A DNA stretch of 64,000 bases. Origin: Gaiella occulta (GTDB taxonomy: Bacteria > Actinomycetota > Thermoleophilia > Gaiellales > Gaiellaceae). The notes under the pieces were generated by a model. That model was given only the letters and a program-made list of their open reading frames with translations, was not told the origin of the DNA and made no database searches. The DNA lies in the NCBI RefSeq assembly GCF_003351045.1, contig NZ_QQZY01000003.1:62001-126000 (forward strand). The letters run 5' to 3'. The number at the start of each line of letters is the position of its first letter. Position 1 is the stretch's first letter. Made by a program: the position numbers and the translations under genes. This document shows, piece by piece, positions 1-64,000 of the stretch.

Positions 1-78
1 TCGATGGTCGCGAACCTGCTCGCGGTCGGCGTGCTGCAGGCGATCCACGCCCGCGGCAGGCTCGCCGGTGCCCGCTGA
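1..78 (+). CDS. C-terminal end of a RodA/FtsW-type protein (partial)
   Basis: Only the last 25 codons are inside the window, in frame from base 1 and ending in TGA at 76-78. The residues SMVANLLAVGVLQAIHARGR resemble the last membrane helix and tail of SEDS glycosyltransferases (RodA/FtsW), where a GGSS motif precedes a helix with an N-L-x-A-x-G-L-L pattern. In other bacteria rodA commonly stands upstream of an RNase E/G gene and rplU-rpmA, which fits the genes that follow, so RodA is more likely than FtsW. The next gene starts inside the stop codon. The assignment rests on a very short stretch. Confidence 0.55.
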   Translation, partial: SMVANLLAVGVLQAIHARGRLAGAR

Positions 79-860
79 TGCCCTTCGGCGTCGGCATCGG
101 GCAGGTCGTCGCTGTCGTCCGCGACGCCCGCGGTTTCGAGCGGCATGTGGCCCGGGTCGCGCTCGCGGGCCCTCGCGCACGGGAGCTGGCGGCCGCCCTC
201 GCAGCCGGCGGCGACCCGGGCGCGGTTGCCGTCGAGGGAGATCCGGCGGCAGCGGCGGCCGCCGTGCGCATCGTCGACGGCGCGCCGACCGAGGCCGATG
301 TGGCTTTCCTGCGCCGCGCCGCGCGCGCCGGCGTGCCGCTGCTCGTCGTGGTCGGCCGCGAGGGGAGGCCGAGGACGGGCTCCGCCTCCCGTATCCCGTA
401 CGTCCTGCCCCAGGACACGATCGAGCTCGACGGTGACGGATCCCTGGCCGAGCGCGTCGCGCGCTCCCTCGCCCGCGCGGTCGGCGGCGGCGACGCCGCC
501 GCCCTTGCACGGCGCCTGCCTGCCCTGCGCCCGCACGTCGAGCACCGCCTCGTGCGACGTGCGGCGCTTGCCGGCGCCGCGGTCGCCGCCGCGCCCTGGG
601 TCGAGGAGGCCCATCTGCCGCTTCTGACGCTCGCCCAGGCGCGCATGCTGCTCGAGCTCGGCGTCGCGGCGGGCAGCACGCTGCCGCGCGACCCGCAGGC
701 GCTCGCGACGGCAGCGGGCCCGGCCGTGGCGGCCTCGTTCGGCACGGGTCTCGCGCTGCGCTCGCTCTACCGGCGGCTCCCGGTGCGTGGGCCGCTCGCC
801 GCCGCCGCTCTCGCCTACGCGGGCACGCGCGCGCTCGGCGAGCTCCGCACGCGCGTCTGA
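78..860 (+). CDS. DUF697-type helical protein
   Basis: A 260-residue protein whose ATG overlaps the preceding TGA by one base, so it is probably translationally coupled to the rodA-like gene. Residues 1-125 form an alanine-rich alpha/beta region without a P-loop that I can find. From about 175 onward there is a hydrophobic stretch followed by LPLLTLAQARMLLELGVAAG, which matches the usual DUF697 core (a pro-rich helix, then L-T-x-x-Q-x-x-M-L-x-x-I-A-x-x-Y-G), and a glycine/alanine-rich C-terminal helix pair. The biochemical role of DUF697 proteins is unknown; many are fused to GTPases. Its position suggests a cell-envelope role, but that is inference. Confidence 0.7.
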   Translation: MPFGVGIGQVVAVVRDARGFERHVARVALAGPRARELAAALAAGGDPGAVAVEGDPAAAAAAVRIVDGAPTEADVAFLRRAARAGVPLLVVVGREGRPRTGSASRIPYVLPQDTIELDGDGSLAERVARSLARAVGGGDAAALARRLPALRPHVEHRLVRRAALAGAAVAAAPWVEEAHLPLLTLAQARMLLELGVAAGSTLPRDPQALATAAGPAVAASFGTGLALRSLYRRLPVRGPLAAAALAYAGTRALGELRTRV

Positions 861-906
861 GGCGGTCTTCCGGGGCCGCGTCAGGGCCTCCGTCCGCCCC
901 GGGTCC

Positions 907-912
907 TAGGAT
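907..912 (+). promoter_or_regulatory. -10 box for the 948 gene
   Basis: TAGGAT lies 35 nt before the GTG at 948, with a strong ribosome binding site GGGAGGA at 934-940 in between, so this transcript would be leadered. No clear -35 is visible. Confidence 0.4.
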
Positions 913-947
913 CGCAGCCGACCCGACAGGCGAGGGAGGACGCGCAC

Positions 948-1142
948 GTGGCCGACAAGGAGCTCGCGGAGGAGTTGCTGCAAATCGAGGAGGCAGACGC
1001 CTGGTTCGAATACCTGGAGGCGACGCGCGGCCAGACGGAGGCGCGCTACGCCGAAGTCGAGCCGTGGGCGTGGGCCCGCCTCAACCAGCGACTCCGAGCG
1101 GTGGGCGCCCGGCGCTCCCGCCTGCGTCCCGCCGCCGCATAG
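948..1142 (+). CDS. small acidic conserved-type hypothetical protein
   Basis: A 64-residue protein starting at GTG 948, chosen because GGGAGGA ends 7 nt upstream. It is rich in Glu/Trp in the first 50 residues (DAWFEYLEATRGQ, EVEPWAWARLNQRL) and ends in a basic tail, so it is probably a small soluble helical protein. No family is recognised. It lies between the DUF697 gene and the RNase E/G gene. Confidence 0.6.
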   Translation: MADKELAEELLQIEEADAWFEYLEATRGQTEARYAEVEPWAWARLNQRLRAVGARRSRLRPAAA

Positions 1143-1211
1143 GCCCGTGTCCGGGTGCCCGCCCCGGGGCCGCCGTGCGACCGTCGTCTCAACGGAGGGC
1201 GGCGGCGCTGA

Positions 1212-1217
1212 TAGGCT
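1212..1217 (+). promoter_or_regulatory. possible -10 box for the RNase E/G gene
   Basis: TAGGCT sits about 110 nt upstream of the proposed TTG start and resembles the TAGGNT boxes seen before other genes here. The 187-nt gap 1143-1329 holds nothing else I recognise. Confidence 0.3.
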
Positions 1218-1329
1218 GCATGCGAGGCCCAGTTGAGCATGGCCATGGTTTTCGACATCCGCAGCGCGAGGCCGGCTTCCCGGTGGGATGCCCAGCGCCC
1301 GCGCGCGCTACAGCGAGGAGAAGCATTCT

Positions 1330-4300
1330 TTGCCCTGGTTCCGCAGGAGAAAAGCGAAGGTCGAGCAGGAGGCGCCACGGAGCGCTGTCACGGAGGCCGC
1401 CGCTCCGGCTGAGCCGGAGGAGGCCGACGAGCCCGAGGAGGCGACCGCGCCTGTTGCAGAGGGCGAGGCGCCGAAGAAGAAGCGACGTCGCGGCAGCCGC
1501 GGCGGACGCGGACGGAAGAAGCCGGGAGCGACGGCCGCGTCGGAGGGCAGCGAAGGCGACGCCGTGACGGTGCAGACGGTCGCGGCAAGGCCCGCCCGTG
1601 AGAAGCCCGAGCAGCCCCGCGAGAAGACGGAGCAGCGCAGCCAGCGCGCAGAGCGCGCCGCAGACCGGCGCCGTCAGGGCAGCCAGGGGAGCCAGCGCCG
1701 GCGGCAGCCGCCGCGCCGCGCGCCGCTTCCGGTCGCAAAGCGCGAGCTGCTGATCTCCGTCGACGTGGGCGAGCAGCGTGTGGCGGTGATCGAGGACGAC
1801 AGGGTCGCCGAGGTCTATCTCGAGCGGCCCGAGCGTCGCTCCATCGCCGGCAACATCTACCTCGGCGTCGTCGACAACGTGCTGCCCGGCATGGAGGCTG
1901 CGTTCGTCGAGATCGGCCTCGAGAAGAACGGCTTCCTCTACGTCGACGAGATCGTCGTGCCCGAGCTCGAGGGCAAGCGTCACCACGGCAAGAAGATCCA
2001 GGATCTGATCTCGCGCGGCGAGCAGCTGCTCGTACAGGCGGTGAAGGATCCGATGAAGACGAAGGGCGCCCGCCTGACGACCGAGATCTCCCTGCCGGGG
2101 CGCTTCCTCGTCTACGTCCCGAACGGCGAGGGCCTCGGCGTCTCGCGCCGCCTCGAGGATGCCGAGCGGGCACGCCTGAAGGAGATCATCAGGAGCCTCG
2201 ATGTGAAGGAAGGCGGCGTGATCGTGCGCACGGCCGCCGAGGGCGCCTCCGCCGAGGACATCGAGCGCGACCTCGTCTTCCTGCAGCGGCTGTGGAAGAC
2301 GATCCAGGCTCGTGCGAAGGGCGCCCGCGCGCCCGACCTCGTGTACCAGGAGGCAGAGCTGCCGCTGCGCATCGTGCGCGACCTGTTCGCCGGCGACTTC
2401 GTCTCGGCGCAGGTCGACAACGACCGCACGTACAAGCGGATCGTGAGCTATCTCAAGAAGACGTCGCCGCACATGGTCGAGCGCGTGCACCGCTACAAGG
2501 AGAGGGAGCCGCTGTTCGAGGCTTCCGGCGTCGACAAGGAGATCGCCTCGACGCTCGACCGCCGTGTCGATCTACCCTCCGGCGGCTACCTCGTGTTCGA
2601 CTACGCCGAGGCGTTCACCGTCGTCGACGTCAACACCGGCCGCTTCGTCGGCTCGCGCTCCAAGAGCTCGAGCCAGCGGCTCGAGGACACGATCACGAAG
2701 AACAACCTCGAGGCCGTCAAGGAGGTCGTGCGCCAGCTCCGTCTGCGCGACATCGGCGGGATCATCGTCATCGACTTCATCGACATGGCGAACCCGAAGA
2801 ACCGGGCATCCGTCGAGGATGCGCTGCGCGTCGAGCTCGAGCGCGACCGCACGAAGACCTACGTGGTGGAGATCTCGCCGCTCGGGCTCGTCGAGATGAC
2901 GCGGCAGAACGTCACCGACGGCCCGCGCGAGATCCTCACGCGCAAGTGCCCGACGTGCGCCGGCGATGGCATCGTCGTCTCGGATCAGACCGTCGCCATG
3001 CAGATCGAGCGCCGGTTGCGTGCGCTGGCCACCCCGGGCAGCCGCGTGCAGGCCTACAAGGTCGCCGTCCACCCGCGCATCCTCGCGCTCGTCGCCGGCG
3101 CGGGCGGCGCCCGTCTCAGCGCGATCGAGGAGGCCGCTCGCCGCAGCTTCTTCCTCGTTCCGGCCGGCGGGCACGTGCACACGGACCATTTCGACGTGCT
3201 CGCCGAGGGCAAGCTCGCCGACCTCCAGCCGGCCGCGCCGGTGGCGGAGGGAGACACGGTCGAGGTCAAGCTCGTCGAGGTCGGCCTGCACGACGCGACC
3301 GCCGCGGCCGGGAAGCTGGACGGCATCGACGTGATCGTCGCCGACGCGGCAAGGCTCGTCGGCAGGAAGGCCCCGGTCGTGATCGGCAAGGTGCTCGAGG
3401 GGCAGGCGTTCGCCACCCTCGCCGCCGAGGCTGCCGCCGAGGCCGCCGGCCCGATCACCTTCGAGAGCGAGGCCGAGAAGCCGACGCGCGCTCCGGCGCG
3501 GAAGAAGTCCGTGTCCGTCGAGGAGCCCGCGTCGAGCGACCTCTCCGACGGCGAGCTCGTCGAGGAGGACGAGCCCGCCGGCGCTGACGCCGAGCTCCGG
3601 TCGCACGAGGGAGGTGACGAGCACGGGGAGGGTGAGCTCGAGACCGGGCTCGACGGCGACGGCGTCGAGCGCCCGAAGAAGCGCACGCGCCGCGGCTCGC
3701 GGGGCGGCCGGCGGCGGCGCGAGAAGCCGGCCGGCGACGGCACCGAGGGCGCAGGCGACGACGGGGGGGCCGAGAGCGGGAGCGGGAGCGCCGACCTCGA
3801 CACGACCTCGGCGCTCGCGGAGGGGCCGGAGGCCGCTCCGCAGCAGCTTGCGTCCGCCCGGGACGAGGCCGCTTCCGTCGCGCCGTCGGTGCCCGCGCGT
3901 CGGCGGCGTGCGCCCAGGATCCACGTGCCCGACGATGGTCGCACGCCGATCGGCGTCGCGGACGTCGACGTGCTCCACGAGGCCGTCGCCGATGCCGTCG
4001 CGGAGGGTGCGGACGAGGCCGACGAGGCCGACGACGGTGCTGCCGACCGCGGCGTGCAGGCCCTCGCCGGCGACGTGCCGGCGAAGAAGCGGACGCGACG
4101 CGGGAGTCGCGGCGGCCGCAGCCGGGCAAAGCGGACTGCCGCTGCGGGTGTGGACGGCATCGAGGCGGACGGCGAGCCCGGCGTCGCGCCTGCGGCGAAG
4201 CCCGCCGGTGTGGAGCCCGTGGTCGGCGACACCGTTCTGGACGAGGCCGCGGCGAAGGACGAGATCGAGGACGAGATCGAGGCCGAGCCGGCTGCGGCTG

Positions 4301-4359
4301 CCGCACCCGACGGCTACGTGCCGATGTCGCAGTGGCTCGACGACTTCGACCGCAGGTAG
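1330..4359 (+). CDS. rne: Ribonuclease E/G family endoribonuclease with basic RG-rich tails
   Basis: Endoribonuclease for mRNA turnover and rRNA/tRNA processing. I prefer the TTG at 1330 (1009 residues) because GAGGAGAA lies just upstream; an in-frame ATG at 1288 would add 14 residues with no ribosome site. The S1-like RNA-binding domain starts near residue 136 (ELLISVDVGEQRVAVIE). The catalytic aspartates are in VDVNTG (Asp433) and VIDFIDM (Asp482), and the zinc-link cysteines in RKCPTCAGDG (Cys540, Cys543). Three copies of a [15 protein letters not shown] basic motif lie near residues 49-64, 783-794 and 919-930, in low-complexity acidic/basic arms that probably bind RNA or partner proteins. 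The last residues YVPMSQWLDDFDRR look like a short conserved tail. Confidence 0.93.
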   Translation: MPWFRRRKAKVEQEAPRSAVTEAAAPAEPEEADEPEEATAPVAEGEAPKKKRRRGSRGGRGRKKPGATAASEGSEGDAVTVQTVAARPAREKPEQPREKTEQRSQRAERAADRRRQGSQGSQRRRQPPRRAPLPVAKRELLISVDVGEQRVAVIEDDRVAEVYLERPERRSIAGNIYLGVVDNVLPGMEAAFVEIGLEKNGFLYVDEIVVPELEGKRHHGKKIQDLISRGEQLLVQAVKDPMKTKGARLTTEISLPGRFLVYVPNGEGLGVSRRLEDAERARLKEIIRSLDVKEGGVIVRTAAEGASAEDIERDLVFLQRLWKTIQARAKGARAPDLVYQEAELPLRIVRDLFAGDFVSAQVDNDRTYKRIVSYLKKTSPHMVERVHRYKEREPLFEASGVDKEIASTLDRRVDLPSGGYLVFDYAEAFTVVDVNTGRFVGSRSKSSSQRLEDTITKNNLEAVKEVVRQLRLRDIGGIIVIDFIDMANPKNRASVEDALRVELERDRTKTYVVEISPLGLVEMTRQNVTDGPREILTRKCPTCAGDGIVVSDQTVAMQIERRLRALATPGSRVQAYKVAVHPRILALVAGAGGARLSAIEEAARRSFFLVPAGGHVHTDHFDVLAEGKLADLQPAAPVAEGDTVEVKLVEVGLHDATAAAGKLDGIDVIVADAARLVGRKAPVVIGKVLEGQAFATLAAEAAAEAAGPITFESEAEKPTRAPARKKSVSVEEPASSDLSDGELVEEDEPAGADAELRSHEGGDEHGEGELETGLDGDGVERPKKRTRRGSRGGRRRREKPAGDGTEGAGDDGGAESGSGSADLDTTSALAEGPEAAPQQLASARDEAASVAPSVPARRRRAPRIHVPDDGRTPIGVADVDVLHEAVADAVAEGADEADEADDGAADRGVQALAGDVPAKKRTRRGSRGGRSRAKRTAAAGVDGIEADGEPGVAPAAKPAGVEPVVGDTVLDEAAAKDEIEDEIEAEPAAAAAPDGYVPMSQWLDDFDRR

Positions 4360-4387
4360 GGTCGGCTTTCGCTACAATTGCGAGGCT

Positions 4388-4409
4388 CGCGGGCGCCTGC
4401 CCGCGTTTT
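4388..4409 (+). terminator. intrinsic terminator or attenuator ahead of rplU
   Basis: A perfect 7-bp stem (CGCGGGC at 4388-4394 with GCCCGCG at 4399-4405, loop GCCT) is followed by TTTTC. It lies between the RNase gene and rplU, so it may end the upstream transcript or act as a leader attenuator for the ribosomal protein operon, where autogenous control by L21 leaders is known in other bacteria. Confidence 0.55.
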
Positions 4410-4448
4410 CCTCGTATGCAACCCGATCTCTCGAGAGCCTGATCTCCC

Positions 4449-4886
4449 ATGAGCTACGCGATCATCTCCCTCGGTGGCAAGCAGTACCGCGTCCGCGAGG
4501 GCGAACGGCTGCTCGTGGACAGGCTTGCGACCGAGGACGGCAAGACGTTCACGCCGGACGTGCTCCTCGTGGGCGGCGACGGCGGCACGCAGCTGTCGCC
4601 CGAGGACGTCACCGTCACGGTGAAGGTGGTCGGGCAGCAGCGCGGCCCCAAGATCCGCATCGGCAAGTACAAGAAGCGCACCGGCTACAAGCGCCACACC
4701 GGCTTCCGAGCGGCGCTGACCCAGATCGAGATCGAGTCGATCGGCGCCAGGGCCGCGCGCGCCGCGGCCGCGATGACCGGCACCGCACCCGCGCAGGAGA
4801 AGCCGAAGACGGCCAGGGCGCGTGCCGCCGCGCCGAAGGACGTCGACGCTCCGGCTGCCGAGCCGGTGAAGGAGGAGGAGAGCTAG
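4449..4886 (+). CDS. rplU: 50S ribosomal protein bL21 with C-terminal extension
   Basis: Component of the large ribosomal subunit that contacts 23S rRNA. Residues 1-103 are a standard bL21 (start MSYAIISLGGKQYRVREG, then KIRIGKYKKRTGYKRHTGFR). The protein is 145 residues long against the usual 100-105. The extra 40 residues are Ala/Lys/Glu-rich and look disordered. The stop codon is immediately followed by the rpmA ATG (TAGATG), so the pair is an operon. Confidence 0.96.
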   Translation: MSYAIISLGGKQYRVREGERLLVDRLATEDGKTFTPDVLLVGGDGGTQLSPEDVTVTVKVVGQQRGPKIRIGKYKKRTGYKRHTGFRAALTQIEIESIGARAARAAAAMTGTAPAQEKPKTARARAAAPKDVDAPAAEPVKEEES

Positions 4887-5144
4887 ATGGCGCACAAGAA
4901 GGGCCTCGGCTCCTCGAAGAACGGTCGTGACTCCGCCGCGCAGCGGCTCGGCGTGAAGATCTTCGCCGGCCAGAAGGTGAAGGCCGGCATGATCATCGTG
5001 CGCCAGCGCGGGACGAAGTTCCGCCCCGGGCCCGGTGCCGGCCTGGGACGCGATGACACCATCTTCGCCATGCGCGAGGGCGTCGTCGAGTTCCGCCGCT
5101 CGGGCGAGAAGCGGTTCATCTCGGTCAACGAGATCGCCGGCTGA
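4887..5144 (+). CDS. rpmA: 50S ribosomal protein bL27
   Basis: Large-subunit protein next to the peptidyl-transferase centre. The 85 residues begin [20 protein letters not shown], the classic form without the cleavable N-terminal extension found in Firmicutes, and contain the conserved [13 protein letters not shown] segment. It abuts rplU with no gap and is followed 55 nt later by obgE. Confidence 0.98.
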
Positions 5145-5199
5145 CGCCGGCGGCGCCTCTTCCAGCACGGAGCCTCGAGCGCCGGAGGCGGCGGAGACG

Positions 5200-6396
5200 A
5201 TGTTCCAGGATCGTGCACGCATACGCGTGAAGGCCGGTCGCGGCGGCGACGGCGGGCTCAGCTTCCGCCGCGAGAAGCACGTCCCCAAAGGCGGGCCCGA
5301 CGGTGGCGACGGCGGTCGCGGCGGCGACGTCGTGCTCGTCGCGGACGCCGACCTTCGTGATCTGTCGGCGTTCCACTCGAAGACGGTGTTCGACGCCCGG
5401 CGCGGTGGCAACGGCCGTGGCACCCGCAAGCACGGGGCCGACGGCGACGACGTCGTCCTCGCCGTACCCGTCGGCACGCAGGTCACCGACGTGGCGGACG
5501 GAACGCTCGTCGCCGACCTGGCGCACGCCGGCGCCCGGGTCGTCGTGGCGCGCGGCGGCTCCGGGGGGCGTGGCAACTCGAACTTCGCGACGCCGATCCG
5601 GCAGACGCCCCGCTTCGCGGAGACGGGCCTGCTCGGCGAGAGCCGCGAGCTCGATCTGCGCCTCAAGCTGATGGCGGACGCAGCCTGCGCCGGCCTTCCG
5701 AATGCCGGCAAGTCGTCGCTCCTGAGACGGCTCTCGAACGCGAGGCCGAAGGTGGCGGACTACCCGTTCACGACGCTGCAGCCGGTGCTCGGCACGGTCG
5801 ACGGCCCGGACGGGCGCCAGCTCACGGTCGCCGACGTCCCGGGCCTGATCGAGGGGGCGAGCGAGGGAATCGGCCTCGGCCACGCGTTCCTCGCCCACCT
5901 CGAGCGCGCGCGACTGCTCCTGCACGTCATCGACGCGTCCGAGGGTGACGCCGGCGAGCGCTTCCGCGTGATCGACGCCGAGCTCGCGCAGTACGGGGCG
6001 GGGCTCGACGAGCGCCCGCAGCTCGTCGTGCTGAACAAGGCCGATCTGCTCACGGAGCCGGCCCCGTTCGCTGTTGCCGACGAGAGGATCGTCGGCGTGG
6101 CGCGCGTCTCGTGCGCGACCGGGCAGGGGATCGACGATCTCAAGCGCATGCTCTTCGCGCTCTGTCCGGCCGTTCCGGAGCCGGACGTCGAGGTCGCGCC
6201 CGAGCTGCCGGAGTTCCTCGAGTACCGGCCGCAGCCGCCGCAGCGGCGCCGCTTCCGGGTGCTGCGTACCGACCGCGGCTTCCGCGTCGTCGGTGCTGCG
6301 CCGGAGGGCGCGGAGCTCGAGGAGGCGTTGCGCGCCGCGGGCGTCAGGAAGGGCATCGAGGTCGAGATCGGCGACGAGGTGTTCGAGTGGGAGTGA
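5200..6396 (+). CDS. obgE: GTPase Obg/CgtA
   Basis: Ribosome-associated GTPase for 50S assembly and stress control. The 398-residue form starts at ATG 5200 after a GGAG at 5193-5196; longer in-frame extensions overlap rpmA and are not credible. The glycine-rich Obg fold is present (VKAGRGGDGGLSFRREKHVP). The G domain carries GLPNAGKSS (G1), DVPGLIEGA (G3) and VLNKADLL (G4), and the C-terminal OCT domain ends FEWE. The following nadD start overlaps the end of this gene. Confidence 0.96.
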   Translation: MFQDRARIRVKAGRGGDGGLSFRREKHVPKGGPDGGDGGRGGDVVLVADADLRDLSAFHSKTVFDARRGGNGRGTRKHGADGDDVVLAVPVGTQVTDVADGTLVADLAHAGARVVVARGGSGGRGNSNFATPIRQTPRFAETGLLGESRELDLRLKLMADAACAGLPNAGKSSLLRRLSNARPKVADYPFTTLQPVLGTVDGPDGRQLTVADVPGLIEGASEGIGLGHAFLAHLERARLLLHVIDASEGDAGERFRVIDAELAQYGAGLDERPQLVVLNKADLLTEPAPFAVADERIVGVARVSCATGQGIDDLKRMLFALCPAVPEPDVEVAPELPEFLEYRPQPPQRRRFRVLRTDRGFRVVGAAPEGAELEEALRAAGVRKGIEVEIGDEVFEWE

Positions 6397-6962
6397 GAGG
6401 CGTCGGCATCCTCGGCGGGGCATTCGACCCGCCGCACGTCGGGCACGTGGCGCTCGCCGAGGAGGCGATCCGGCACTTCCGGCTCGAGCGGCTGCTCGTC
6501 CGCGTCGTCGCCGACCCCGGCCACAAGGACGTCGAGACCGCGCCACAGGTCCGCCTCTTTCTCGCGGAGCTCGCATTCGCGCCGCTCGAGGAGGCGGAGG
6601 TCGCGCTCGACCCGCACGGTCGCACGGTCGACTCGCTCGAGGCGCTCGGTCTCGACGACCCGCTCTTCCTGGTCGGCGCCGACGAGTTCGCGGCGTTCCC
6701 GACGTGGAAGGAGCCGGAGCGCGTGCTCGAGCTCGCCCGCATCGGCGTGGCGACGCGGCCGGGGACGGACCACGCGGCACTCGACGCGGCGCTCGGACGC
6801 CTGTCGCGGCCAGACCGGGTGGAGCTGTTCCCGATCGAGCCGCGCGACGTCTCGTCGTCGCGCGTCCGCGCCCGCGCGGCAGCCGGGGAGCCGCTCGACG
6901 GGCTGGTGCCGCTCTCGGTCGCCGCCGAGATCGAGCGCCTCGGCCTGTACCGGGGCTCGTGA
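6387..6962 (+). CDS. nadD: nicotinate-nucleotide adenylyltransferase
   Basis: Converts nicotinate mononucleotide and ATP to deamido-NAD in NAD biosynthesis. The nucleotidyl-transferase motif GGAFDPPHVGH is at the N-terminus and the second motif is DVSSSRVRARAAAG. I take GTG 6387, with GAGG at 6376-6379, which gives 191 residues and a 10-nt overlap with obgE; GTG 6393 is the alternative. The end overlaps rsfS by one base. Confidence 0.93.
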   Translation: MGVRGVGILGGAFDPPHVGHVALAEEAIRHFRLERLLVRVVADPGHKDVETAPQVRLFLAELAFAPLEEAEVALDPHGRTVDSLEALGLDDPLFLVGADEFAAFPTWKEPERVLELARIGVATRPGTDHAALDAALGRLSRPDRVELFPIEPRDVSSSRVRARAAAGEPLDGLVPLSVAAEIERLGLYRGS

Positions 6963-7369
6963 TGTCCGCGACGCGCGGCTATGCTTCGCGCACCCGACCG
7001 AGGACGCTGACCGACCTGACCCCACCCGATCTGGCCCGCCGTATCGCCGCTCTCTGCGAGGAGAAGCTGGCGGCTGACGTCGCCGTCCTCGACATGAGAG
7101 GGGTGTGCGACTACACCGATTTCTTCGTCGTCGTGACGGGTGCGAATCCACGCCAGACGAAGGCGATCCACGACGAGGTGCACCTGGTGCTGAAGCGCGA
7201 CCACGGCCTGCTGCCGCGCTCCATCGACGGCGCGCGCGAGGCGACGTGGATCGTCGCCGACTACAACGACGTCGTGCTGCACGTGTTCACGCCCGAGACG
7301 CGCGCCTTCTACCGGCTCGAGGACCTCTGGAACGACGTGCCCAAGCTCGAGGTCGCCGCCGGCGCCTGA
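6962..7369 (+). CDS. rsfS: ribosomal silencing factor RsfS
   Basis: Binds bL14 and blocks subunit joining when nutrients are scarce. The 135-residue protein contains DFFVVVTGANPRQTKAIHDEV and WIVADYNDVVLHVFTPETRAFYRLEDLWNDV, the standard RsfS/Iojap core. It has an unusual 20-residue Arg/Thr-rich N-terminal lead before the domain if ATG 6962 is used. That ATG overlaps the nadD stop (TGATG), so nadD and rsfS are coupled. Confidence 0.95.
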   Translation: MSATRGYASRTRPRTLTDLTPPDLARRIAALCEEKLAADVAVLDMRGVCDYTDFFVVVTGANPRQTKAIHDEVHLVLKRDHGLLPRSIDGAREATWIVADYNDVVLHVFTPETRAFYRLEDLWNDVPKLEVAAGA

Positions 7370-7448
7370 TCGTCGCCCCTGTAGGAGACCGTAGCGTCCG
7401 TTGGTGTTGCGGCCTACTGCTCGGATCTCGACCGCTGCTTCTACCTTC

Positions 7449-7474
7449 CTGCCGACCGGGTTGCCGGTTGGCAG
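7449..7474 (+). terminator. strong hairpin after rsfS
   Basis: An 11-bp stem with one G-U pair (7449-7459 with 7464-7474, loop GTTG). There is no T-run on the plus strand. It probably ends the obg-nadD-rsfS transcript. The rest of the 206-nt gap 7370-7575 shows only the tRNA promoter. Confidence 0.45.
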
Positions 7475-7556
7475 GCGATCCCTCTTCGCCTGGGTCCAGC
7501 CCGGAACAATCAGAGTCAGCTGGTCAACCGGGCCGACGACTTCGGGCTCGAGTCTC

Positions 7557-7562
7557 TACAAT
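7557..7562 (+). promoter_or_regulatory. -10 box for tRNA-Ala
   Basis: TACAAT, one base from consensus TATAAT, ends 13 nt before the mature 5' end of the tRNA. No clear -35 is seen. Confidence 0.6.
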
Positions 7563-7575
7563 CGAACGTGCTCGT

Positions 7576-7648
7576 GGGGCCGTAGCTCAGCTGGGAGAGC
7601 GCCAGAGTGGCACTCTGGAGGTCAGGGGTTCGATCCCCCTCGGCTCCA
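7576..7648 (+). tRNA. tRNA-Ala, anticodon GGC
   Basis: A 73-nt cloverleaf. The acceptor stem GGGGCCG/CGGCTCC contains the G3-U70 pair that is the alanine identity element. The anticodon stem CCAGA/TCTGG closes a seven-base loop GTGGCAC with anticodon GGC, reading GCC codons that dominate this GC-rich genome. The T-arm AGGGG-TTCGATC-CCCCT is standard. The 3' CCA is not encoded; the discriminator base is A. Confidence 0.97.
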
Positions 7649-7726
7649 TTCCGAAACCCGTCCTCGCGCGGCGGCTTTCTCGCTCGTTCGAACCGGCGCG
7701 CGGGCGGGTCTGCCGTCGCCGTCGCG

Positions 7727-7732
7727 TACGAT
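7727..7732 (+). promoter_or_regulatory. leaderless -10 box for the aldo/keto reductase
   Basis: TACGAT followed by exactly 6 nt and GTG 7739, so transcription would begin at the start codon. Confidence 0.6.
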
Positions 7733-7738
7733 CGCCGC

Positions 7739-8671
7739 GTGGAGACGATGCGCCTCGGCAGCTCCGACCTCGACGTCTCGCGGGTCGGCCTCGGCTGCAA
7801 CAACTTCGGCCGCAGGATCGACCTCGCGCGCACGCGCGAGGTCGTCGACGCCGCCGTCGACGCGGGGATCACCTTCTTCGACACGGCCGACATCTACGGG
7901 CTCGGCGACAGCGAGCGCTTCCTCGGCGAGGCGCTCGGAACTCGTCGCGACCGCGTCGTGGTCGCGACGAAGTTCGGCAACGACATGCAGGGGGCGAACG
8001 GCGACGGCCCCGGCGGCTCGCCCGCGTACGTGCGGCGGGCGATCGAGGCCTCGCTCGCCCGGCTTCGCACCGATTACGTCGACCTCTACTACTACCACCG
8101 GCCCGACGGCGTGACGCCGCTCGACGAGACCCTCGGCGCGATGCGCCGGCTCGTCGACGAGGGCAAGGTGCGCTGGCTCGGGCTCTCGAACGTCGACGCC
8201 GCGCAGATCGCAGCCGTGGCCGCAGGCGGGAGCCCGGTCGTCGCCGTGCAGAACTACTACAGCCTCATGTGGCGCGACGACGACGCCGAGGTGCTGCCGC
8301 TCTGTCTCGAGCACGGCATCGGCTACGTCCCCTACTTCCCGCTCGAAAGCGGCCTGCTCACCGGCAAGTACCGCCGCGGCGAGCCCGCTCCGGCCGGGTC
8401 GCGGCTCGAGGGCGTGGACGACGAGCGGCTCGCTGCCGAGCGCTTCGACCGCGTCGAGGCGCTCGAGGCGTTCGCCGTGCGCCGCGGCCACACGCTGCTC
8501 GAGCTCGCGATCGGCGGCCTCGCGTCGATCCCCGGCGTCGCCTCGGTGATCGCCGGGGCCACGAGCCCCGAGCAGGTCCGGGCGAATGCTGCCGCCGGCG
8601 ACCGGCATCTGAGCGCCGCCGAGCTCGGCGAGCTCGCGGCCCTCAGCGGCCGCCCGAGCGACGGGGCCTGA
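7739..8671 (+). CDS. aldo/keto reductase
   Basis: NAD(P)H-dependent carbonyl reductase of the AKR superfamily, cytosolic. The 310 residues form the (beta/alpha)8 barrel: a start MRLGSSDLDVSRVGLGCNNFG, the catalytic Asp and Tyr in FFDTADIYGLGDSERFLGEAL, the Lys in VVVATKFG, and YYYHRPD in place of the usual h-H-x-P-D. The C-terminal cofactor loop reads IPGVASVIAGATSPEQVRAN. The GTG at 7739 is chosen because a TACGAT box lies 6 nt upstream; there is no ribosome site, consistent with a leaderless message. The physiological substrate cannot be told from sequence. Confidence 0.9.
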   Translation: METMRLGSSDLDVSRVGLGCNNFGRRIDLARTREVVDAAVDAGITFFDTADIYGLGDSERFLGEALGTRRDRVVVATKFGNDMQGANGDGPGGSPAYVRRAIEASLARLRTDYVDLYYYHRPDGVTPLDETLGAMRRLVDEGKVRWLGLSNVDAAQIAAVAAGGSPVVAVQNYYSLMWRDDDAEVLPLCLEHGIGYVPYFPLESGLLTGKYRRGEPAPAGSRLEGVDDERLAAERFDRVEALEAFAVRRGHTLLELAIGGLASIPGVASVIAGATSPEQVRANAAAGDRHLSAAELGELAALSGRPSDGA

Positions 8672-8682
8672 CGTGGCGCTGC

Positions 8683-8688
8683 TACGAT
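8683..8688 (+). promoter_or_regulatory. -10 box of the leader upstream of the receiver gene
   Basis: TACGAT, just after the reductase stop, predicts a start near 8695, giving a short transcript through two hairpins to the T-run at 8760-8764. Confidence 0.5.
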
Positions 8689-8694
8689 GACGAG

Positions 8695-8764
8695 GTGACC
8701 GGGTGCCGTCGAAGGCGCCCGGAACCGGCTTCGAGGCCTCGGGCGGATCGTCCGGGGCCTTTTT
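8695..8764 (+). ncRNA. candidate two-hairpin leader or small RNA
   Basis: From the predicted start near 8695, the first hairpin is a 9-bp stem (8699-8707 with 8714-8722, one G-U pair) with hexaloop GTCGAA, and the second is the terminator at 8734-8764. The 46 nt between the T-run and the receiver GTG hold a strong ribosome site. It could be a riboregulator of the response-regulator gene or a stand-alone RNA of about 70 nt. No known riboswitch class is recognised. Confidence 0.4.
8734..8764 (+). terminator. intrinsic terminator/attenuator before the receiver gene
   Basis: A 10-bp stem (8734-8743 with 8751-8760, two G-U pairs, loop CGGATCG) runs directly into a TTTTT tract at 8760-8764. It ends either the reductase transcript or the short leader that starts at about 8695. 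Confidence 0.7.
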
Positions 8765-8810
8765 CGTGCCGGAGCCCTGCGGTGGAACGACGACTGAAGG
8801 AGGAGTTCGC

Positions 8811-9311
8811 GTGCCTGCAATCTCGACGACGACCAGTGTGCTCACCGTCGAAGACGACCCGATCGTCCGCGCCGACCTGCGCCTCGTGCTCGAGACGGCC
8901 GGCTTCGAGGTGTGCGCGGACGCCCGCGACGGCGTCGAGGCCGTCGACCTCGCGCGTGAGCACGAGCCGGACGTGATCCTGCTCGACCTCGGCCTGCCCC
9001 GCCTCGACGGGGTCGAGGCGACGCGCCGCATCCTGGCCGAGCGCGACGTACCGATCGTGGCGCTCACGGGGCGCTCGCGTGACCTCGCCGAGGAGGCCGT
9101 CGAGGCCGGAGCCACATCGGTCGTGCGCAAGCCCTTCGAGGAGGGCGCGGTCGTGCGAGCCTTGTGCGACGCGGTCGTCGCGCGGCGCCGCAGGCAGTCG
9201 CGTGCCGCGATCGGCGACCTCCTCGGGCTGCTCGGCTACCCGGAGGAGTGGTCGGAGCAGCTCGAGCAGGAGGCGTACGCGCGCGGGCGCGCCTGGCGCA
9301 GGGTCCGCTGA
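8811..9311 (+). CDS. stand-alone receiver-domain response regulator
   Basis: A 166-residue protein starting at GTG 8811, fixed by AAGGAGGAG at 8797-8805. Residues 8-125 are a receiver domain: acidic pocket EDDP, phospho-acceptor Asp in DVILLDLGLP, Thr in VALTGRS and Lys in VVRKPF. The remaining 40 residues are Arg-rich then helical (RRRRQSRAAIGDLLGLLGYP) and match no DNA-binding output domain or clear ANTAR domain that I recognise. No histidine kinase is adjacent. The upstream hairpin-terminator leader suggests regulation by attenuation. Confidence 0.85.
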   Translation: MPAISTTTSVLTVEDDPIVRADLRLVLETAGFEVCADARDGVEAVDLAREHEPDVILLDLGLPRLDGVEATRRILAERDVPIVALTGRSRDLAEEAVEAGATSVVRKPFEEGAVVRALCDAVVARRRRQSRAAIGDLLGLLGYPEEWSEQLEQEAYARGRAWRRVR

Positions 9312-9332
9312 CGGCCGGCCGCGCCACGCGCC

Positions 9333-9338
9333 TACGGT
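9333..9338 (+). promoter_or_regulatory. leaderless-type -10 box before a broken small gene
   Basis: TACGGT, then 6 nt, then GTG 9345, the same geometry as other leaderless genes in the window. Confidence 0.35.
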
Positions 9339-9344
9339 CGGGCC

Positions 9345-9473
9345 GTGTCCGGCGCGGCCCCGGAGACCCCGGACGACTCGCCGTAGACCCTCGACGACGT
9401 GATGGCGTCGGCGCTCTGTCGCGACCTCATGACGGCCGGGCTCGAGGCGGCCATCGTCCGCGATCTCGGCTGA
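9345..9473 (+). pseudogene. small open frame interrupted by an amber codon
   Basis: From GTG 9345 the frame reads VSGAAPETPDDSP, a TAG at 9384-9386, then TLDDVMASALCRDLM and a further 13 residues to TGA 9471-9473. The part after the stop looks like a genuine short helix, and the promoter spacing is that of other genes here. It may be a decayed 42-residue gene, a readthrough product, or chance. No homologue is recognised. Confidence 0.3.
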
Positions 9474-9486
9474 CCCGCCGGCGGGA

Positions 9487-10398
9487 TCAGGCAGTCGCGG
9501 GCTCCAGCGCCGCCTCGACGTCGAGGTCGCGGACCACGTCGAGGAGCGCGCGCGTGAGCAGCGGCTCGGGCTCCCGGTCGAGCCACACGAGCCCGATCGA
9601 GCGGGTCGTCGCCGGCTCGACGAGCGGGATCGCGGCCATGCCCGCGGGGACGGCGAGCAGATGCAGCCACGCCGCCGCCATCACCGCCGACCACGCGCCG
9701 TCGCGCACGTGCCCGTACTGCGTCGAGATCGAGTTCGTCTCCACGGTCGGCCGCGGCTCCGTGCCCGCCTCGCGGAAGATCCCGTTCACGATGCGCCGGT
9801 TCTGCATGTCCTCGGTCAGGAGCACGAGCGGCAGCTCCGCCGCCTCCCGCCAGCGCACCGTGTCGCGGTCGCCGAGCGGGCCGTCGGCGCGCGTGAGCAG
9901 CACGTAGCGCTCGCGGTACAGCGGCAGCCCGCGTACGCCCGAGAGCGGCTCCGAGTCGAGGTAGGTGAGGCCGACGTCGAGCTCGAACGACTGCAGGCCG
10001 CGTTCGATCTGCATCGAGTTGAGCGAGCGCACCGTCACGCGTACGCCCGGGTGGCGCGCAACGAGCGCCGTCGTCAGCAACGGGACCGACGAGAGCGAGG
10101 TCGGGACGGCCCCGATCCGCAGCCGGCCCGAAAGACCGTGCCGCATCGCGCCGACCTCGCCGTAGAGGCCGTCGACGTCGGCGAGGACGCGCAGAGCCCA
10201 CTCGAGCACGCGCTCACCCTCCGGCGTCAACCCCTCGTAGCGGTGCGCGCGGCGGACGATCGGCACGCCGAGCACGTCCTCGAGCCTGCGAATCCCCGCC
10301 GACAGCGTGGGCTGGGTGACGTGGCAGGCGGCGGCCGCGCGGCCGAAGTGGCCCTCGCGGCCGAGCGCGGCGAGGTACTCGAGCTGACGGACGATCAC
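9487..10398 (-). CDS. LysR-family regulator of the formate dehydrogenase operon
   Basis: A 303-residue LysR transcription factor. The winged helix-turn-helix is residues 1-60 (EYLAALGREGHFGRAAAACH, then VTQPTLSAGIRRLEDVLGVP), followed by the linker helix and a periplasmic-binding-protein-like effector domain. It is transcribed away from the formate dehydrogenase genes and its GTG start lies 105 bp from theirs. A T-N11-A palindrome lies in the gap. In other bacteria a LysR protein (FdsR) governs NAD-linked formate dehydrogenase, so control of the neighbouring operon is the likely role; formate as the effector is inference. Confidence 0.9.
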   Translation of the reverse strand: MIVRQLEYLAALGREGHFGRAAAACHVTQPTLSAGIRRLEDVLGVPIVRRAHRYEGLTPEGERVLEWALRVLADVDGLYGEVGAMRHGLSGRLRIGAVPTSLSSVPLLTTALVARHPGVRVTVRSLNSMQIERGLQSFELDVGLTYLDSEPLSGVRGLPLYRERYVLLTRADGPLGDRDTVRWREAAELPLVLLTEDMQNRRIVNGIFREAGTEPRPTVETNSISTQYGHVRDGAWSAVMAAAWLHLLAVPAGMAAIPLVEPATTRSIGLVWLDREPEPLLTRALLDVVRDLDVEAALEPATA

Positions 10399-10406
10399 GC
10401 GGGCGC

Positions 10407-10412
10407 ACGATA
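10407..10412 (-). promoter_or_regulatory. -10 box for the LysR gene
   Basis: TATCGT on the minus strand ends 8 nt before the GTG at 10398, so the message would be leaderless or nearly so. Confidence 0.45.
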
Positions 10413-10421
10413 CCCGTTTCG

Positions 10422-10436
10422 ATAGAGCGCGTCTAT
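10422..10436. promoter_or_regulatory. LysR operator (T-N11-A palindrome)
   Basis: ATAGA-GCGCG-TCTAT is a perfect inverted repeat with the T-N11-A spacing typical of LysR-type binding sites, in the divergent gap between the regulator and the dehydrogenase operon. It lies just upstream of the operon's predicted -35. Confidence 0.7.
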
Positions 10437-10457
10437 GATGTGTTCGCTCGTCTCACT

Positions 10458-10486
10458 TTGACCGTGCGTGCCGCGCGCGCGATGCT
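10458..10486 (+). promoter_or_regulatory. promoter of the formate dehydrogenase operon
   Basis: TTGACC at 10458-10463, 17-bp spacer, GATGCT at 10481-10486. The -10 is weak, as expected for an activator-dependent promoter. Confidence 0.45.
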
Positions 10487-10502
10487 GTAGGCAACCGTTC
10501 GC

Positions 10503-12476
10503 ATGCCGAAGGAGTCCGCGATGCCGAAGCCCAAGGGACGTCTCACCACCCCGCTCGTCCGGGACGGGGGCGCGCTACGCCCCGCGAGCTGGGACGAGGC
10601 GCTCGACCGCGCCGCCGCCGGCTTCGCCGCCGCGCGCGCGACCGACGCGTCGACCTCGTTCGGCATCTTCTCCTGCTCGAAGGCCTCGAACGAGATGAAC
10701 TTCCTGGCGCAGAAGTTCGCGCGCCAGGTGATGGGCACGAACAACATCGACTCCTGCAACAGAACCTGACACGCGCCCAGCGTCGTCGGTCTGGCGACGG
10801 TGTTCGGGGCGGGCGGCGGCACGTCGTCGTACCGCGAGATCGAGGAGACGGACGTCATCCTGCTGTGGGGCTCGAACGCCCGTGAGACGCACCCGATCTT
10901 CTTCCACCACCTGCTCAAGGGCGTGCACAACGGCGCCCGGCTCTACGTGATCGATCCGCGGCGGACGTCCTCGGCGCAGTGGGCCGACCGCTGGCTCGGC
11001 CTCGACGTCGGCTCCGACATCGCCCTGTCGAACGCGATGGCGCGCGAGATCATCCACGCGGACCTGCACAACCGTACGTTCGTCGAGCGCGCCACCGAGG
11101 GATTCGAGGCCTATGCCGCGTCCGTCGAGCCGTTTACGCTCGCGGAGGGGGAGCGGCTCACCGGAGTTCCGGCGCACGTGATCCGCGAGACCGCGCACGC
11201 GTTTGCGCGCGCCGACCGGGCCATGATCTGCTGGACGCTCGGCATCACGGAGCACCACAACGCCGTCGACAACGTCCTCGCGCTGATCAACCTCGGCCTC
11301 CTCTGCGGTCACGTCGGCCGCTACGGCTCCGGGCTGAACCCGCTGCGCGGCCAGAACAACGTGCAGGGCGGCGGCGACATGGGGGCGATCCCGAACAAGC
11401 TGCCCGGGTTCCAGGACATCGAGCGCGACCACGAGGCGCGCGCCCGCTTCGAGGCCGCGTGGGGCGCTCCGATTCGCCCGCACTACGGCTGGCACCTGAC
11501 GCAGATGTTCCACGGCATGGAGCGCGGAGAGCTGCGCACCCTGTACGTGATCGGCGAGAACCCGGCGCAGTCGGAGGCCGACATCAACCGCACGCGCAGG
11601 CTGCTCTCCGAGCTCGACTTCCTCGTCGTGCAGGACATCGTGACGACGCGAACGGCGGAGATGGCGGACGTCGTGTTCCCGTCGGCCGCGTCGTGGTGCG
11701 AGGCCGAAGGCACGGTGACCAACAGCGAGCGCCGCGTGCAGCGGGTGCGCAAGGCACTCGACCCGCCGGGCGAGGCGCGTGACGACATGTGGATCATCGC
11801 GGAGCTCGCGCGGCGCCTCGGCTTCGACTGGGGGCAGCCGACGGCCGAGCAGGTATGGGACGAGCTGCGCTCGCTCTCGCCCATGCACGCCGGCATGAGC
11901 TACGCCCGGCTCGAACAGCACGGCGGTCTGCAGTGGCCCTGCCCGGACGAGGAGCACCCGGGCTCGCCGATCCTCCACACACGGCTGTGGGCCGACCCGG
12001 TGGAGGGCCCGCCCGCGCCGTTCAGCATCGTCGAGAACCGGCCGCCGTTCGAGGCGCTCGACGCCGACTACCCGATCAGGCTCACGACGGGGCGCCGCCT
12101 CGAGTCGTACAACACCGGCGCGCAGTCGGGTCTGTACCGCTCGCCGCTGCACCGCGGCGAGAGCCTCGACCTGTCGCCCGAGGACGCCGCCCGTCTCGAG
12201 CTCGCAGACGGGGAGATCGCCCGGGTGTCGTCACGGCGCGGCTCGGTCGAGGCGCCCGTGCGGATCGACCCGTCGCTGCGCCCGGGGCTCGCGTTCATGA
12301 CCTTCCACTTCCCCGACCAGGTGGACACGAACCAGCTCACGATCGACGCCACCGACCCCCGCTCGGGCACGGCGGAGTTCAAGGCGGCCGCGATCCGCGT
12401 CGAGAAGCCGGCGGCGCCCGAGCGCGCCGGGACCGTGGGCGTGCAGGAGCCCGCCGCCGTCGGGGCGGAGGGCTGA
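10503..12476 (+). CDS. formate dehydrogenase catalytic subunit, selenocysteine-containing, lacking the N-terminal [4Fe-4S] domain
   Basis: Oxidises formate to CO2 at a Mo/W bis-pterin centre. Read through the TGA at 10767-10769 as selenocysteine it is 657 residues. The context CNRT-Sec-HAPSVVGL (Sec89, His90) matches the active site of FdhF-type enzymes, and the conserved Arg is in PLRGQNNVQGGGDMG (Arg282). The frames before and after the TGA are the same and the protein is conserved across it. A SECIS hairpin follows the codon. The C-terminal pterin-binding domain runs from about 510 (RLTTGRRLESYNTGAQSG). The protein begins at RLTTPLVRDGGALRPASWDEAL, exactly after the Fe-S domain of normal catalytic subunits. 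That missing domain is at the end of the gene at 14335-15270. Confidence 0.92.
10767..10799 (+). promoter_or_regulatory. selenocysteine codon and bacterial SECIS element
   Basis: TGA 10767-10769 is followed after 11 nt by a 7-bp stem (CGTCGTC 10781-10787 with GGCGACG 10793-10799, one U-G pair) closing a five-base loop GGTCT. From memory, the E. coli fdhF SECIS has the same GGUCU loop sequence at the same distance from its UGA. SelB binds such loops to direct Sec insertion. selA/selB/selC are not in the window. Confidence 0.85.
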
Positions 12477-14338
12477 TGGACCTCCATCTCGTACCGGACG
12501 CGGAGGAGACGCCGGCCGAGCGTGCCGCCGTCGACCACGTGCTCGGCCCACCCGAGAGCGGCTGGGACGGTGGAGCGCGTCACGACGGCGCGGAGAGAAA
12601 CACCGCCCGCGGCGGGCACGACGCGCGCGGGCGCCGCCACCTGTTGCTGCCGACGTTGTGGTCGCTGCAGGAGCGCATCGGCTGGATCAGTCCCGGCGGC
12701 CTCAACTACGTCTGCAGGCGGCTGACGATCCCACCCGCCGACGCCTACGGCGTGGCGACGTTCTACGCGCTCCTCGCAGTGGAGCCGCGGCCGGCCAGGG
12801 TCGTGCACGTCTGCGAGGACCTCGCGTGCCGCTGCCACGGCTCCCATGACCTGATCGCGCAGCTCGAGGAGCGCTTCGGCACCGAGGGCGAGCTCTCCGA
12901 CGACGGGTCGTCGACGTGGTACCGCAGCCCCTGCCTCGGCCAGTGCGACCGCGCGCCCGCGGTGATGCTGGCCGTCGCGGGCAACGAGCCGCTCGAGCGC
13001 GTCGTCGCGCCGGCGGCGGCGCCCGGCGTCCTGTCGCTCCTCGCCGGCGGCGATGCCGGCCCCGAGCCGGCATGCATCCCGCCGCAGCTCGGCGAGGGCA
13101 GCCTGCGGCTGCTGCGCAGGGTGGGGCGCGTCGATCCGGCGAGCCTCGACGACTACCGCGCCCACGACGGCTATGCCGCGCTCAGGCACGCGTTCTCGCT
13201 CGGCCCCGAGGGGGTCATCCGGGAGCTGAAGGACTCGAAGCTCCAGGGGCGCGGCGGCGCGGCCTTCCCGACGGGCGTGAAGTGGGAGGCGGTCGCGCGG
13301 CAGCCCGCGCAGCCGCACTACCTCGTCTGCAACGCCGACGAGTCGGAGCCGGGGACGTTCAAGGATCGCGTGCTGCTCGAGGGCGACCCGTTCGCGGTGA
13401 TCGAGGCGATGACGATCGCCGCCTATGCGACGAACTGCACGCGCGGCTACGTCTACATGCGGGGCGAGTACCCCCAGGCCCACCGCGCGCTCGAGCGCGC
13501 GCTGGCGCAGGCACGGTCGCGCGGGTACCTCGGGGACGGCATCCTCGGCGAGCGCTTCTCGTTCGAGATCGAGATCCGCAAGGGCGCGGGCGCGTATATC
13601 TGCGGCGAGGAGACGGCGATCTTCGAGTCGATCGAGGGCAAGCGCGGCGAGCCGCGCAACAAGCCGCCGTTCCCCGTCGTCGAAGGGCTGTTCGGAAAGC
13701 CGACCGTGGTCAACAACGTCGAGACGCTCGTCAACGTGCTCGACGTCGTGCTGCGCTCCGGCCCCGGGTTCGCGGAGACCGGGACGGAGTCCTCGACGGG
13801 CACGAAGCTCTTCTGCCTGTCGGGCCACGTCGCCCGGCCGGGCGTCTACGAGGTGCCGTTCGGCGTCACCCTGCGCGATCTGCTCGACCTCGCGGGCGGG
13901 GTGCCCGGAGGCCGTTCGTTGCAGGCCGTCCTCATGGGCGGGGCCGCGGGCGGCTTCCTGCGCCCCGACGAGCTCGACCTGCCGCTCACCTTCGAGGGTG
14001 TGCGCGAGGCGAAGACGACCCTCGGCTCCGGCGTGGTGATGGCGCTCGACGACACCGTCGACCTACCCCGCTTCCTCATGCGCATCGCGGCCTTCTTCCG
14101 CAACGAGTCGTGCGGCCAGTGCGTCCCGTGCCGGGTCGGTACCGTGCGACAGCAGGAGGCCCTCGCCCGGCTGCTCTCTGGCAGGACCAACGGCGGCGTC
14201 GCCCGCGAGCTGGCCGTCATCGCGGAGGTCGGTCAGTGCATGCGCGACGCATCGATCTGCGGCCTCGGCCAGACCGCGTCGAGCGCGATCGAGTCGGCGA
14301 TCGGGCGCCTCGGCGTCTTCCAGGGAGGAGCAGCGTGA
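12476..14338 (+). CDS. NuoE-NuoF-type fusion: diaphorase subunit of NAD-linked formate dehydrogenase
   Basis: Electron-transfer and NAD-reducing subunit, 620 residues, equivalent to FdsG and FdsB joined in one chain. Residues about 40-200 are NuoE-like with the [2Fe-2S] cysteines in VCEDLACRCHG and CLGQCDRAP. Residues about 215-620 are NuoF-like: FMN/NAD loops GRGGAAFPTGVKW and CNADESEPGTFKDR, GAGAYICGEETA, and the [4Fe-4S] set SCGQCVPCRVGT plus CMRDASICGLGQTA. The ATG overlaps the upstream stop by one base, and the next gene overlaps its end by four bases, so the three genes are one translationally coupled operon. The first 40 residues are a variable lead. Confidence 0.92.
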   Translation: MDLHLVPDAEETPAERAAVDHVLGPPESGWDGGARHDGAERNTARGGHDARGRRHLLLPTLWSLQERIGWISPGGLNYVCRRLTIPPADAYGVATFYALLAVEPRPARVVHVCEDLACRCHGSHDLIAQLEERFGTEGELSDDGSSTWYRSPCLGQCDRAPAVMLAVAGNEPLERVVAPAAAPGVLSLLAGGDAGPEPACIPPQLGEGSLRLLRRVGRVDPASLDDYRAHDGYAALRHAFSLGPEGVIRELKDSKLQGRGGAAFPTGVKWEAVARQPAQPHYLVCNADESEPGTFKDRVLLEGDPFAVIEAMTIAAYATNCTRGYVYMRGEYPQAHRALERALAQARSRGYLGDGILGERFSFEIEIRKGAGAYICGEETAIFESIEGKRGEPRNKPPFPVVEGLFGKPTVVNNVETLVNVLDVVLRSGPGFAETGTESSTGTKLFCLSGHVARPGVYEVPFGVTLRDLLDLAGGVPGGRSLQAVLMGGAAGGFLRPDELDLPLTFEGVREAKTTLGSGVVMALDDTVDLPRFLMRIAAFFRNESCGQCVPCRVGTVRQQEALARLLSGRTNGGVARELAVIAEVGQCMRDASICGLGQTASSAIESAIGRLGVFQGGAA

Positions 14339-15270
14339 GCGGGGAGCTGATCGCGCCGAGGCGGATGGTTGAGCTCGAGGTGGACGGCCGGCCGGTGAAG
14401 GTGTTCGAGGGTCAGACGATCCTCGACGCCTGCCGCAAGGTCGGCATCGACACGCCGACGCTGTGCTACGGCGAGACGCTCGAGCCGGCGAACGTGTGTC
14501 GCGTCTGCGTCGTCGAGGTCGAGGGCGCGCGCGTGCTCGCGCCCGCCTGCTCGCGCAAGGTCGAGGCCGGGATGAAGGTGCGCACCGACTCCGAGCGCGT
14601 GCGGCACTCGCGCAAGCTCGTCCTCGAGCTGCTCGCCTCGTCGGTCGACCTCTCGACGACGCCGGTCGCCCCCGACTACCTGGCGCGCTACGCCGCCGAG
14701 CCGGAGCGGTTCGGCCCGCAGGCACCGCCGGATCCCGGGCGTGACCGCAGGCGCACCGGCCACCACGTCGAGCCCGACGGCCAGATGGCCGCCACCGTGC
14801 ACGTGCCCGTCAAGATCGACAACGACCTCTACGTGCGCGACTACTCCAAGTGCATCCTCTGTTACAAGTGCGTCGACGCCTGCGGAGAGCAGTACCAGAA
14901 CACGTTCGCGATCCACGTCGCCGGCCGCGGCTTCGACGCCCGCATCTCCACCGAGTACGTGGCCGAATTGCCCGAGTCGGCGTGCGTCTACTGCGGCAAC
15001 TGCATCGCCGTCTGCCCCACCGGCGCCCTCATGTTCCGCTCCGAGCACGAGCTGCGCGAGGCGGGCGCCTGGCACGAGGACGAGCAGACGGTGACGCAGA
15101 CGATCTGCCCGTACTGCGGCGTCGGCTGCAACCTCGAGCTGCACGTCCAGGACAACACGATCGTCAAGGTGACGAGCCCGGACGACCACGACGTCACCCG
15201 CGGCAACCTCTGCATCAAGGGTCGCTTCGGCTTCCAGCACGTGCAGGCGCGAGACACCGGGACGGACTAG
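14335..15270 (+). CDS. NuoG-like ferredoxin carrying the displaced [4Fe-4S] domain of the formate dehydrogenase catalytic subunit
   Basis: Electron-wire subunit, 311 residues from GTG 14335 (GGGAGGAG upstream). Residues 8-85 are a NuoG-type [2Fe-2S] domain (CYGETLEPANVCRVC, then ACS). The next segment, where the His-Cys3 cluster of NuoG usually sits, keeps the helix (RKLVLELLASSV) but has no cysteines. Two [4Fe-4S] ferredoxin motifs follow (CILCYKCVDAC and CVYCGNCIAVCP). Residues 250-305 are the first domain of a molybdopterin oxidoreductase: CPYCGVGC (Cys258, 261, 265) and Cys293 in LCIKGRFG. The chain stops at the exact point where the 10503 gene product takes up the homology. The two proteins together make one FdsA-like catalytic chain. 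Confidence 0.9.
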   Translation: MSGELIAPRRMVELEVDGRPVKVFEGQTILDACRKVGIDTPTLCYGETLEPANVCRVCVVEVEGARVLAPACSRKVEAGMKVRTDSERVRHSRKLVLELLASSVDLSTTPVAPDYLARYAAEPERFGPQAPPDPGRDRRRTGHHVEPDGQMAATVHVPVKIDNDLYVRDYSKCILCYKCVDACGEQYQNTFAIHVAGRGFDARISTEYVAELPESACVYCGNCIAVCPTGALMFRSEHELREAGAWHEDEQTVTQTICPYCGVGCNLELHVQDNTIVKVTSPDDHDVTRGNLCIKGRFGFQHVQARDTGTD

Positions 15271-15275
15271 CCCCG

Positions 15276-15281
15276 TAGGCT
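15276..15281 (+). promoter_or_regulatory. leaderless -10 box for ppc
   Basis: TAGGCT, 7 nt, then ATG 15289. An AGGAGG-like stretch in the spacer means a short leadered start cannot be excluded. Confidence 0.5.
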
Positions 15282-15288
15282 AGGAGGC

Positions 15289-17703
15289 ATGTCTGCCGAC
15301 GCCTCGCTGCGCGCGAACGTCCGCCTGCTCGGCGACGTGCTCGGCCGCGTGCTCGTGGAGCAGGAGGGGCCCGAGCTGCTCGCGGACGAGGAGCACGTGC
15401 GCGCCCTCGCGCGCGCGGCACGTGAGGGAGGCTCGCGCGACGAGCTGCGCGACGCCGTCGCCGCGCTCGGGCTCGACCGCGCCGCCGTCGTGCTCCGCGC
15501 CTTCGCGCTCTTCTTCCAGCTCGCGAACATCGCCGAGCAGCACCACCGCATCCGGCGTCGGCGTGAGTACGAGCACGAGCGAAGGATCCCCAACGAGTCG
15601 CTCGCCGACGCGTTCGTGCGTCTCGAGGGTGTCGGCGACGACGCTCTGCGGGAGGCGGCGGCGGGCGTGTCGGTCGAGCTCGTGCTCACCGCCCATCCGA
15701 CCGAGGCGACGCGGCGTACCGTGCTCGAGGCGCACCGGCGCATCGCGGCGCTGCTGGCCGCCCTCGACGACGCCGCCCTCCCGGGCTCCGAGCGCGAGCG
15801 CGTCGAGGAGGCGCTCGCCGAGGAGATCACGATCCTGTGGCAGACCGACGAGGTGCGCTCGCGGCGCCCGCGTGTCGTCGACGAGATCCGCCAGGGGCTG
15901 TGGTTCGTCGAGCAGAGCCTGTGGGATGCGGTGCCGCGGCTCGCCCGCTCGTTCGCCGACCGGCTCCCCGACGCCGAGCTGCCGCTGCGGTTCGGTACCT
16001 GGATCGGCGGCGACCTCGACGGCAACCCGAATGCCGGGCCCGAGACGGTCGAGGACGCGCTCGAGCGCGCGCGCCAGCTCGCGCTCGAGCTGTACCGCCG
16101 GGAGCTGCGCGCGCTCGGCGCGGCCTGGGGCATGTCGACGACCGTGCTCGGCGACGTGCCGGAGCTCGGGGGCGAGGACGAGCCGTTCCGCGCACGCCTC
16201 GTCGAGATCTGGGGCCGGCTCGCCGACGACGCCTACGCCGACGGCGCGGCGCTGCTCGACGACCTCGACGTGCTGGACGCGGCCCTGCGCTCGCATCGCG
16301 GCGAGCGCATGGCAGACGGAGGGCTCGCCGACGTGCGCAGGCGCGTCCTCGTGTTCGGGTTGCATCTCGCCAAGCTCGACGTGCGCGTCCATTCGTCGGC
16401 GGTACGGGAGCCCGACGAGCGGCTGCGGCGTACGCTCGCCGCCGCGGCGCGTGCCCGGCGCCGGCACGGCGCCCGCGCCCTCGACCGCCTGATCGTCTCG
16501 ATGACCCACACGGCCGACGACGTCCTCGCGGCCGAGGCGCTCGCCGCCGAGGCGGGAGCCGAGCTCCAGGGCGTGCCGTTGCTCGAGACGATCGACGACC
16601 TGCGCGGCGCGCCCGCGCTCGTCAGCGAGCTGCTCGAGCGCAGTCCGCGGAAGGCGCTCGAGGTGATGGTGGGCTACTCGGACTCCGGCAAGGACGGCGG
16701 CCCGCTGACGGCCCAGTGGGAGATCTACCGGGCCCAGGAAGAGCTCGTCCGCATCGCCCGCGCGCGTGGCGTCCGTCTCACCATCTTCCACGGGCGCGGC
16801 GGCTCGGCGGGGCGCGGCGGCGGCCCGACGCACGCGGCGATCCTCGCCCAGCCGCCCGGCGCGGTCGACGGCCGCCTCAAGCTCACCGAGCAGGGCGAGA
16901 CGATCGCGTTCAAGTACGGCCTGCCCGGGCTCGCCGAGCGCAACCTCGAGGCGGCGCTCGCGGCGACGCTGCTCACGCGCTTCCCCGCCGCCGCCGGCCT
17001 CGAGCCGCCGAACGCGGGCGACACGATGGACGAGCTCTCGGCGGCGGCCTTCGCCGCCTACCGCCGCCTCGTCTGGGACGACCCGGGGTTCCCGCGCTTC
17101 TTCCGCAGCTTCACGCCCGTCGACGAGCTGGCGCTGCTCGAGATCGGCTCGCGGCCCGTCTCGCGGCCGGAGGCGGCGGCGACCGGCGAGCTTGCCGCGC
17201 TGCGGGCGATCCCGTGGGTGTTCGCGTGGACGCAGAACCGCTGCCTGCTTCCCGCCTGGTACGGCTGCGGCACCGCCTTCCACGCCTACGGTCTCGAGGG
17301 CGAGCGGCTCACACGGCTCCGCCGGCTCTACCGCGAGTGGCCGTTCTTCCGTGCCTTCCTCGAGAACCTCGAGATGACGCTCGCCAAGTCGAGCTTCGAG
17401 ATCGCCGAGGCATACGTGTCGCTCGTCCCTGCCGCGGCCGAGCCCGGCCGCTTCTGGGCGTCTCTCGCGGCCGAGCATCGCCGTACGGTGGAGGCGGTGC
17501 TGTCGATCGTCGAGGCGGACGAGCTGCTCGACCGCCACCCCGTCGTGCAGCGCTCGATCAGGCTGCGCAACCCGTACGTCGACCCGATGAACGCGATCCA
17601 GGTTGAGCTGTTGCGCGCCTGGCGCGGGGGAGACGAGGCCGCGCGACGGCCGCTGCTGCGCTCGATCGCCGGTATCGCCGCGGCGCTCCGCAACACGGGA
17701 TAG
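15289..17703 (+). CDS. ppc: phosphoenolpyruvate carboxylase
   Basis: Anaplerotic fixation of bicarbonate onto PEP to form oxaloacetate. The 804-residue protein carries all core motifs: LTAHPTEATRRT (catalytic His), VMVGYSDSGKDGG, the mobile loop FHGRGGSAGRGGGP and the C-terminal ending LRNTG, close to the invariant QNTG. It is somewhat shorter than the 870-930 residues of enterobacterial enzymes. It starts 18 nt after the formate dehydrogenase operon with its own -10 box. CO2 from formate oxidation could feed it, but that link is inference. Confidence 0.97.
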   Translation: MSADASLRANVRLLGDVLGRVLVEQEGPELLADEEHVRALARAAREGGSRDELRDAVAALGLDRAAVVLRAFALFFQLANIAEQHHRIRRRREYEHERRIPNESLADAFVRLEGVGDDALREAAAGVSVELVLTAHPTEATRRTVLEAHRRIAALLAALDDAALPGSERERVEEALAEEITILWQTDEVRSRRPRVVDEIRQGLWFVEQSLWDAVPRLARSFADRLPDAELPLRFGTWIGGDLDGNPNAGPETVEDALERARQLALELYRRELRALGAAWGMSTTVLGDVPELGGEDEPFRARLVEIWGRLADDAYADGAALLDDLDVLDAALRSHRGERMADGGLADVRRRVLVFGLHLAKLDVRVHSSAVREPDERLRRTLAAAARARRRHGARALDRLIVSMTHTADDVLAAEALAAEAGAELQGVPLLETIDDLRGAPALVSELLERSPRKALEVMVGYSDSGKDGGPLTAQWEIYRAQEELVRIARARGVRLTIFHGRGGSAGRGGGPTHAAILAQPPGAVDGRLKLTEQGETIAFKYGLPGLAERNLEAALAATLLTRFPAAAGLEPPNAGDTMDELSAAAFAAYRRLVWDDPGFPRFFRSFTPVDELALLEIGSRPVSRPEAAATGELAALRAIPWVFAWTQNRCLLPAWYGCGTAFHAYGLEGERLTRLRRLYREWPFFRAFLENLEMTLAKSSFEIAEAYVSLVPAAAEPGRFWASLAAEHRRTVEAVLSIVEADELLDRHPVVQRSIRLRNPYVDPMNAIQVELLRAWRGGDEAARRPLLRSIAGIAAALRNTG

Positions 17704-17723
17704 GACTCCGGGGAGGAGAGAAG

Positions 17724-17752
17724 CGAGAGGCCCGCCGAGCGCGGGCCTCTCG
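17724..17752. terminator. bidirectional terminator between ppc and the sigma gene
   Basis: A perfect 12-bp stem (17724-17735 with 17741-17752, loop CGAGC) between two convergent genes. No T-run on either side. Confidence 0.65.
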
Positions 17753-17772
17753 TCGAGCGGATGCTGCGGCCG

Positions 17773-18951
17773 CTACGCGGCGAGGTGAACGTCGTCGCCG
17801 CCGGCGTGGACGACGTCCTTGAGCTGGTGCTGCAGGCGCGTCAGCGCGCGGGACTCGATCTGGCGCACCCGCTCCCGCGTGAGGCCGAGCTCCTTGCCGA
17901 TCGCCTCGAGCGTCCACTGCTCGCCGGCGAAGCCGAAGCGCAGCTCGAGCACGCGGCGGTCCGGCTCCTGCAGCGCCTCCACGGCGCGGCGCACCTCGAG
18001 CCGCTGCAGCGTCTCGTCCGCCTCGTCGGCGGGATCGACGGCGCTGCGGTCGGCGAACAGGTCGCCGAGCTCGCCGTCGCCGTCCGAGCCGACCGACTGG
18101 TTCAGCGACACGGACGCGTCGGCGGTGGACAGCGCTTCCTCGACGTGCGACTCCTTGAGGCCGGTCTCCTTGGCGAGCTCCTCGATCGTCGGCTCGCGCT
18201 CGAGCTTCACCTCGAGGCGCTGCCGGGCGCGGGCGAGCTTCTGCTGCCGCTCCTGCACGTGCACCGGCACGCGGATCGTGGCGCCCTGGTTGGAGATCGC
18301 CCGCTGGCAGGCCTGCCGGATCCACCACGTCGCGTACGTGGAGAACTTGTAGCCCTTGCGCCAGTCGAACTTCTCGACCGCGCGGTTGAGGCCGATGACG
18401 CCGTCCTGGATCAGGTCGAGGAAGGGCACGCCGTGGCCGCGGTACTTCTTCGCGATGGAGACGACGAGGCGCAGGTTGGCGTTGATCATGCGCTCCTTCG
18501 CGGCCTTGTCGCCGCGCTCGACGCGCTTCGCGAGCGTGACCTCCTCGGCCGCCGTGAGGAGCTTGTGCCTGCCGACGTCCTGCAGGAAGAGCTGGAGCGA
18601 GTCGGTCAGCACCGGGGCCGCGTCGGCGGTCCAGGCGGCCTCCTCGGCTGCCGCGGCAGCGTCGGGCTCCTCGGCGTCCTCGGTCTCGCCGACGGTGATC
18701 GCGCGGTCGGCCAGCGCCGCCCGCACGTCGTCGACGGCGACCTCGTCGAGGTCGAGCTCGAGCGCCAGGGCCTCGAGCTCCGACGCCTCCACGCGTCCGC
18801 GCTCCTGGGCGTCGGACAGGAAGGTGTCGATGGCAGGGATGTCGATCGTCGTGTTCAGCGTGATTCCTTTCGGTATCTTCGTCCTCGTCGTGGATGCTCG
18901 CGCGTGGGGCTGCGCTGCGGTCGCACGAGCGCTTCGGGGCTCACTCGACAC
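17773..18951 (-). CDS. RNA polymerase sigma factor, RpoD/SigA type
   Basis: Primary-type sigma-70 factor. Region 1.2 begins [21 protein letters not shown]; region 2 contains [21 protein letters not shown] and the -10-recognition helix [19 protein letters not shown]; region 3 follows; region 4 ends with the -35 helix-turn-helix [19 protein letters not shown]. The GTG at 18951 gives 392 residues, but the first 30 look like non-coding read-through. The only candidate start supported by a ribosome site is a CTG at 18858-18856 preceded by AAAGGA, giving about 361 residues. It may be the housekeeping sigma or a close group-2 paralogue. Confidence 0.92.
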
Positions 18952-19011
18952 CGTTCTTCCAGGGCTCGCTCCACGCAGCCCCGTCGAACGCGTTTCCGCG
19001 GGAACGGTGTC

Positions 19012-19022
19012 CGTATAGTCTA
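19012..19022 (-). promoter_or_regulatory. possible promoter of the sigma gene
   Basis: On the minus strand TAGACTATACG contains two overlapping -10-like hexamers, TAGACT and TATACG. It lies about 150 nt before the CTG start. No good -35 is visible. Confidence 0.3.
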
Positions 19023-19092
19023 CAACGTTTGACGCCCGAGGGAATTCCCGGTTAGCGGGAGTTTTCCTTCTCCTTACAACCTCCCGTCGCGC

Positions 19093-20505
19093 TCAGACTC
19101 CGACGATCGTGATCGTGCGCGTGACGGCGTCGCCGTTCGCCGTGTTCAGGCTCGCCTTCACCGTGTAGGTCTGCTTCCTGGCGACCGTCAGGCCCGTCAC
19201 GCGGTACGACACGGTGCAGTCGGGCGCGAGGGCGACGCTCGGCTGCGACACCGCGACGACCGCCGCGCCCCGCGTCGTCTTCGACGTGATCCCGACGGGG
19301 GTTCCCGGCGCGTTGTTGGCGCAGAACGAGCGCACGTAGACCGTGAGGGCCGGATCCTTCGTCCCGCCCTTGACCGTGACCTTCCCGTTCGTCGCGCGCA
19401 GCGCGGCGGCGGCGGCCGCGAACCTCGCCTGGCCGGGCTTCGCGCTCCCGTCCCTGCGGTAGAGGCCGCTCTGCCACGGGCTGCCCTGAGAGTCCCGCAG
19501 CACGAACCAGACGAACATCGTCACGCGCGGATCCTTCCGGACGAGCGCGATCGCCTGCGGGATGTACTGCGCCTGCTGCGCCTCGGTGACGCCCTTCGGC
19601 TCTCCCGGCCTCGTCTCGTGGCCGTACTCGGTGATCCAGATGGGGATGTTCCTGCGCTGGAACCAGCCGTCGAGCGCCTTCTCGAACCGCGGCAGCGACG
19701 ACAGCGCCACGTTCGGCCACCTCACCTTCTGCGTCGGCTTCAGGTTGACCGGCACCGGGTACGGATGCTGCGCCCAGGCGTCGAACTTGAGCTTCCTGTT
19801 CGCCTTTGCCACGAGCTCGGCGAACTTGCCCGGCGACACCGCGTCGCTGACGCCGGCCTTCTTCCTGTCGCGCCCGTTCGACGACGTCTCCCCGATCGCG
19901 ACGAGCGCCCTGGGGCTGCCCGCCTTGATCCCGGCGTATCCCGCCGCGGCGAGCTTCGCGTAGGCGGCGGCGGAGACGATCTGCCCCTTCGCGTTGAACT
20001 GCGGCGACAGGAAGAGACCCAGGTTGGACTCGTTCCAGATGCCGTAGAAGCGGACGAACGGGTAGCCGGCGTAGCGGCCCGAGTAGCGCGCGGCCAGCGC
20101 CCGCGAGAAGTTCTGGAAGTCGGCCAGATTCGTCGGCAGGACGTTGCGGCCCTTGCCGCCGTTCGCCCACGGCGGCGTGCCCCACAAGGTGAGGAGCACC
20201 TCCATGTCGCGCGCCTGGGCGTTGCGGACGAGCTCGTCGAGGTCGTCGAGCCGGTAGGCGGGATCGAACGGATCGGCGGCATTCGCCGGCCGCGTCGGGG
20301 CGACGTCGGCCCAGGTCACGAGCGTCCGCAGGATCGACGCGTTGTTGGCGCCGTGCGCGAGATCCATCTCCGCCTGCCGATTTGCGTCGAAGCGCAGCAC
20401 GGGGTCGTCGTGGAAGCCGAGCCACATGCGCTCGGCCGAGGCGGCGACGGGAGCGAGGACGGCCGCGGCAACGACGGCGGCGACCAGCAGACGGACGGAA
20501 TGCAC
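19093..20505 (-). CDS. secreted clan GH-A-type glycoside hydrolase
   Basis: A 470-residue exported protein. Residues 1-24 are a signal peptide (VRLLVAAVVAAAVLAPVAASA). The catalytic (beta/alpha)8 barrel occupies about 28-345, with the acid/base Glu in FYGIWNESN and the nucleophile Glu in IPIWITEYGHE, the arrangement of clan GH-A (GH5/GH39-like). After it, residues 370-470 look like an all-beta Ig-type or carbohydrate-binding domain with two cysteines (SFCANNAPG, APDCTVSY). The ATG has GGAGG upstream. The polysaccharide substrate cannot be deduced. Confidence 0.8.
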   Translation of the reverse strand: MHSVRLLVAAVVAAAVLAPVAASAERMWLGFHDDPVLRFDANRQAEMDLAHGANNASILRTLVTWADVAPTRPANAADPFDPAYRLDDLDELVRNAQARDMEVLLTLWGTPPWANGGKGRNVLPTNLADFQNFSRALAARYSGRYAGYPFVRFYGIWNESNLGLFLSPQFNAKGQIVSAAAYAKLAAAGYAGIKAGSPRALVAIGETSSNGRDRKKAGVSDAVSPGKFAELVAKANRKLKFDAWAQHPYPVPVNLKPTQKVRWPNVALSSLPRFEKALDGWFQRRNIPIWITEYGHETRPGEPKGVTEAQQAQYIPQAIALVRKDPRVTMFVWFVLRDSQGSPWQSGLYRRDGSAKPGQARFAAAAAALRATNGKVTVKGGTKDPALTVYVRSFCANNAPGTPVGITSKTTRGAAVVAVSQPSVALAPDCTVSYRVTGLTVARKQTYTVKASLNTANGDAVTRTITIVGV

Positions 20506-20540
20506 GGGCTTCCTCCTTGCGGGACGGTGGTCGAGCCCCT

Positions 20541-20546
20541 ACCGTA
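20541..20546 (-). promoter_or_regulatory. -10 box for the glycoside hydrolase gene
   Basis: TACGGT on the minus strand, about 35 nt before the ATG at 20505, leaving room for the GGAGG ribosome site. Confidence 0.4.
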
Positions 20547-20591
20547 TCGATCTCCTGTGAGCGCGATGTGAAGGCTCGCCGTCACGCATCC

Positions 20592-20635
20592 GGCACAAAG
20601 GCGGCACACACCTGTTCCTGTTGCCCGCCTAGCGT
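20592..20635 (+). promoter_or_regulatory. putative promoter region of the peptide cassette
   Basis: TAGCGT at 20630-20635 could be a -10 box, 34 nt before the peptide gene. Upstream lie two direct copies of GGCACA (20592-20597 and 20603-20608) spaced 11 bp apart, about one helical turn, which may bind a regulator. Confidence 0.35.
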
Positions 20636-20669
20636 GAGCTGCGTCACCCACGAATCGAAGGAGGGACGC

Positions 20670-20894
20670 ATGGACACAGCGCTCGCGCTCGCGGCCCCGG
20701 CCTACAAGCCGCCCGCGCTCGCCTACCGCGGCGAGGTCGCCGAGACGGACGAGGTCGTCTGGTGGATCGTCGTCGTCGGCTTCGCCTATGCCATCGCGCT
20801 GGCGTACGCGGCCTGGTGCCGCCACGGTGGCGGCAGCGCCGAGATCCAGTTCGGCTGGTCGGGTTTCAAGGTTGTCTGCAAGAGCCCGTCCTGA
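20670..20894 (+). CDS. candidate precursor peptide with one membrane helix and two C-terminal-side cysteines
   Basis: A 74-residue protein with an excellent ribosome site (GAAGGAGGG at 20657-20665). Residues 1-28 are a leader-like segment ending in an acidic patch (GEVAETDE). Residues 29-49 form one hydrophobic helix (VVWWIVVVGFAYAIALAYAA). Residues 50-74 are a short tail with Cys50 and Cys70, able to form a disulfide, and a Gly/Trp/Phe-rich sequence (GGGSAEIQFGWSGFKVVC). It heads a cassette of ABC transporter genes and a PqqD-domain intramembrane protease, so I infer that it is the substrate of the system. No family is recognised. It could instead be a small structural membrane protein. Confidence 0.7.
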   Translation: MDTALALAAPAYKPPALAYRGEVAETDEVVWWIVVVGFAYAIALAYAAWCRHGGGSAEIQFGWSGFKVVCKSPS

Positions 20895-20900
20895 GAGCGG

Positions 20901-20929
20901 CGGGAGGGTGGCGTCGAGCCACCCTCCCG
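20901..20929 (+). terminator. 12-bp hairpin between the peptide gene and the ABC ATPase gene
   Basis: A perfect stem, 20901-20912 with 20918-20929, loop GTCGA. It begins 6 nt after the peptide stop and encloses the GTG of the next gene. It could end most transcripts (high peptide, low transporter) or hide the transporter's start codon. No T-run follows. Confidence 0.55.
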
Positions 20930-21681
20930 TTCCCCTCGTCGCCCGTGGTCTCGCCAAGCGCTACGGCCGCGCAGCGGCTCTGGCGGACGTCGACGTGCGC
21001 GTGCCCGCGGGCCGGGTCGTCGGTCTCGTCGGCCCGAACGGCTCCGGCAAGACGACGCTGCTGCACGTCGTCGCCGGCCTGACGCGACCCGATGCGGGAA
21101 CGGCCGTCGTTGCGGGCGAGCCCGCGGGCAGCCGGCTCGCCCGTGCGCGGGTCGGTCTCGTGCCGGACGAGCCGGCCGGCTTCGACGAGCTCACGGTGGG
21201 AGAGCTCGTGGCGCTCGTGCACGGGCTCTGGCGCGCTGGCGACGAGGCGACCGTCCGCGCGCGCGTGCTGCTCGACGCGTTCGGACTGGCTCCGCGCGCC
21301 GGGCAGCGGCTCGGCTCCCTCTCCCGCGGACTGCGCCGGCAGGCGAGCATCGTCGCCGCGTTCTCGCTCGCCCCACCGCTCGTGCTCGTCGACGAGGCGA
21401 CGGCGACGCTCGACCCGGAGGCGATCGTGGTGCTGGACGAGGCGATGCGCGCGCTCGCCTCCCGCGGCTGCGGCGTCCTGCTCGCGACCCAGGACCTGGC
21501 GTTCGCGGACGCGTCGTGCGACGAGCTCGTGCTGCTCGCGCAGGGCCGCGTCGTCGAGCGCGGGACCCCGGCCGAGCTACGAGAGCGGCGACGCGCGTCG
21601 TCGATCGAGGAGGTCTTCCTGGATGTCGTCGGAGAGCGCGGCCTGCGCGGTCGGGTGCGGGATGACCTGGCTGCTCTGTAG
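20908..21681 (+). CDS. ABC transporter ATP-binding protein of the peptide cassette
   Basis: Nucleotide-binding subunit of an exporter, 257 residues from GTG 20908, the only reasonable in-frame start. Walker A is GPNGSGKTT and Walker B LVLVDEA. The signature is degenerate (LSRGLRRQ instead of LSGGQ), and the switch histidine is replaced by Gln in LLATQDL. These changes may slow ATP hydrolysis or reflect a specialised role. It overlaps the permease gene by 20 nt. Its start codon lies inside a stable hairpin. Confidence 0.85.
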   Translation: MASSHPPVPLVARGLAKRYGRAAALADVDVRVPAGRVVGLVGPNGSGKTTLLHVVAGLTRPDAGTAVVAGEPAGSRLARARVGLVPDEPAGFDELTVGELVALVHGLWRAGDEATVRARVLLDAFGLAPRAGQRLGSLSRGLRRQASIVAAFSLAPPLVLVDEATATLDPEAIVVLDEAMRALASRGCGVLLATQDLAFADASCDELVLLAQGRVVERGTPAELRERRRASSIEEVFLDVVGERGLRGRVRDDLAAL

Positions 21682-23065
21682 GGCGCTGTGCGTCTGCCAG
21701 CTCCGGCGCCTCGCGTCACTGGCACGGCTCTCGCCCGTTGCGGCCGCGCTCACCTGCGTCGCGCTCGCGGGGGCGCCCGTCCTCCTCGCGCGGCTCGGCG
21801 CCGTGCTCGCGCGCGAGCTCGGCCCGTCCCTCGCCGACGCGGCGGTCGCCCGCGCGCTCGTCGTCGGCCCGCTGCTCGCCGCCGCCGCCGCGGGCGGCGT
21901 CCTCGGCCTCTCCGCCCGCGGCCGGGGCGAGCTCGGGCCGCAGCTCGCCGCCGCCCCGGTCGGCGCGATGGCGGCCGTCACGGCGTCGGCGCTCGCCCCG
22001 CTGCTCCTCGCCGCTGCGGCCGTGCTGCCGGGTGTCGCCGCTCTCGCCCTCGTGGTCGCTGCGGCCTCACCGGGAGGGCGCCCGGCAGGCGTCGCGCTCA
22101 CGCTCGTCCCCGTTGTGGGCGTGGCCGCCGGAGCTCTCGCGGTGGAAGCGATCGCCCATGCCGCTCGCGGCCGCCTGCTGGCGCCGCTCGTCGTCGTCCC
22201 CGCCGCAGCCTGCTGGCTCGCCGCCGGGGCGTGGGCGGGCGACGTTGCGCTCGGCCCGGTGGGCCTGACGGCCCTGTCTCTCGCGGGGTCGCAGGGCGCC
22301 TGGCAGGCGGTCGCCGGGTCTGCGGCGGCGGGCGCAGCGCTCGCGGCAGCCTGGGCGTGGCTCGCCGCCGTGCGGCCGCCGGCCGCACGGCGGCGAGCGC
22401 TTCGCGCGACGGCCGTCGTGCGCGGAGTCGGTGCGCTCGCGGCGGGAACGGCCGTCCTCGCGCTCCTTGCGCGGCGCGGCGAGACACGCATCGGGATCGC
22501 CTTCGCGTCGTTGCTCGGCGTCGCCGGGGTGGTGCTCGCCACGGCCTCGGGCGCGGGCGCCCCGGCGCCCTTGCAGCTCGGGGTGACGAGCACGCTGCTC
22601 GGCGCCGCGCTCGTGCCGACGGCGACGGCCGGAGCCGTCCTTCGCGGCCGCTGGCTGTGGGCGGCTGCCCCCACGGGGCGCCTGACGCCTCCCGCTCCCG
22701 CCTCGCTCGTCGCGGCGGCGGTCGTCCTCGCGGCCGTCGCTCCCGTCGTCGTCCTGGCAGCCGTCGTGTCCGGCGCTCGCGGCGGCGCGCTTGCCTCCGT
22801 GGCGGCGATGCTGGCCGGGACCGTCGCCGTCGCGGTACTGGCCGGCGTGCTCGTCCCCTGCCGCGGCGGCGGCATCGGCGATCAGCTTGCCACGTTCGCC
22901 GCCTTCGCCGCCTGCCTTGCCGCGGCGTCGGTGCTGGCGGGCCTCAGCGGGCCGCGCCTCGTTGCCGCGGGGCTGCCGTCGCCTGTGGCCGCCGCCCTGC
23001 TCGTCTGCTGCGCGTGGCTGGCTGCGCACGGCGCCTTCGTGGCACGCGTGCGCAGGGGCGGCTGA
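21662..23065 (+). CDS. multi-pass membrane permease of the peptide cassette
   Basis: A 467-residue, very Ala/Val/Leu-rich integral membrane protein with roughly a dozen hydrophobic segments and almost no large soluble domain. It has no family motif I can name, but its position between the ATPase and protease genes and its 20-nt overlap with the ATPase gene make it the membrane partner of the exporter. The stop overlaps the next ATG by one base. Confidence 0.75.
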   Translation: MTWLLCRALCVCQLRRLASLARLSPVAAALTCVALAGAPVLLARLGAVLARELGPSLADAAVARALVVGPLLAAAAAGGVLGLSARGRGELGPQLAAAPVGAMAAVTASALAPLLLAAAAVLPGVAALALVVAAASPGGRPAGVALTLVPVVGVAAGALAVEAIAHAARGRLLAPLVVVPAAACWLAAGAWAGDVALGPVGLTALSLAGSQGAWQAVAGSAAAGAALAAAWAWLAAVRPPAARRRALRATAVVRGVGALAAGTAVLALLARRGETRIGIAFASLLGVAGVVLATASGAGAPAPLQLGVTSTLLGAALVPTATAGAVLRGRWLWAAAPTGRLTPPAPASLVAAAVVLAAVAPVVVLAAVVSGARGGALASVAAMLAGTVAVAVLAGVLVPCRGGGIGDQLATFAAFAACLAAASVLAGLSGPRLVAAGLPSPVAAALLVCCAWLAAHGAFVARVRRGG

Positions 23066-23880
23066 TGCTCGAGTCCGGCGACCGCCTCGTGCTGCCGCAT
23101 GGGGTGGCGCTGCGCGACGGGCTCCTCGCCGACGAGGTTCGGGGCGAGGGATGGCCGCTCAACGCCGCCGGGGAGCTGGTGCTGGCACGCGTGGGCGCGA
23201 GCCTGGCAGAGATCGTGGACGAGGTCGCCGCCACGTTCGCCCTCCCCGTCGCCCGCGCCCGCGCCGACGTGCTCGCCTTCGTCTGGCAGCTCAACCGCCT
23301 CAGCCTCGCGAACCTCGACCATCCCGGTGGACGCCTGCGTCGTCTCCTGGCCTGGCTTCGCCTGGCGGCCCGGCTGCTCCCCGCCGGCGCGATTCCCCAC
23401 TCGACCGCGCGCCGGCATCCCGTCGACACGACCTCCGCACGCAGATCCGTGCTCACGGTGTTCGCCGCGGTGTGGCGGCGGGCGGCGGCGATCGCTTTCC
23501 TCGGCGTGCTCGCGGTCGCCCACGTCGAGGCGTTCGCCGGCAGCGTCGAGCCGTCCGCTGCGCTTGCGATCGGGGCCGCCTGCGGCGGAGGGCTTGCGTT
23601 CCACGAGGCGGCGCACGCGGTGGCGCTGCGCGGCGTTCCGACGGCGCTCGTCGTACGCGGGCGGCGCACCTACCTCCTGCACGCCGCGCTGGCGTCCCGG
23701 CGCCGGGCGCTCGTCGCGCTCGCGGGCCCGCTCGCCGTCGCCGCAGCCGGCGTCCTTGCCGCGGCGGTCGCCGCCGCGCTCGGATCGGCATCCGTGGCGA
23801 TCGCAGCCGGGCCTCTCTGCGCGCACGCGGTCGCTCTCACCGTCCTCGCCTCCGACGGGAGGGCGGCATGCGGATTGTGA
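23065..23880 (+). CDS. PqqD-like domain fused to an M50-type intramembrane metalloprotease
   Basis: A 271-residue fusion. Residues 1-85 match the PqqD/RRE fold, which binds leader peptides in RiPP systems: LVLPHGVALRDGLL, then GWPLNAAGELVLARV, SLAEIVDEVAATF and VLAFVWQLNRLSL. Residues 135-271 are four hydrophobic segments with the zinc motif HEAAH (His180, Glu181, His184) and the third ligand in SDGR (Asp264), as in site-2 proteases. I infer that it recognises the 74-residue peptide through the PqqD domain and cuts it in or near its membrane helix. M50 proteases are known in YydH and daptide peptide systems, but I know of no such PqqD fusion there. Confidence 0.82.
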   Translation: MLESGDRLVLPHGVALRDGLLADEVRGEGWPLNAAGELVLARVGASLAEIVDEVAATFALPVARARADVLAFVWQLNRLSLANLDHPGGRLRRLLAWLRLAARLLPAGAIPHSTARRHPVDTTSARRSVLTVFAAVWRRAAAIAFLGVLAVAHVEAFAGSVEPSAALAIGAACGGGLAFHEAAHAVALRGVPTALVVRGRRTYLLHAALASRRRALVALAGPLAVAAAGVLAAAVAAALGSASVAIAAGPLCAHAVALTVLASDGRAACGL

Positions 23881-24131
23881 AGGCATTCCTCCTCGGCGCG
23901 CTCGCGGCGGGGCTGCTCGCCTACACGGCCGCGGCCGCGCTCGCGGCCGTCTCGCAGGCGTCCGGCGCGGATGTGCTCCGGCTCGCGCTGGGACCGCTCG
24001 TGCTCGTCGCCGTGGACACGCGGGCGGGCACCACGACGACCACCTTCGGCTCGGGCCTGCTCGTGCTCGCCGTCGCGGGCGGCCTCGCAAACGCGCTCGC
24101 GGCGACGGTGCTCGCCCGCCGCTCACGTTGA
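23868..24131 (+). CDS. small two-helix membrane protein at the end of the peptide cassette
   Basis: An 87-residue protein whose ATG overlaps the protease gene by 13 nt. Two long hydrophobic segments (residues 5-33 and 62-83) flank a short loop with a Thr-rich stretch (TRAGTTTTTFGSG). Translational coupling puts it in the cassette; an immunity or accessory membrane role is a guess. No family is recognised. Confidence 0.65.
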   Translation: MRIVKAFLLGALAAGLLAYTAAAALAAVSQASGADVLRLALGPLVLVAVDTRAGTTTTTFGSGLLVLAVAGGLANALAATVLARRSR

Positions 24132-24144
24132 CGCCCCGATCGCG

Positions 24145-24150
24145 TAGGAT
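24145..24150 (+). promoter_or_regulatory. -10 box for the 24160 gene
   Basis: TAGGAT, 9 nt before ATG 24160, with no ribosome site. It suggests that a new transcript starts after the cassette. Confidence 0.45.
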
Positions 24151-24159
24151 GGCTGGCGC

Positions 24160-24414
24160 ATGGTCTGGGAGATCGTCTTCATGCTGCTGATCCTGAAAAT
24201 CCCCATCGTCTATCTCTGCGTCGTCGTCTGGTGGGCGATCAAGGCAGAGCCGCTGCCGGCCGAACCGGCGCCGCTCGTTCCCGTCGACGACACGCCGCCG
24301 GGCGGCGCGCTGGCGCGCTCCGGCACCGTGCGTGCGCGCAGGCCTGTCAGGCCGCGGCCGAGCCGCAGGCCCGGCCGGTCGCCTCGCAGCGCACGCGCGG
24401 AGGTGCGCCGGTGA
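24160..24414 (+). CDS. small membrane-anchored protein with Pro/Arg-rich tail
   Basis: An 84-residue protein. Residues 2-26 are one hydrophobic helix (VWEIVFMLLILKIPIVYLCV), residues 29-50 are Pro/Glu-rich, and the tail after 55 is strongly basic (repeated R-R-P). The tail probably contacts nucleic acid, phospholipid or teichoic-type polymers in the cytosol or at the membrane. Its end overlaps the next GTG (GTGA), so the two genes form a pair. Function unknown. Confidence 0.55.
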   Translation: MVWEIVFMLLILKIPIVYLCVVVWWAIKAEPLPAEPAPLVPVDDTPPGGALARSGTVRARRPVRPRPSRRPGRSPRSARAEVRR

Positions 24415-24701
24415 GCGCCGTGGACGAGCGGAGGGAGCGCTACACGGCCGTCGACGCCGTCGCCGGCCTGCTCGGCGTCGCGTCGGTGGCGCTGTCGGGA
24501 ATCGCGATGGGCATGGGCCTGATCCTCGAGCTCGAGGCGCGCCCCGCGCGCACCGCTCCGATCGCGATCATCCTCGCGCTCGTCGTCGCGCGCATGAGCC
24601 CGCGCTACGAGAAGCTCGCCCTCAAGGCAGCCCTGTTTGCCATGCTCGCCTGGGTGGTCGGAATGACTCTCGCGGTCATCACCGGAAACCCGCTCATCTG
24701 A
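24411..24701 (+). CDS. small three-helix membrane protein
   Basis: A 96-residue protein starting at GTG 24411 inside the end of the preceding gene. After a charged N-terminus (VDERRERYTAVDA) come three hydrophobic segments at about 16-40, 48-62 and 72-92, with the positive loop RMSPRYEK between the second and third. No family is recognised. Confidence 0.6.
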   Translation: MSAVDERRERYTAVDAVAGLLGVASVALSGIAMGMGLILELEARPARTAPIAIILALVVARMSPRYEKLALKAALFAMLAWVVGMTLAVITGNPLI

Positions 24702-24792
24702 GCCTGCATCCGCCGCGCAGACGCTTGCCGGACGGCGCCCTCGAACGGATCCCGGCACGTGTCCGCCCGGCGGGGAGCGATACGACCGCTGG

Positions 24793-24798
24793 TACAAC
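24793..24798 (+). promoter_or_regulatory. possible leaderless -10 box for sucA
   Basis: TACAAC followed by 7 nt and ATG 24806; no ribosome site is present. Confidence 0.4.
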
Positions 24799-24805
24799 AC
24801 CTTCG

Positions 24806-27727
24806 ATGAGCGCAACCGATCGGTCAGGGCTCAATGCCGGCTACGTCGCCCAGATGCTCGAGGACTACCTCGACGCGCCGGGGGCCGTGCCGCCCGAGTG
24901 GCGGGCGCTGTTCGAGGGCGAGCCGCAGGCCGCCGTGGCGGCGCTGCCCGGCCTTTCGCGTCTGATCGGGTCGCGCGATGGGGACGGGAACGGCCTGGTC
25001 TCCCCGCCCGCGCCGGCCCCGCCGCCGTCCGTGGCCTTCCCGCCGCCGGCTCCCGCCGGGCAGGCGAGCACGCCGCAGCCCACCCCCGAGCCGTCCCGCA
25101 CGCCGGCCGCCGTCGACGAGACGCTCCTCGGCGGCGTCGCGGCGGCGATGGCTCTTGTCAAGGCCTACCGGATGCACGGCCATCTGGCGGCGCATCTCGA
25201 CCCGCTCGGGTCGGAGCCCCCCGGCGACCCGGCGCTCGACGAGTCGCGACTCCTGCCCCCGCTCACGCCCGAGCTGCAGGCGCGCATCCCGGCGTCGCTC
25301 CTGCGCCTCTACGTCCCCGGCGACACGCTGCTCGAGGCGCTCCCGCGCCTGCGCGAGGTCTACACCGGCACGATCGCCTACGAGATCGAGCACATCTCCG
25401 ACCACGCCGAGCGCGTCTGGCTGCGGCAGGCGATCGAATCGGGGCGCTTTCGCCGCCCTCTCAGCCCGGACGAGCGCAAGGCGCTGCTGCGCCGGATCTC
25501 CCAGGCGGAGGGCTTCGAGCAGTATCTCCGCCGCTCCTTCCTCGGCCAGAAGCAGTTCTCGCTCGAGGGTCTCGAGGCGCTCGTGCCGATGCTCGACGAG
25601 ACGATCGCGCTCGCAGCCGAAGCGGGCGCGCACGAGGTCGTGATCGGAATGGCGCATCGCGGCCGCCTCAACGCGCTCGTCCACACGGTCGGGCGCTCGT
25701 ACGAGTCGATCCTGCGCGAGTTCGAGGGCGAGCGCTCGATCGACGCGCTCGTCGTCGATCCGGAAGGCGGCACCGGCGACGTCAAGTACCACCTTCCCGC
25801 GTCCGGCACGCGTACGACGCCGGCGGGCGAGATCGAGGTGACGATCGTTCCCAACCCGAGCCACCTGGAGGCGGTGGGGCCGGTCGTCGAGGGCCGGGCG
25901 CGTGCGCAGCAGACCGACCGCTCCGGCGGCGCGGGGCTGCACGACCCGTCGGTCGCGCTCCCCGTTCTCATCCACGGCGACGCAGCCTTCCCCGGCCAGG
26001 GCGTCGTCGCCGAGACGCTCAACCTGCAGGCGCTCGAGGGCTACGCCACCGGCGGCACCCTGCACCTGATCACGAACAACCAGGTCGGCTACACGACCGA
26101 CCCGACCGAGAGCCGCTCGACCCGCTATTCGAGCGATCTCGCCAAGGGCTTCGACGTGCCGATCGTGCACGTCAACGCCGACGATCCCGAGGCGGCCCTG
26201 TCGGCCGTCCGGCTCGCGCTCGCCTTCCGCGAGGAGTTCGGCCACGACGTCGTCATCGACCTCGTCGGCTACCGGCGCTTCGGCCACAACGAGCAGGACG
26301 ACGCGTCGTACACGCAACCGCTGATGGTCGAGCGCATCCAGCGCCAGCCCACGGTGCGCGAGGTCTATGCCGCGCACCTCGTCGCCGACGGCGACGCCAC
26401 GCAGGAGGAGGTGGACGCGTACGTGGGCGACGTGACGGAGACGCTGCGTGCCGCGCACGAGCGCCTGCGGTCGGCCATCGGCCAGGAGCCGGCGGCCGCC
26501 GCCGTGCCGGCCGAGGTGACCGCCGTCACGACGACGGGCGATGCCGTCGTGACGGCGGTGCCGGCAGGCCGTTTGCGCGCGCTCAACGAGCAGCTCCTGA
26601 CGGTGCCGGAGTCGTTCGTCGTCAACGCGAAGCTCGCCAGGCAGCTCGAACGCCGGCGGGCGACGATCGTCGAGGGAGGGATCGACTGGGGCCAGGCCGA
26701 GGCGCTCGCGTTCGGCTCACTGCTCGAGGAGGGCATTCCCGTGCGGCTCTCCGGTCAGGACGCCGAGCGCGGCACGTTCGCGCACCGGCATCTCATGTTC
26801 CACGACCCTGCCACGGGCGAGACCTACGCGCCCATCCAGCACCTGCCCGGCGCCACCGCCTCCTTCGAGGTCTACAACTCCCCGCTCTCCGAGTACGCCC
26901 CGCTCGGCTTCGAGTACGGCTACTCCGTCGCCGCACCCGATGCGCTCGTGCTGTGGGAGGCGCAGTTCGGCGACTTCGTCAACGGCGCCCAGATCGTGAT
27001 CGACCAGTTCCTCGTCGCGGGCCGCTCGAAGTGGGGCCAGACCTCCCGCCTGACGCTGCTCCTGCCCCACGGCTACGAGGGCAACGGCCCCGAGCATTCG
27101 AGCGCGCGCCTCGAGCGGTTCCTGCAGCAGGGTGCCCAGGACAACATCCGTATCGCCAACTGCACGACGGCGGCCCAGTTCTTCCACCTGTTGCGCCGGC
27201 AGGCGCTCGACGCCACCGCGCGGCCGCTCGTCGTGATGACGCCGAAGGGATTGCTGCGCCTCAAGCAGGCCTCGTCGACGCTGCCGGAGCTCTCGGAGGG
27301 AGCGTTCCAGCAGGTGATCGACGACGTCTCCGTCGTCGACCGTGCTGCCGTGCGGCGGCTCGTGCTCTGCAGCGGCAAGGTCTACTACGACATCGTCGGC
27401 CATGAGGAGCGCCCCCGCGCCGTCTCGACCGCCGTCGCCCGCGTGGAGCAGCTGTACCCGTTCCCGGTCGAGGCCCTCGCCGCGCTCGTGGCGTCGTACC
27501 CGGCCCTGACGGAGATCGTGTGGGCGCAGGAGGAGCCGCAGAACATGGGGGCGTGGCGGTCGATCCGCCATCGTCTCGAGGACGCGGCCCGCTCGAGCTC
27601 GTCGCTCAGCGCTGTCTCCTACGTCGGCCGTCCCTGGCGCGCGGCGCCGAGCGAGGGCTATCCGACCGCCCACCAGCGCGAGCAGGACCGCATCGTGCGT
27701 GCGGCGCTCGCCGGCGCCCCCGCCTGA
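24806..27727 (+). CDS. sucA: 2-oxoglutarate dehydrogenase E1 component
   Basis: Thiamine-diphosphate decarboxylase of the 2-oxoglutarate dehydrogenase complex in the TCA cycle, 973 residues. The N-terminal docking segment (NAGYVAQMLEDYL, PPEWRALFE) is followed by a Pro-rich linker (about 65-105). The catalytic part has MAHRGRLNALVHTVGRSYE, NPSHLEAVGPVVEGRARA, HGDAAFPGQGVVAETLNLQ, LITNNQVGYTTDP and the GYRRFGHNEQDD motif. Unlike Mycobacterium/Corynebacterium Kgd it has no fused E2 acyltransferase domain, and no sucB is adjacent. Confidence 0.96.
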   Translation: MSATDRSGLNAGYVAQMLEDYLDAPGAVPPEWRALFEGEPQAAVAALPGLSRLIGSRDGDGNGLVSPPAPAPPPSVAFPPPAPAGQASTPQPTPEPSRTPAAVDETLLGGVAAAMALVKAYRMHGHLAAHLDPLGSEPPGDPALDESRLLPPLTPELQARIPASLLRLYVPGDTLLEALPRLREVYTGTIAYEIEHISDHAERVWLRQAIESGRFRRPLSPDERKALLRRISQAEGFEQYLRRSFLGQKQFSLEGLEALVPMLDETIALAAEAGAHEVVIGMAHRGRLNALVHTVGRSYESILREFEGERSIDALVVDPEGGTGDVKYHLPASGTRTTPAGEIEVTIVPNPSHLEAVGPVVEGRARAQQTDRSGGAGLHDPSVALPVLIHGDAAFPGQGVVAETLNLQALEGYATGGTLHLITNNQVGYTTDPTESRSTRYSSDLAKGFDVPIVHVNADDPEAALSAVRLALAFREEFGHDVVIDLVGYRRFGHNEQDDASYTQPLMVERIQRQPTVREVYAAHLVADGDATQEEVDAYVGDVTETLRAAHERLRSAIGQEPAAAAVPAEVTAVTTTGDAVVTAVPAGRLRALNEQLLTVPESFVVNAKLARQLERRRATIVEGGIDWGQAEALAFGSLLEEGIPVRLSGQDAERGTFAHRHLMFHDPATGETYAPIQHLPGATASFEVYNSPLSEYAPLGFEYGYSVAAPDALVLWEAQFGDFVNGAQIVIDQFLVAGRSKWGQTSRLTLLLPHGYEGNGPEHSSARLERFLQQGAQDNIRIANCTTAAQFFHLLRRQALDATARPLVVMTPKGLLRLKQASSTLPELSEGAFQQVIDDVSVVDRAAVRRLVLCSGKVYYDIVGHEERPRAVSTAVARVEQLYPFPVEALAALVASYPALTEIVWAQEEPQNMGAWRSIRHRLEDAARSSSSLSAVSYVGRPWRAAPSEGYPTAHQREQDRIVRAALAGAPA

Positions 27728-27730
27728 CGG

Positions 27731-27904
27731 CTACGGCTTCTTGCGGGCGCGCGTCTTCGCGACCGCCGCGAGGGCGGCGGCCGCCGCGGGGCCGTGCCTG
27801 CGCGCGGCGTCGAGAAGCTGGCGCCGCTGCTTGGCCGGCAGCCTCCGCCAGGCCTTGTAGAGCAGGAAGCCCGCCGAGACCGGGTTCGTGGGAAGGCGTG
27901 GCAT
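27731..27904 (-). CDS. small basic conserved-type protein
   Basis: A 57-residue, Arg/Ala-rich protein (SAGFLLYKAWRRLPAKQRRQ, then LLDAARRHGPAAAAALAAVA and a basic end RARKKP). It converges on sucA with 3 nt between the stops. An upstream ATG would add 6 residues. The basic helical composition suggests nucleic-acid binding or ribosome association, but no family is recognised. Confidence 0.5.
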   Translation of the reverse strand: MPRLPTNPVSAGFLLYKAWRRLPAKQRRQLLDAARRHGPAAAAALAAVAKTRARKKP

Positions 27905-27953
27905 GAGCAGATGGTGACACATGCCCGCCGCTGCGCGCGGCGAAACGGTTCGC

Positions 27954-27981
27954 TTGCAGGCACATCGTGGTCGGCTAGACT
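27954..27981 (+). promoter_or_regulatory. sigma-70-type promoter for the 28027 gene
   Basis: TTGCAG at 27954-27959, 16-bp spacer, TAGACT at 27976-27981, start about 40 nt before the ATG. Confidence 0.6.
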
Positions 27982-28026
27982 CTTCACCTGGCGTTCTGCA
28001 GCCCTGTCCCCGACCCGGGAGGCCAT

Positions 28027-28350
28027 ATGCCGGTCGAAACCCACTCGTACTTCGCAAGCGTGATCCAGGACCACCTGGAGCTCAAGAGGCGCAATGCCGA
28101 TCTCGACGGCAACATGCCGCTCGACCGGTACCAGATCGAGGATCCGTTCGAGAACCATCCGCTGTTCAAGTCCGAGGAGCAGGCGCGCCTCGAGGAGACG
28201 CTCGACGGCGAGCCCGCCGCGGAGCTTCGCTCGGCAGCGCTGCCCTGGCCGGGCCAGGAGTTGACGAAGGACGCCGTTTCCCTCGAGGGCCCGGCGCTGG
28301 ACGAGGATCTGTGGGGGCGGTCTCCCCGCGATTTCGACTGGGGCGAGTGA
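28027..28350 (+). CDS. acidic hypothetical protein
   Basis: A 107-residue soluble protein, rich in Glu/Asp and Pro, with segments THSYFASVIQDHLELKRRNADL and DRYQIEDPFENHPLFKSEEQARLEE and a C-terminal acidic end RSPRDFDWGE. GGGAGG at 28018-28023 precedes the ATG closely. It has its own promoter and is followed by two hairpins, so it is a monocistronic gene. No family is recognised. Confidence 0.65.
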   Translation: MPVETHSYFASVIQDHLELKRRNADLDGNMPLDRYQIEDPFENHPLFKSEEQARLEETLDGEPAAELRSAALPWPGQELTKDAVSLEGPALDEDLWGRSPRDFDWGE

Positions 28351-28370
28351 GCGTCCTCTGACGGACGCTC
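28349..28370 (+). terminator. hairpin overlapping the stop of the 28027 gene
   Basis: A perfect 8-bp stem, 28349-28356 with 28363-28370, loop TCTGAC. Confidence 0.5.
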
Positions 28371-28375
28371 GGACT

Positions 28376-28401
28376 GCACGCCAGGCATGTGCCTGGCGTG
28401 C
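28376..28401 (+). terminator. second terminator hairpin after the 28027 gene
   Basis: A perfect 11-bp stem, 28376-28386 with 28391-28401, loop ATGT, 5 nt after the first hairpin. Confidence 0.6.
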
Positions 28402-28450
28402 GCCTCGCAGGTGCAGCAGCGATGCGCGGCTGCGACGGGGATCGGTCGGG

Positions 28451-28456
28451 TAGGCT
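28451..28456 (+). promoter_or_regulatory. leaderless -10 box for the truncated aminopeptidase
   Basis: TAGGCT, exactly 6 nt, then GTG 28463. Confidence 0.55.
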
Positions 28457-28462
28457 CGCGCG

Positions 28463-28852
28463 GTGACTCCCGACGAGCGCTTGCGGCGCTACGCCGAGTT
28501 GGCCGTCCGCGTCGGCGCCGACGTGCAGCCGGGCCAGGAGGTCGTCGTGGGGTGCCAGGTCGAACACGCCGGCAACGCCCGCGCCGTCTTCCGCGAGGCG
28601 TACCGGGCGGGCGCGAAGCGGGTCACCGTGCGCTACGTCGATCAGCATCTGCGGCGCGCCGCCATCGAGCTCGGGCCCGCGGAGATGCTCGGCAAGACGC
28701 CCGCCTTCATGCTCGAGTGGATCCGCTCGTGGCGCGAGGAGCGGCCTGCGCTGATCCAGCTCACGGGCGATGCCGAGCCGGACGTCGATGGGCTCGACGG
28801 CGACGGCCGCGCAACGCCGATCATGCGCGACGACGTCTGGGTGCTCTCCTGA
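28463..28852 (+). pseudogene. N-terminal remnant of an M29-family aminopeptidase
   Basis: Residues 1-105 of this 129-residue frame match the N-terminus of AmpS/PepS/AmpT-type metallo-aminopeptidases (RLRRYAELAVRVGADVQPGQ, FREAYRAGAKRVTVRYVDQH, ELGPAEML, LIQLTGDAEP). Intact members are about 370-410 residues long. Here the homology ends near residue 108 and a short unrelated tail (GRATPIMRDDVWVLS) runs to a stop. The catalytic domain with its zinc ligands is absent, so no peptidase activity is expected. The promoter is intact. The product may be a dead remnant or may retain a non-enzymatic role. Confidence 0.75.
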
Positions 28853-28876
28853 GCGCGAGCGGCTGCTGCCTTCCCG

Positions 28877-30631
28877 TCAGGCGACTCTGCGGGCGAGCGA
28901 GCCGTCGAAGGTCTCGGCAAGACGCCTGAACGGCCCGTCCGTGGCGAGCAGCTCGGCCTCGCTGCCGCGCTGGGCGATGCGCCCCTTCTCGATCACGAGG
29001 ATCTCGTCGGCCCGCCGCACCGTCGCCAGGCGATGGGCGATGATGATCGACGTGCGCCCGCGCAGGAGCGTGTCGAACGCCCGCTCGATGAGGATCTCGC
29101 TCGGCCGGTCGATGTTCGAGGTCGCCTCGTCGAGAATGAGGATGCGCGGGTCGGCGAGCAGCGCGCGGGCGATCGAGATCAGCTGCCGCTCGCCCGCCGA
29201 CAGGCCGGCGCCCCCCTCGCGTACGACGTGCTGGAGGCCCTCCTCGAAGCGCGCCGCGACACGGTCGACGCCGATCGCTCGCGCGGCCGCCTCGACCTCC
29301 TCGTCGCGCGCCTCGGGGCGGCCGAAGCGGATGTTGTCGGCGATCGTGCCGCTGAACAGGAACGGGTCCTGCAGCACGACGCCGAGCTGGCGCCGGTAGG
29401 AGCGAAGCTGCACGTCGCGCAGGTCGGTGCCGTCGACGCGGACGGCGCCCTCGAGGGGGTCGTAGAAGCGGGCGATCAGCTTCGCCATCGTCGACTTGCC
29501 GCCGCCCGACTCGCCGACGAGCGCGATGCAGCCGCCCTCGGGCACCTCGATCGAGATGTCGTGGACGACCGGTTCCTCGCCGTAGGCGAAGACGACGCCG
29601 TCGAGCTGGACGCGGCCGCCGATGCGGCCGATCGGCCGTGCGCCGGGCCGGTCGCCGATCTCCTGGTCGGCGTCGAGGACGGTGGAGATCTTGCCCATCG
29701 CCGCGCTCGCCGCCTGCACCTGGCCGTACAGCTCCGACAGCTCCTGCAGCGGCTGGAACACGAGCTGCAGCATGCCGACGGCCGCGATCAGCGTCCCGAT
29801 CCTGAGCGAGCCGCCGTCGATCAGCTTCGCTCCCGCGAAGAGGACGAACACCGTTGCGGTGACTCCGAGGAACTCGATCGCCGGGAAGAAGAACGACGAC
29901 AGCTTCTGCGCATGGAGGTTGGAGACGCGGTTCGCCTCGTTGAGCTCGGCGAACTCGCTCTGGAATGCGCGCTCGCGGTTGAACGCCTGCACGACCGCCA
30001 TGCCCGACACCGACTCGGCGAGCTGCGCGGTGACGGCGGCGATTCGCGTGCGCACGTCGGAGAACGCGATGTGCGACGTTCGCTGGAACCATCGCGTCAC
30101 GAGGATCCCGGGAGGAAGCACGAGCAGCGCCACGAGGCCGAGGCGCCAGTCGAGCAGGAACAGCCCGCCGACCGCGGCGACGAGCGTGAGCGAGTTGACG
30201 ACGAGCGTCGTCAGGCCCTGGTTGAGCACATCGGAGAGCGCGTCCACGTCGGACGTGAGTCGCGCGATGATCCAGCCGGCCTTCTGCTGCGAGAAGTAGC
30301 GCAGCGACAGAGACGTCAGATGGTCGAAGAGGTCGCGGCGAAGGTCGAGCACGGCGCGCTGCCCCATGCCGGCGAGCATGATCCAGGTGGTCGTGCCGAG
30401 CGCCCAGGCGGCGACGCCGACGGCGATGTACGCAGCGACGTCGAGGCGCAGCCGCGCGGGATCGGAGGCGCGGATGCCGTTGTCGATCGCGTCGCCGACG
30501 ATCGTCCAGCCGGCGACCGGCGCCGCGGCCGAGACGGCGGCGAGCAGCATGATCAGCGCCAGCCGCCGCCGCCGGCCCGCCGTGTAGGGCCAGAGGCGCG
30601 AGAGCCCGCTTCGTCTCGCCTCAGGCTGCAA
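28877..30631 (-). CDS. ABC exporter subunit with canonical ATPase site
   Basis: A 584-residue half-transporter (six-helix membrane domain, then ATPase domain) of the multidrug/lipid exporter type. The nucleotide-binding domain has Walker A GESGGGKST, signature LSAGERQLISIARALL, Walker B ILILDEATSNID and the switch His in IIIAHRLATV. It overlaps its partner gene by 11 nt, and the partner has a degenerate site, so the pair should form a heterodimeric exporter like TM287/288 or BmrCD. Substrate unknown. Confidence 0.92.
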   Translation of the reverse strand: MQPEARRSGLSRLWPYTAGRRRRLALIMLLAAVSAAAPVAGWTIVGDAIDNGIRASDPARLRLDVAAYIAVGVAAWALGTTTWIMLAGMGQRAVLDLRRDLFDHLTSLSLRYFSQQKAGWIIARLTSDVDALSDVLNQGLTTLVVNSLTLVAAVGGLFLLDWRLGLVALLVLPPGILVTRWFQRTSHIAFSDVRTRIAAVTAQLAESVSGMAVVQAFNRERAFQSEFAELNEANRVSNLHAQKLSSFFFPAIEFLGVTATVFVLFAGAKLIDGGSLRIGTLIAAVGMLQLVFQPLQELSELYGQVQAASAAMGKISTVLDADQEIGDRPGARPIGRIGGRVQLDGVVFAYGEEPVVHDISIEVPEGGCIALVGESGGGKSTMAKLIARFYDPLEGAVRVDGTDLRDVQLRSYRRQLGVVLQDPFLFSGTIADNIRFGRPEARDEEVEAAARAIGVDRVAARFEEGLQHVVREGGAGLSAGERQLISIARALLADPRILILDEATSNIDRPSEILIERAFDTLLRGRTSIIIAHRLATVRRADEILVIEKGRIAQRGSEAELLATDGPFRRLAETFDGSLARRVA

Positions 30632-32378
30632 GGGCTTCGTCTCCGAACAGTTCGGCGAACGCGCCGCCGGCGCGGATCAGGTCCTGCGGCAGGCCGCTCT
30701 CGACGATGCGCCCGTCACGCAGCACGAGCGCACGGTCGGCGACGAGCACCGTCGACAGCCGCTGGCCCGCGATGAGGACGGTGCGGCCGGCGACGGCGGA
30801 ACGCAGGTTGGCGACGAGGTGGCGCTCGGTCTCCGTATCGACGGCCGACATCGGGTCGTCGAGCACGATCACGCGGGCGCCGGCGATGAGCGCGCGCGCG
30901 AGGGCGACGCGCTGGCGCTGGCCTCCGGAGAGGTTGACCCCGCGCTCGCCGATGAGCGTGTCGTACCCGTCGGGCAGCCCGTCGACGAAGGCGGCCACGC
31001 CCGCCGCCTCGCACGCGGCGAGCACCTCCTCCCAGTCGGCGTCGGGCCGGGCGGCGAGCAGGTTGTCGCGCAGCGGCACCGAGAACAGCACCGCCTTCTG
31101 GGTCACGAGCGCGACCGAGCGCCGCAGTCCCGCCAGGGCCAGATCGCGGCTGTCGACGCCGCCGAGCAGCACGCGTCCGGCGCTCGGGTCGTAGAAGCGG
31201 GGGACGAGATTGAGGAGTGACGTCTTGCCGGCCCCGGTGGCGCCGCACACGGCCACGATCTCGCCCGGCTCGATCTCGAGGTCGACGCCCGACAGCACCT
31301 CGGAGCCGGTGCCGTAGCGAAAGCGCACGCCCTCCATCCGCACGGCGAGCGGGCCGTCCGGGAGCGCCGCCGGGTCGGGGCGCTCGGCGAGCGGCTCGAT
31401 GCCGTCGAGCCAGGCGAAGCCCCGCGACGCGGCCGCGGTGGCGCGCTGGCCGAGGTTGATGATCCAGCCGAGCGCCTCGAGCGGCCACACGAGCTGTAGC
31501 AGCAGCGTGATGAAGAGCGTGAACTGGCCGATCGTCAGCGTCCCGGCGATCGCCTCGCGGCCGCCGAAGTAGAGGACGGCGGCGATCCCGAGCAAGGGCA
31601 GGAAGATGAGGCCCGGCAGGAAGCGCGACTCGACGCCCGCCTGCCGCATCGTCTCGGCGCGCACGGCCTCCGCCCGCGTGCCGAAGCGCGCGCGGACGTC
31701 GTCCTCGCGACCGAACGCCTGCACCATCTCGATGCCGACGACCGCCTCGTCGGATGCCTCGGTCAGATGGCCCTTGCGTGCCTGCACCGCGCGCGAGATG
31801 GGGAACACCTTGTGCGCGAACACGTAGGTGAGGACGGCGATCGGCGGCATCGCGAGCGCCGCGTAGAGCGCGAGCCGCGCGTTCACGCTCGTCAGCACGA
31901 TCGCGGCGCCGACGAGCATCATCACGCTCTGCAGCGCCTGCACGACGCCCCAGCCGATGAAGTAGCGCACCGGGTAGATGTCGTTCGTCGCCCGCGAGAT
32001 CACCTCGCCGGTGGCGTGGCGGTCGTAGAAGGCGCGCGGGTAGGTGAGATAGGCGTCGTAGAGCTTCTCGCGCAGCCGCGCCTCGACGGCGATGCCGACG
32101 CGCGCAGTCGCATAGCGGCGCGCGAAGTTGAACGCGAAGCGCAGCGCGGCAACGACGAGGATCGCCGCGAGGGTGGGAAGGAGGAGGCGCTTCTCGCCAC
32201 CGTCGATGGCGCGGTCGATCGTGCGCTGGATCAGGACCGGGATCAGCAGCGAGAGCCCGGTGAACACGAGCGCGCACGCGAGCCCGAGCGCGACCATGCG
32301 CCGCTGCTCCCACCACAGCGGGAACAGGTTGCGCAGGGTCGGCCACAGGGCCAGGTCGGGTGGGTCGACGGTGCTCAC
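30621..32378 (-). CDS. ABC exporter subunit with degenerate ATPase site
   Basis: A 585-residue half-transporter, first gene of the pair. GTG 32378 is chosen because AAAGGAG lies upstream and the sequence then reads STVDPPDLALWPTLRNLFPL; longer in-frame starts add implausible Arg/Pro-rich residues. Walker A is GATGAGKTS and the signature LSGGQRQRVALARAL. The catalytic Glu after Walker B is Asp (VIVLDDPMSAVD) and the switch His is Gln (LIAGQRLST). Such changes mark the non-hydrolysing site of asymmetric heterodimers. Confidence 0.9.
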   Translation of the reverse strand: MSTVDPPDLALWPTLRNLFPLWWEQRRMVALGLACALVFTGLSLLIPVLIQRTIDRAIDGGEKRLLLPTLAAILVVAALRFAFNFARRYATARVGIAVEARLREKLYDAYLTYPRAFYDRHATGEVISRATNDIYPVRYFIGWGVVQALQSVMMLVGAAIVLTSVNARLALYAALAMPPIAVLTYVFAHKVFPISRAVQARKGHLTEASDEAVVGIEMVQAFGREDDVRARFGTRAEAVRAETMRQAGVESRFLPGLIFLPLLGIAAVLYFGGREAIAGTLTIGQFTLFITLLLQLVWPLEALGWIINLGQRATAAASRGFAWLDGIEPLAERPDPAALPDGPLAVRMEGVRFRYGTGSEVLSGVDLEIEPGEIVAVCGATGAGKTSLLNLVPRFYDPSAGRVLLGGVDSRDLALAGLRRSVALVTQKAVLFSVPLRDNLLAARPDADWEEVLAACEAAGVAAFVDGLPDGYDTLIGERGVNLSGGQRQRVALARALIAGARVIVLDDPMSAVDTETERHLVANLRSAVAGRTVLIAGQRLSTVLVADRALVLRDGRIVESGLPQDLIRAGGAFAELFGDEALAA

Positions 32379-32541
32379 GTCGGGTGACGGCTCCTTTGCA
32401 CGGACCGTGGCGGAGAGCTGGGACGGGGGAACGAGCGGCGCCGCCTCGGCCGGGTGCGGGCGGCAGGCCGCCCGGAGCCGGGCTCCGAGGCGGACGGAAG
32501 TCAAGACTATCAGCCGCTTCGGGCCTGACGGCGACGCGCAG

Positions 32542-32943
32542 TCAGTCGTCGCCGGCGAGCTCCGCCGCGAGCAGCGCCAGCGCGAAGCATTGCCATGCGA
32601 GGTCGCCGTCGCCGCGCAGCAGCCGCAGCGCCTCGGTCGCGCCGGCAAGCCCCTCGGCCGCAGGCGCGAGCCCGTCGAGGCCTGCGCGCAGCCGGGCGCG
32701 GGCTGCGGGCGTGTCGATGTCGTCGGCGAGCGCGGTGACGGCACGGCCGTGGAGCTCGAGCGGCCGGCGTGGGTCGCCGCCCGCTGCGAGCAGCAGCTGG
32801 GCGCGCCGCAGCGCCGCGTCGAGCTCGTCGGCGTCGAGGTCGACGGTGCGGCCGGCGAGGAAACAGACGAGCGCCCACTGCTCCTCGGGCTCCGCCTGCT
32901 CGACGGAGGCGAGCCAGTCGCGGATGCCGTGCTCGGTCGTCAC
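32542..32943 (-). CDS. hypothetical helical protein
   Basis: A 133-residue, Ala/Leu/Asp-rich soluble protein (EQWALVCFLAGRTVDLDADE, ALRRAQLLLAAGGDPRRPLE, LAWQCFALALLAAELAG), probably all-alpha and TPR-like in composition. Its GTG overlaps the stop of an upstream 40-residue gene (GTGA), so the two are coupled. The 163-nt gap down to the exporter gene shows no clear promoter. No family is recognised. Confidence 0.6.
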   Translation of the reverse strand: MTTEHGIRDWLASVEQAEPEEQWALVCFLAGRTVDLDADELDAALRRAQLLLAAGGDPRRPLELHGRAVTALADDIDTPAARARLRAGLDGLAPAAEGLAGATEALRLLRGDGDLAWQCFALALLAAELAGDD

Positions 32944-33062
32944 GGTGCCGGGCGGGAGCCGTCGACCCTGTCGCCGAGCACCGCCGGCCGCAGAGCGCGT
33001 TCTTCCGCTGGTTCCACGGAGAACGAGCAGAGGACGAGCTCGGCCGCCAGGGTCGGACGCAT
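32940..33062 (-). CDS. 40-residue leaderless small protein
   Basis: Starts at ATG 33062 with a TACAGT box exactly 6 nt upstream on the minus strand, and ends in a TGA that overlaps the GTG of the next gene. The sequence begins MRPTLAAELVLCSFSVEPAE and has no known relative. The promoter geometry and the stop-start overlap are the evidence for it. It could be a leader peptide that couples translation of the 133-residue gene. Confidence 0.45.
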   Translation of the reverse strand: MRPTLAAELVLCSFSVEPAEERALRPAVLGDRVDGSRPAP

Positions 33063-33068
33063 CGCGGC

Positions 33069-33074
33069 ACTGTA
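33069..33074 (-). promoter_or_regulatory. leaderless -10 box for the 40-residue gene
   Basis: TACAGT on the minus strand, 6 nt before ATG 33062. Confidence 0.5.
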
Positions 33075-33176
33075 ATCGCGCAGCGCGCCGCCGGACTGCG
33101 CGCGCCCCGTGCGGGCGGGCCGCGGCTTCCCTCGCTCGAGGTCAAGCCCGGCGGACGGAGGCCGATACAGGAAGGG

Positions 33177-34262
33177 ATGAGACGCGCTCTCCTCGCCGCG
33201 CTCGCCGTCGTCGCCGCCGCGCTCGCGGCACCGGCGCTTGCCGCGCAGCCCCCGGTTCCCGCCGTGCCCGGGCCTCCCGCCGTGCCGGCCGTCTCGTCGT
33301 GGGCGGACGCGCAGATCGCGACCGTGACCGCAGCCGGCCTGCTCGGAGGCGACCCCGACCCTGCCGCGTTCCGCCCCACCGATCCTCTCACCCGCGGCGA
33401 GCTCTACGACGCGCTCACCGCCCTCGGCAGGCAGGCGAAGGCGCCGGCCGATCCGTCCCTTCCCGTGACGATGCGCGAGCTCGACGCACAGATCGTCGCC
33501 GCACTCGGCCTCCTGCCCGCCGCCGGGCGCTTCCGCGTCGCTGCCCGCGACGCGGGCATCGCGCCGACCTCGATGCTCGGCACCGAGACCGTCGCGCGCC
33601 TGCTCGGCCTGCGCGTCGACCACCCGGCCGACCAGGACGACCTCGAGCTACTCCCGACGCAGCCGGCGACGCGCGCGGAGGCCGCCTACTCGCTCGCCCG
33701 CGTACTGGCGCTGAGCGACGGCCAGACCGCCTGGGTAGACCAGCTCAGTCAGACGTTCGTGCTGCCTCAGCTGAACGACTGGCAGCGCAGCGTGCTCACG
33801 AGGGCGCTGCGCTTCGTCGGCTACCCGTACGTGTGGGCGGGGACGTCGGAGAGGCGGCAGAAGCTGTGGAGCGCGACCGCGCCCGGCGGCTGGGTGACGG
33901 CCCCGGGCGGCTTCGACTGCTCGGGCTTCGTCTGGCGCGTCTACAAGGCCGAGCCGTTCGCGGGCGCCCCCGTGCTCGCCGGAGTCATCAGGGGCCGCAC
34001 GACGTACGTGATGAGCGCCGAGGTCGCCCCCGCGCAGCGCATCGCGATGGACGCGCTCGAGCCGGGCGACCTCATCTTCTTCGGCGACAAGGGCCCGCGG
34101 TCGACGCCTGCGCAGATCGGCCACATGGGGATCTACGTCGGCGGCGGCTGGTTCGTGCACTCGTCGAGCCGCGGGGTGTCGCTCGATCCGCTGCAGGGCT
34201 GGTACGCGAAGCGTTTCGCGTGGGCACGCAGACCCCTGGCCGAGGCAGGCCTCACGGTCTAG
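33177..34262 (+). CDS. secreted SLH-like/NlpC-P60 cell-wall peptidase
   Basis: A 361-residue exported protein that probably cleaves peptidoglycan stem peptides. A signal peptide (MRRALLAALAVVAAALAAPA) is followed by a short Pro-rich linker and an S-layer-homology-like repeat region (SWADAQIATVTAAGLLGGDP, then FRPTDPLTRGELYDAL, and a second weaker copy near 155). The C-terminal NlpC/P60 domain (about 205-345) has the catalytic Cys in FDCSGFVW and the His in GHMGIYVGGGWFVH. The ATG is preceded directly by AGGAAGGG. SLH repeats usually anchor proteins to the cell wall. Confidence 0.88.
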   Translation: MRRALLAALAVVAAALAAPALAAQPPVPAVPGPPAVPAVSSWADAQIATVTAAGLLGGDPDPAAFRPTDPLTRGELYDALTALGRQAKAPADPSLPVTMRELDAQIVAALGLLPAAGRFRVAARDAGIAPTSMLGTETVARLLGLRVDHPADQDDLELLPTQPATRAEAAYSLARVLALSDGQTAWVDQLSQTFVLPQLNDWQRSVLTRALRFVGYPYVWAGTSERRQKLWSATAPGGWVTAPGGFDCSGFVWRVYKAEPFAGAPVLAGVIRGRTTYVMSAEVAPAQRIAMDALEPGDLIFFGDKGPRSTPAQIGHMGIYVGGGWFVHSSSRGVSLDPLQGWYAKRFAWARRPLAEAGLTV

Positions 34263-34296
34263 CCGTTCGAGGGCGGGGCTCGCCGCCTCTCGCGCT

Positions 34297-35022
34297 CTAG
34301 CCCTCGTCGGCCCAGTAGACGAACGTGACGCGCATGACGCCGTTGCCCATGTCGTCGACGTAGACCTTGCCGTTGCGCGGGTTCGCCTCCGCGAACGGCT
34401 TCCCACCCTTGCCCGGGGCGACGGCGCCGACCGTGGTCGAGCCGTCCAGGTGGCTGTAGATGATGCCGAGCTCCTCGTAGTCGTGCGCGTTCGGCGCCGT
34501 GCTCGACGGGCTGGTCGAATAGTCCATGCACGTCCCCTGCGAGGAGCCGTCGGTGCTCGTGTGGTCGAGGCCGAGCGTGTGGCCGACCTCCTGGCACATC
34601 ACGTGGTTCTTCTCGTCGGGGGTGTTGTACTTCGCCAGGTTGAAATAGGTGTCGTTCATCTTTGCGACGCCCTGGCTGATGTGCCCGCTCGACAACCAGA
34701 TCTGGGCGAGCCCGAGCCAGCCGTTCTTGCCGTAGGCGGCGTTGCAGACCTCGACGCGGCCGAGGGTGGCCCGGCACTTGCGCCCGCTCGTGAGCCCCGG
34801 CACGACCGGCGTGTCGAGCACGGTCGACTGCGACCACCCGCTCGAGGTCGTGGCGAGGTAGCTGTCCCAGTTCGCGTCGACGTTGTCGCCGAGCTTGAGC
34901 GCAAACGGGTTGGCAGTGCGCGCCCAGTGGTAGCCGCCCCAGGAATGCGTTGCGCCCGCGCTGGCGGCGACGACGCCCACGAGGACCGCGAGCATCGCCA
35001 CGACACTGCCGATCTTCCTCAT
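34297..35022 (-). CDS. secreted metalloprotease-like protein with QExGH motif
   Basis: A 241-residue exported protein. Residues 1-23 are a signal peptide after MRKIGS, with GAGGAG upstream of the ATG. The zinc motif of metzincin proteases is HExxHxxGxxH; here it reads QEVGHTLGLDH, preceded by a Cys (VMCQEVGH) and followed by CMDY, close to the Met-turn position. The first histidine ligand is therefore Gln, so either another residue binds zinc or the protein is not a standard protease. It converges on the NlpC/P60 gene. Confidence 0.72.
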   Translation of the reverse strand: MRKIGSVVAMLAVLVGVVAASAGATHSWGGYHWARTANPFALKLGDNVDANWDSYLATTSSGWSQSTVLDTPVVPGLTSGRKCRATLGRVEVCNAAYGKNGWLGLAQIWLSSGHISQGVAKMNDTYFNLAKYNTPDEKNHVMCQEVGHTLGLDHTSTDGSSQGTCMDYSTSPSSTAPNAHDYEELGIIYSHLDGSTTVGAVAPGKGGKPFAEANPRNGKVYVDDMGNGVMRVTFVYWADEG

Positions 35023-35145
35023 CTGTGCTCCTCGCTCGGACCGGGTGTCCCGGTCGTGGTGTGCGCTCCCAGTGTCCGTCATCCCCGTCGATCCGTCAAC
35101 CGGCTGTCCGCGTCACGTGCCTCGTGCGCGGTGGTCGGCACGCGG

Positions 35146-35151
35146 TACCCT
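35146..35151 (+). promoter_or_regulatory. -10 box for mmsA
   Basis: TACCCT, about 25 nt before the ATG, leaving room for the CAGGAGG ribosome site at 35165-35171. Confidence 0.4.
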
Positions 35152-35176
35152 CACACCACACCTTCAGGAGGCAGAC

Positions 35177-36721
35177 ATGACCGAACTAGCACCCTCGCCC
35201 GCGGAGAGCGCCGCCGAGGCGAACGGCTCCGCTGTCACCCCGATCCACCACTGGATCGGCGGCGCCGTCGTCGCCGGCGGCTCCGGGCGCACGGGCCCCG
35301 TCTTCAACCCCGCGACCGGCCGCCAGTCGGGTGCCGTCGACCTTGCATCGGTCGAGGAGGTCGACCGCGCCGTCCAGGTCGCCAAGCGGGCCTTCGCGTC
35401 GTGGCGCGCCGTCTCGCTCGGGCGCCGGGCGGAGCTGATGTTCCGCATCCGCGAGCTCGTGCACGAGAACAAGGAGGAGATCGCCAAGCTGCTCGTCGCC
35501 GAGCACGGCAAGGTGCTGTCCGACGCGATGGGCGAGGTGACCCGCGGGCTCGAGGTGATCGAGTTCGCGTGCGGCATCCCGACGCTGCTGAAGGGCGAGT
35601 TCTCCGAGCAGGCCTCGAGCGGCATCGACGTGTACTCGATCCGGCAGCCGGTCGGCGTGGTGGCGGGGATCACGCCGTTCAACTTCCCGGCGATGGTGCC
35701 GATGTGGATGTGGGCGCCGGCCCTTGCCTGCGGCAACACGTTCGTGCTGAAGCCGTCGGAGAAGGATCCGTCCGCCTCGATGTTCACGGCGCAGCTGCTG
35801 CAGGAGGCCGGGCTGCCGGACGGGGTCTTCAACGTCGTGCACGGAGACAAGGTTGCCGTCGACGCGCTCCTCGAGCACCCGGACGTGACGGCGTTGAGCT
35901 TCGTCGGCTCGACGCCGATCGCGCGCTACATCTACGAGACGGGCACGAAGCACGGCAAGCGCGTGCAGGCGCTCGGCGGCGCGAAGAACCACATGATCGT
36001 GCTGCCGGACGCCGACATCGACATGGCCGCCGACGCGGCGGTGAGCGCGGCGTACGGGTCGGCGGGCGAGCGCTGCATGGCCGTCTCCGTCGTCGTCGCC
36101 GTCGGCGACGTCGCCGACCCGCTCGTGGCCGCGATCCAGGAGCGGCTGCCGAAGGTGAAGGTCGGCGACGGCATGGAGCCGGATTCGGAGATGGGGCCGC
36201 TCGTGACGCGCGAGCACCGCGACAAGGTCGCCGGCTATCTCGACACGAGCGAGCAGCAGGGCGCGAAGGTTCTCGCGGACGGTCGCCGGACGGCGCCGGA
36301 GGGCGACGGCTTCTTCCTCGGCGTGTCGCTGCTCGACGAGGTGACGCCCGAGATGGACGCCTACCGCGACGAGATCTTCGGGCCCGTGCTGTCGGTCGTG
36401 CGCTGCGGGAGCTACGAGGAAGCGGTGAAGCTCGTCAACGACAACCCGTACGGCAACGGCACCGCCATCTTCACGCGCGACGGCGGGGTCGCACGGCGCT
36501 TCCAGTTCGAGGTGAACGCCGGCATGGTCGGCATCAACGTGCCCATTCCGGTGCCGGTCGCGTACTACTCGTTCGGCGGCTGGAAGGCGTCGCTGTTCGG
36601 CGACAGTCACATCTACGGGCCCGAGGGCATCCACTTCTACACGCGCGGCAAGGTCGTCACCTCGCGCTGGCCCGACCCCGCGACGAGCAAGGTCGATCTC
36701 GGCTTCCCGCAGACGCGGTAG
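35177..36721 (+). CDS. mmsA: CoA-acylating methylmalonate-semialdehyde dehydrogenase
   Basis: Oxidises methylmalonate or malonate semialdehyde with NAD and CoA to propionyl- or acetyl-CoA, in valine, thymine/uracil or inositol breakdown. The 514-residue aldehyde dehydrogenase has GVVAGITPFNFPAMVPMWMW near 160, the catalytic Cys in AGERCMAVS and the C-terminal KVVTSRWPDP typical of MmsA/IolA. AGGAGG precedes the ATG. No iol or mmsB neighbour is adjacent, but pyrimidine/hydantoin genes lie downstream in the window. Confidence 0.93.
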   Translation: MTELAPSPAESAAEANGSAVTPIHHWIGGAVVAGGSGRTGPVFNPATGRQSGAVDLASVEEVDRAVQVAKRAFASWRAVSLGRRAELMFRIRELVHENKEEIAKLLVAEHGKVLSDAMGEVTRGLEVIEFACGIPTLLKGEFSEQASSGIDVYSIRQPVGVVAGITPFNFPAMVPMWMWAPALACGNTFVLKPSEKDPSASMFTAQLLQEAGLPDGVFNVVHGDKVAVDALLEHPDVTALSFVGSTPIARYIYETGTKHGKRVQALGGAKNHMIVLPDADIDMAADAAVSAAYGSAGERCMAVSVVVAVGDVADPLVAAIQERLPKVKVGDGMEPDSEMGPLVTREHRDKVAGYLDTSEQQGAKVLADGRRTAPEGDGFFLGVSLLDEVTPEMDAYRDEIFGPVLSVVRCGSYEEAVKLVNDNPYGNGTAIFTRDGGVARRFQFEVNAGMVGINVPIPVPVAYYSFGGWKASLFGDSHIYGPEGIHFYTRGKVVTSRWPDPATSKVDLGFPQTR

Positions 36722-36734
36722 ACGAGTGCATCAG

Positions 36735-36760
36735 GGGCGCCGGGCACGTGCCCGGCGCCC
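36735..36760 (+). terminator. terminator hairpin after mmsA
   Basis: A perfect 11-bp GC stem, 36735-36745 with 36750-36760, loop ACGT, followed by GTCTCTC. The next 286 nt to 37046 hold no gene I can support. Confidence 0.6.
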
Positions 36761-37046
36761 GTCTCTCGCGGCATTGCGGGCTGGCGTCGCTTCGAGGCCG
36801 GCGGGCGGCGGCGAGCTCCGGCGGCCACGGGCCGAGCGGCGGCACAGCCGGGCCTTCGAGAACGCGGTAGGGTGGAGCGTCCACCGTCCCGGGGCATTCG
36901 CTCCCTCCCCCGAGGGAATGCCTCTCACCCGATCGTGGGACACGCTGCGACCCGAGGGGGATGTTCGAAGGGCCCGGGTTCCGGGTGCGGAGCGTTCGAT
37001 GAAACGGCGTCCCAAGCTCGACATGAGGGGGCAGGAGGCGACAGGA

Positions 37047-37193
37047 ATGCTGCGAGCGTGCGAGCACCCCGGCTGCACCACGATCACCCTCGGAGGGACG
37101 TGTGTCGCGCACGACTCCGCAGCGGTGGTGCAGGCCGCGCATCCGATCGGCCGCGCCTGCGCCAAGGCGCCCTCGGACCTCGCCGCGCGGTAG
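37047..37193 (+). CDS. 48-residue Cys-rich small protein
   Basis: Starts at ATG 37047 with GCAGGAGG about 10 nt upstream. The sequence MLRACEHPGCTTITLGGTCV contains CxxxxC plus a third Cys and a following His, a pattern of tiny zinc-binding proteins. A longer in-frame start at 36999 has no ribosome site. Function unknown. Confidence 0.5.
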   Translation: MLRACEHPGCTTITLGGTCVAHDSAAVVQAAHPIGRACAKAPSDLAAR

Positions 37194-37246
37194 GCCGCCG
37201 CGGGAGCGCTGCCCCGCTCCGGGTGCGTCCTATCGCCACGTGGTCG

Positions 37247-37252
37247 TAGAGT
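37247..37252 (+). promoter_or_regulatory. leaderless -10 box for the DUF6941-like gene
   Basis: TAGAGT, 7 nt, then GTG 37260; this selects GTG 37260 over the in-frame GTG at 37251, which overlaps the box. Confidence 0.55.
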
Positions 37253-37259
37253 GCCCACC

Positions 37260-37700
37260 GTGAAGGTGACGATGCTCCTCGCCGACTACGCGCAGGTCGC
37301 GGACGGCAAGCTCACGGTCGTCGGCGGCGGCTGGTCGCTCACCGGCCCTGCGCCGACGCCGTTCGGGATCGCCATCCTCGTGCACGTGCCGTGGGATCAG
37401 GCCAACTGCCGGCACGTGTTGCGGCTCGAGCTGCTCGACGCCGACGGGCAGCCGGTGCTCGTGCCCGCGGAGGACGGCGGGGAGGCGCCGATCGTGTTCT
37501 TCGACGACCTCGAGTTCGAGGTCGGCCGGCCCGCGGGCATCAAGCCCGGCACCCCGCTCGAGATGCCGCTCGCCGTCAACTCCGGCCCGCTGCCGCTCGC
37601 GCCCGGCGGCCGCTACGAGTGGCGGCTGTCGATCGACGGCGAGGTCGACGACGACTGGCGCCTCGGGTTCAGCGTGCGCGGGGAGGACGAGGCGATGTAG
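37260..37700 (+). CDS. DUF6941-like protein
   Basis: A 146-residue, probably all-beta cytosolic protein. The start VTMLLADYAQVADGKLTVVGGGWS, then FGIAILVHVPW and the end YEWRLSIDGE, match a small family found mainly in actinobacteria whose function is unknown. I base the family name on recall of the LLADxAQVxDGKLxVLGGGW pattern. The start codon was chosen from the leaderless promoter. Confidence 0.7.
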   Translation: MKVTMLLADYAQVADGKLTVVGGGWSLTGPAPTPFGIAILVHVPWDQANCRHVLRLELLDADGQPVLVPAEDGGEAPIVFFDDLEFEVGRPAGIKPGTPLEMPLAVNSGPLPLAPGGRYEWRLSIDGEVDDDWRLGFSVRGEDEAM

Positions 37701-37781
37701 CGAGCGGGCCCTTTACGCGCGCTGCCGGCAGGTCTACTGTCCCGAGCGAGCTCGTCCATATCCGCACAAATGGAGGGATAC

Positions 37782-38414
37782 ATGGCCGCGACAGAGACCC
37801 ACTGGCGTGTCAAGGGGGACTACTTCGAGAACTGCAACTGCGACGTCGTCTGCCCCTGCCTGTTCTCGGCGCAGGAGCCGATGACCTCGACGCCGACGCA
37901 GGGGGCGTGTGAGGTGCCGTTTGCCTTCCACGTCGACGAGGGACACTTCGGCGACACCCCGCTCGACGGCCTCAACGTGGTCGCGATGCTGCGCACGCCC
38001 GGTCCGATGGGGGAGGGCAACGCGACGGTCGCGCTCTACCTCGACGAGCGCGCAGACGACGCGCAGCGCGACGCGCTGCAGGCGATCTTCGGCGGTAGCG
38101 CGGGCGGGCCCATGGGCCTGCTGGCGCCGCTCGTCGGCGAGGTGCTCGGCGTCACGACCGCCCCCATCAGCTACACGCGGGACGGCAACCGCCGCAGCGC
38201 CGAGATCCCGGGCGTCGCGCAGCTCGCCGTGCGTGCGGCCCCGAGCATCGTGCCGGGCGAGCCGATCTGGGCGAGCAACGCGCACCCGTTCGCGCCCGGC
38301 GCTCTGGCGCTGGCGGTCGGCGAAGAGGGCAGCACGATCGCAGGCCACGGCATGCGCTGGGACAACTCCGGCAAGAACGGCCATTTCGCCCCGATCGACT
38401 GGTCGAACGGCTGA
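37782..38414 (+). CDS. DUF1326 family protein
   Basis: A 210-residue protein starting at ATG 37782, with GGAGGG 5 nt upstream (an ATG 12 nt earlier is unlikely). It opens with the DUF1326 signature WRVKGDYFENCNCDVVCPC, a cysteine cluster that may bind a metal or a thiol-linked cofactor, and continues as a beta-rich domain with LNVVAMLRTPGPMGEGN. The next gene encodes DUF2182, and these two families are commonly paired. Function unknown; a metal-related role is inferred from the cysteines. Confidence 0.85.
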   Translation: MAATETHWRVKGDYFENCNCDVVCPCLFSAQEPMTSTPTQGACEVPFAFHVDEGHFGDTPLDGLNVVAMLRTPGPMGEGNATVALYLDERADDAQRDALQAIFGGSAGGPMGLLAPLVGEVLGVTTAPISYTRDGNRRSAEIPGVAQLAVRAAPSIVPGEPIWASNAHPFAPGALALAVGEEGSTIAGHGMRWDNSGKNGHFAPIDWSNG

Positions 38415-38422
38415 GACCGCCG

Positions 38423-39241
38423 GTGTTGGACGGGCTCGCGCCACGACGTGCTCTCGGCGCGCCGCGCCCCCGCGTCGTCGCGGCGGCGCTCCTCGGCGGC
38501 GCGCTTGCCGCCTGGGTCACCGTCGGCCTGCGGATGCGCGGCATGGATGCGGGCCCGGGCAGCGCGCTCGGGTCGATGGGCTGGTATCTCGGCATCTGGG
38601 TGACGATGATGGCCGCGATGATGCTGCCGTCGCTCACGCCGATGGTGCTGCTCCATGCCCGCGTCGCGCGCGGCTCTGCCCGCCGGCCGGGCGCCTCGAC
38701 AGCGGTGTTCGTCGCCGGCTACCTGATCCTCTGGACGGGCTACGGCATCCTCGCCTACGGGCTCGACCGCCTCGTTCGCGCCGCCGACCTGCCGTTCCTC
38801 GCGTGGGACAGCGGCGGGCCGCTCGTGGCGGGCGCGGCGATCGCCCTCGCCGGCGTCTACCAACTCACCCCGCTCAAGCGGGTGTGCCTGCGCCACTGTC
38901 GCAGTCCGTTCCACGTCGTCCTGCACGGCTGGCGCGAGGGCATGCTCGGCGCGCTGCGGATGGGTGTCCGGCACGGTGCCACCTGCGTCGGCTGCTGCGT
39001 CGGGCTGATGCTCGTCCTCTTCGCCGTCGGCGTGATGAGCATCACGTGGATGGCGCTCGTCGCGACGATCGTGTTCGCCGAGAAGGTGCTGCCGGGCGGC
39101 GACAGGGTGTCCCGGGCGCTGGCGCTCGTGCTCGTCGCCCTCGGCCTCTGGGTCGCGCTGGCCCCCGGCAGCGTCCCCGGCCTGACAGAGCCCGCGCCGG
39201 GGATGCAGATGAGCGGCATGCCGCCGGCGCCGCCTTCCTAG
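38423..39241 (+). CDS. DUF2182 integral membrane protein
   Basis: A 272-residue membrane protein with about six helices. The hallmark GWYLGIWVTMMAAMMLPSLTPM, rich in Met, and a second motif YQLTPLKRVCLRHCRSPF with RHGATCVGCCVGLM identify DUF2182 (predicted metal-binding membrane protein). The ending is Met-rich (GMQMSGMPP). It starts 9 nt after the DUF1326 stop without a ribosome site, so it is probably coupled. Its last four bases overlap the convergent regulator gene. Confidence 0.85.
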   Translation: MLDGLAPRRALGAPRPRVVAAALLGGALAAWVTVGLRMRGMDAGPGSALGSMGWYLGIWVTMMAAMMLPSLTPMVLLHARVARGSARRPGASTAVFVAGYLILWTGYGILAYGLDRLVRAADLPFLAWDSGGPLVAGAAIALAGVYQLTPLKRVCLRHCRSPFHVVLHGWREGMLGALRMGVRHGATCVGCCVGLMLVLFAVGVMSITWMALVATIVFAEKVLPGGDRVSRALALVLVALGLWVALAPGSVPGLTEPAPGMQMSGMPPAPPS

Positions 39242-39882
39242 TCGCGTTCGCGGCCCGAGGCCTGGCGGTACTCGTAGACGCTCTCGTCGATCGGGCTCGC
39301 GTACTGGCCCGGGTCGGCCGCGATGACGAGAAAGCGCGGCGGCACGCCGTCGAGCGAGCGGTAGGTGTGCTCGACCGAGCAGTCGAAGTTGAGCACGTCG
39401 CCCGGCCCGAGCACGAAGGCGTTGCCGTTCACGGTCACCTCGACGGCGCCTTCGAGCACGTAGACGACCTCCTCGCCCGCATGCGCCATTCTCTCGGAAC
39501 ACGGGAAGTGGCCGACGCTCTCGGTCACCTTCATGAGGGCGTCCGCCCCGGTGAGCGCGCGCACGGCGACGGTATCCGCGCTCGGACCGACGACGACCCG
39601 CGGTGCCGTCGCCCCGCGCACGAGTCGCGCGAACCCGGTGGACGTCTGCGAGACGAGGGTGGCGACGCCGATGCCGAGGGCGCCCGCGATATCGGTGAGC
39701 GTCGACACGCTCGGTCGCGCGAGCCCGCGCTCCACCTGGCTCAGGAAGGCATGCGACAGCCCCGAGCGGTGGCCGAGCTCCTTCAGCGTCAGCCCACGCG
39801 CGACTCGCAGTTGGCGAATCCGGCCGCCGAGGACATCGGCGCCGGCCTGTTCGGGTTTCGCCCTGTGACGGCCCACAGACAA
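39238..39882 (-). CDS. XRE-family regulator with cupin sensor domain
   Basis: A 214-residue repressor-type protein. Residues 18-75 are an XRE helix-turn-helix (IRQLRVARGLTLKELGHRSG, LSHAFLSQVERGLARPSVST). Residues 105-195 are a cupin barrel (MAHAGEEVVYVLEGAVEVTV, VLGPGDVLNFDCSVEHTYRS) that would bind a small ligand. The start is TTG 39882 or GTG 39876. Its target is not evident; the neighbouring genes converge on it or are zinc-related. Confidence 0.9.
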   Translation of the reverse strand: MSVGRHRAKPEQAGADVLGGRIRQLRVARGLTLKELGHRSGLSHAFLSQVERGLARPSVSTLTDIAGALGIGVATLVSQTSTGFARLVRGATAPRVVVGPSADTVAVRALTGADALMKVTESVGHFPCSERMAHAGEEVVYVLEGAVEVTVNGNAFVLGPGDVLNFDCSVEHTYRSLDGVPPRFLVIAADPGQYASPIDESVYEYRQASGRERD

Positions 39883-39954
39883 ACCCCCTTTCCCAGGCCC
39901 GACCCTATCGCAGCCGGCGAGGCAGGCGACAGGGTCGCCGGTCGGAGAGCCGTG

Positions 39955-40383
39955 TCAGCGGCAGGTGCCGCAGGCGCCGTGGAGCACGACCTCGTGCGCG
40001 TCGATCGCGTAGCCGAGCCTGCCCGCCACGCGCTCGAGGGCGCGCTCGAGGCCGGCGTCGGAGAACGGCTCGACCTTGCCGCAGTCGTCGCATACGAGAT
40101 GGTGGTGGTGGCCGTCCGCGTGTGCAGGCTCGAAGCGCGTGATGCCGTCGCCGACGTCGACGCGCTGCGCCAGGCGCAGCTCGACGAGCTGATCGAGCAC
40201 GCGGTAGACGCTGGCGATGCCGACCCTGGCGCCGCCGGCGCGGATCCCGTCGAAGATCTCCTGCGCCGACCGGCAGCACTGCTGGGCGCCGAGATGCTCG
40301 ACGACGCTGCGCCGCGCGCCGCCGTTGCGCAGCCCCACCTGGCGGAGCACGTCGAGGGCGTACCCGCTCCACCCGGTCGGCAT
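39955..40383 (-). CDS. zur: Fur-family zinc uptake regulator Zur
   Basis: A 142-residue metalloregulator. The DNA-binding part has SVVEHLGAQQCCRSAQEIFD and VGIASVYRVLDQLVELRLAQ; the metal site is HADGHHHHLVCDDCGK and the C-terminal HGACGTCR, giving the two CxxC pairs of the structural zinc. ATG 40383 starts the usual Fur-family N-terminus (GYALDVLRQVGLRNGGARRS); ATG 40422 is also in frame but would overlap the predicted -10 box. It diverges from znuACB, which argues for Zur rather than Fur. Confidence 0.88.
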   Translation of the reverse strand: MPTGWSGYALDVLRQVGLRNGGARRSVVEHLGAQQCCRSAQEIFDGIRAGGARVGIASVYRVLDQLVELRLAQRVDVGDGITRFEPAHADGHHHHLVCDDCGKVEPFSDAGLERALERVAGRLGYAIDAHEVVLHGACGTCR

Positions 40384-40407
40384 CTCGGAAGGTGTCGTCG
40401 CCACCGT

Positions 40408-40426
40408 GTGAATGATAGCCATTCTC
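40408..40426. promoter_or_regulatory. candidate Zur box in the zur/znuA gap
   Basis: An imperfect inverted repeat GTGAATG-N5-CATTCTC in a locally AT-rich patch. It overlaps TATCAT, a possible -10 box of zur, and lies in the -35 zone of the znuA promoter, so one site could control both directions. Confidence 0.55.
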
Positions 40427-40436
40427 ATAGACGTGC

Positions 40437-40442
40437 TACGCT
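40437..40442 (+). promoter_or_regulatory. -10 box for znuA
   Basis: TACGCT, 8 nt before ATG 40451; the message would be leaderless or nearly so. Confidence 0.5.
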
Positions 40443-40450
40443 CGTCGTCG

Positions 40451-40470
40451 ATGACGAGAATCGTTCTCAT
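40451..40470. promoter_or_regulatory. possible second Zur site over the znuA start codon
   Basis: An imperfect 20-bp palindrome, ATGA at one end and TCAT at the other, with GAGAA-TCG-TTCTC at its core (40456-40468). It includes the start codon and would block transcription at the initiation point. Confidence 0.35.
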
Positions 40471-41314
40471 GCTCGCGGCGCTCGCAGGCACGGTCGTGCT
40501 CGCAGGTTGCGGCGGCGCCGGTCGCTCCGGCACGACCGTCGTCGCCGCCTTCTACCCGCTCGCGTTCGCGGCCTCCGAGATCGGCGGCGGCGCCGTGCAC
40601 GTGCGCAACCTCACTCCCGCAGGCGCCGAGCCGCACGATCGCGAGCTGACACCCGGGGACGTGAGGGACGTACGCGACGCGGACGTCGTCTTCTACCTCG
40701 GCGGCGGCTTCATGCCCGCTCTCGAGCAGGCGCTCGAGAGCCGCGCCGACCCGTCCGTCGACCTTCTCGCCCTCCCGGGTCTCGCGCCGTTCCGGGGAGC
40801 GGGGGGCGGCGCCGCGCTCGACCCGCACGTCTGGCTCGATCCGCTGCGCTATCGCACGATGGCCCGCGCGATCGGCGGCAGTCTCGGCCGCAGGCAGCGC
40901 GCGGCCGCGTTCGCGCGCAGGCTCGACGACCTCGATGCCGCCTTCCGGGCAGGGCTGCGCACGTGCGCCCGCCGGCAGATCGTGACGAGCCACGCGGCCT
41001 TCGGCTACCTCGCGCGGCGCTACCGCCTCGAACAGGTGCCGCTCGAAGGCCTGTCGCCCGAGTCCGAGCCGTCGGCGCAGGCGCTCGAGCGCCTCGTGCG
41101 AACCGTCGAGCGCAGCGGCTCGACGACGGTGTTCTTCGAGCCGCTCGTCTCGCCGAAGCTCGCGCAGACGGTGGCGCGCGCGGCCGGTGTGCGCACCGCC
41201 GTGCTCGATCCGCTCGAAGGGCTCGCGCCGGACGAGGTAGCGGCGGGAAAGGACTACTTCTCCGTCATGCGCGAGAATCTCGCCGCGTTGCGCAAGGCGC
41301 TCGGATGTCGCTAG
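40451..41314 (+). CDS. znuA: zinc ABC transporter substrate-binding lipoprotein
   Basis: Captures zinc (or manganese) outside the membrane. The 287-residue protein has a lipoprotein signal peptide with lipobox VLAGC (Cys near residue 20). Candidate metal ligands are His in AEPHD, His in LDPHVW, His in TSHAAFGY and an acidic residue near the C-terminus. It lacks the long His-rich loop of enterobacterial ZnuA. Its end overlaps znuC by 10 nt. Confidence 0.92.
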   Translation: MTRIVLMLAALAGTVVLAGCGGAGRSGTTVVAAFYPLAFAASEIGGGAVHVRNLTPAGAEPHDRELTPGDVRDVRDADVVFYLGGGFMPALEQALESRADPSVDLLALPGLAPFRGAGGGAALDPHVWLDPLRYRTMARAIGGSLGRRQRAAAFARRLDDLDAAFRAGLRTCARRQIVTSHAAFGYLARRYRLEQVPLEGLSPESEPSAQALERLVRTVERSGSTTVFFEPLVSPKLAQTVARAAGVRTAVLDPLEGLAPDEVAAGKDYFSVMRENLAALRKALGCR

Positions 41315-42024
41315 CGGTCGAGCTCGACCACGTCTCGTTCGCCTACCGCCCGGGCGTTCACGTGCTCGAGGACGTGACCCTGTCGGTGGCGCGCGGCGAG
41401 TTCGTCGCCGTCGCGGGGCCGAACGGCGGCGGCAAGACGTCGCTGCTGCGACTCGTGCTCGGGCTCGAGCGGCCGTCGACCGGCTCGGTGCGCGTCTTCG
41501 GCGAGGCGCCGGGGCGCGCGGTGCGACGGCACCGCATCGGCTACCTCCCGCAGCGCTCGCGTCCCAGCGGCGAGGCACCCGTGACGGTGCGCGAGATCGT
41601 GTCCGCCGGCCGGCTCGCGGCGGCAGGCATATGGGGGCCGCTGCGCCGCGCCGACCGGGAGATCGTCGCCCGCTCGATCGAGCGCGTCGGGCTCGGCGGC
41701 CGCGCCGACGCGCCGCTGCGGACGCTGTCGGGCGGGATGCAGCAGCGGGCGCTGATCGCGAAGGCGCTCGCGGTGGAGCCCGCGCTGCTCGCCCTCGACG
41801 AGCCCACCACCGGCGTCGACGCCGAGTCGCAGGAGTCGCTCGGCGCGCTCCTCGACGAGCTGCGCAACGAGCTCGGCGTCACGATCCTCTACGTCTCGCA
41901 CGAGTTCGGCGCCGTCGAGCGCGTCGTCGGGCGGATCGTGCTCGTGCGCGGCGGCGTCGTCTTCGACGGCCCTCCCGGCGAGCTCCCCGGCGTGTGGCAC
42001 GACCCCTCGCACGTCCATGCTTGA
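41305..42024 (+). CDS. znuC: zinc ABC transporter ATP-binding protein
   Basis: The 239-residue ATPase that powers zinc import. Walker [10 protein letters not shown], signature [15 protein letters not shown], Walker [13 protein letters not shown] and switch His in LYVSHEFG are all intact. It overlaps znuA by 10 nt and znuB by 8 nt, so the three proteins are co-translated. Confidence 0.94.
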
Positions 42025-42820
42025 TCTCGAGTTCATGCGGCTGGCGTTCGCGATCGGCGCGGTCGTGGGCCTGCTCGCGCCGGCCGTCGGCTTCTTCCTC
42101 GTCGAGCGGCGCGCCTCGCTCGTCGGCGACGGACTCGGCCACGTCGCGTTCGCCGGGGTCGCGGCCGGGTACCTCCTCGGCGTCTCGCCGGTCGTCACGG
42201 CGCTTGCCGCAGCGGTGCTCGGGGCGCTCGCGATCGAGTGGCTGCGCACGCGCGGCGGCGCCGCCGGCGACCAGGCGCTCGCGGTCGTCTTCTACACCGG
42301 CATCGCCGCCGGGGTCGTGCTCGTGTCGAGCGCGGGAGCGTTGAACGTGAACCTGTTCCAGTATCTGTTCGGCTCCATCCTCACCGTCACGCGCGCCGAT
42401 CTGTGGACGGTGCTCGTGCTCGGTGCCGGCGCGCTCGCCGCGGTCGCTCTCCTCTACCGCGGGCTCGTCGCCTCGGTGCTCGACGAGGAGGGGAGCCGTG
42501 TCGCCGGCGTGCCCGTCACCCGCCTCAACGTCGTCGTCGCGGTGCTCGCCGCGCTCACCGTCGCCGTCTCGATGCGCATCGTCGGCATCCTCCTCGTCGC
42601 GGCGCTGATGGTGCTGCCCGTGATCGCCGCCAACCGCGTCGCCTGGAGCCTGCGCTCCACGCTCGCCCTCGCGATGGCGATCGGTGTCGGCTCCGTGCTC
42701 GCCGGACTCACGATCGCCTACTACGCGGACCTTCCGCCCGGCGGAACGATCGTGCTCGTCGCGGCGGGCGCCTTCCTCGCGTGCGCAGGCGGGAACGCCG
42801 TCGCGCGCCGCGTGGGATGA
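42017..42820 (+). CDS. znuB: zinc ABC transporter permease
   Basis: A 267-residue ABC-3 family membrane protein with about eight helices. The start FMRLAFAIGAVVGLLAPAVG, the segment SLVGDGLGHVAFAGVAAGYL and the C-terminal AALMVLPVIAANRVAWSL are characteristic of ZnuB. It completes the Zur-controlled znuACB operon. Confidence 0.94.
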   Translation: MLDLEFMRLAFAIGAVVGLLAPAVGFFLVERRASLVGDGLGHVAFAGVAAGYLLGVSPVVTALAAAVLGALAIEWLRTRGGAAGDQALAVVFYTGIAAGVVLVSSAGALNVNLFQYLFGSILTVTRADLWTVLVLGAGALAAVALLYRGLVASVLDEEGSRVAGVPVTRLNVVVAVLAALTVAVSMRIVGILLVAALMVLPVIAANRVAWSLRSTLALAMAIGVGSVLAGLTIAYYADLPPGGTIVLVAAGAFLACAGGNAVARRVG

Positions 42821-42830
42821 TCGGCCGGCA

Positions 42831-44237
42831 GTGACCGCCGTGACGCTGACCGGCCACGCCCTCGGCCTCGACGACGTCGTTCGCGTCGCCCGCGGCGGGG
42901 CGCGCGTGGATCTCGATCCGGCCGCGATCGATCGCATGCGCGCGGCGCGCGCGGTTGCCGAGCGCGCCGTCTGCGACGGCCGCGCGGCCTACGGCGTCAC
43001 CACCGGGGTCGGGGTGCGCAAGGCGTTCGCCGTCGAAGCGAGCGGGCACGACCGGCTGCTCGTGCGCCAGCATCTGATCGCGCAGGGGCCGGAGGCGCCA
43101 CGCGACGTCGTGCGCGCCACGGCGTTGCGGCTCGCGAACGCGCTCGCCGCGGGCACGACCACCGCGCGACCCGAGCTCGCGCTGCTCGTCGTCGAGGCGC
43201 TCAACGCCGACCGGCTCCCGCGCGTGCGCCTGCTCGGCTCGGTCGGGCAGGCCGATCTCGCCGCGATGGCCGACCTGGCGGAAGGGCTGCTCGGCGACAC
43301 CCCGCTCTCCCAGGGAGAAGCGATCGCCCTCATCAACCAGAACGCGTTCTCGACCGGCTCCGGGGCGCTCGCGCTCTACGACGCGCTCTCGCTCGTGGAC
43401 GCCCTCGACCTCGCCGGGGCGCTCGACTTCGAGGCGCTCGCCGCCAACCGCGACGCCCTCCACCCGGCCGTCGCCGAGGTGCGACCGTACCCGGGCCTGC
43501 GCGTCTCGCTCGAGCGTGTCGGCGCCCTTCTCGAGGGCAGCGGCGCGAAGGCGCGCAACCTGCAGGACCCGCTCAGCTTCCGCACGCTGCCGCAGGTCAA
43601 CGGCGCCGCCCGCGACGCGCTCGCGTTCGTGCGCGCCCAGCTCGAGATCGAGCTCAACGCCGCGCAGTCGAACCCTCTCGTGCTCGTGGCACAGGAGCGG
43701 GTGATCTCGGTCGGGAACTTCGAGATCCAGCCGCTCGCAACGGCGCTCGACCTCGCGCGCCTCGCGCTGGCGCCGGCGCTGTCGACGGCGGCGGAGCGGG
43801 CGGTGAAGCTGCTGCAAGCGCCGCTGACGGGGCTCACGGAGGGGCTCGGCGCCCGGTCCGGTCTCGCCGAGAGCGCGCTCAGCGAGCTGGGCATCGCGGT
43901 GCAGGCATTCGCGTCGGAGGCGCGGCTGCTCGCGCAGCCCGTCTCGTTCGAGCTCGTCTCCACCACGCAGGCCGAGGGCATCGAGGATCGCGCGACGATG
44001 GCGCCGCTCGCGTCGCGGCGGCTCGCCGAGATGGTCGAGCTGGGGGCCCGCGTCGTCGCCGTCGAGCTGCTCCTCGCAGCGCAGGCGTGCGATCTCCGCG
44101 GCCACCGTCTCGGCGCCGGCAGCGCCCGCCTGCACGCGCGGGTGCGCTCGCTCGTCCCCTTCGTCGGCGAGGGCGACGCGCTGCCCGATCTGGAGCCGCT
44201 CGCCGCGCTCGTGCGCTCCGGAGGGCTCGACGGCTGA
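42831..44237 (+). CDS. aromatic amino acid ammonia-lyase homologue lacking the MIO triad
   Basis: A 468-residue member of the histidine/phenylalanine ammonia-lyase fold. Family features are clear: YGVTTGVG, ALINQNAFSTGSGALALYDA, QDPLSFRTLPQVNGAARDAL, ELNAAQSNPLV and FELVSTTQAEGIEDRATMA. The catalytic MIO group forms from Ala-Ser-Gly in GSVGASGDLAPL; here the line reads GSVGQADLAAMADLAEG, so the triad is absent and one residue is deleted. Ordinary ammonia-lyase or aminomutase chemistry is therefore unlikely. GTG 42831 starts 11 nt after znuB. An amidohydrolase and a cysteine-dioxygenase-like gene follow with 1-4 nt overlaps, so the three probably act on one pathway. Confidence 0.85.
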   Translation: MTAVTLTGHALGLDDVVRVARGGARVDLDPAAIDRMRAARAVAERAVCDGRAAYGVTTGVGVRKAFAVEASGHDRLLVRQHLIAQGPEAPRDVVRATALRLANALAAGTTTARPELALLVVEALNADRLPRVRLLGSVGQADLAAMADLAEGLLGDTPLSQGEAIALINQNAFSTGSGALALYDALSLVDALDLAGALDFEALAANRDALHPAVAEVRPYPGLRVSLERVGALLEGSGAKARNLQDPLSFRTLPQVNGAARDALAFVRAQLEIELNAAQSNPLVLVAQERVISVGNFEIQPLATALDLARLALAPALSTAAERAVKLLQAPLTGLTEGLGARSGLAESALSELGIAVQAFASEARLLAQPVSFELVSTTQAEGIEDRATMAPLASRRLAEMVELGARVVAVELLLAAQACDLRGHRLGAGSARLHARVRSLVPFVGEGDALPDLEPLAALVRSGGLDG

Positions 44238-45103
44238 TGGCGTTCGTCGACGTGCACCAGCACCTGCTGCCGCCGTCGTTCCAGGCGGCGCTGCGGCGTC
44301 GATCCCTGCCGCCGCGGATCGCGGGGTCGACGCTGCACGTCGGCGAGGGCGCGTTTCCGTTCGACCCGGGGGAGCACGACGTCGAGGCGCGGCTGGCTGC
44401 GCTCGACCGCGCCGGCGTCGACGTCGCGGTGGTCTCGCTGCAGCCCACCTTCGGCCACGAGGGGCTCGCCCCGGGCGAGCGGTCCGAGCTCGTGAGCGCC
44501 TGGGAGGAGGGGATCGCGGAGATCGTCTCCGCCACGGGCGGGCGCATCGCCGCGCTCGCGGCCGGCGGCCCGGTGCGGCCCGGCTTCGTCGGCACGTGCG
44601 TCGGCTCCGACGCGCTCGACGCTCTCGAGGCGCTCGCGCCGGTGCTCGCGTCGCTGCGGGCCCGCAGCGGCTTCCTGTTCGTGCATCCGTCCGGCGGGCC
44701 GGTGCCGCCGGGATCGCCCCCGTGGTGGGGCGCGCTCACCCTCTACACGGCGCAGATGCAGGCCGCCTACCTGCGCTGGCTGTCGGGCGGGCAGGAGCGC
44801 TGGCCCGACGTCCCGGTCGTGTTCGCGATCCTCGCCGGCGGTGCGCCGTTCCAGCTCGAGCGCCTCGCCTCGCGCGGGCCGCAGGTGCGCTCGGCGCTGC
44901 ACCGCAACGTCCACTTCGACAGCGCCTCGTACGGCCGCCGTGCGCTCGAGCTCTGCATCGAGACCTTCGGCGTCGAGCAGATCGTCTACGGCAGCGACGT
45001 GCCGATCGTCGATCCCGCCCCGACCTTGCGCGCGATAAGGGGTTTCGGCGAATCTGTCGAACGTCTGATCACCTGCGACAATCCGACCAGACTCCTGCCA
45101 TGA
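44237..45103 (+). CDS. metal-dependent amidohydrolase
   Basis: A 288-residue TIM-barrel hydrolase of the amidohydrolase superfamily (ACMSD/TIM-barrel type). It begins FVDVHQHLLPPSF, with HQH in place of the usual HxH metal pair, and ends with VEQIVYGSDVPIVDP, where the Asp is the late catalytic metal ligand. An interior His occurs in FVHPSG. The ATG overlaps the stop of the lyase gene, and the end overlaps the next gene. Substrate unknown; hydrolysis or decarboxylation of the lyase-homologue product is possible. Confidence 0.85.
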   Translation: MAFVDVHQHLLPPSFQAALRRRSLPPRIAGSTLHVGEGAFPFDPGEHDVEARLAALDRAGVDVAVVSLQPTFGHEGLAPGERSELVSAWEEGIAEIVSATGGRIAALAAGGPVRPGFVGTCVGSDALDALEALAPVLASLRARSGFLFVHPSGGPVPPGSPPWWGALTLYTAQMQAAYLRWLSGGQERWPDVPVVFAILAGGAPFQLERLASRGPQVRSALHRNVHFDSASYGRRALELCIETFGVEQIVYGSDVPIVDPAPTLRAIRGFGESVERLITCDNPTRLLP

Positions 45104-45630
45104 CCCACATCGACATCGCCACCTGGCTCGCCGACCGGCTCACCGCCGATGCCGACCTCGACCGCCCCTCCCTCGCGCGCCTGGCCGCCGCGGTCGGCCG
45201 GGAGGAGGGCCTGTGGCGCGACCACGTGCGCGTCCGCACCGACGAGCGCCACTACCTGCAGCTCTACCGTGACCCGAACGTCGACGTCTGGCTGATCTGC
45301 TGGATGGACGGCCAGGACACGGGCTACCACGACCACGACCGCTCGCAGGGAGCGGTGTACGTGTGCCAGGGGGCACTGTTCGAGGACTTCTTCCAGCGCG
45401 GCGAGGACGGCTGGATCCGCGAGCGGACGAACCGCCACGAGACCGGCGGCGCGTTCGACTTCGACTCGACCTACATCCACGGCGTCCGTCACGCGGCGGG
45501 CGAGCCTGCCGTGTCGGTGCACTGCTACTCGCCGGCGCTGTGGCGCATGGGCCACTACGAGCCCGACGAGAACGGCGTCATGCGGAGGGTCGCGATGACC
45601 TACGCGGACGAGCTGCTCGGCGTCGCCTGA
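45100..45630 (+). CDS. cysteine dioxygenase-like cupin protein
   Basis: A 176-residue cupin of the cysteine dioxygenase/plant cysteine oxidase type, expected to bind Fe(II) with three histidines. The metal motif is GYHDHDRSQGAVYVCQG, and the third His is in STYIHGVRHAAG. VSVHCYSPAL near residue 145 resembles the CDO region with the active-site Tyr. It overlaps the amidohydrolase gene by 4 nt. Cysteine itself or a thiol-bearing product of the neighbours may be the substrate; this is inference. Confidence 0.82.
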   Translation: MTHIDIATWLADRLTADADLDRPSLARLAAAVGREEGLWRDHVRVRTDERHYLQLYRDPNVDVWLICWMDGQDTGYHDHDRSQGAVYVCQGALFEDFFQRGEDGWIRERTNRHETGGAFDFDSTYIHGVRHAAGEPAVSVHCYSPALWRMGHYEPDENGVMRRVAMTYADELLGVA

Positions 45631-45732
45631 CCCCGGCGCAGCGGGACTCCCGCCAGGGCGAAGAAGCGCGCCAGGATCTCCTCGTAGGCGAGCAGCGTCC
45701 CGCCGAGCCGGGCGGGCGCAGATCCGTTTGTC

Positions 45733-46662
45733 CTACCCTCGTGCGTGGTCGGCAAGCTCCGGTGGGTACTGCTCGAGCCACCAGCGTGCGATATCGACAC
45801 GTCGCATGAAGGCAACACCCGGAGTGCTCCTCGCGTGCTCGATGAAGGCACGCACCACCGCGGCCCGTGCCGCCTGGCCGCTCCAGCGGGCATGCATCGC
45901 GACGGTCATCATCGCCGCGCGCCCCTCGTGGACCAGCTCGTCGAGACCGGTCGTGAGCGTGTCGAGAAAGTCGCGCGGGCTCGAGAAGCCCGGGCTCATC
46001 AGGAAGCGGCTGTCGTTGTACGTCTTCGAATACGGAACGACGAGGAACGGCTCGCTCCCGCAGCGCGCGTAGTAGGGAATGTCGTCGGCGCAGCCGTCCG
46101 AGTCGTAGATGAAGCCGCCCTCCTCGACGAGAAGCTCGCGCGTCGCCTCGCTGGGCCATGACGGGCAGTTCCAGCCGAGCGGCCGCTGCCCGAGCACGCG
46201 CTCGTACGTCTCGATCGCGCGGTGCAGATGCTCGCGCTCTTCGTCCCGGGTCATCCCCCACAGCGGGATCCAGCGCCAGCCGTGACCCATGAGATCGTGG
46301 CCGTGCTCTCGCATCCAGGCGGGCACTGCCGGGTTGAGCTCGAGCGCGACGGCCGCGGCCGAGACGGTGACCGGGATCCGGGCCGCGTCGAAGATGCGCG
46401 CAAGCCGCCAGACACCGGCGCGGCTGCCGTACTCGTAATGCGCCTCGGTGCCGCGGTCGCGCTGCGGCGGTTGCACGCCGGGGTCTGGGTACTCGCCCCA
46501 GCCTTCGTTGCGGTTGTCGCCCCAGATGACCGAGGATTCGGAGCCCTCCTCGTAGACGAGCACCATGTTGACCACGACCTTGGCACCGTCCGGCCAAGCG
46601 AAGGCCGGCGGGTTCGGCCCGTAGCCGACGAGATCGCGCTCGCGCACCTGGTCGGGGATCAA
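45733..46662 (-). CDS. polysaccharide deacetylase-family, allantoinase-like hydrolase
   Basis: A 309-residue NodB-fold protein close in pattern to PuuE-type allantoinases: RDLVGYGPNPPAFAWPDGAK, NMVLVYEEGSE, YEYGSRAGVWRLARIFD, HGHDLMGHGWRWIPLWG and WNCPSWPSEATRELLVEEGG. The start is TTG 46662, preceded by CGGAGC; the leaderless-looking ATG at 46691 is out of frame. It faces away from a gene for an allantoate/N-carbamoyl amidohydrolase, supporting a ureide or hydantoin pathway. The 102-nt gap downstream (45631-45732) holds no supported gene. Confidence 0.85.
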   Translation of the reverse strand: MIPDQVRERDLVGYGPNPPAFAWPDGAKVVVNMVLVYEEGSESSVIWGDNRNEGWGEYPDPGVQPPQRDRGTEAHYEYGSRAGVWRLARIFDAARIPVTVSAAAVALELNPAVPAWMREHGHDLMGHGWRWIPLWGMTRDEEREHLHRAIETYERVLGQRPLGWNCPSWPSEATRELLVEEGGFIYDSDGCADDIPYYARCGSEPFLVVPYSKTYNDSRFLMSPGFSSPRDFLDTLTTGLDELVHEGRAAMMTVAMHARWSGQAARAAVVRAFIEHARSTPGVAFMRRVDIARWWLEQYPPELADHARG

Positions 46663-46698
46663 GCGGCGCTCCGTGCATCTGCGGGGCTCATGGAGCCA

Positions 46699-46708
46699 AC
46701 TATAGGAT
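46699..46708. promoter_or_regulatory. overlapping divergent -10 boxes
   Basis: ACTATAGGAT contains TATAGT on the minus strand (46704-46699) and TAGGAT on the plus strand (46703-46708). The plus box is exactly 6 nt before ATG 46715. The two promoters share two bases, so polymerases must compete. Confidence 0.55.
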
Positions 46709-46714
46709 CGACCG

Positions 46715-47968
46715 ATGGTGCTTCGCGTCGACTCCGATCGCATGCGTGCCGACTTCGAAGCTCTCGCGGAGATCGGCGGTACGCCCGAGGGCGGTGTAGC
46801 ACGTACGACGTTCTCGGATGCTCATTTCGAGGCGCGTGCCTGGTTCTTGGAGCGTGGCCGTGCAGCCGGTCTCGCGACCCGTGTCGACTCGGCCGCGAAT
46901 CACTCCGTTGTCCTGCCTGCCCGAGACCCGGAGGCGCGCACGCTGATGCTCGGCTCGCACCTCGACTCGGTGCGCCGTGGTGGCCGCTACGACGGCGCGC
47001 TCGGCGTTCTCTGCGCGCTCGAGGTGCTGCGCTCCGTGCAGGATGCCGGGCTCGAGCTGCCGCTCGCGCTCGAGGCGGTGGACTTCACCGACGAGGAAGG
47101 CACGCTCATCGGGACGCTCGGCAGCTGGGCGCTCACGGGTGAGCTGTCAGCAGAGATCCTCGCCGCCCCGCGTGGCGGTCGCGATCTGCTGCTCGCCGAG
47201 CTCGAACGGGTGGGGCTCAGCGAACATGACCTGCTGTCGGCGCGTCGAGATCCGGCGTCGCTGGCAGGCTTTCTCGAACTGCACATCGAGCAAGGGCCGG
47301 TGCTCGAGCGGGCCGACACGGCCATCGGGATCGTGACGGGCATCATCGGGTCGAGCTCCTTCCTCATCGTCTTCGAGGGTGACGCACGCCATGCGGGTAC
47401 GACGCCGATGGACGCCCGCCGGGATGCGGCGCTCGGCGCGGCTGCGTTCGTGCTGGGCGTGCGCGAGACGGTGACGCGCGATTTTCCGGGCTGCGTCGCG
47501 ACCGTGGGTGACATCGCCATCGAGCCGGGATCGTTCAACGTCGTTCCCGGCAGGGCGCGGCTACGGATGGAGTGTCGCTCCCTCGACGCGGCGGAGCTCG
47601 ATGCCCTGGAGCACGCGCTTGCCGTCCGCGCCAAGGTCGCTGCCGACCAATGGGGCCTCGAGGTAGACGTGCAGCGTGCCGGCCGCTGGGATCCGGCGCG
47701 GACGGACGAGCGCGTGCGTGCAGCGTTCACGGATGCCGCCGGCGCGCTCGGCCTGAGCACGATGGAGCTACCGTCGGGCGCGGGACACGACGCGCAGGCG
47801 CTCGCGCGTGTGACGCCGAGCGGCATGGTGTTCGTCCCGTCGCTCGGCGGAGTCAGTCACGACCCGACCGAGCACACCGCCTGGAAGGACTGCGTCAACG
47901 GCGCCAACGTCCTCCTCGGTGCGACTGTCGTGCTGGCGCGCTCTCTCCAGAACGGATCGATCATCTAG
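46715..47968 (+). CDS. M20-family N-carbamoyl-L-amino-acid/allantoate amidohydrolase
   Basis: A 417-residue dimetal hydrolase that removes the carbamoyl group from N-carbamoyl amino acids or allantoate. Motifs: GSHLDSVRRGGRYDGALGVL (metal His and Asp), DFTDEEGT, ELHIEQGPVLE, the dimer-lid ARHAGTTPMDARRD, LPSGAGHDAQ and SHDPTEHTAW. The leaderless ATG is set by the TAGGAT box. With the divergent allantoinase-like gene and the hydantoinase downstream it suggests breakdown of cyclic ureides. Confidence 0.92.
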   Translation: MVLRVDSDRMRADFEALAEIGGTPEGGVARTTFSDAHFEARAWFLERGRAAGLATRVDSAANHSVVLPARDPEARTLMLGSHLDSVRRGGRYDGALGVLCALEVLRSVQDAGLELPLALEAVDFTDEEGTLIGTLGSWALTGELSAEILAAPRGGRDLLLAELERVGLSEHDLLSARRDPASLAGFLELHIEQGPVLERADTAIGIVTGIIGSSSFLIVFEGDARHAGTTPMDARRDAALGAAAFVLGVRETVTRDFPGCVATVGDIAIEPGSFNVVPGRARLRMECRSLDAAELDALEHALAVRAKVAADQWGLEVDVQRAGRWDPARTDERVRAAFTDAAGALGLSTMELPSGAGHDAQALARVTPSGMVFVPSLGGVSHDPTEHTAWKDCVNGANVLLGATVVLARSLQNGSII

Positions 47969-49065
47969 CCGCGACCCACGACCGCGGCGACGGCGGCGAG
48001 CAGGGCGTCGTTCTCCTCGCCGCGGCCGATGCTGATACGGACGAGGTCATGGAGGGGCCGCACGACGACGCCGTGCGTGAGGATGGCGCCGGCGAGGCCC
48101 TCGGCGCCGCCGTCGAACCCGGAGGCGTCGACCGAGACGAAGTTGCACTTCGACGCCCACGTACGCAGCCCGAGTGCGCGCAGGGCAGGAAGGAGTCGTT
48201 CGCGTTCGCCGACGATCCGGTCGACCTGATGATCGTGGTAGGCGTCGTCCTCGAGCGCGGCGAGCCCGGCGCGCAGCGAGGCGGAGCTGACCGAGCTTCC
48301 GGGCACGAGGAAGCGGTCGACGTAGTCGAGCGTCTCGGCGTTGCCGACGGCGTAGCCGATGCGCAGGCCGGCGAGGGAGTACGCCTTCGAGAACGTGCGC
48401 GTGAGGACGACGTTGTCGTACTCGTGGGCGAGCCCCGTCAGGTCGATGTTGAGATCGAAGTCGGCGTAGGCGGCGTCGACGAGGAAGGGAATGCCGGTAT
48501 CGGCGATGCGTCGCACGCCGTCGAGGCTCATCGCGTTGCCGGTGGGGTTGTTGGGCGTGCAGACGACCACGAGCTTGGTAGCGGGTGTGATCGCGGCGAG
48601 CATGCGATCGGCGTCGTAGCGCCAACTCTCGTCGTCCGAGTCGAGCGGCACCTCGACGATGCGTGCCTCGAGCGCCTGCAGACGACGGTGGCAGACAGGC
48701 CACGACGGGCGCGGGATGACGACCTCGTCCCCGGCGCGGACGAACGTGCGCAGGGTGGCGTCGATCACCTCGGTGGAGCCGGCGGTGACGAGCACCTGGT
48801 CGGGCTCGACCCCGTAGCGCCCGGCAAGCGCGCGCCTGAGCGGAGGCACGGGCGGAGGCGAGAGGTTGGCGTCGAGATACGCGCGCTCGAGCGCTGCCCG
48901 CACGCGGGGCGATGGAGGCTCGGTGTTCTCGTTCGACGCGAGGCGAACGAGCGTGTCGTCGCCGTCCGAGACGGCGAGGTGGGCGAGATAGGAGGCGTTC
49001 GAGGGCAGATCTCGCGCGGCGGGCACGAGATAGCCGGCGAGACCGCGCGAGGAGCGCTTGGTCAA
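47965..49065 (-). CDS. HisC-like class I/II aminotransferase
   Basis: A 366-residue PLP enzyme. It has LVRLASNENTEPPSPRVRAA near the N-terminus, VTAGSTEVIDATLRTF, the CTPNNPTGNAM motif and the PLP lysine in TRTFSKAYSLAGLRIGY, all as in histidinol-phosphate aminotransferase. No other his gene is nearby, so a related amino acid or sugar-acid substrate is more likely. TTG 49065 overlaps the stop of the upstream oxidoreductase gene (TTGA). The end overlaps the convergent hydrolase gene by 4 nt. Confidence 0.88.
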   Translation of the reverse strand: MTKRSSRGLAGYLVPAARDLPSNASYLAHLAVSDGDDTLVRLASNENTEPPSPRVRAALERAYLDANLSPPPVPPLRRALAGRYGVEPDQVLVTAGSTEVIDATLRTFVRAGDEVVIPRPSWPVCHRRLQALEARIVEVPLDSDDESWRYDADRMLAAITPATKLVVVCTPNNPTGNAMSLDGVRRIADTGIPFLVDAAYADFDLNIDLTGLAHEYDNVVLTRTFSKAYSLAGLRIGYAVGNAETLDYVDRFLVPGSSVSSASLRAGLAALEDDAYHDHQVDRIVGERERLLPALRALGLRTWASKCNFVSVDASGFDGGAEGLAGAILTHGVVVRPLHDLVRISIGRGEENDALLAAVAAVVGRG

Positions 49066-50066
49066 CGGCCCAGGAGCTCGGAGAGCTCGACGGTCCTGCC
49101 GTCCTCGAGCAGCGAGCGCTCGCACGCGAGCGCCGTCGCCAGGGTGCCCATCGCGTCCCGCGGCGTGCAGAACACCCGGGTCGGATCCCCGGCGCCGACC
49201 GCCTCGACGAACCGCGCGATCGCCCGCTCGAAGGGATGGGTCGTCATCCGGGCCTTCACCCGGCGACCGCCGACCTGCCCGGTGACCTGGAACGCCGGAT
49301 CGAGCTTCAGCCGCAAGGTCGCCTCGGATGCGACGACGTCGAGCGAGTAGGAGCCGGGCTGCCCCGGCCGGGTCCACGCGAGCACGATCGTCCCGACGGC
49401 GCCGCTCTCGAACTGCAGCACGAGCGTCGCCGCGTCCTCGATGTCCCCGGCCGCCGTCTCGCGCTGCGCGAGCTTCACGTCCGACGCGGTCGCCTGCACG
49501 CGGGCGACGTCGCCGGCGACGGCGCGCATGAGGTCGATCTGGTGGCTGCCGCGCTCGAGGACGTTCCCGCCGCCGCCGCAGCGGTCGAGGAACCAAGGGC
49601 GCGCCGCAGTCGGCCCCACGCTGACCCCGTAGAGGAGCGCCACCTGCTGGCCGTCCAGCTCCGCGCGCAGCGTCTCCAGCCCTTCGGTCGCATGCCACTG
49701 GTAGCCGATCGCGCACACGGTGCCCGTCTGCTCCCACGTCTCCACGACCGCTCGCGCGTCCTCGAGGGTGCGCGCCACGGGCTTCTCCAGAAAGACCGGC
49801 AGCCCGCGCTCCATCGCCGCGACGGCAGCGTCGCGGTGGTGCAGCGGCGGCGTCGCCACCCAGGCTGCGTCCAGCGTCTCCCCGTCGAGCAGCTGCCGCC
49901 AGTCCTCGTACACCGCCGCCCCGTCGGGCGCGGCCTTCTCGGCGCGCGCGCGGTCGACGTCGCAGACGGCGACGACCTCGTGGTCGAGCTTGCGCAGCAC
50001 GAGGATGTGATCCGTCGCTATCCAGCCGGTGCCGATGACCCCGACCCGCAGTGCCTCGCCGCGCAT
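49062..50066 (-). CDS. Gfo/Idh/MocA-family oxidoreductase
   Basis: A 334-residue NAD(P)-dependent sugar or polyol dehydrogenase. The Rossmann motif is VGVIGTGWIATDH, followed by VCDVDRARAE, the EKPVA motif (catalytic Lys) and ERGSHQIDLMRAV, where the His is expected in the active site. It is the promoter-proximal gene of a two-gene unit with the aminotransferase, an arrangement reminiscent of amino-sugar or inositol-type chemistry. Confidence 0.9.
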   Translation of the reverse strand: MRGEALRVGVIGTGWIATDHILVLRKLDHEVVAVCDVDRARAEKAAPDGAAVYEDWRQLLDGETLDAAWVATPPLHHRDAAVAAMERGLPVFLEKPVARTLEDARAVVETWEQTGTVCAIGYQWHATEGLETLRAELDGQQVALLYGVSVGPTAARPWFLDRCGGGGNVLERGSHQIDLMRAVAGDVARVQATASDVKLAQRETAAGDIEDAATLVLQFESGAVGTIVLAWTRPGQPGSYSLDVVASEATLRLKLDPAFQVTGQVGGRRVKARMTTHPFERAIARFVEAVGAGDPTRVFCTPRDAMGTLATALACERSLLEDGRTVELSELLGR

Positions 50067-50072
50067 CGGCCT

Positions 50073-50078
50073 ACTCTA
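50073..50078 (-). promoter_or_regulatory. leaderless -10 box for the Gfo/Idh gene
   Basis: TAGAGT on the minus strand, exactly 6 nt before ATG 50066. Confidence 0.6.
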
Positions 50079-50125
50079 CGGGGATGCGGGCGGCGGCCGT
50101 CACGACGCGGCGCGCGCCATCTCCG

Positions 50126-50131
50126 TAGGGT
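50126..50131 (+). promoter_or_regulatory. leaderless -10 box for the SDR gene
   Basis: TAGGGT, 7 nt, then ATG 50139. Confidence 0.55.
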
Positions 50132-50138
50132 ACGCAGG

Positions 50139-50909
50139 ATGTCGGCGCGGCTCACCGGAAGAGTCACCGTCGTGACGGGCGGAGCGTCGGGCCTCGGCCG
50201 CGCGATCGCCGTCCGCTTCGCGGACGAGGGCGCTCACGTGGTCGTCGGCGACGTGAGGCGCGACCCGGTCGAGGGAGGTGCGGAGATCGCCGAGATCCTC
50301 GGCGAACGCGGCCACTTCGTCGAGACGGACGCCTCACGCTGGGACGACGTGGACCGCCTCGTCACGTCGGCGGTCGACCGCTACGGCCGGCTTGACGTGA
50401 TGGTCTGCAACGCCGGTGTCGCCGGCAGGTGGTCGAAAGGGCTGCTCGAGACGACCGAGGAGGACTGGGACGCGATCATGGCCGTCAACCTGCGCGGCAC
50501 GTTTCTCGGCACGAAGCGCGCGGTCGGCGAGATGCTCGTCCAGGAGCCGATCGGCGAGGTGCGCGGCCGCGTCGTCATCATCTCGTCCCAGCACGGGATG
50601 GTCGGCCCGCCCGGGCACGTCGCCTACGCGGCGAGCAAGGGAGGTGTCGTCAACTTCGTCCACCAGGTCGCAGTCGACTTCGGCCGTCTCGGCGTCCTCG
50701 TCAACGCCGTCGCCCCGGGCAAGATCCTCACGGGCAATCCGGCGGGCATGCGTTCCGAGCTGCTCGAGTACTCACATGCCCGTACGCCGTTCCACCGGCT
50801 CGGCCGCCCGGAGGACGTGGCGGGGGCCGCGCTCTTCCTCGCCTCCGACGACGCGGGCTACGTGAGCGGCATCAACCTCCTCGTCGACGGCGGCTGGATG
50901 GCCTACTGA
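50139..50909 (+). CDS. short-chain dehydrogenase/reductase
   Basis: A 256-residue NAD(P)-dependent SDR. TGGASGLG is the cofactor loop, CNAG the structural motif, and the catalytic Ser and Tyr-Lys are in IISSQHG and YAASKGG. The ending INLLVDGGWMAY is typical of sugar and polyol SDRs. The stop overlaps the next ATG (TGATG). With the enolase-superfamily and HIBADH-like genes it forms a three-gene sugar-acid-type operon. Confidence 0.92.
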   Translation: MSARLTGRVTVVTGGASGLGRAIAVRFADEGAHVVVGDVRRDPVEGGAEIAEILGERGHFVETDASRWDDVDRLVTSAVDRYGRLDVMVCNAGVAGRWSKGLLETTEEDWDAIMAVNLRGTFLGTKRAVGEMLVQEPIGEVRGRVVIISSQHGMVGPPGHVAYAASKGGVVNFVHQVAVDFGRLGVLVNAVAPGKILTGNPAGMRSELLEYSHARTPFHRLGRPEDVAGAALFLASDDAGYVSGINLLVDGGWMAY

Positions 50910-52099
50910 TGAAGATCGTCGACGCGAAGACGTTCGTGGTCGGCAACCCGCCGCCCTCGTACGGCGGCCGCTACTTCGTATTCCTGAAGCTGGTCACGGA
51001 CGCGGGCGTGGAGGGCGTGGGGGAGGTGTACGCCGCGACGTTCGGCGCTCACACCGTCGCGCGCATGGTCGAGGACGTGTGCGGGCGCCACGTGATCGGC
51101 GCCGACCCAGGGCGGATCGAGCAGCTCTGGCGTGACGTCTACTCGCGCGGCTACACGCAGCGGCCCGACGTCTCCCTCGTCGCCGTGCTCAGCGGTATCG
51201 AGATGGCGTGCTGGGACATCGTCGGCAAGGAGCTCGACCGCCCCGTGCATGCGCTCCTCGGCGGCAGGGTGCGCGACAGGCTGCGCTCGTACAGCTATCT
51301 CTACCCGGCCGACGGCGACACGGCCGACGTGTACCGCGACCCGGACACCGCCGCGCAGCGCGCCGTCGAGTACGTGGAGCAGGGGTTCACAGCGGTCAAG
51401 TTCGACCCGCTCGGCGACTACGCGACCTTCGATCCGCGCCAGCCGTCGCTCGAGGCGCTCGAGCGGACGGAGCGCTACGTTCGGCAGGTGCGCGACGCGG
51501 TCGGCGACCGCTGTGACCTGCTCGTCGGCACCCACGGGCAGCTCACCTCGTCCGGAGCGATTCGGCTCGCGAAGCGGCTCGAGCCCTACGACCCCCTCTG
51601 GCTCGAGGAGCCGACGCCGCCCGAGTCGCCCGAGGAGATGGCGCGGGTCGCGCGCGGCACCTCGATCCCGATCGCGACCGGAGAGCGGCTGACGACGAAG
51701 TACGAGTTCGCGCGCGTCCTCGCGACCGGGGCGGCGTCGATCCTGCAGCTCAACCTCGGTCGATCCGGCGGCCTGCTCGAGGGGCGGAAGATCGCCGCGC
51801 TCGCCGAGGCCCACTACGCCTCGATCGCGCCGCATCTCTACTGCGGCCCGGTCGTCGGCGCCGCCAACATCCAGCTCAGCCTCTGCGTGCCGAACTTCCT
51901 CATGCTGGAGGGGATCCACACGTGGGGCGGCTTCCACGCCGAGATCCTGAAGAAGCCGATCGTGTGGGAGGGTGGCTACGTGCTCCCGCCGGCCGCGCCC
52001 GGTCTGGGCGTCGAGCTGGACGAGGAGGTGGCGCTGCGTCATCCGTACGACGAGGATGCCCTCCACCTCGAAATGGTGTCGGGCGAGCCGGAGCCGTGA
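50909..52099 (+). CDS. enolase-superfamily (mandelate racemase-like) enzyme
   Basis: A 396-residue member of the mandelate racemase/muconate-lactonizing family, probably a sugar-acid dehydratase or lactone isomerase. The capping domain precedes a barrel with FTAVKFDPLG, LWLEEPTPPES, IPIATGERLTTKYEF (two metal Glu) and SIAPHLYCGPV (catalytic His). At the first metal position, where galactonate-type dehydratases show D-x-H-G, this protein has GTHGQ, and the region of the third catalytic Asp reads LNLGRSGG. The metal site may therefore be altered. Coupled to both neighbours. Confidence 0.88.
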   Translation: MKIVDAKTFVVGNPPPSYGGRYFVFLKLVTDAGVEGVGEVYAATFGAHTVARMVEDVCGRHVIGADPGRIEQLWRDVYSRGYTQRPDVSLVAVLSGIEMACWDIVGKELDRPVHALLGGRVRDRLRSYSYLYPADGDTADVYRDPDTAAQRAVEYVEQGFTAVKFDPLGDYATFDPRQPSLEALERTERYVRQVRDAVGDRCDLLVGTHGQLTSSGAIRLAKRLEPYDPLWLEEPTPPESPEEMARVARGTSIPIATGERLTTKYEFARVLATGAASILQLNLGRSGGLLEGRKIAALAEAHYASIAPHLYCGPVVGAANIQLSLCVPNFLMLEGIHTWGGFHAEILKKPIVWEGGYVLPPAAPGLGVELDEEVALRHPYDEDALHLEMVSGEPEP

Positions 52100-53007
52100 C
52101 CCGCGTCGGCTTCGTCGGGGTCGGCCATCTCGGTGCGCATCTGGCGCGCAGCATCCTGCATGCCGGATACCCGCTCGTCGTGCACGATCGCGACCGCGCC
52201 GCGGCGCAGCCGCTGGTCGACGCGGGCGCGACCTGGGCCGGCACGCCCCGTGAGACCGCGGCCGCGAGCGACTGCGTCATCACCTGCCTGCCCTCCCAGC
52301 GCGCGGTCACGGAGGTGGTATCCGGGCCTGACGGCCTCGTGGAAGGCATGCGCGCGGGGGCCGTCTGGATCGACATGAGCACGAACGACCGCCACGAGCT
52401 GCTGCGTCTCGCCGCGCTGCTCGCCGAGCGCGGCGTCGTAACGCTCGAGGCGCCCGTCACCGGTGGCGTGCACAAAGCTGCGGAGGGGGAGATCACGGTG
52501 CTCGTCGGCGGCGACGAGGAAGCCCTCCGCGCCCACCAGTCCCTGTTCGACACGGTCGGCGGCGCCGTCTTCCACGTCGGGCCGCTCGGCAGCGCCTCGG
52601 TGATCAAGGTGATCACGAACATGCTCGCGTTCGTCCACCTCGTCGCGGCGGGCGAAGCGCTCATGCTCGCCCGGCGCGCGGGACTCGACCTCGCCCAGTG
52701 CTACGAGGTGATCAAGGCGAGCTCGGGGAACAGCTTCGTGCACGAGACCGAGAGCCAGCTCATCCTCAACGGCAGCTACGACATCGGCTTCACCATGGAC
52801 CTGGCGGTGAAGGATCTCGGCTTCGCCCACGAGCTGGGGGACGAGCTCGGCGTCCCCCTCGAGCTCGCCACGCACGTCGAGCGGATCTTCGCCCGTGGCC
52901 GCGAGGCCTATGGCGGCCACGCGTGGTCGACGATGATCGTCAAGCTGCTCGAGGACGAGCTGCAGACCGACCTGCGGGCGCCCGGGTTCCCCGCGGCGCT
53001 GCAGTAG
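52096..53007 (+). CDS. 3-hydroxyisobutyrate dehydrogenase-family oxidoreductase
   Basis: A 303-residue beta-hydroxyacid dehydrogenase. VGFVGVGHLGAHLARSIL is the NAD-binding start, APVTGGVHKAAEGEITVLVG the substrate-binding motif and KVITNMLAF carries the catalytic Lys. Likely activities are 3-hydroxyisobutyrate or tartronate-semialdehyde reduction, which would fit the preceding sugar-acid enzymes. The GTG overlaps the upstream stop (GTGA). Confidence 0.92.
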   Translation: MTRVGFVGVGHLGAHLARSILHAGYPLVVHDRDRAAAQPLVDAGATWAGTPRETAAASDCVITCLPSQRAVTEVVSGPDGLVEGMRAGAVWIDMSTNDRHELLRLAALLAERGVVTLEAPVTGGVHKAAEGEITVLVGGDEEALRAHQSLFDTVGGAVFHVGPLGSASVIKVITNMLAFVHLVAAGEALMLARRAGLDLAQCYEVIKASSGNSFVHETESQLILNGSYDIGFTMDLAVKDLGFAHELGDELGVPLELATHVERIFARGREAYGGHAWSTMIVKLLEDELQTDLRAPGFPAALQ

Positions 53008-53008
53008 C

Positions 53009-53302
53009 TCAGCCCAGATCGGCCGCGGGCAGCGGCTCGACGCCGTGCGACGCGAGGGCAGCCGTCAGCGGCCCTGCCCACGAGCCGTCGTCGAGGAGCA
53101 CGACCTCGTAGCCGCTGCGCCGGTACTCGGCGACCTGCTCGGCGGTCTGCACGATCCATGCGTCGGCCGTCTCCTGCGACACCTCGGACGGCGGCAGCTG
53201 CATGACGCCGTACCCGCGCGCCCGCAGCGTCGCGAGGCTCCCCAGCAGGAGAGCGTCGGCGACGACGGCGACCTTCTCCGATCGCGGGTCGGTCGTCGTC
53301 AC
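53009..53302 (-). CDS. hypothetical partner of the TudS-related protein
   Basis: A 97-residue alpha/beta protein (KVAVVADALLLGSLATLRAR, EVSQETADAWIVQTAEQVAE, YEVVLLDDGSWAGPLTAALA). The GTG overlaps the upstream TudS-related gene by 4 nt, so the two products are made together. The strand-helix pattern resembles small Rossmann-like domains. No family is recognised. Confidence 0.65.
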   Translation of the reverse strand: MTTTDPRSEKVAVVADALLLGSLATLRARGYGVMQLPPSEVSQETADAWIVQTAEQVAEYRRSGYEVVLLDDGSWAGPLTAALASHGVEPLPAADLG

Positions 53303-53844
53303 GGGCCGTCGAGGAGGGCGACGAGGCGGGCGCGCTCCTCCTCCGGGTCGTAGTCGGGGAACCAGTGCCGGATCCCCGTGCGACGCGGCATCGGCAGCCC
53401 GCGGTCGGCGAGCTCGGCGGCGAGCTCCTCGAGGAAGATTCCCTCGCCGTCCACGAACTGCGTGTCGTCCGCGCCGATATTCGGCTCGCCGCCCCACGTG
53501 CTCGAGGACGGCTGGTACGAGACCCCCATCGTCGGGCTCGAGTCGACGCCGATCATGACGACGTCGTCGCCCGCCGACACGTGCGGCTCCATCGTCGCGG
53601 CCACCGTCCGCGCAAGGCGCCGACAGTGGGCGCGGAAAAGGGGCGTATCCGCCTGCTCGCGCACCCACCAGAAGCGCCGCACGCCGCCGAAGGCGAGCTC
53701 GGGGCACGGCATCTGGCGGATCACCCAGCCGCGCTCGACGAGCAGGTCGATCACGGGATCCCACATCGCCGGTGTCTTCGCGCCGCCGAGCGTCTTCGCG
53801 TTCTGGTTGAGGAGGCAGTGCGCGAGGAACGCGACGTGCGCCAT
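53299..53844 (-). CDS. TudS-related (DUF523-like) putative desulfidase
   Basis: A 181-residue protein whose motif order matches the 2-thiouracil desulfidase group: AHCLLNQNAKTLGG at the N-terminus, MPCPELAFGG, FRAHCRRLARTV and VVMIGVDSSPTMGV. TudS uses three cysteines to hold a [4Fe-4S] cluster that takes sulfide from thio-nucleobases; here Cys occurs in the first, second and third of these segments. The family assignment is from motif recall. Nucleobase or hydantoin genes nearby fit a role on thiolated heterocycles, which is inference. Confidence 0.65.
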   Translation of the reverse strand: MAHVAFLAHCLLNQNAKTLGGAKTPAMWDPVIDLLVERGWVIRQMPCPELAFGGVRRFWWVREQADTPLFRAHCRRLARTVAATMEPHVSAGDDVVMIGVDSSPTMGVSYQPSSSTWGGEPNIGADDTQFVDGEGIFLEELAAELADRGLPMPRRTGIRHWFPDYDPEEERARLVALLDGP

Positions 53845-53845
53845 C

Positions 53846-54814
53846 TCAGCTCCCGAAGTCGAGCAGGACCTTGCCGAGCTTGCCCGGCGCCTGGAGCCGG
53901 TCGAACGCAGCCGCGGCCTCCCCCGCCGGGAAGACCCGGTCGACGAGCGGGACGATCCGGCCCGAGGCAAGGTGCGGCACGACCTCGCGGGCGAACGCCT
54001 GTACGGCGGCGGCCTTCTCCTCGAGCGGCCGGGCGCGCAGGACGGTGCCCATGACGTGCGCGCGACGGCCCATCAGCTTGCGCAGGTCGAGCGGTGCTTC
54101 GGTGCCCGCCCCTGTGCCCACGATCACGACCCGCCCCTTCACAGCGAGGGCGTCCAGGTCGGGGTCGAGGTTCGGCGCGCCGACGAGCTCGAGCACGACG
54201 TCGGCGCCGCCTGCGGCGCGGGCGCTCTCGACGAAGTCGGCGGGGGCGACGACGTCCGCGCCGAGAGCGGCGACCCGCGCCCGCAGGTCCTCCTGTCGCA
54301 CCGTCGCGAGCACGCGCGCTCCCGCAGTCGAGGCGATCTGGACGGCGGCCGTGCCGACGCCGCCGTTGGCGCCGTTGACGGCCAGGAGCTCACCGGGGCG
54401 CAGCGCCGCCTGCGACATGACGGCGTCGTGGGCGGTGACGAACACTTCGGGCACGGCCGCGGCGGCGAGGTCGTCGAGCCGGTCGGGCACCGGGGCGACG
54501 TGGCGCTCGTGCACGAGCACGCGGTCGGCGAGGCCGCCGCCGCCGACGATGCCGAAGACGCGGTCGCCGAGCGCGAACCGGCGCGCCGTCGGCCCGCACG
54601 CGGCCACCGTGCCGGAGACCTCGATGCCCGGCACGTCGGCCGGTGCCCCGGGAGGAGCCGGATAGCGGCCGGCCCGCTGGGCCAGGTCGGCCGGGTTCAG
54701 GGCCGCGTAGCGCACCGAGACGAGCACGTCGTCGCCCGTGGGGACGGGATCGTCCCGCTCCTCGAGGGCGACCACCTCGTTGCCGCCCGCCCCTGTGAAC
54801 ACGATGGCTCTCAT
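53846..54814 (-). CDS. quinone reductase-type medium-chain dehydrogenase
   Basis: A 322-residue zinc-free MDR enzyme (zeta-crystallin-like NADPH:quinone or enoyl reductase). RYAALNPADLAQRAGRYP, IEVSGTVAACGP and GDRVFGIVGGGGLADRVLV lie in the catalytic domain, and LLAVNGANGGVGTAAVQIA is the NADPH loop. No zinc-binding cysteines are present. The ATG overlaps the stop of the upstream membrane gene (ATGA). Confidence 0.9.
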   Translation of the reverse strand: MRAIVFTGAGGNEVVALEERDDPVPTGDDVLVSVRYAALNPADLAQRAGRYPAPPGAPADVPGIEVSGTVAACGPTARRFALGDRVFGIVGGGGLADRVLVHERHVAPVPDRLDDLAAAAVPEVFVTAHDAVMSQAALRPGELLAVNGANGGVGTAAVQIASTAGARVLATVRQEDLRARVAALGADVVAPADFVESARAAGGADVVLELVGAPNLDPDLDALAVKGRVVIVGTGAGTEAPLDLRKLMGRRAHVMGTVLRARPLEEKAAAVQAFAREVVPHLASGRIVPLVDRVFPAGEAAAAFDRLQAPGKLGKVLLDFGS

Positions 54815-55374
54815 GCAGTTCCCACAGCGTAGACGGGCGCCCGCAGGGCGGCGAGCGCTGCCGCGGCGGCACCGGCCAGCAGGGCCGCCGCGAGGAAGAG
54901 CATCGAGGCGGGGCGGGAGGCCGCCTCGAGGAGGTAGCTCCCAGCGGCGGTGGTCGCCGCGATGACAAGGTACTCGCGGCCGTTCCACACGATCGTCAGG
55001 TCGGGGCGCTCGGCCGGCGAGACGCGTGCGAGCGCCCCGCCCACGACGACGGGCCACACGCCGCTGCCGAAGAACGCAGCCGCCACGGTGAACGCCAGGT
55101 AGAGCCAGGCCGTGTGTGTCGGTAGGGGTAGCACCAGCTTGCCCGCGGCCATGGCCGCGAGCCCGAGTGCGACGCCCGACTCGGCGCGGCGGAGCGGCAC
55201 GGCAAGCAGCGCCCCGAGCGAGAAGGCGATCGTATTCGTGCCGATCAGCATCCCTGCGAGGAACGCTCCGCCCCCTCCGGCGAGGACGGTGAGCGGCAGC
55301 GCCACTGCGAGGTTCGCGTGCGAGACACCCGCCGCGAGCGCCGAGCAGGCGAGAGCGAGGCGGAGTTGCGTCAC
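54811..55374 (-). CDS. half-length MFS-like membrane protein
   Basis: A 187-residue hydrophobic protein from GTG 55374 with about six transmembrane segments (LALACSALAAGVSHANLAVA, FLAGMLIGTNTIAFSLGALL, and others) and the inter-helix segment ARVSPAERPDLTIVWN typical of the second half of major-facilitator transporters. Full-length members have twelve helices and about 400 residues, so this is half a transporter. It may be a truncated gene or a dimeric half-transporter. It overlaps the MDR gene by 4 nt. Confidence 0.6.
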   Translation of the reverse strand: MTQLRLALACSALAAGVSHANLAVALPLTVLAGGGGAFLAGMLIGTNTIAFSLGALLAVPLRRAESGVALGLAAMAAGKLVLPLPTHTAWLYLAFTVAAAFFGSGVWPVVVGGALARVSPAERPDLTIVWNGREYLVIAATTAAGSYLLEAASRPASMLFLAAALLAGAAAAALAALRAPVYAVGTA

Positions 55375-55409
55375 GTCACCGCACCCGAGATCAGGGACAG
55401 GCGCTGCCG

Positions 55410-56777
55410 TCACCCGATGCGGCCGGGCGGCCTCCATCCGCGTGGGGCGAGCCTCCCTCGACCCGGTTCCGCGGCGAGGGTGCCGTCCTCGACCACGATC
55501 TCGCCGCGGCTGATCGTCGTCACGGGGAAACCGCGCACGCGCATTCCCTCGTACGTCGAGTGGTCGACGTGCGAGTGCAGCGCGGGCGCCGACAGCATCA
55601 CCTCGCGGTCGGGGTCGAACAGGACGATGTCGGCGTCGAGCCCGGGCAGCAGCCGCCCCTTGGTGGGAAGCCCGAACACGTCGGCGGGACGGGTGCAGCA
55701 GACCTCGACCCACCGCTGCAGCGAGAGGAGGCCGGTGCGGACGCCGAGGTCGTGCACGAGCGCGAGGCGGACCTCGATCCCGCTCGTCCCGGGAGGAGGG
55801 ACGAGCTCACCTGCCGCGTCGCGGACCCGCCGGCGCGGGCCGTGGTCGGTCGAGACCACGTCCAGGGTGCCGTCGGCGAGGGCTCTCCACAGCGCGTCGC
55901 GGTGCCCTGCGTCCCGGAGCGGTGGGCTCACCTCGAACGCCGGTCCCGTGACCGGGTCGAGGATCGCCGACTCGTCCAGCACGAGGTAGTGCAGGCATGC
56001 CTCGCCGAATGCGGCGTCCCCGTGCCGCCGCGCCCGGCGTAGCTCCTCGACGCTCTCCGCGGCCGTGACGTGGTAGAGGAGGACGCGGGCCCCGGCCAGG
56101 CGGGCGAGTGCGAGCGCGCGGTGGCTCGCCTCCGCCTCCATCGAGGCCGGCCGTGCCGCCGCATGCCACTGCGGGCCGGAGCGCCCCAGCTCGAGCTGTT
56201 GCCGGACGAGCTCCTCGATCACCGCCTTGTTCTCGGCATGGACGATCGCGAGCCCACCGGCTGCCGCCACGTGCTGCATCCCGCGCAGGATGAGGTCGTC
56301 GCTGAGAGCCCACCCCTCGTAGCTCATGAAGAACTTGATCGTGGGGACCCCCGCTTGCACGACTTCGGGGATCTCGTCGATACGTTCGCGGCTCGGCTCG
56401 CGCGGGTTGACGTGGAAGCCGTAGTCGACGAGGCACTCGCCTTGCGCCTCGCCCTGCCGCCCCGCGAGCGCGGCGCAGAGGCGAACCCCGGGCTCCACCT
56501 GCACCTGGTCGAGGAACGTGGTGACGCCGCCGAACGCGGCGGCGACCGACCCTGTCCGGAACGTGTCGTCGTACGACCACTCGGCTCGCTCGGTGCGGAT
56601 GTGCACGTGCCCGTCGACGGCGCCCGGGACGACGAGCAGGCCGGTGGCGTCGAGCTCGCGCCGGCCACGGAGTCCGTGCCCGATCGCGGCGATCACCTCG
56701 CCGTCGACGGCGACGTCCATGACGGTGTCGATCCCTGGGCCGACGACGTGGCCGTTCCGGATCACGAGGTCGAACAC
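55410..56777 (-). CDS. dihydropyrimidinase/hydantoinase-type amidohydrolase
   Basis: A 455-residue cyclic amidase. The metal motif is VPGAVDGHVHIRT, the carboxylated Lys lies in PTIKFFMSYEGW, further ligands in AIVHAENKAV and LLYHVTAAESVEEL, and the catalytic Asp in VVSTDHGPR. These fit dihydropyrimidinase/D-hydantoinase/allantoinase. The start is GTG 56777. Together with the N-carbamoyl amidohydrolase and mmsA elsewhere in the window it could support reductive pyrimidine or hydantoin degradation. Confidence 0.9.
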   Translation of the reverse strand: MFDLVIRNGHVVGPGIDTVMDVAVDGEVIAAIGHGLRGRRELDATGLLVVPGAVDGHVHIRTERAEWSYDDTFRTGSVAAAFGGVTTFLDQVQVEPGVRLCAALAGRQGEAQGECLVDYGFHVNPREPSRERIDEIPEVVQAGVPTIKFFMSYEGWALSDDLILRGMQHVAAAGGLAIVHAENKAVIEELVRQQLELGRSGPQWHAAARPASMEAEASHRALALARLAGARVLLYHVTAAESVEELRRARRHGDAAFGEACLHYLVLDESAILDPVTGPAFEVSPPLRDAGHRDALWRALADGTLDVVSTDHGPRRRVRDAAGELVPPPGTSGIEVRLALVHDLGVRTGLLSLQRWVEVCCTRPADVFGLPTKGRLLPGLDADIVLFDPDREVMLSAPALHSHVDHSTYEGMRVRGFPVTTISRGEIVVEDGTLAAEPGRGRLAPRGWRPPGRIG

Positions 56778-56810
56778 GGTCGGCCTACGCTGCGGCGACG
56801 GGACCGGCAC

Positions 56811-57632
56811 CTACGGGCGGCGCGCGCCGAAGCTCGGTAGCCAGCCGGTCAGCTCCGACAGCTCGCGGCCCGCCGCGACGAGGTCGCCGACGATCGCCGG
56901 TCGCCGCTCGGGCGACATCCGCGACACGGGGATGCAGGTCGTGAGCGCGGCGATCGTCTGACCGGCGTTGTTGACGACAGGGACCGAGGCGGCGTAGAGA
57001 CCGATCGCCGTCTCCTCCCAGTTCTCCGCATACCCCTGCTCGCGCACCTCGGCGAGGATGGCGTGGAGCTCGGGCAGTCCGTTCAGCCGCCGTCCGGCGG
57101 GTGTCACCAACGGCCCGTTGCCGAAGAGCGCCTGCACGTCCTCCGGCGGCGCCGTCGCCAGCACGACGCGGCCGCTCGCCGAGGCAAAGGCGGGCGTCTT
57201 CGAGCCGACGTGCGTGACGAGCCGCACGGGGTGGGACGTCTCGGCGAGGGCGATGAAGAGCGACTCCCGGCCGTCCAGCACTGCGAGCGCGAGCGTCTCG
57301 TCGTGGCGTGCGAGGAACTCCGCGGCGACCGTGCGGAAGGCCGTCACGATCGGCAGGTCGGAGGACCGCGAGCCGAGCCGCAACGCGCGGATGCCGAGGT
57401 CGTAGCGCCCTTCGGTGTCGCGCACCGCCCAGCCACGGTCGAGGAGGACGGTGCAAATGCGGTGGATCGTGCTCTTGGCGGTGTCGAGCTCCCGTGCCAG
57501 CTCGGACATCGGCAGCGGCCCGCGCGCCGCGAGCAGGTCGAGGACGCGCAGCGTCGCCTGGACGCCGCTCGAGGCCGAGCGCGTCCCGACGGCGTCGGCC
57601 GGGTCGCTCGAGACAGGGGAGACGACCGTCAT
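56811..57632 (-). CDS. IclR-family transcriptional regulator
   Basis: A 273-residue regulator. The winged helix is residues 22-85 (QATLRVLDLLAARGPLPMSE, LARELDTAKSTIHRICTVLL), followed by the GAF-like effector domain with YDLGIRALRLGS and GYAENWEETAIGLYAASVPV. It diverges from the ABC importer operon and precedes the hydantoinase gene, so it probably controls both. The leaderless start is set by a TATTCT box 7 nt upstream. Confidence 0.93.
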   Translation of the reverse strand: MTVVSPVSSDPADAVGTRSASSGVQATLRVLDLLAARGPLPMSELARELDTAKSTIHRICTVLLDRGWAVRDTEGRYDLGIRALRLGSRSSDLPIVTAFRTVAAEFLARHDETLALAVLDGRESLFIALAETSHPVRLVTHVGSKTPAFASASGRVVLATAPPEDVQALFGNGPLVTPAGRRLNGLPELHAILAEVREQGYAENWEETAIGLYAASVPVVNNAGQTIAALTTCIPVSRMSPERRPAIVGDLVAAGRELSELTGWLPSFGARRP

Positions 57633-57639
57633 GCGCCCG

Positions 57640-57645
57640 AGAATA
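57640..57645 (-). promoter_or_regulatory. leaderless -10 box for the IclR gene
   Basis: TATTCT on the minus strand, 7 nt before ATG 57632. Confidence 0.55.
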
Positions 57646-57664
57646 GTCCCCTTCGTCGGCGCTG

Positions 57665-57692
57665 TCGAGAACGCCGGTCCAGATCGAGAACG
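57665..57692. repeat. direct repeat in the iclR/ABC intergenic region
   Basis: TCGAGAACG occurs at 57665-57673 and again at 57684-57692, 19 bp apart, upstream of the importer promoter. The spacing, near two helical turns, suggests an activator site. Confidence 0.4.
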
Positions 57693-57699
57693 AATGGGC

Positions 57700-57741
57700 T
57701 TGACCAGACCCCGCCCTACGTGGGATAAAGCGCCCTAGAAT
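57700..57741 (+). promoter_or_regulatory. promoter region of the ABC importer operon
   Basis: TTGACC at 57700-57705 with GATAAA 18 bp downstream, and a second -10-like TAGAAT at 57736-57741. Confidence 0.45.
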
Positions 57742-57755
57742 GGGACACTGGTCCA
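57741..57755. promoter_or_regulatory. candidate IclR operator
   Basis: TGGGACACTGGTCCA is a 15-bp imperfect palindrome (five of seven arm positions pair) immediately after the TAGAAT box, where a bound repressor would block transcription. Confidence 0.35.
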
Positions 57756-57858
57756 TCCACAGAACGGTTCGCGGCCTGTCTCGCGCCGCAACTTCCGTGC
57801 GCAGATCACGTCGCAAGCAGGTGCGGGTCAAGATTCCACGATGAAGGGAGGGAGTTGC

Positions 57859-59547
57859 ATGGATCGCGAGGAGATGAGGCGTCTCGACGCCTATCGGTTC
57901 TCCCAGGCTGGCCCCCTGGAGAACGATCTGATCGACGAGTTCGCCGAGGGCGGCATGGACCGCCAGGAGTTCATCAAGCGGGCGACGGTGCTCGGCCTGT
58001 CCGTCGGCGTGATCGGGTCGGCGCTTGCCGCCCTCGATGCGCCGCTGGCGTTCGCTGCCCCCGCCGCCGCGAAGGCGGGCGGCCGCCTGCGTGTGGGCAT
58101 CATTCCGCCGCCCACGAAGGACGTGGAGCCGTACACACTCGCCGACCAGGGTGGCCTCGAGACGGCCGGCATCGCCGGAGAGTTCCTCACGCGGGCAACG
58201 CAGACGCTCACACTCCAGCCCGAGCTCGCGCTCAGCTGGAAGCCGAACGCGAATGCGACGGTGTGGACGTTCAAGCTGCGACCGAACGTGAAGTTCCAGA
58301 CCGGTGAGGCGTTCGGCGCCGACGATGTCGTCGCTACCTACAACCGCCTCGTCGGGCCGGACTCGGGAGCTCTCTCGGCGTTCAAGGGGGTGCTCTCCAC
58401 CGGTGGCGTCAAGGCGATCGACAACCTCACGGTGCAGTTCACGCTCGACGCTCCGACGGCGAGCTTCCCGTACCTCACAAGCTCGACGACCTACCAGGCG
58501 ATCATCCTTCCAAAGGACTACAAGGTCGGCAGCTACACGAAGATCTCGCCCGTCACGGGGGCGTTCCGGCTCACCTCGTACACGCCGGGTGTCGGGGCGA
58601 AGTACGACCGCAATCCCGGCTGGTGGGGCGGGAAGTCCCCGCTCGACGGCGTCGACGCCACGTACTACAGCGACGACGCGGCTGTCATCTCGGCATTGCT
58701 CGGAAACCAGATCGACCTGGTCGGACAGGTGCAGTTCGCGACCGGTCGCGCCCTCTTCAACAACCCGAACGTACAGATCTTCTCGACGCGAGGAGCCACG
58801 CATCGACAGGTGCCGATGCGGGTGAACCTGAACAACCCGCTCAAGGATCGTCGCGTACGGCAGGCGATCGCACTGACGCTCGACCGGCCGGGGATCGTCA
58901 AGACGCTCTTCAACGGCTTCGCCGACATCGGCAACGACTCGCCGTTCGCGCCGGTGTATCCGTCGACGAATCGGAAGGTGCCGCAGAGGGTCAAGAATCT
59001 CGCCAAGGCAAAGGCGCTGCTCGCCGCCGCCGGCTATCCACGTGGGTTCAAGATCACGCTCACCACGGAGAAGGTGGGCGAGATCCCGCAGCTCGCACAG
59101 ATCATCCAGCGGTCCGTGAAGGCGATCGGGATCGACATGAAGATCGTCCTGCTGACGGCGACGCAGTACTTCGACGGTACCCAGGATGGACCGCCCACCG
59201 GATACGGGAACACTCCGTGGCTGAACACCCCGATGAACATCACCGACTGGGGCCATCGCTCGGTGCCGAACGTGTTCCTCACAGCCGCGATCAAGTCGCG
59301 TGGCGTGTGGAACGCCGCCCAGTACAAGAACCCGAAGCTCGATCGCGTGATCGACAGGTTCCTCGGTGCGATCGCGGCCTCGGACCAGCGGAAGTTCGCG
59401 GGCCAGATCCAGGACACGCTGCTGCGTGACACACCTGTGATCTTCCCGTACTTCTACAACTACCTCGCCGCCGGCTCGAAGAAGGTGAAGGGATACAAGG
59501 CCGACGCGCTCGGCCAGGTCTACCTGAGCCGGACGTCGCTGGCGTAG
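57859..59547 (+). CDS. family-5 extracellular solute-binding protein
   Basis: Captures peptides, opines or related solutes for an ABC importer. The 562-residue form starts at ATG 57859 with AGGGAGGG upstream. It has an unusual 35-residue cytosolic lead (MRRLDAYRFSQAGPLENDLI) before a Tat-like signal, RQEFIKRATVLGLSVGVIGS, in which only one Arg of the twin pair remains. The mature part carries SBP_bac_5 motifs ALSWKPNANATVWTFKLRPN, VKFQTGEAFGADDVVATYNR and DRRVRQAIALTLDR. A terminator hairpin follows 8 nt after the stop. Confidence 0.92.
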   Translation: MDREEMRRLDAYRFSQAGPLENDLIDEFAEGGMDRQEFIKRATVLGLSVGVIGSALAALDAPLAFAAPAAAKAGGRLRVGIIPPPTKDVEPYTLADQGGLETAGIAGEFLTRATQTLTLQPELALSWKPNANATVWTFKLRPNVKFQTGEAFGADDVVATYNRLVGPDSGALSAFKGVLSTGGVKAIDNLTVQFTLDAPTASFPYLTSSTTYQAIILPKDYKVGSYTKISPVTGAFRLTSYTPGVGAKYDRNPGWWGGKSPLDGVDATYYSDDAAVISALLGNQIDLVGQVQFATGRALFNNPNVQIFSTRGATHRQVPMRVNLNNPLKDRRVRQAIALTLDRPGIVKTLFNGFADIGNDSPFAPVYPSTNRKVPQRVKNLAKAKALLAAAGYPRGFKITLTTEKVGEIPQLAQIIQRSVKAIGIDMKIVLLTATQYFDGTQDGPPTGYGNTPWLNTPMNITDWGHRSVPNVFLTAAIKSRGVWNAAQYKNPKLDRVIDRFLGAIAASDQRKFAGQIQDTLLRDTPVIFPYFYNYLAAGSKKVKGYKADALGQVYLSRTSLA

Positions 59548-59554
59548 ACCTCCT

Positions 59555-59594
59555 GTCGCCGCCGGGGCATGCACGCCCCGGCGGCGACTCTTTC
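59555..59594 (+). terminator. 14-bp terminator between binding-protein and permease genes
   Basis: A perfect 14-bp stem (59555-59568 with 59575-59588, loop ATGCAC) followed by TCTTTC. It probably lets binding protein exceed transporter. The only upstream in-frame ATG for the permease lies in its loop. Confidence 0.8.
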
Positions 59595-59622
59595 ATCGTC
59601 TCGTCCCGAGGAGTCAGACCCC

Positions 59623-60576
59623 ATCGCCCGGTTCCTGCTCAAGCGGCTCGGCCTTGCGCTCGCCACGCTCTTCCTGCTCAGCGTGATCGTGTTCGCGGCG
59701 GCGCAGTTGCTGCCCGGTGACGTGGGTCGCAATGTGCTCGGGCCCTTCGCGAGCCAGCAGCAGGTCGACCGGCTGAACCACGAGCTTGGAGTCGACCGGC
59801 CGATCGTCGTGCAGTACGGTGACTGGATCAGCCGTTTCGTCCGTGGTGACCTCGGCGACTCACTCCAGTACAAGGAGCCCGTCTGGGGCCTGCTCGGTCC
59901 GGCGCTCGGCAACTCGCTCAAGCTTGCCGCCGTCGCCTTCGTGCTTCTCGTCCCGCTCAGCATCCTCGGTGGAGTCGTTGCCGCCTTACGCCGCGGGCGG
60001 CTGGTCGACCGCATGATCACGATTACGGGGCTCTCGCTCACGTCCATTCCCGAGTTCGTGACCGCGATCGTGCTCATCCTCATGATCGGCATCTGGCTGA
60101 AGTGGCTGCCGGTCACGGCGACCGCGCCGGAGGGCGCGAATATCGTGACGCAGGTGAAGTACCTGCTGCTTCCGAGCCTCGCGCTCGTCGCCGTGTTGTT
60201 CGGGTACGTCGCCCGCATCACGCGCGCGAGCGTGATCGAGGCTGTCGACGCCGACTACACGCGTACCGCGTACCTGAAGGGGCTCGACGGGAGGCACGTC
60301 ATGACCCGGCACGTGCTGCGGAACTCGCTCTTGCCGACGATCGCGGTCGTGGCGACCCAGGTCGGGTACCTGATCGGCGGCCTGCTGGTGATCGAGAAGC
60401 TGTTCAACTACAACGGCATCGGCCAGCGCATCTACGTCGCAGCGCAGAACAAGGACTTCGTGATGCTGCAGGACGGCGTCCTCATCGTTGGCATCGTCTA
60501 CCTCGTCGCGACGCTTCTCGCCGACATCCTCTACTCGCTGCTCAATCCGCGCATTCGCTTCGGCGGCGTCGAGTGA
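59623..60576 (+). CDS. ABC importer permease, DppB type
   Basis: Membrane subunit of the peptide/nickel-type importer. ATC at 59623 is proposed as the start: GAGGAG ends 9 nt upstream and the protein then begins IARFLLKRLGLALATLFLLS, the normal DppB N-terminus, with 317 residues. ATG 59569 would add 18 residues encoded by the terminator hairpin. PGD after the first helix, the EAA-loop region (YLKGLDGRHVMTRHVLRNSL) and the C-terminal NPRIRFGG are typical. Followed by a coupled DppC gene. Confidence 0.9.
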   Translation: MARFLLKRLGLALATLFLLSVIVFAAAQLLPGDVGRNVLGPFASQQQVDRLNHELGVDRPIVVQYGDWISRFVRGDLGDSLQYKEPVWGLLGPALGNSLKLAAVAFVLLVPLSILGGVVAALRRGRLVDRMITITGLSLTSIPEFVTAIVLILMIGIWLKWLPVTATAPEGANIVTQVKYLLLPSLALVAVLFGYVARITRASVIEAVDADYTRTAYLKGLDGRHVMTRHVLRNSLLPTIAVVATQVGYLIGGLLVIEKLFNYNGIGQRIYVAAQNKDFVMLQDGVLIVGIVYLVATLLADILYSLLNPRIRFGGVE

Positions 60577-61487
60577 GTGGGCCGATCGGGGACATCGGGC
60601 CGGTGCCGTCTGAGATCCACGTCCCCCCGTCGGCCGGACGCTCCCACGAAGCACGCCAGGCTCGCCGCGAGACGCTCGGCCAGCTTGTGCGCTCGAAGAC
60701 CTTCGTCGTCGGTATGGCGATCGTCGGATTCTGGGTGTTCTGGGCGATCGCCGGCTCCCGCTTGACGCCGCACGACCCGCTCGCACAGGGCGAGGAGATC
60801 CTCGTCAGGCCCGGCAGCTCCGGTCACTGGCTCGGCACCGACCAGCTCGGCCGCGACGTGCTCTCGCGTGTGCTAGCCGGCGCGACGGACGTGATGAAGG
60901 TGGCGCCGCTCGCCACCCTGCTCGGCATCGTCGGCGGCACGATCGTCGGGCTCGTCACCGGCTACTTCCGCGGCGTCGTCGACGACGTCGTGAGCCGGAT
61001 CATCGATGCGGTGCTCGCGCTCCCGTTGATCGTGATCGCCGTCACCGCGCTCGTCGCGCTCGGCAGCTCGAACTGGACGCTGATCGTCGTCATCGGCGTC
61101 GTGTTCACGCCGATCGTCGGGCGCACCGTGCGCGCGTCCGTGCTCGGCGAGCGCGAGCTCGACTATGTCGCCGCCGCGCGCCTGCGCGGGGAGCGCGCGC
61201 CGTACGTGATGTTCACCGAGATCCTTCCGAACGTGATGGGCCCGATTATCGTCGAGGCGACCGTCCGCCTCGGGTATGCGATCTTCGCGGTCGCCGGCCT
61301 GACCTTCCTCGGCTTCGGCGTGCAGCCGCCCTCGCCCGACTGGTCGCTGCAGATCAGTGACAACTACACGCTGCTCGCATCGGGCCAGTACTGGTGGACG
61401 GTGCTGTTTCCTTCGCTCGCGATCGCCACGCTGATCGTCGGCGTCAACCTCATCGCCGACGGACTGCAGCAGGTGGTCGACCGGTGA
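60573..61487 (+). CDS. ABC importer permease, DppC type
   Basis: The 304-residue second membrane subunit. It starts at GTG 60573, overlapping the dppB-type stop (GTGA). A charged N-terminus precedes the first helix (VVGMAIVGFWVFWAIAG), then HWLGTDQLGRDVLSRVLAGA, the signature of DppC/OppC, and the EAA-type loop AARLRGERAPYVMFTEILPN. It overlaps the ATPase gene by 4 nt. Confidence 0.93.
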   Translation: MSGPIGDIGPVPSEIHVPPSAGRSHEARQARRETLGQLVRSKTFVVGMAIVGFWVFWAIAGSRLTPHDPLAQGEEILVRPGSSGHWLGTDQLGRDVLSRVLAGATDVMKVAPLATLLGIVGGTIVGLVTGYFRGVVDDVVSRIIDAVLALPLIVIAVTALVALGSSNWTLIVVIGVVFTPIVGRTVRASVLGERELDYVAAARLRGERAPYVMFTEILPNVMGPIIVEATVRLGYAIFAVAGLTFLGFGVQPPSPDWSLQISDNYTLLASGQYWWTVLFPSLAIATLIVGVNLIADGLQQVVDR

Positions 61488-63544
61488 CCGAGCTGGCCAC
61501 CCACGTCGAACACGCTCCGCTCGCGCTCGAGCTCGAGGGCCTCGACGTCGTCTACAACGTGCGCGGGCGCGACCGGCAGGTCCTGCGCGGCGTCTCGCTC
61601 GAGGTGAAGCGCGGCGAGGCGTACGGACTCGTGGGCGAGTCCGGCTGCGGCAAGTCGACCGCAGCGCTCGCCATCGTCAACTACCTGCCCCGGAACGGGC
61701 GGGTGCGCTCGGGCCGCCTGCGCATCGACGGCCGCGACGCGCTCTCCCTCACCGAGGCGCAACTGCGCAAGCTGCGCTCCGAGTCCGTCTCGATGGTGTA
61801 CCAGAATCCCGGCACCGCCTTGAACCCCTCGATCCGCATCGGCAAGCAGGTCGCCGAGGTGTTCCGCATCCGGGGCAACGGCCGTGACGAGGCGACCGAC
61901 CTCGCCAGGCATGCCCTCGAGCGGGTGCAGATCGCCGATCCCGGATCGGTGATGGGCCGCTACCCGCACCAGCTCTCGGGCGGCATGCAGCAGCGCGTCG
62001 TGATCGCGATGGCCCTCGCGACCGAGCCCGCGCTTCTCATCCTCGACGAGCCCACGACCGGTCTCGACGCGACGGTCGAGGCGGAGGTGCTCGACCTCGT
62101 GGCGCGCCTCCAGGCCGAGCTGCGTACGTCGGTGCTCTTCATCAGCCACAACCTCGGGATCATCCGCAAGATGTGCGACCGCGTCGGCGTGCTCTACGCC
62201 GGCCGCCTGGTCGAGGAGGGCGACACCGAGACGGTGCTGCGCGATCCACGGCACCCGTACACCGTAGGCCTGCTGCGCTGCGTGCCGCGCGGCGGTGTGC
62301 GCAAGGATCACGGCAGGCTCGACACGATCCCCGGCTTCATGCCGAACGTCGGCGAGGAGCTCCCCGGGTGCGTCTTCGTCGGTCGCTGCACGCTCGCCGA
62401 GGAGCGCTGCCACATGGAGGAGCCGCCGGTGCAGCTCACCACGGACGCTCACATGAGCCGCTGCTTCTTCAGCGACCGCGCGCAGTCGCTGCCCCGCGAG
62501 TCGGCGGCCGAGCTCGCGCTGCCTGCGGTTGACCGAGGCGCTGCGCCGCTGCTGCAGTTCGACGACCTCGGCAAGGTGTTCCGGCAGGCGGGCCACGACG
62601 TGCACGCCCTCGTCGGCGTCTCGGCCGCCATCTGGCCGGGAGAGACGCTCGGCCTCGTCGGCGAGTCCGGAAGCGGCAAGACGACGCTCGCGCGCACGCT
62701 GCTCGGCATCCTGCAGCCGACCTCGGGGGCCGTCCTGCTCGAGGGCCGCGAGCTCGGAGGCGCGCTCGGCAAGCGCACCGGTGACGATCTGCGCTCGCTG
62801 CAGATCGTGTTCCAGAACCCCGATTCGGCCCTCAACCGCCGCCACCAGGTGCGCCGCATCCTGCGCCGCGCGCTGAAGAAGCTCGCGGGGATCACCGGCG
62901 GAGCGGCCGAGGAGAGGATGCTCGAGCTCATGCGCTCCGTCCGGCTGGCGGAGCGCTACGTGAGTGCGCGCCCGAGCTCGCTCTCCGGCGGCCTCAAGCA
63001 GCGGCTTGCAATCGCGCGCGCGTTCGCGGGCGACCCGAAGCTCGTGGTCTGCGACGAGCCGACCTCTGCGCTCGACGTGTCCGTCCAGGCGGCGATCCTG
63101 AACCTGCTCGTCGAGCTGCAGGCGCAGCAGGGCGTGTCGTACCTCTTCATCTCGCACGACCTCGGCGTCGTCCGCTACATCTCCGACCGCATCGCCGTGC
63201 TCTACCTCGGTCGGCTGATGGAGCTCGGCCCGTCGGAGGCGGTCTTCTCCGGGCCGCACCACCCCTACACGGAGGCCCTCCTGTCCGCCGTTCCCACGGT
63301 CGACGGCGCGGAGCGCGAACGCATCCGGCTCGAAGGCGACATCCCGAGCGCAGCCTCCCCGCCCACCGGCTGCGTCTTCCACACGCGCTGCCCGCGCCGG
63401 CTCGGGGCGATCTGCGACGAGGTCGAGCCCCCGCTCGTCGAGGTCGAGGAGGGTCACCTGATGCGCTGCCACATCTCGCTCGAGGAGCTCCGTTCCCTGC
63501 AGGCTGCGGGCGCGCCGCCGGCGCGCCGGGAGGTGAAGGTATGA
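61484..63544 (+). CDS. fused DppD-DppF ATPase of the importer
   Basis: One 686-residue chain with two complete ATPase domains, replacing separate DppD and DppF. The first (about 15-330) has [20 protein letters not shown] and LLILDEPTTGLD; the second (about 350-670) has GESGSGKTT, LSGGLKQRLAIAR and LVVCDEPTSALD. Each ends in the oligopeptide-ATPase Cys tail (PGCVFVGRC, then C; GCVFHTRCPRRLGAIC). Both sites look active. The gene overlaps its neighbours at both ends. Confidence 0.94.
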   Translation: MTELATHVEHAPLALELEGLDVVYNVRGRDRQVLRGVSLEVKRGEAYGLVGESGCGKSTAALAIVNYLPRNGRVRSGRLRIDGRDALSLTEAQLRKLRSESVSMVYQNPGTALNPSIRIGKQVAEVFRIRGNGRDEATDLARHALERVQIADPGSVMGRYPHQLSGGMQQRVVIAMALATEPALLILDEPTTGLDATVEAEVLDLVARLQAELRTSVLFISHNLGIIRKMCDRVGVLYAGRLVEEGDTETVLRDPRHPYTVGLLRCVPRGGVRKDHGRLDTIPGFMPNVGEELPGCVFVGRCTLAEERCHMEEPPVQLTTDAHMSRCFFSDRAQSLPRESAAELALPAVDRGAAPLLQFDDLGKVFRQAGHDVHALVGVSAAIWPGETLGLVGESGSGKTTLARTLLGILQPTSGAVLLEGRELGGALGKRTGDDLRSLQIVFQNPDSALNRRHQVRRILRRALKKLAGITGGAAEERMLELMRSVRLAERYVSARPSSLSGGLKQRLAIARAFAGDPKLVVCDEPTSALDVSVQAAILNLLVELQAQQGVSYLFISHDLGVVRYISDRIAVLYLGRLMELGPSEAVFSGPHHPYTEALLSAVPTVDGAERERIRLEGDIPSAASPPTGCVFHTRCPRRLGAICDEVEPPLVEVEEGHLMRCHISLEELRSLQAAGAPPARREVKV

Positions 63545-64000
63545 AGATCCGCGCTGCCGTGCTCGAGCGCACGGGCGGCCCCCACGCCGTGCAGGAGCTC
63601 GACCTCGCGCCGCCGGGCGCGGGCGAGGTGCTCGTGCGCCTCGGCGCCTCCGGCGTCTGCCATTCCGACTACAACGCGATCGACGGCACCGCCGAGACCC
63701 GCTGTCCCGCGGTCCTCGGCCACGAGGGCGCCGGCGTCGTCGAGGCGGTTGGCGACGGGGTCGTGCGCGTCCGCGTGGGCGACCACGTGGCGTTGTCGTG
63801 GGCGCCGTGGTGCGGGACGTGCAGCGAGTGCACGCGCGATCTCCCATGGCTCTGCTCGACCGCCTGGCCCGCGATGGGCACGGGCGGCCTCATGGACGGC
63901 ACGACGCGCCTGTCGCGCGACGGCGAGCCCGTATACCACTATTCGTTCCTCTCGACCTTCGCAGAGGCGTGTGTGGTGCCGGAGAAATGCTGCGTGCCGA
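63541..64000 (+). CDS. zinc-dependent alcohol dehydrogenase, N-terminal part (cut by window end)
   Basis: The first 153 residues of a medium-chain, zinc-containing dehydrogenase. Catalytic zinc ligands are Cys in GASGVCHSD and His in GHEGAGVVEAVG. The structural-zinc region CGTCSECTRDLPWLC supplies four cysteines. This is the class of NAD/mycothiol- or glutathione-dependent formaldehyde dehydrogenases and related alcohol dehydrogenases. The ATG overlaps the stop of the ATPase gene, so it is the last visible gene of the importer operon. Confidence 0.88.
   Translation, partial: MKIRAAVLERTGGPHAVQELDLAPPGAGEVLVRLGASGVCHSDYNAIDGTAETRCPAVLGHEGAGVVEAVGDGVVRVRVGDHVALSWAPWCGTCSECTRDLPWLCSTAWPAMGTGGLMDGTTRLSRDGEPVYHYSFLSTFAEACVVPEKCCVP

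Follow-up and report, generated by a model that had tools for sequence, protein, structure and literature searches.

A cassette joining a lasso-type leader peptide to a putative RRE-site-2 protease fusion in Gaiella occulta and other Thermoleophilia

Lasso peptide pathways (A, B1, B2, C, D) combine a precursor leader of the YxxP type (PMC7168211, PMC10368454, PMC12710340) with a B1-like RRE, leader removal and an ABC exporter, and they also have a transglutaminase-like B2 protease and a macrolactam cyclase. In daptides the leader of a hydrophobic peptide is removed by MpaP, whose N-terminal RRE is joined to an intramembrane site-2 protease (PMC10036551); the clusters hold several precursors, with an ELExMEAP leader and an invariant C-terminal Thr, as well as a decarboxylase, an aminotransferase and a methyltransferase. 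For linear polyphosphorylated peptides (LPP, PMC13381572) a YxxP leader and a lasso-like RRE are coupled to an archaeal-type signal peptidase, not to B2. The epipeptide operon epeXEPAB (yydFGHIJ) of Bacillus subtilis contains a short peptide, an M50 protease and an ABC transporter together with the radical SAM epimerase EpeE/YydG. Some circular bacteriocin groups likewise have precursor, transport genes and an S2P-M50 gene in one cluster; the accessible portions of the two descriptions (PMC8534725, PMC8659200) report a SpoIIM protein gene and mention no RRE.

The window (the whole stretch of 64,000 nucleotides that was analysed) contains five packed genes at positions 20670-24131, all on the forward strand: a precursor peptide, an ABC ATPase, a polytopic permease, an RRE(PqqD)-site-2 protease fusion and a small protein with two transmembrane segments. 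Genes 2 to 5 overlap, and the layout given in an earlier sequence-only reading is borne out. The ATPase (20908..21681) matches PF00005 (E 1.5e-24); the 467-residue polytopic membrane protein (21662..23065) is presumed to be the ABC permease, and no Pfam match was found for it or among 4 homologues. A reading of the locus as a defence system was set aside: the defence models match the ATPase only, as they would any ABC or AAA ATPase.

The five genes are a discrete cassette, carried by a few actinobacteria of the class Thermoleophilia. Its carriers among the relatives repeat the gene order and the neighbours, whereas three other relatives (G004, G006, G024) lack it cleanly, with the same flanking genes abutting. 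Two downstream genes (24160-24414 and 24411-24701) were ruled out as members because both keep adjoining kgd where the cassette is absent, and the second is widespread (a relative of it occurs in 37/61 relatives). Peptide and protease occur together, in one operon each, in all four cases where contigs allow the test (window, G002, G003 and G033); contig ends interrupt the locus in G001 and G097, which were left out. The pairing claimed by the sequence-only reading therefore held, and none of these four proteases lacks a peptide gene next door. A sequence scan of genome contigs yielded one relative, and a protease homologue was not found in the plasmid collection.

The peptide gene (20670..20894, 74 residues) follows a Shine-Dalgarno sequence, AAGGAGG (20658..20664), which stands ahead of the peptide's start codon in G001, G002 and G003 as well. 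Homologues in 4 other genomes (46-71% identity), differences that fall mostly at third codon positions, and a pS of 0.46-0.48 against a pN of 0.17-0.18 (window versus its two closest homologues) establish the reading frame as a real gene. A second match in G003 (C165, E 5.7e-5) was dropped, since it reads by eye as a LemA-like protein. The peptide comprises a leader (residues 1-28), a predicted helix (~23-52, with a hydrophobic segment at ~29-47) and a predicted beta-hairpin (56-71), with cysteines at positions 50 and 70. Identity is 48-86% in the helix and 41-83% in the C-terminal part modelled as a hairpin; the structure model has no meaningful PDB match. An acidic/hydrophobic boundary marks the predicted leader end in 4/5 homologues.

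In most arms-race bacteriocins the peptide is not more conserved than its machinery. Here it is (71% against 41-63%, G002), which counts against a secreted product. Together with the single helix and the signalling role that site-2 proteases often play, this might point to a regulator or sensor that stays in the membrane and is degraded by the fusion through regulated intramembrane proteolysis, with the ABC transporter as target or partner. We regard this as decidedly unlikely, given that a lasso-type leader with an RRE is typical of biosynthetic leader handling, that the cassette holds no recognisable regulator and that its all-or-none presence as a complete unit fits a product pathway.

The leader contains YKPPALAYRG (20703..20732), which has the form YxxPxLxxxG, a motif in common with lasso peptides and their type of RRE recognition sequence; the leader of the lasso peptide humidimycin, for comparison, has YEPPALQEIG. 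All five homologues carry YxxPx[LIV], with Tyr and Pro invariant, and 4/5 carry YxxPx[LIV]xxxG. The short form YxxPx[LIVFA], the criterion for lasso leaders, is likewise found in 5/5 and is not rare by itself (0.04-0.09 by shuffling); for the longer YxxPx[LIV]xxxG in the window peptide, the shuffle chance is ~0.001.

The probable counterpart of this motif lies in the fusion protein (23065..23880, 271 residues). PF05402 detects the PqqD/RRE domain proposed for its N-terminus over residues 23-78, scoring 30.1 bits where the cut-off is 23.4. The best NCBIfam match is lasso PqqD (E 2.4e-7), but at 30.9 bits it falls below that model's cut-off of 70; 4/5 protease homologues match the same model. 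Among PDB profiles the best match of the RRE, TfuB1, is weak (E 0.022). The structure model (pLDDT 86, pTM 0.82) has lasso B1-leader complexes as its top Foldseek matches, led by the TbiB1-leader complex (target TM 0.79, E 0.047), and in the VIA alignment residues 6-84 superpose on lasso B1 chains with Z 10.1 and an rmsd of 1.3-1.4. Both marks of an RRE domain, a sequence match and the RRE/winged-helix fold, are present. Asn33 (codon 23161..23163) and Asp68 (codon 23266..23268) are invariant in five proteases and align with an Asn and an Asp of TfuB1. They correspond to N33 and D70 of LppB, which bind the YxxP leader (PMC13381572), the Asn fixing the Pro kink and the Asp hydrogen-bonding the Tyr; the RRE thus appears to have the residues that read such leaders. 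That the PqqD domain would hand the peptide to the protease, as had been suggested, is well supported, if indirectly, because a YxxPx[LIV] leader is found together with a lasso-B1-like RRE and invariant Asn33 and Asp68.

The remainder of the protein has no Pfam M50 match and is assigned by motifs and a tentative fold match. It contains the zinc-binding motif HEAAH (HExxH, residues 180-184, 23602..23616), LAGP at residues 219-222 and SDGR (residues 263-266, 23851..23862), the presumed third zinc ligand motif. H180, E181 and H184, G221 and P222, and D264 and G265 are invariant in five proteases, and the combination of HExxH with a distal DG motif that defines M50 is present. The fold matches include the Methanocaldococcus site-2 protease mjS2P (M. 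jannaschii, 3b4r), with Z 8.5 over 127 residues, an rmsd of 4.2 and a Foldseek E of 1.2; since the domain is helical, such a Z value carries limited weight on its own. In the C-terminal segment, which holds Asp264, the pLDDT of the model stays < 50. The assignment to an M50-type protease stands, with a predicted site-2 protease fold that is less firmly shown than the RRE fold. Although the system was first put forward as a candidate new one, the architecture is not new, because RRE-site-2 protease fusions are already known from daptide MpaP. Within the same order there are also longer PqqD-M50 fusions, which look like another family. Among the matches in other genomes, none outside one family spans both domains; those to M50 only or PqqD only were read as ordinary site-2 proteases or as PqqD-like proteins standing alone.

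Compared with the described systems, the cassette shares with lasso pathways the YxxPxL leader, the B1-like RRE, an ABC exporter and, as proposed, leader removal. It differs in having no B2 (PF13471 has no hit anywhere in the genome, which is 97.9% complete) and no macrolactam cyclase (Pfam scan of cassette and flanking genes), and its core of ~46 residues would include a membrane helix. With MpaP, compared by description, it would have in common an RRE-site-2 protease fusion removing the leader of a hydrophobic peptide; the ELExMEAP leader and C-terminal Thr are absent in all five peptides, and the cassette and scanned flanks contain no daptide decarboxylase, aminotransferase or methyltransferase and no counterpart to the several precursors. 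Like LPP, it pairs a YxxP leader and a lasso-like RRE with a different membrane-type protease in place of B2, whereas LPP systems, from Bacillota, have a discrete RRE, an HprK-like kinase, an NTP transferase and variable C-termini. Unlike the epipeptide operon, it has no radical SAM epimerase among operon and scanned flanking genes, and it differs from the circular bacteriocin groups by its lasso-type leader and two conserved cysteines. Judged from sequence comparison, what is distinctive is a lasso-type leader and RRE wired to apparent intramembrane proteolysis, with neither lasso protease nor nearby modifying enzyme; the conserved helix-hairpin product, as modelled, is distinctive as well.

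RREs usually serve modifying enzymes, and it could be argued that the product is a modified RiPP of the conventional sort, with its tailoring enzyme either located elsewhere in the genome or not recognised as such. There are RiPP pathways that depend on enzymes encoded away from their cluster (PMC8960859). We nevertheless find this very improbable: as the sequence-only reading had noted for the neighbourhood, the scan of the cassette and flanking genes brought up no modifying enzyme, and single-family searches of the whole genome (PqqD, PF13471) gave the protease as the only PqqD-family match and no lasso B2.

Overall, the cassette probably matures and exports a peptide in an RRE-dependent manner, with the following steps. 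The lasso-B1-like RRE that begins the site-2 protease would bind the YxxPx[LIV] leader of the 74-residue precursor, and the tethered protease would cut this leader off at the edge of the membrane or slightly within it, after Glu28 by the lasso ruler (Tyr at -17). The released core (~46 residues) would consist of a hydrophobic helix followed by a beta-hairpin; its two cysteines, 20 residues apart, would probably form a disulfide once outside the cell, and ATPase and permease would move it out of or through the membrane towards a presumed biological activity. The Cys bridge and export, both already proposed, we infer only.

Cleavage by site-2 proteases normally falls within or close to a transmembrane helix, and the same machinery might accordingly cut inside the membrane helix, as first proposed, freeing only the C-terminal Cys-bounded hairpin (~25 residues), a part that is conserved and modelled as a hairpin. 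This appears unlikely, since the helix itself is conserved beyond the need of an anchor and the leader length known from lasso peptides would place the cut ahead of it, at the acidic/hydrophobic boundary seen in most homologues. Orientation counts against the pathway as proposed. By the positive-inside rule, the peptide charges (-2 to -4 on the N-side, 0 to +3 on the C-side) would favour N-out for a freely inserted peptide, against a simple N-in arrangement; an N-out peptide would keep its leader out of reach of an RRE in the cytosol, unless the RRE bound it before insertion.

Two further elements accompany the pathway. An RNA hairpin with a perfect 12-bp stem (20901..20929) lies at the junction of peptide and ATPase genes, overlapping the likely GTG start of the latter; it is conserved, being kept in 5 genomes with compensatory changes (6/15 pairs compensated in at least 1 of 5 sequences), and probably ensures that more peptide than machinery is made. 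The small protein with two transmembrane segments (23868..24131, 87 residues) is a conserved cassette member and a candidate immunity or accessory protein. The hairpin, the lasso-type leader motif and the empty site in relatives are absent from the sequence-only reading.

Because the apparent reader of the peptide's lasso-type tag is fused to a putative intramembrane protease, an unusual peptide is probably made and exported without the usual tailoring enzymes. More tentatively, though it seems quite possible, the cassette may represent a new peptide class in which RRE-guided intramembrane proteolysis is the sole dedicated maturation: a lasso-type leader and RRE would here work with a site-2 protease after exchanging it for the soluble B2 protease, and an otherwise unmodified, disulfide-closed helix-hairpin would be exported. 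If so, an RRE could operate in a pathway that has no dedicated enzyme besides a protease, and the leader/RRE recognition module would be movable between protease chemistries. The five genes offer a minimal system, with mutable residues on both sides, for direct testing of RRE-controlled intramembrane proteolysis. They also suggest a mining rule, namely short YxxP-leader peptides beside RRE-site-2 protease fusions without tailoring genes, and such peptides may be overlooked precisely because those genes are absent.

The five-gene cassette occupies 20670-24131 on the forward (+) strand of a 3.03 Mb genome (97.9% complete), and the coordinates and motifs reported in the sequence-only reading agree with the re-examined sequence. 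According to gene calls and Pfam, it encodes on that strand a peptide (74 aa), an ABC ATPase (PF00005), a polytopic membrane protein (467 aa, no Pfam match), a PqqD-M50 fusion (271 aa) and a 2-TM protein (87 aa). The order peptide-ATPase-permease-protease-small protein is identical in the window and in three relatives (G002, G003 and G033), and in two others, G001 and G097, where a contig end interrupts the locus, the genes that remain are consistent with it. One relative, of the same genus as the window genome, is a Thermoleophilia metagenome-assembled genome. In G004, G006 and G024, which lack the cassette, a glycoside-hydrolase-like gene abuts the counterpart of 24160-24414 with zero genes between; this hydrolase-like gene is instead followed by the peptide gene in the window, G002, G003 and G001. 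The five genes are therefore one unit, acquired or lost whole. The genes at 24160-24414 and 24411-24701, which encode small membrane proteins and immediately precede the 2-oxoglutarate dehydrogenase gene kgd, are ruled out as members, as both remain beside kgd when the cassette is absent. A relative of 24411-24701 occurs in 37 of the 61 genomes, cassette present or not.

The distribution is narrow: the peptide is present in 5 of 129 genomes of the order and the full-length protease in 5 of 399 sampled genomes of the class, with no further genome in a 396-genome sample of the phylum. Peptide and protease are both present in all four cassettes uncut by contig ends, so the finding that the sequence-only reading named as its refutation, protease homologues with no peptide gene next door, did not turn up.

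The 74-aa ORF is a real gene, with homologues in four other genomes (46-71% identity); relative to the two closest, most differences fall at third codon positions (pS 0.46-0.48 against pN 0.17-0.18). All five peptides have two cysteines spaced 20 residues. A model from the five sequences (mean pLDDT 68) predicts that the leader is disordered, that residues 23-52 form a helix and that 56-61/66-71 form a beta-hairpin. Across the three nearest homologues conservation is lowest in the leader, but Tyr12 and Pro15 within it do not vary among the five peptides. Peptide and machinery genes are separated by a perfect 12-bp hairpin overlapping the likely ATPase start. Strong hairpins stand at the equivalent place in all five genomes, and at 6 of 15 consensus pairs both bases have changed in one or more sequences with pairing retained. 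Such hairpins in peptide operons commonly set precursor-to-machinery ratios, and by analogy this one may do so here.

The Pfam PqqD model matches the N-terminal part of the protease with a score over the cut-off, bearing out the earlier description of this part as PqqD-like. Its sole NCBIfam match is the lasso PqqD chaperone (E 2.4e-7, under that model's own cut-off), which matches four of the five protease homologues, and the top profile match among solved structures is the lasso B1 protein TfuB1 (weak, E 0.022). The protease model is confident (pLDDT 86, pTM 0.82) and contains the leader-binding (RRE) fold; Foldseek ranks lasso B1-leader complexes first and also lists the M. jannaschii site-2 protease (mjS2P). 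A second structure alignment gives Z 10.1 with lasso B1 chains and Z 8.5 with mjS2P (residues 115-265). No Pfam M50 model matches, and the putative M50 assignment rests on motifs plus predicted fold. HExxH, A-x-x-G-P and D-G are conserved without exception across the five homologues; the model has low confidence in the segment holding the distal Asp.

Lasso leaders carry YxxPxL; in one group that has been examined it occupies positions -17 to -12 (PMC10368454), and the 21-residue humidimycin leader, MSAIYEPPALQEIGDFDELTK, likewise has its Tyr at -17 (PMC7168211). The five peptides read YKPPALAYRG, YAAPALAFTG, YTAPALAFTG, YAAPAISVEA and YEPPAVVWPG; upon shuffling, the short motif alone is not unusual (0.04-0.09), but YxxPx[LIV]xxxG is rare (0.001). 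In LppB, a B1-type RRE, Asp70 hydrogen-bonds the leader Tyr and Asn33 holds the kink at Pro (PMC13381572). N33 and D68 of the window protease align with Asn and Asp of TfuB1 and are invariant in all five homologues; judged by spacing and the published account, not by direct LppB alignment, they would correspond to LppB N33 and D70. Evidence that this peptide would be read by the RRE comes most strongly from this two-sided match of invariant Tyr/Pro to invariant N33/D68.

Probably, the leader is bound by the cytosolic RRE and removed by the tethered site-2 protease, and the core is moved out by the ABC proteins. Counting as in lasso leaders from Tyr at -17, the predicted cut falls after residue 28 (ETDE/VVWW); the same count gives QQDD/VIWW, ETED/VVWW, QLDE/AVWW and EQP/WVVW, an exact acidic/hydrophobic boundary in four of five peptides. 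The site-2 protease may cut at this boundary or deeper within the helix. Against this, the peptide charges would favour N-out if freely inserted. The window genome has one PqqD domain and no lasso B2 (leader protease) was found in it; no tailoring enzymes were found among the flanking genes scanned, and elsewhere in the genome they are only partly excluded.

The RRE-S2P architecture is known from daptides, which share such a fusion with the cassette (PMC10036551), and longer PqqD-M50 fusions occur within the same order. LPPs demonstrate that a YxxP/RRE module can work with a membrane-type protease (PMC13381572). In the searched literature, which covers only a minority of subscription journals, no paper combines a leader of lasso type and an RRE-S2P in a system that lacks modifying enzymes. 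Three of the longer fusions, with ORFs from 452 aa (cut short where the contig ends) to 820 aa, lie downstream of a repetitive protein (L138 2259-2921, L139 1908-2897, L147 2164-3006) with the common stretch SLPNKEVMSLLDVNANVDLGLDLAAPxDLAxAANLNVAAPIEA; these look like substrate-protease pairs of a different family. An 809-codon ORF (L140, G065:C13) joins PqqD, an M50 domain (HEFAH) and an apparent HlyD-type adaptor. Two loci (L145 and L146) have ORFs of 507-517 codons that carry a PqqD-like domain at the C-terminus, with a further PqqD match beside them on the other strand; they may be additional RiPP loci of the same family.

Finally, conservation of the peptide exceeds that of most machinery genes (71% versus 41-63% for G002), which suggests that it has a defined target or a structural role and is not a rapidly changing bacteriocin.
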